A program made the translations under genes and the position numbers. 9,023 nt of DNA from an archaeon (lineage in GTDB: Archaea; Hydrothermarchaeota; Hydrothermarchaeia; JALTZZ01; JALUTC01), in contig JALTZH010000220.1 of the NCBI GenBank assembly GCA_027051265.1, forward strand, positions 1 to 9,023, given 5' to 3'. Positions within the stretch are counted from its first letter, which is position 1, and the number at the start of each line of letters is the position of its first letter. The notes under the pieces were generated by a model, which ran no database searches, had not been told where the DNA came from, and saw nothing but the letters and a program-made list of their open reading frames with translations. Below are positions 1-9,023 of this stretch, piece after piece.

Positions 1-111
1 GTTATAACGTATGTGAGTTTCTCTTGCAATTATTCTATTGCTGTTAGTAATTCTAAATTTATAAAAAAATGTTATTTCGTTTTTTCTCTTATATTTATTT
101 TTTACTTCCAT
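1..111 (-). CDS. possible gene start running off the left edge, unknown product
   Basis: From an ATG at 111 the minus strand stays open for 37 codons to the window edge. The fragment is basic (MEVKNKYKRKNEITFFYKF...) and its coding strand is purine-rich, as in the neighbouring genes. A weak AAGGAAG lies just before the ATG. The same frame is open back to the stop of the coiled-coil gene at 214, with no ATG, GTG or TTG before 111. I do not recognise the family. It lies downstream of the coiled-coil gene on the same strand. It could also be chance open sequence, since only 111 bases are visible. Confidence 0.35.
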   Translation of the reverse strand, partial: MEVKNKYKRKNEITFFYKFRITNSNRIIARETHIRYN

Positions 112-167
112 AGCTTCCTTTTTAGTTATTAAATTCTTTTTACTCTGTTGTATGTTTAAATTATAGT

Positions 168-173
168 AAAAAA
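168..173 (-). terminator. T6 run after the coiled-coil gene
   Basis: On the minus strand, about 40 bases after the stop of the coiled-coil gene, there is a run of six T. Archaeal transcription often ends at short T runs without a strong hairpin. A very small inverted repeat (GAAC/GTTC, 204-215) overlaps the stop codon but is too short to count as a real stem. This is a weak call in such AT-rich DNA. Confidence 0.3.
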
Positions 174-213
174 GTTTTATGCGTGAAAATGACGTAGGTT
201 TACGAACTTTTGT

Positions 214-633
214 TCAAATCTTTTCCTTTAAAAGATTTATTATATCACTCTTTATCGAGGAAATTTCTCGTCTCAAAAATTTTATCTCTTCCTCAATGCT
301 CTCGAATCTTTTATCAACCTGTTCAAATCTTTTATCCACTTGCTCAAACCTTTTATCTATTTGCTCAAACCTCTTCTCAACTTGCTCGAATCTTTTTTCG
401 ACATAATTTTTTAGGTCATCGATTTTTTTATCCATCTCGTTGAACCTTCTATTGGTATCGTTTTTGAAATCTTCCAACGATTTAGCAATGGATTCCTGAT
501 CTTTTCTCATTTGGCTAATAATTAGAAGTTGAACTTCGGCATCACTTAATTTCTTACCTTCTTTGATTTTGTTGATTATTCTTTCAAATGCTTCTCTTAT
601 AATTGTATCTATAAGTGTTGTAATCACTTCCAT
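214..633 (-). CDS. small coiled-coil protein with heptad repeats, unknown function
   Basis: Counted from the ATG at 633 the protein has 139 residues. Residues 1-40 form an amphipathic helical head (MEVITTLIDTIIREAF...). Residues 47-78 are charged and helical. Residues 80-114 are five 7-residue repeats of KRFEQVD/KRFEQVE/KRFESIE type with hydrophobic residues spaced for a coiled coil. The tail (115-139) is another helix. No catalytic motif, signal peptide or membrane segment is visible. Archaea carry many such KRFE-type coiled-coil proteins, some joined to nuclease domains; none is present here. The frame is open further upstream to an ATG at 768, giving 184 residues, but a TATA-like box lies inside that extension, so 633 is preferred. 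Its function is unknown; oligomerisation or a partner-binding role is inference. Confidence 0.7.
   Translation of the reverse strand: MEVITTLIDTIIREAFERIINKIKEGKKLSDAEVQLLIISQMRKDQESIAKSLEDFKNDTNRRFNEMDKKIDDLKNYVEKRFEQVEKRFEQIDKRFEQVDKRFEQVDKRFESIEEEIKFLRREISSIKSDIINLLKEKI
292..396 (-). repeat. five tandem 21-bp units coding for KRFEQVD-type heptads
   Basis: Five consecutive 21-bp units encode KRFEQVE, KRFEQID, KRFEQVD, KRFEQVD and KRFESIE. The unit length equals exactly one coiled-coil heptad, so gain or loss of a unit keeps both the frame and the coiled-coil phase. Units differ by scattered base changes, mostly silent or conservative. Confidence 0.8.
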
Positions 634-674
634 ATTCAATCGATTTTTCTTAACCTTAGAAAAGTTTTCAAAAC

Positions 675-685
675 TTTTATAAAAC
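675..685 (-). promoter_or_regulatory. archaeal TATA-like box for the coiled-coil gene
   Basis: The minus strand reads TTTTATAAAAG, close to the archaeal TATA box. A start about 26 bases downstream of its centre would fall near 654, giving a leader of about 20 bases before the ATG at 633. This is the main reason for preferring the 633 start over 768. It rests on spacing and sequence only. Confidence 0.45.
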
Positions 686-860
686 ACAACGATTAATTTT
701 GATGCATCGTAACCTTCTATTTCAAGAAGATTTCTAACAAAAAGCAAAATATAAACAGGACAATTCACTAAGATTTAGTTCTATTATATTTTTTAGAGAA
801 TTCTTATTTATATTTTTCTCAATACCTCTTTTAATATGGAGACTTAACATAAATCATTTG

Positions 861-895
861 CTGTGAGGGAATCTTGCCCTCTAGGACGGGGAGAA
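861..895 (+). mobile_element. IS200/IS605-like right-end (omegaRNA-scaffold-like) hairpin relic
   Basis: A GC-rich island stands out in very AT-rich surroundings. It reads GGAATC, then a short stem-loop, then GGACGGGGAG. One fold pairs CTT and CCC (873-879, with a bulged G) with GGG and GAG (888-893) around an eight-base loop. An alternative fold pairs GAGGG (865-869) with CCCTC (877-881). The order 'GGAATC - GC-rich hairpin - GGGGAG' resembles, from memory, the right end of TnpB-encoding IS200/IS605-type elements, which is also the 3' scaffold of the omegaRNA. No tnpB or left end lies in the window, so this would be a solo or decayed end. It could instead be an unrelated structured RNA or leader element. 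Confidence 0.33.
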
Positions 896-912
896 AGTAA
901 GAGTAAACTTAG

Positions 913-922
913 TTTTTTAAAA
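913..922 (+). promoter_or_regulatory. TATA-like box for a leaderless transcript
   Basis: TTTTTTAAAA is centred about 26 bases before the ATG at 943. That is the spacing expected when transcription starts at the start codon itself. No Shine-Dalgarno sequence precedes the ATG, which fits a leaderless mRNA. A second A/T-rich stretch at 925-934 is too close to the ATG to be the TATA box for this start. Confidence 0.45.
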
Positions 923-942
923 TGATTTATAATTAAAAATAT

Positions 943-1299
943 ATGAAAGCTATCTATAGCATAATAATAGCAATAATTCTTGCAGCTATTGGACAAGTTT
1001 TGTGGAAATTTGGTATGAAAAAAGTTGGAATTATAGAGGATATTACCTTAGAGAATATAATAAAAATATTCTCAAATATATATGTTAACATGGGTATTGT
1101 ATGTTATGCTATTAGCACAATTTTTTGGCTCATCTCTTTATCAAAGAAAGACTTGAGTTATGTGTATCCATTTATTGCTGGAACATATGTTATAGTTATC
1201 TTTCTATCCTATTTCTTTTTTAAAGAAAACATAAATATGTATAGGATTTTTGGTTCAATTTTAATTCTTTTTGGACTTTATATCATACTAAGAGGCTAG
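943..1299 (+). CDS. EamA/SMR-like four-helix membrane protein, possible lipid-linked sugar flippase subunit
   Basis: The 118-residue protein has four predicted membrane helices, at about 3-22, 47-65, 72-92 and 99-116. Helix 1 carries GQVLWKFGM, and helices 3-4 are joined by FFFKENI before a glycine-containing last helix ending in LRG. This is the layout of single-repeat EamA/SMR proteins such as ArnE/ArnF, which move undecaprenyl-linked aminoarabinose across the membrane, and of EmrE-type transporters. The usual length is about 105-120 residues, so it looks complete. Next to a polysaccharide locus, a role in moving lipid-linked sugars or intermediates is a reasonable inference. A small-molecule exporter is the alternative. 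These proteins normally act as dimers; no second copy is visible. It converges on the core operon and has its own promoter. Confidence 0.75.
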   Translation: MKAIYSIIIAIILAAIGQVLWKFGMKKVGIIEDITLENIIKIFSNIYVNMGIVCYAISTIFWLISLSKKDLSYVYPFIAGTYVIVIFLSYFFFKENINMYRIFGSILILFGLYIILRG

Positions 1300-1346
1300 A
1301 AGATAAGTTTTAGTAATTCATTGTAAATATCTCATTTATAACCATT

Positions 1347-1439
1347 TTAGATTTCTGGAATTATTTCTTCAACAACCTTTTCCAAAGCTTCTTCCTCATT
1401 ATATGCGGGTAGAATAATTGAAATTTTTGAAGTAAACAT
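1347..1439 (-). pseudogene. truncated GT2 glycosyltransferase: first 30 codons only
   Basis: From an ATG at 1439 the minus strand encodes 30 residues and then TAA. They include ISIILPAYNEEEALEKVV and EEIIPEI, the classic first beta strand and helix of GT2 enzymes of the dolichyl-phosphate mannose synthase type (IIPAYNEE). It begins inside the last 41 bases of asnB, in another frame, and keeps a ribosome site (GAGGT at 1448-1452, about 8 bases before the ATG). It was therefore probably once the next gene of the operon. Everything after about residue 30, including the DDGS and DxD regions, is missing, and I find no continuation in the 47 bases before the convergent membrane-protein gene. It is likely a relic of a deletion or recombination. 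It was found by reading the frame directly, as it is too short for usual ORF cut-offs. Confidence 0.75.
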
Positions 1440-3270
1440 TATACCAAACCTCTAAAGCAAATAATGACCATGCAACCAATGCATGATGATAATTTTCAAT
1501 CATTCCTCTTTTAATTTTTTCCTCAACATATTTCAAAGAATTTTTATCAAAATATTTTCTAAGAAATTCTCCTTCCAAATGTTGTAGAACTATATCTCTC
1601 ATTTCTCCTCTAATCCAGTAATCTATTGGAACACCAAAACCCTGTTTTTTTCTCCACAGGATTTCCTTGGGTAACTTTATTTCTCCCGCTTTTCTTAGAA
1701 TCCATTTTCCCCTACCATTTTTTATTTTAAGGTCCGGTGGAATTTTATAAGAAAATTCAACTATTTTCTTATCCATTAAGATAAGTCTCTCTTCTATACC
1801 GTTTGCCATCGTTGCTTTATCGGCTTTCATCAGATACTTTTCGGCAAGGAGATTTTTTAGATCTAGTGCTAACATTAAATTCAAAGGGTTCTTCACATTC
1901 TTAGGTATAATTGCTTTCCTATAAATATCGATACGCTTTTTCCTCTTTAGAAGCCATAATATCTCATGATCACTCATTCCACGTGTGGTATAGAGATGAG
2001 CTTTTATCAAATCATCATGACTCAAATAGTATAGTCTTCTTACATTTCTATTAATCCATGGATTTCCCTTAATTGATAAAGGTAGGATTTCTACGGATTT
2101 TCCTATTAATTTTCTCAAAATTTTTGGTACTTTTAGATTCACGAAGTATTTTAGATTAGTTTTATAATTTCCATAACCACCAAATAATTCATCTCCAGCT
2201 TCTCCAGCTAAAACAACTTTAACATATCTGTTAGCCTCTTTTGATAGGAAATAGTTTGCAACTATAGCAGCATCTCCAACGGGTTCATCGAAATGCCAAG
2301 CTACTTTATAGAATTCTTTGATAACATCCTTTTCATCTATAACGATTTCATGATGAATTGTACCCAAATGCTCAGCAACTTTTCTTGCATAATCCAATTC
2401 GGAAAAGTATTTAAATCCCATACTAAACGTATGAAAATCGTAATCAACATAGTTCCTTGCAAATGCTATTGCTGTACTTGAATCTATTCCACCTGAGAGA
2501 AAGGCACCAACTGGTACATCACTCCTTAACCTTAATCTCGCGGATTCATCCAGTAATTTTCTCAACTCATTTATGAAATAATTTTCATCCCTATCGTTGA
2601 TTATATTTTCTTTTATATCCCAATATTTATCTATATATAATCTTTTATTTTTTAAATCAAATACTAAGAAATGTCCACCCAAAACTTTCTTTACATCTTC
2701 GAACATTGTTTGATCTCCTATAGTATATTGGAATGCTAAGAATGAATAAAACGCTTCAAAATTTATTTTCTTAGGGATTTCGTGTAAAAGTAATGCTTTT
2801 ATCTCACTGGCAAATATGAATCTATTACCATCGAAATAATAATATATGGGTTTTTTTCCAACAGGGTCTCTTGCAAGAATTAATATCTTTTTATTCAAAT
2901 CATAGAGTGCGAGAGCAAACATTCCTCTTAGTTTATTTAAAAATCCTAATCCGTACTCTTCATATGCATGTATTATAACTTCCGTATCCGTATTACTTTT
3001 AAATTCATGTCCATATTCTTCAAGTTCTTTTCTCAACTCTATGTAATTATAAATTTCTCCGTTGTATGTTATCCAAATACTATCATCTTCATTACTCATG
3101 GGCTGTCTTCCTCTTTTACTTAAATCTATTATACTTAACCTTGTATGTCCTAGAGTTATGTAGTCATCTATGTAAAAACCGAAATCATCAGGGCCACGAT
3201 GTCTTAACGTTTGAATCATTTTTAATACAAGGTTTTTATCCTGAAAGTTAAAACCCATTATACCACACAT
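1399..3270 (-). CDS. asnB: AsnB-type glutamine-dependent amidotransferase (asparagine synthetase family), polysaccharide locus
   Basis: The 623-residue protein has two domains. Residues 1-about 200 are a class II glutamine amidotransferase: Cys2 is the nucleophile after Met removal, with RLSIID (R44), NGEIYN (N70, E72) and D95 forming the glutamine site. Residues from about 230 are the ATP-pyrophosphatase synthetase domain with the PP-loop SGGIDSS at 259-265, LAGEAGDELFGGY later, and a C-terminal KKQGFGVP motif. All key residues look intact, and the length fits polysaccharide-locus AsnB homologues such as WbpS. Glutamine-derived ammonia is used to amidate an ATP-activated carboxylate. In this operon the substrate may be a sugar uronic acid rather than aspartate (inference); housekeeping asparagine synthesis is not excluded. 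The ATG overlaps the GT2 gene by 13 bp without a clear Shine-Dalgarno, suggesting translational coupling. Its last 41 bases overlap the GT2 stub. Confidence 0.9.
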   Translation of the reverse strand: MCGIMGFNFQDKNLVLKMIQTLRHRGPDDFGFYIDDYITLGHTRLSIIDLSKRGRQPMSNEDDSIWITYNGEIYNYIELRKELEEYGHEFKSNTDTEVIIHAYEEYGLGFLNKLRGMFALALYDLNKKILILARDPVGKKPIYYYFDGNRFIFASEIKALLLHEIPKKINFEAFYSFLAFQYTIGDQTMFEDVKKVLGGHFLVFDLKNKRLYIDKYWDIKENIINDRDENYFINELRKLLDESARLRLRSDVPVGAFLSGGIDSSTAIAFARNYVDYDFHTFSMGFKYFSELDYARKVAEHLGTIHHEIVIDEKDVIKEFYKVAWHFDEPVGDAAIVANYFLSKEANRYVKVVLAGEAGDELFGGYGNYKTNLKYFVNLKVPKILRKLIGKSVEILPLSIKGNPWINRNVRRLYYLSHDDLIKAHLYTTRGMSDHEILWLLKRKKRIDIYRKAIIPKNVKNPLNLMLALDLKNLLAEKYLMKADKATMANGIEERLILMDKKIVEFSYKIPPDLKIKNGRGKWILRKAGEIKLPKEILWRKKQGFGVPIDYWIRGEMRDIVLQHLEGEFLRKYFDKNSLKYVEEKIKRGMIENYHHALVAWSLFALEVWYNVYFKNFNYSTRI

Positions 3271-4256
3271 ACCGGAACTCTTGGTGTTAGTTTTAGATAT
3301 GTAGCAAATATACCAAGAATTGATAGTATTGTATATCTATTTTTATAATTTTTTAGTTGGTTTATAAAGTATCTTCTTGCTTTATCATATTCCTTATTTA
3401 TCAGATACGATAATCCAACAACAAAATCATACCTTGCTGCTAATTCTCTTATTATTTTTTCATGCAGCTTTTTAATTATAATATCATTAAAATGTATGTT
3501 TAAAGATGATAGTCTTTCATTATATTCCTTTAGAAAATCTAGTATAAATTTAGAGGAGGTCTTTGCGAATTCTAAACTCTTTCCAAATGATATCGAAAGA
3601 GGATGTTTTCTATAAAATGCGAGAATCTTTGGTATGTAATAAAATTTACCTTCTAAAGATAATCTGATCAATGTTGGAAAATCTTCCGCAGGTAATCCAT
3701 CAACCTGTACAAATCCACCAATTTTTTCCAGGATATCTCTTCTAATAATTAGTGTAGGTGCAGGAATAAAATTTTTAAGTAAGAAAAACATTTTTAAGGA
3801 TGAACCAATAGGATTGTTATACAACATTTTTTTAGGAGCTTTTGGTTTTCTTCTACTAATTCTTTCATCAAAAACGTTAATAATGCATACATCACCATAA
3901 CAGAGAATAACATCACAATCTTCTCTAAAAATTTTAACCTGGAGATCTAATTTATATCTTGGCCAATAATCATCACCTGCAAGAAGTGCTATTAAATCGC
4001 CAGTGGATTTTTTAAACGCGATATTAAATGTTTCAACTATTTTTTCAACACCTTTTCTTTTCTGTCTTATGTAAATAATTCTCGGATCATCAAAACTTTT
4101 AATAATTTTAGGTGTATTGTCTGTTGAACCATCATCTATTATAATCCATTCCCAATTTCTATATGTTTGATTTAAAACACTATGAATACATTTTTTTATA
4201 TATCTCTCTACATTATAAACAGGTGTAAGAATGCTAACCAAAGGTTTGCTTTTCAT
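3258..4256 (-). CDS. family 2 glycosyltransferase (GT-A fold)
   Basis: The start chosen is the ATG at 4256, giving 332 residues, because it forms a classic ATGA overlap with the aminotransferase stop. A GTG at 4262 would add two residues. The N-terminus has the GT2 pattern VSILTPVYN (7-15), then DDGSTD at 41-46 for nucleotide binding and GDD at 94-96 as the metal-binding DxD equivalent. An ED pair near residue 190 (GLPAEDFPTLIRLSL) fits the acceptor/base region. The C-terminal third is helical with no clear membrane span, so the enzyme is probably cytosolic or membrane-associated. It likely adds one sugar to a lipid-linked glycan. Donor and acceptor cannot be deduced. It sits between the aminotransferase and asnB genes and overlaps both, so it is surely co-transcribed. 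Confidence 0.88.
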   Translation of the reverse strand: MKSKPLVSILTPVYNVERYIKKCIHSVLNQTYRNWEWIIIDDGSTDNTPKIIKSFDDPRIIYIRQKRKGVEKIVETFNIAFKKSTGDLIALLAGDDYWPRYKLDLQVKIFREDCDVILCYGDVCIINVFDERISRRKPKAPKKMLYNNPIGSSLKMFFLLKNFIPAPTLIIRRDILEKIGGFVQVDGLPAEDFPTLIRLSLEGKFYYIPKILAFYRKHPLSISFGKSLEFAKTSSKFILDFLKEYNERLSSLNIHFNDIIIKKLHEKIIRELAARYDFVVGLSYLINKEYDKARRYFINQLKNYKNRYTILSILGIFATYLKLTPRVPVCVV

Positions 4257-5749
4257 AGACACGACACGATATCTTTAATATTTTTACATACATATAAGAT
4301 TTCTTCATATCTTATGTAAGGAAATAACGGTAAACTTAAGATTTCTCTGGAGATCCTTTCGGTTATTGGTAATGAGACTTTTGATATGTTCATAAACGCT
4401 TTTTGTAAATGAATTGGAACTGGATAATGAATTGCGGTTTCAACTCCTCGTTTCAATAACTCTTCACGTACTAGATCTCTTTTTTTTATCCTTATAACGT
4501 ATAAATGGTAAACATGTTTATTATATGAAGCTTCATAAGGAACAATAACGGTATCCTTTAAATTCTCATTATACAATTTTGCTGCATCTCTTCTCATATT
4601 ATTCCACTTATCCAAATATTTTAACTTTACTCTTAAAACTAATCCCTTTATTTCATCCAAACGAAAATTTCCTCCTATAATCTCATGAACGTATTTTTTT
4701 CTTGAACCGTGATTTTTTAACAATTTAACTTTTTCAGCCAGTTCATCATCGTTTGTTGTAATCGCACCTCCTTCTCCAATAGTGCCTAAATTTTTCGAGG
4801 GATAAAAGCTGAAGGCCGCAATATGACCTAATGATCCTGCTTTTCTTTTTTTATATTCTGCACCATGTGCCTGGCATGCATCTTCAATCACGTATAATCC
4901 ATACTTTTCGGCAATTTCATTAATGTAATCCATATCACAACATTGACCATATAAATGGACTGGTATAACTGCTTTTGTTTTCTCTGTAATATTTTTCTCA
5001 ATTTCTTCAGGATTTATCGTATATGTATATTCATCTATATCTACAAAAACGGGCTTTGCTCCCAATAAAGATATGGCTTCAGCTGTTGCTATGAAAGTAT
5101 TAGCCGGTAGAATTACTTCATCTCCAGGCTTTATTCCTATAGCTTTTAACGCAAGATAGAGTGCAGATGTTCCGGAATTTGTTACAATACAATGTTTTAC
5201 ATTACAATATTTGGCAAATTCTTCTTCGAATAATTTAACGTTAGTATCTTCTACAAATTTTGAAGTGAAAAGTATTTCATATATTCCCTTTTCTATTTCG
5301 GGTAAAATTTCTTTTAGTATTCTTGATAAATCCAAAAATGGAACACTTTTAATATTGAAATCTAAACGTAAAAATTCCTCAGGTGTTAATATCCTTTCAT
5401 CCTTTGGATAATCTTTTTTGTTCCAAGTTATAAAATAATCTAAAAATATTGATGAATGATAATTCATACCATCCTCAAAATCTTTAAAATTTAAAGCTCT
5501 TAGGATATCATCATTTTTTATGGGAATAATATTTACATACGATAATAATTCCCTCAAAAAATCTCTTGTAGACTTCCTATTAAGCTCCTTTTCAAGGATA
5601 TAATTAACTATACCAATTATACAAGAAGATGTATAACATTGTATTAACCCTCTCTTACATAATTCAAGAATAGCTAGAGAATATTCATATCTTTCACGTT
5701 TAAGAAATATATCAAGTATTACATTTGCATCCAAAAAAACTTTAAGCAT
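4253..5749 (-). CDS. PIN-domain (PIN_3/VapC-like) fused to DegT/DnrJ/EryC1/StrS sugar aminotransferase
   Basis: This is a single 498-residue frame. Residues 1-129 are a full PIN domain of the PIN_3 type: FLDANVILD (D7), TSSCIIGIVNYIL (40-52), KDFEDGMNYHS (E92, D93), FITWNKKDYP (N110, D113) and the usual ending ILTPEEFL. PIN domains are metal-dependent RNases, often VapC-like toxins. Residues 134-498 are a complete PLP-dependent sugar aminotransferase. VPFLDLS marks its start, NSGTSAL (191-197) the phosphate site, EDACQAHGA (289-297) the cofactor contact and SFYPSKNLG (314-322) the Schiff-base Lys319. At about 365 residues the second part matches free-standing WbpE/WlbC/ArnB enzymes, which convert a 3- or 4-keto sugar nucleotide to an amine. 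No stop and no ATG or GTG separates the two parts; codon 133 is ATT where homologues start with ATG. The start overlaps the preceding candidate antitoxin gene by 8 bp. Whether the PIN part is active, cleaved off or inert cannot be told. Confidence 0.85.
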   Translation of the reverse strand: MLKVFLDANVILDIFLKRERYEYSLAILELCKRGLIQCYTSSCIIGIVNYILEKELNRKSTRDFLRELLSYVNIIPIKNDDILRALNFKDFEDGMNYHSSIFLDYFITWNKKDYPKDERILTPEEFLRLDFNIKSVPFLDLSRILKEILPEIEKGIYEILFTSKFVEDTNVKLFEEEFAKYCNVKHCIVTNSGTSALYLALKAIGIKPGDEVILPANTFIATAEAISLLGAKPVFVDIDEYTYTINPEEIEKNITEKTKAVIPVHLYGQCCDMDYINEIAEKYGLYVIEDACQAHGAEYKKRKAGSLGHIAAFSFYPSKNLGTIGEGGAITTNDDELAEKVKLLKNHGSRKKYVHEIIGGNFRLDEIKGLVLRVKLKYLDKWNNMRRDAAKLYNENLKDTVIVPYEASYNKHVYHLYVIRIKKRDLVREELLKRGVETAIHYPVPIHLQKAFMNISKVSLPITERISREILSLPLFPYIRYEEILYVCKNIKDIVSCL

Positions 5750-6140
5750 ATTTCTTCAGCAAATATTTATAATAACTCTCTTTGATATCTTCTTCAGGTT
5801 TTATTCTTATCTGTGTAATAATTTTTAAGAAGTTATCACTAAAGGTTAAATCTATTCCCGTTCTGTTCTTAACCTCTTTCTTTAAACGTTCCACCAGTTG
5901 TTTTTTAAATTCATTCTGAAATATTAATACGATTAATGATAATAGTTCTAGTAAAACATCCTCAGATTTTTTTGGAGATTTTACTGAAGCCCTTTCCCAT
6001 AAGCTTAAGATTTCTTCTTTAGTAATTTCCTTCATATATTTCTCATAAAAACTTTTATATATATTATATAAATCTTCAGATAATATTATTTCAATTGAAT
6101 ATATATCCTTTTCAAGTTTTTTTTCAAGAATACGCAACAT
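5742..6140 (-). CDS. small helical protein, candidate antitoxin for the PIN domain
   Basis: The protein has 132 residues, is rich in Lys, Glu, Leu and Ile, and is predicted almost wholly helical. A central hydrophobic helix (LLELLSLIVLIF, about 64-75) could be a dimer core. I do not recognise a family: no clear ribbon-helix-helix, AbrB or helix-turn-helix motif is visible. Its last bases overlap the PIN start (8 bp, ATG inside the TAA-ending 3' end), the typical arrangement of an antitoxin gene placed directly before its PIN toxin. That position is the only support for an antitoxin role. It has its own ribosome site overlapping the stop of the acyltransferase gene, 6 bp upstream. It interrupts what would otherwise be an acyltransferase-aminotransferase gene pair. 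Alternatives are an accessory protein of the sugar pathway or an unrelated insertion. Confidence 0.6.
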   Translation of the reverse strand: MLRILEKKLEKDIYSIEIILSEDLYNIYKSFYEKYMKEITKEEILSLWERASVKSPKKSEDVLLELLSLIVLIFQNEFKKQLVERLKKEVKNRTGIDLTFSDNFLKIITQIRIKPEEDIKESYYKYLLKKYA

Positions 6141-6145
6141 TTCTA

Positions 6146-6152
6146 ATCACCT
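6146..6152 (-). promoter_or_regulatory. Shine-Dalgarno AGGTGAT of the candidate antitoxin gene
   Basis: AGGTGAT lies five bases before the ATG at 6140 and contains the archaeal GGTGA core. It also includes the TGA stop of the acyltransferase gene, so ribosomes ending there are placed to restart. It supports the 6140 start. Confidence 0.6.
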
Positions 6153-6752
6153 AATAATCTCATATCCACACTTTTCACATTTAATTTTACTATTTTTAAC
6201 ATCGTATATAATATTATTACATTTACATCTAACACCTTTAATTTCCGCAGGGATACCGTATGCGAGTGCATGGTTTGGGATATTTTTTGTGACGATTGAT
6301 CCTGCGCCTATTAATGAATATTTTCCAATTCTTACTGGTAATATAATTGAGCCACTACCTATGGAAGCGAAGTCTTCAACAATAGTTTCGAGGAGATTCC
6401 ACTCGTTTGTTATCATTTTACCGAATTCGTTTACAGCTCTTGGATATTTATCGTTTATAAATATTACACCATGTCCTATGAAAACGCCCTTCCCTATTTT
6501 TACGCCCTCACAAATGAAAGAATGGGACTGAATCTTACAGTTCTCCCCTATTATAACATTTTTCTGAATCTCAACGAATGGGCCTATTTTTGTATTTCTT
6601 CCAATTTTACATCCGTATAGGTTGCAAAAGCCAAATATCTTGCAGTTATCCTCTATTACAACATCATCCTGAATGAATGAATAAGGGCCTATATAAACGT
6701 TCTTACCAATCTTTGCTCTATTACTTATTATAGCTGTTGGATGTGTTACCAT
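6147..6752 (-). CDS. left-handed beta-helix sugar N-acyltransferase with C-terminal zinc ribbon (WbpD/WlbB-like)
   Basis: The protein has 201 residues. Residues 1-160 are isoleucine/valine-rich hexapeptide repeats (IGKNVYIG, IGRNTKIG, IGENCKIQ, IGKGVFIG, IGKYSLIG), the left-handed beta-helix of trimeric acyl-CoA transferases. The loop N100-D101-xx-P104-R105 is typical of the WbpD/WlbB group, which acetylate the 3-amino group of UDP-2-acetamido-3-amino-2,3-dideoxyuronic acids. After YGIPAEIKG comes a four-cysteine tail (C176, C178, C192, C195) that should bind one zinc; similar short zinc ribbons occur in this group. The enzyme is cytosolic. It starts inside the end of the dehydrogenase gene (7-bp overlap) behind a very strong ribosome site. 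The acyl donor is presumed to be acetyl-CoA. The exact sugar is inferred from the gene set. Confidence 0.88.
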   Translation of the reverse strand: MVTHPTAIISNRAKIGKNVYIGPYSFIQDDVVIEDNCKIFGFCNLYGCKIGRNTKIGPFVEIQKNVIIGENCKIQSHSFICEGVKIGKGVFIGHGVIFINDKYPRAVNEFGKMITNEWNLLETIVEDFASIGSGSIILPVRIGKYSLIGAGSIVTKNIPNHALAYGIPAEIKGVRCKCNNIIYDVKNSKIKCEKCGYEIIR

Positions 6753-7744
6753 TCTATTTCAACCTCCTTTCCCTCCCTTAAACTTTTATCACAGGCTTCC
6801 AATAACTTAACGACTTTTAATCCTTCGTATCCATCCACCAGAGGTTTTTTCTTATTTATTAGGCAGTCAACGATATGTTCAACCTCGATACGTAAAGGTT
6901 CTTTGTTTTCAATTTTAGGAACGTATATATCTCCGCTTCTATAAGTTGGGAAGAATGGGCTTTCCTTAGATAAGTCAACTTCGACACCTTTATCATAAAC
7001 CTTTACCTTTTCAAACGGATTCGTATCATCGTATAAAATCATTTTTTTATCACCCGCAATAATAATCTTTCTGATTTTAACCGGGGAGAGCCATGAGACA
7101 TGGATATGAGCTATGAATCCGTTATCATATCTTATCATGATATGTGCCAAATCTTCATAATACGGATGCTTATGTTTTGAGCCAATTGCTATTAAACTTT
7201 TTGGTTTGAAATTGAAGAGGAAGGTTAATATCGAAAAATCATGAGGGGCCAAATCCCAAATAACGTTTACATCCTTTTGTAAGAGACCGAGATTTATCCT
7301 TTCAGAATCGAAATACAGGGGTTTACCAATCTCGTTTATTATTTCCTTTATTTTTCTAACCGGTGGTGAGAAAACGAAGGTGTGATCGACGAAAATGTAT
7401 AAATTCAATTCCTTTGCAATTTCTATCAATTCCTCAGCATCCTTAACTTTTGTTGTCATTGGTTTTTCGATCAATACATTTTTTCCAGATTCTAAGCATT
7501 CCTTGGCAATTTTATAATGTGTTGCTGGAGGCGTTGCTATGCATATGAGATCTACCTTGTCGTCCTTTAATATTTCCTTATAATCCTTTGTAACTTTAAT
7601 ATTTGGATATCTCTTCTTTATCTTCATAAGGTTCTCTTCCAATAAATCACATGCATAAATTACTTTCGCATTATCCACCGCTTCAAAGTTCCTAACAAGA
7701 TTCGGCCCCCAATAACCTAGACCTATCACAGCTACGTTTATCAT
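6746..7744 (-). CDS. Gfo/Idh/MocA-family NAD(P)-dependent sugar-nucleotide dehydrogenase (WbpB/WlbA-like)
   Basis: The protein has 332 residues. The N-terminal Rossmann domain has GLGYWGPN (8-15) for the dinucleotide, D33 at the end of strand 2 (favouring NAD), ATPPATHY (70-77) and E93-K94-P95, the family's catalytic-lysine motif. The C-terminal domain has WDLAPHD (163-169), with D164 and H168 as the usual catalytic pair. This fits the WbpB/WlbA subgroup, which oxidises C3 of UDP-N-acetyl-glucosaminuronic acid. The acyltransferase and aminotransferase downstream complete that three-step path. It is the first gene of the minus-strand operon. Its ATG is only 12 bp from the divergent GT4 ATG, and I see no good TATA box at the expected distance; the promoter would have to lie inside the opposing gene. 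Confidence 0.9.
   Translation of the reverse strand: MINVAVIGLGYWGPNLVRNFEAVDNAKVIYACDLLEENLMKIKKRYPNIKVTKDYKEILKDDKVDLICIATPPATHYKIAKECLESGKNVLIEKPMTTKVKDAEELIEIAKELNLYIFVDHTFVFSPPVRKIKEIINEIGKPLYFDSERINLGLLQKDVNVIWDLAPHDFSILTFLFNFKPKSLIAIGSKHKHPYYEDLAHIMIRYDNGFIAHIHVSWLSPVKIRKIIIAGDKKMILYDDTNPFEKVKVYDKGVEVDLSKESPFFPTYRSGDIYVPKIENKEPLRIEVEHIVDCLINKKKPLVDGYEGLKVVKLLEACDKSLREGKEVEIEW
6761..6769 (-). promoter_or_regulatory. strong Shine-Dalgarno AAGGAGGTT of the acyltransferase gene
   Basis: AAGGAGGTT lies inside the end of the dehydrogenase gene, about eight bases before the ATG at 6752. It is the strongest ribosome site in the window and fixes this start. It also implies that the acyltransferase is translated at a high rate from the shared mRNA. 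Confidence 0.7.
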
Positions 7745-7756
7745 AATACTTAATAT

Positions 7757-8329
7757 ATGAAGAGTGCTGCAATATTACTAACTATTCATGGAAATTTTAA
7801 GGAAATGCTTACAAAAACGAAAGGAAGTATTTCAAGAATTAACGAATTTCTATTAATAAAAAAATTTTCTAAAAAATACAAAAAAGTATTTATATTTAGC
7901 GACGATAAAAAAGATTTCAGTCATATTTTGCCAAGAAATTGTATTCATATTAGATTGAAAAATTCTTTGATATATTTATTATTTGGATGGCTTATATTCC
8001 ATTACTATGTAAGAAGATATAAGATTAAAGTTGCCTATCTAGTAGGTTCTCCTGCATTACCATTGGTATTTTTAAAGCCAAAAAATGTTATAACGATTCT
8101 TGAATACAATTATCTTTGGAATTCTTCATATAGATATGATAAAAGCTTAACTCTAAGAAAAAAACTTATTAAAAATGGAATTACATCTTTTCTAATATCT
8201 CTATTGGAAAAATTTTTGGTCAGAAATTTTGTAAATTTTATAATAATAGGCACGCATGAAGCTTATGATTTTATATCAAAAAAATGTTATCTTACCGATA
8301 AGAAAAGGTGTAATATTGGATTGCTTTAA
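7757..8329 (+). CDS. GT4 glycosyltransferase, N-terminal half (frame broken near 8278-8284)
   Basis: This frame codes for 190 residues. Residues 1 to about 175 form the N-terminal Rossmann half of a GT-B enzyme: strand AAILLTIHGN, later VFIFSDD, VAYLVGSPALPLVF and the domain-end strand FIIIGTHEAYDFISK. The last 15 residues (CYLTDKKR...) do not fit the family, while the +1 frame continues it correctly, so the two frames together make one GT4 enzyme of about 376 residues. A seven-A run at 8278-8284 is the likely site; reading six A joins SK directly to NVILPIRKGV. On its own this part carries no donor-binding domain. Its ATG lies 12 bp from the divergent dehydrogenase start, with no clear ribosome site or well-placed TATA box. 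Confidence 0.75.
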   Translation: MKSAAILLTIHGNFKEMLTKTKGSISRINEFLLIKKFSKKYKKVFIFSDDKKDFSHILPRNCIHIRLKNSLIYLLFGWLIFHYYVRRYKIKVAYLVGSPALPLVFLKPKNVITILEYNYLWNSSYRYDKSLTLRKKLIKNGITSFLISLLEKFLVRNFVNFIIIGTHEAYDFISKKCYLTDKKRCNIGLL

Positions 8330-8888
8330 TCCGGATAAAATAAAACCTCACAAAATATATGATAAAATTAAAGGAAGAGTATTGGTTTTTATCGGTAGAT
8401 TGGTTCCAACAAAGGATCCGATAACTTTATTAAAAGCTTTTAGAATAGTCAAAAAATATTATAATGATGTAAAATTGATAATCTGTGGAGATGGTGAGTT
8501 AAAAAAATATTGTGAAAGGCTATCGGATAATGATGTTCATTTCTTAGGTTACGTGAAAGAAATACCTTCAATACTCAAAGGTGCAGATATATATGTTCAT
8601 CCATCCATATACGACCCTTCTCCACGTGCTTTACTTGAAGCAATGGCAATGGGTAAAGCTTGCGTTGCTACGATTGGAACAAAAGATTATTTGTTGGGAT
8701 GTGGTATATTAGTAAAACCAAAAAATCCAGAAATGTTAGCTAGAGCAATAATATATTTGTTGAAAAATAGAAAATTGATGAAAGAATTGGGTAAAAAAGC
8801 CAGAGAACGAATCTTAGAATATCATGATTACGAAAAAAATATAGAGTTTCTCATGGAAATTTTGGAAAGATTTTATGAAAGAAATTGA
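8256..8888 (+). CDS. GT4 glycosyltransferase, C-terminal donor-binding half (frame broken from the N-terminal half)
   Basis: The frame is open from an ATG at 8256, but genuine family sequence begins only around 8286 (NVILPIRKGVILDCFNPD, the interdomain linker). Then follow GRLVPTKDPITLLKAF, CGDGEL, HFLGYV, HPSIYDPSPRALLEAMAMG and CGILVKPKNPE. These are the standard GT4 donor-binding elements, with the E-x7-E-like acidic motif at the ALLEAM helix. The C-terminus is the usual long helix. It overlaps the N-terminal frame by 74 bp. It could be half of a frameshifted gene, an assembly indel, or a separately translated subunit, but no ribosome site precedes 8256. Its 3' end overlaps the epimerase gene by 14 bp. 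It probably adds a sugar to the same glycan as the core operon. Confidence 0.78.
   Translation: MKLMILYQKNVILPIRKGVILDCFNPDKIKPHKIYDKIKGRVLVFIGRLVPTKDPITLLKAFRIVKKYYNDVKLIICGDGELKKYCERLSDNDVHFLGYVKEIPSILKGADIYVHPSIYDPSPRALLEAMAMGKACVATIGTKDYLLGCGILVKPKNPEMLARAIIYLLKNRKLMKELGKKARERILEYHDYEKNIEFLMEILERFYERN
8278..8284 (+). other. seven-A run at the GT4 frame break
   Basis: Seven consecutive A occur exactly where the two GT4 frames exchange. Removing one A (or adding two) joins the halves into one continuous enzyme. Such runs are prone to replication slippage, polymerase slippage and sequencing error. Confidence 0.6.
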
Positions 8889-9023
8889 ACAAATATTGCA
8901 CGAATTAAATGAAAGTGAGAAGAAATTTTATGAGGAGAAAAGGGTACTCGTAACAGGTGGCGCAGGATTTTTAGGTTCATGGCTTTGCGAAACGTTGATT
9001 AGGTTAGGTTCGGAGGTTACGTG
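8875..9023 (+). CDS. extended SDR: NAD-dependent sugar-nucleotide epimerase/dehydratase, N-terminus only
   Basis: The frame starts at ATG 8875, overlaps the GT4 gene by 14 bp and runs off the right edge after 49 codons. After a charged helical lead of about 23 residues comes RVLVTGGAGFLGSWLCETL, the TGGxGFxG NAD-binding turn of extended short-chain dehydrogenases, and then IRLGSEV toward strand 2. Relatives include UDP-glucuronate decarboxylase, UDP-glucose 4-epimerase and dTDP-glucose dehydratase. The substrate cannot be told from the fragment. GGAAAG about 8 bases upstream may serve as a weak ribosome site. It probably supplies a nucleotide sugar to the same glycan pathway. Confidence 0.85.
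   Translation, partial: MKEIEQILHELNESEKKFYEEKRVLVTGGAGFLGSWLCETLIRLGSEVT

Follow-up and report, generated by a model that had tools for sequence, protein, structure and literature searches.

The window, the whole 9,023-nucleotide stretch of DNA analysed here, is an entire contig of a genome assembly (G000) of 1.46 Mb, 257 contigs, and 95% completeness, which is archaeal as judged from its gene content and from the type of genomes related to it. In the window, genes for a Gfo/Idh dehydrogenase, a hexapeptide acetyltransferase, a putative toxin–antitoxin (TA) pair, a DegT aminotransferase, a GT2 glycosyltransferase, and an AsnB-like protein follow one another in this order, and the toxin and the aminotransferase belong to one polypeptide (Table 1). 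An earlier note, made from the letters of the window, had read this polypeptide as an in-frame fusion of a PIN toxin-type domain to a sugar-nucleotide aminotransferase, with both parts complete and Lys319 as the Schiff-base lysine.

Table 1 Features of the amino-sugar operon and of the fusion it contains.
Feature	Position	Strand	Description and basis
PIN–DegT fusion ORF	5749..4253	minus	498 aa, single open frame without interruption
PIN_3 (VapC-fold) domain	5357..5749	minus	Fusion residues 1–131; Pfam, AlphaFold2, VapC fold match, alignments
Short linker NIKS	5345..5356	minus	Residues 132–135; junction codons
DegT/DnrJ/EryC1/StrS aminotransferase, WlbC/WbpE-type	4253..5344	minus	Residues 136–498, Schiff-base Lys319
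Predicted antitoxin gene	5742..6140	minus	132 aa; 8-bp overlap with the fusion (ATGCTTAA); position, overlap, C-terminal tail
Predicted antitoxin tail YYKYLLKKYA	5745..5774	minus	Common to antitoxins of standalone PIN_3 toxins
Hexapeptide-repeat sugar acetyltransferase (WlbB/WbpD-like)	6147..6752	minus	Precedes the TA pair; Pfam Hexapep; syntenic in G002:C6
Gfo/Idh/MocA dehydrogenase (WlbA/WbpB or archaeal UDP-GlcNAc 3-dehydrogenase-like)	6746..7744	minus	Pfam, NCBIfam
GT2 glycosyltransferase	3258..4262	minus	Overlaps the fusion 3' end, same operon; Pfam
Asparagine synthase-like amidotransferase	1399..3270	minus	Next operon gene; Pfam, overlap

The window also carries other coding regions. On the plus strand, a glycosyltransferase is split over the overlapping frames 7757–8329 and 8256–8888; an intact homologue of 375 residues is present at L039:733–1860, and the split is either a real frameshift or a sequence error. 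On the minus strand, positions 214–768 encode a coiled-coil protein in which units similar to VEKRFEQVDKRFEQ are repeated. Defence-system profiles gave no convincing match.

The fusion is a continuous ORF with matches to two Pfam families above cut-off, PIN_3 at residues 3–110 (45.5 bits, cut-off 27) and DegT_DnrJ_EryC1 at residues 151–491 (415.5 bits), as the earlier note had proposed. Alignments of DegT relatives to the fusion begin at residues 133–136 (VPFLDL), and the last PIN helix of the AlphaFold2 model ends at about residue 131. Therefore, the join lies between about residue 131 and residue 136, the valine of VPFLDL. The two halves were modelled separately because the PIN rows did not align correctly in the combined PIN+DegT alignment. 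The model of the PIN part (residues 1–134) has a pLDDT of 94.6, and its nearest solved structures are VapC toxins within VapBC complexes (Z about 14). The Pfam match and this model together assign the domain to the VapC-type PIN fold. In the full-length model, the pLDDT of DegT is above 90 over most of the domain, and the PIN half is poor because the alignment behind that model contains no PIN relatives. The DegT half matches the family profile, keeps the family-invariant columns, including D290, Q293, K319, and N320, and aligns to PDB 7b0d from residue 136 onwards with 436.9 bits. Both parts are thus complete, the PIN over residues 1–131 in a confident model and the DegT from residue 136 with its PLP-site residues, and K319 occupies the Schiff-base position. 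As part of a fusion of this length, the PIN is not a single-domain small toxin.

A search for other chains that combine the two domains yields two more full-length fusions, both in G002, an archaeal genome of the same order, on contigs C151 (505 aa) and C25 (542 aa). They resemble the window fusion in architecture, in join point, and in having a small overlapping ORF just upstream, whereas their PINs are 25–31% identical to the window PIN and their upstream ORFs differ. G000 and G002 together encode eight true DegTs, of which three carry a PIN; no DegT is attached to the other PINs detected in these two genomes. No further PIN–DegT fusion was found with the full-length profile in 394 related archaeal genomes, and none was found in the plasmid, phage, and viral-contig searches; bacterial chromosomes were scanned with the PIN part alone as query. 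At L010, L011, L017, L023, and L007, where other DegTs also lie in long open frames, no PIN is present. The earlier note had asked whether related genomes keep the fusion. The C151 and C25 proteins are fused, but at the nearest orthologous locus, on contig C6 of G002, the DegT is 69% identical to that of the window, the PIN is absent, and a 40-residue N-terminal extension (L039:3525–3660) replaces the normal start. The fusion is therefore dispensable.

The C6 extension was considered as a possible antitoxin remnant. Shuffle tests give no support against the upstream ORFs of C151 and C25, and the comparison with the window antitoxin reaches a p of only 0.01, with unrelated ORFs scoring equally high; a remnant is not claimed. 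Elsewhere in the C6 region, the syntenic glycan cluster carries a MazE/AbrB-type antitoxin and a VapC-type PIN between its AsnB-like gene and a glycosyltransferase gene (L039:7569–8238). PIN domains also occur within other long frames. At L064 (G017:C96, about 1453–2433), a single open frame of 327 residues encodes a PIN and, after it, a macro-domain-like region, which makes it another PIN fusion in the same class. At L136 (Geminocystis plasmid pGM3709_01), a long ORF annotated as a pentapeptide-repeat protein includes a PIN_3-like domain. A transposase-like gene (L041:648–2036; G000:C257) adjoins another DegT locus of G000.

The dehydrogenase and the acetyltransferase beside the fusion form the cassette that accompanies WlbC/WbpE-like DegTs, and the gene order is the same in relatives. 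Orthologues of the dehydrogenase are found in G002 on C6 (82% identical) and C151 (62%); in the same-genus genome G001 (81% complete), the dehydrogenase of this locus is absent altogether. Judged from the neighbouring genes only, the DegT substrate would be a 3-keto sugar nucleotide. In relatives with an unfused DegT (L146, L147, and L142), the DegT gene directly follows the acetyltransferase gene, indicating that the TA pair of the window sits exactly at the DegT start.

Unfused DegTs begin with M-[IQ]-PFVDL. The closest of them are 55–57% identical to the window DegT, and two of these lie directly after a hexapeptide gene. At the junction codons of the fusion, there is no ATG or GTG start for the aminotransferase; the sole start candidate in the window is a TTG at Leu139, which is beyond the normal start, and a ribosome-binding site is not seen. 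Because the DegT start codon is absent, the window aminotransferase appears to be made solely together with the toxin domain. In the C25 fusion, an internal ATG after GAGGTC could initiate DegT alone, and strict coupling of toxin and enzyme is therefore not universal.

The earlier note had also stated that the acidic residues of the PIN are kept. In the alignments, D7, D90, E92, and D93 are indeed retained, as is N110, but Ile47 stands where VapC toxins have their catalytic Glu, and Trp109 replaces the TRN-motif Arg, leaving the set of active-site polar residues incomplete. At the catalytic-Glu position, 18 of 20 standalone PIN_3 proteins have Asn or Asp; of the fusions, those of the window and C151 have Ile and that of C25 has Asn (Fisher p = 0.067). 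The C25 PIN retains this active-site Asn and a TRD motif. D7, D90, E92, and D93 are present in all three fusions, although the PINs are only 25–35% identical. Given Ile47 and Trp109, the RNase activity of the window PIN may be low or absent, and the toxicity of this PIN and any addiction effect are doubtful.

The 132-residue protein encoded directly upstream of the fusion, by a small gene that overlaps it, ends in the tail pattern YxxYLxxKY. This pattern is that of the partners of standalone PIN_3 toxins, including the Slr8014/Ssr8013 pair, and small proteins with a matching tail are encoded directly upstream of standalone PIN_3 genes in spirochaete and cyanobacterial loci. In a scan of 4428 ORF tails, a background taken from the retrieved loci only, scored on PIN_3-antitoxin tails, the 132-residue protein reaches 32.2 and the next best tail 19.6. 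The protein has no Pfam or NCBIfam match above cut-off, and no homologue was found in the other 149 related genomes searched. The GC contents of the antitoxin gene (24.6%) and the PIN part (25.2%) are lower than those of the neighbours (28–35%), as if both arrived as a unit. By its position, overlap, and tail, the 132-residue gene is very probably that of the cognate antitoxin of the fused PIN. On the strength of the tail match and the Slr8014/Ssr8013 pair, we read the window as containing a type II TA pair with a DegT-fused toxin. The antitoxins of the window, C151, and C25 loci are not demonstrably members of one family.

The history of the fusions was examined in a separate tree for each half. 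In the DegT tree, the window groups with C6 (99/87) and then with C151 (100/99), and C25 lies outside; a single clade of fused DegTs is not rejected (AU p = 0.39). In the PIN tree, C151 and C25 group together (95/93), and the window lies beside a spirochaete standalone PIN (80/77); a single clade of fused PINs is not rejected (AU p = 0.29). The fusions may accordingly stem from one old event followed by fast change of the PIN, or from two captures; both are possible.

Our main reading, to which we give a probability of about 0.5, is that a PIN_3-type TA pair of the Slr8014/Ssr8013 kind has tied itself to a metabolic enzyme of an archaeal amino-sugar operon. The pair would have settled after the acetyltransferase gene and before that of the aminotransferase, with the C-terminus of the toxin taking the place of the DegT start codon. 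The DegT part, together with the neighbouring dehydrogenase and acetyltransferase, would produce a 3-amino sugar nucleotide. The antitoxin would be translated first, in a coupled manner, and would bind the PIN via its tail and keep it silent, so that the enzyme would exist only in the antitoxin-bound form. Such an arrangement would act as a lock: with loss of the toxin gene the sugar enzyme would be lost too, and with loss of the antitoxin the toxin domain would be exposed. The PIN of the window, whose active site looks weakened, may now be less a strong toxin than a handle by which the antitoxin or RNA binds to the enzyme. A wider claim is tentative, and we consider it rather unlikely: that toxin–DegT fusion anchors a recurrent TA class in the glycan operons of one archaeal order, with no sugar enzyme made without toxin and antitoxin and with the antitoxin controlling the enzyme.

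Among the alternatives, the one that survives best is an accidental or neutral fusion, which we regard as possible, if on the unlikely side. A TA pair would have landed in the operon, its stop would have been lost, and the PIN, now in decay, would be tolerated for the sake of the needed DegT. The altered active-site region in two of the three fusions (at the Fisher p of 0.067 given above) and the C6 orthologue that does without a PIN are consistent with such a course, as is the fact that TA pairs are common mobile elements, another AbrB/VapC pair being present in the same C6 cluster. Decay accords poorly, however, with the retention of D7, D90, E92, and D93 in all three fusions at 25–35% PIN identity and with the conserved antitoxin tail, and the occurrence of three fusions with a single join point in two genomes makes a pure accident less likely. 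The earlier note had offered a tolerated PIN and a glycan synthesis that depends on the antitoxin; either may hold.

Less probable is a PIN that is no longer toxic and has taken on a regulatory or RNA-binding role, such as feedback on the operon mRNA or antitoxin-controlled assembly of the enzyme. The changed active site within a preserved fold would suit such a role, and the PDB structures that match the PIN fold include a Cas9-bound subunit (8wmm) and the cyclodehydratase RohQ, proteins whose roles are different; the C25 PIN, with its retained active-site Asn and TRD motif, argues against it. Quite improbable is a PhoH2-like, functional elongated toxin that uses its DegT part only as a platform for dimerisation or localisation: the PhoH2 layout is identical, with an antitoxin followed by a PIN and a C-terminal enzyme (PMC4826407), but the DegT keeps its catalytic residues and fills the expected slot of the amino-sugar cassette, and the PIN site is weakened. 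Least probable of all is a sequence or assembly error that joined two genes, for although the window is one complete contig, 9 kb long, from a fragmented assembly and another of its glycosyltransferases is split by a frame change, the two full-length fusions with the same join in the separate genome G002 make chance or error very unlikely, and no stop codon and no DegT start codon occur near the assembled junction; on this evidence, the fusion is real and not the assembly accident that the earlier note had wanted excluded.

Returning to the lock between the TA pair and the sugar enzyme, toxin–enzyme fusions are already known from PhoH2; in the literature searched, we found none to a biosynthetic surface-sugar enzyme and no report of a PIN–DegT fusion. 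If the lock is real, it provides a concrete way for a selfish TA pair to resist loss, and it may show how toxins come to be tamed as metabolic regulators. In addition, it makes the question of why chromosomes keep TA pairs testable in a defined operon.

Three known systems come closest to the window. Its PIN is 31% identical to that of L127, which we take to be slr8014 from its plasmid (Synechocystis pSYSG), its position, and its DUF2281 partner. Slr8014 degrades lpp mRNA and arrests the growth of E. coli unless its antitoxin Ssr8013 is present (PMC4963859). As in the window, the antitoxin of this PIN_3/DUF2281 type II TA system is encoded upstream and has the same type of C-terminal tail; unlike the window PIN, Slr8014 is a standalone toxin of 141 residues with its own stop and keeps the active-site Asn and the TRD motif, and the N-terminal part of Ssr8013 differs from that of the window antitoxin. 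The window resembles WbpE/WlbC-type systems in its DegT half and its Gfo/Idh and hexapeptide neighbours, whereas WbpE/WlbC and related DegTs (PDB 7b0d, 3frk, and 3nyu) are known enzymes without an N-terminal toxin domain. In the mycobacterial PhoH2/PhoAT system, an antitoxin gene lies just upstream of a PIN fused to a C-terminal enzyme (PMC4826407). The window shares with PhoH2 the N-terminal PIN toxin domain, the large C-terminal enzyme, and the small upstream antitoxin gene. The C-terminal part of PhoH2 is an RNA helicase/ATPase that plausibly aids RNA cleavage, whereas that of the window is, by its Pfam match, a DegT sugar-nucleotide aminotransferase and not a PhoH ATPase. The window system is best read as a variant of the multidomain VapC-type toxins, comparable to PhoH2.
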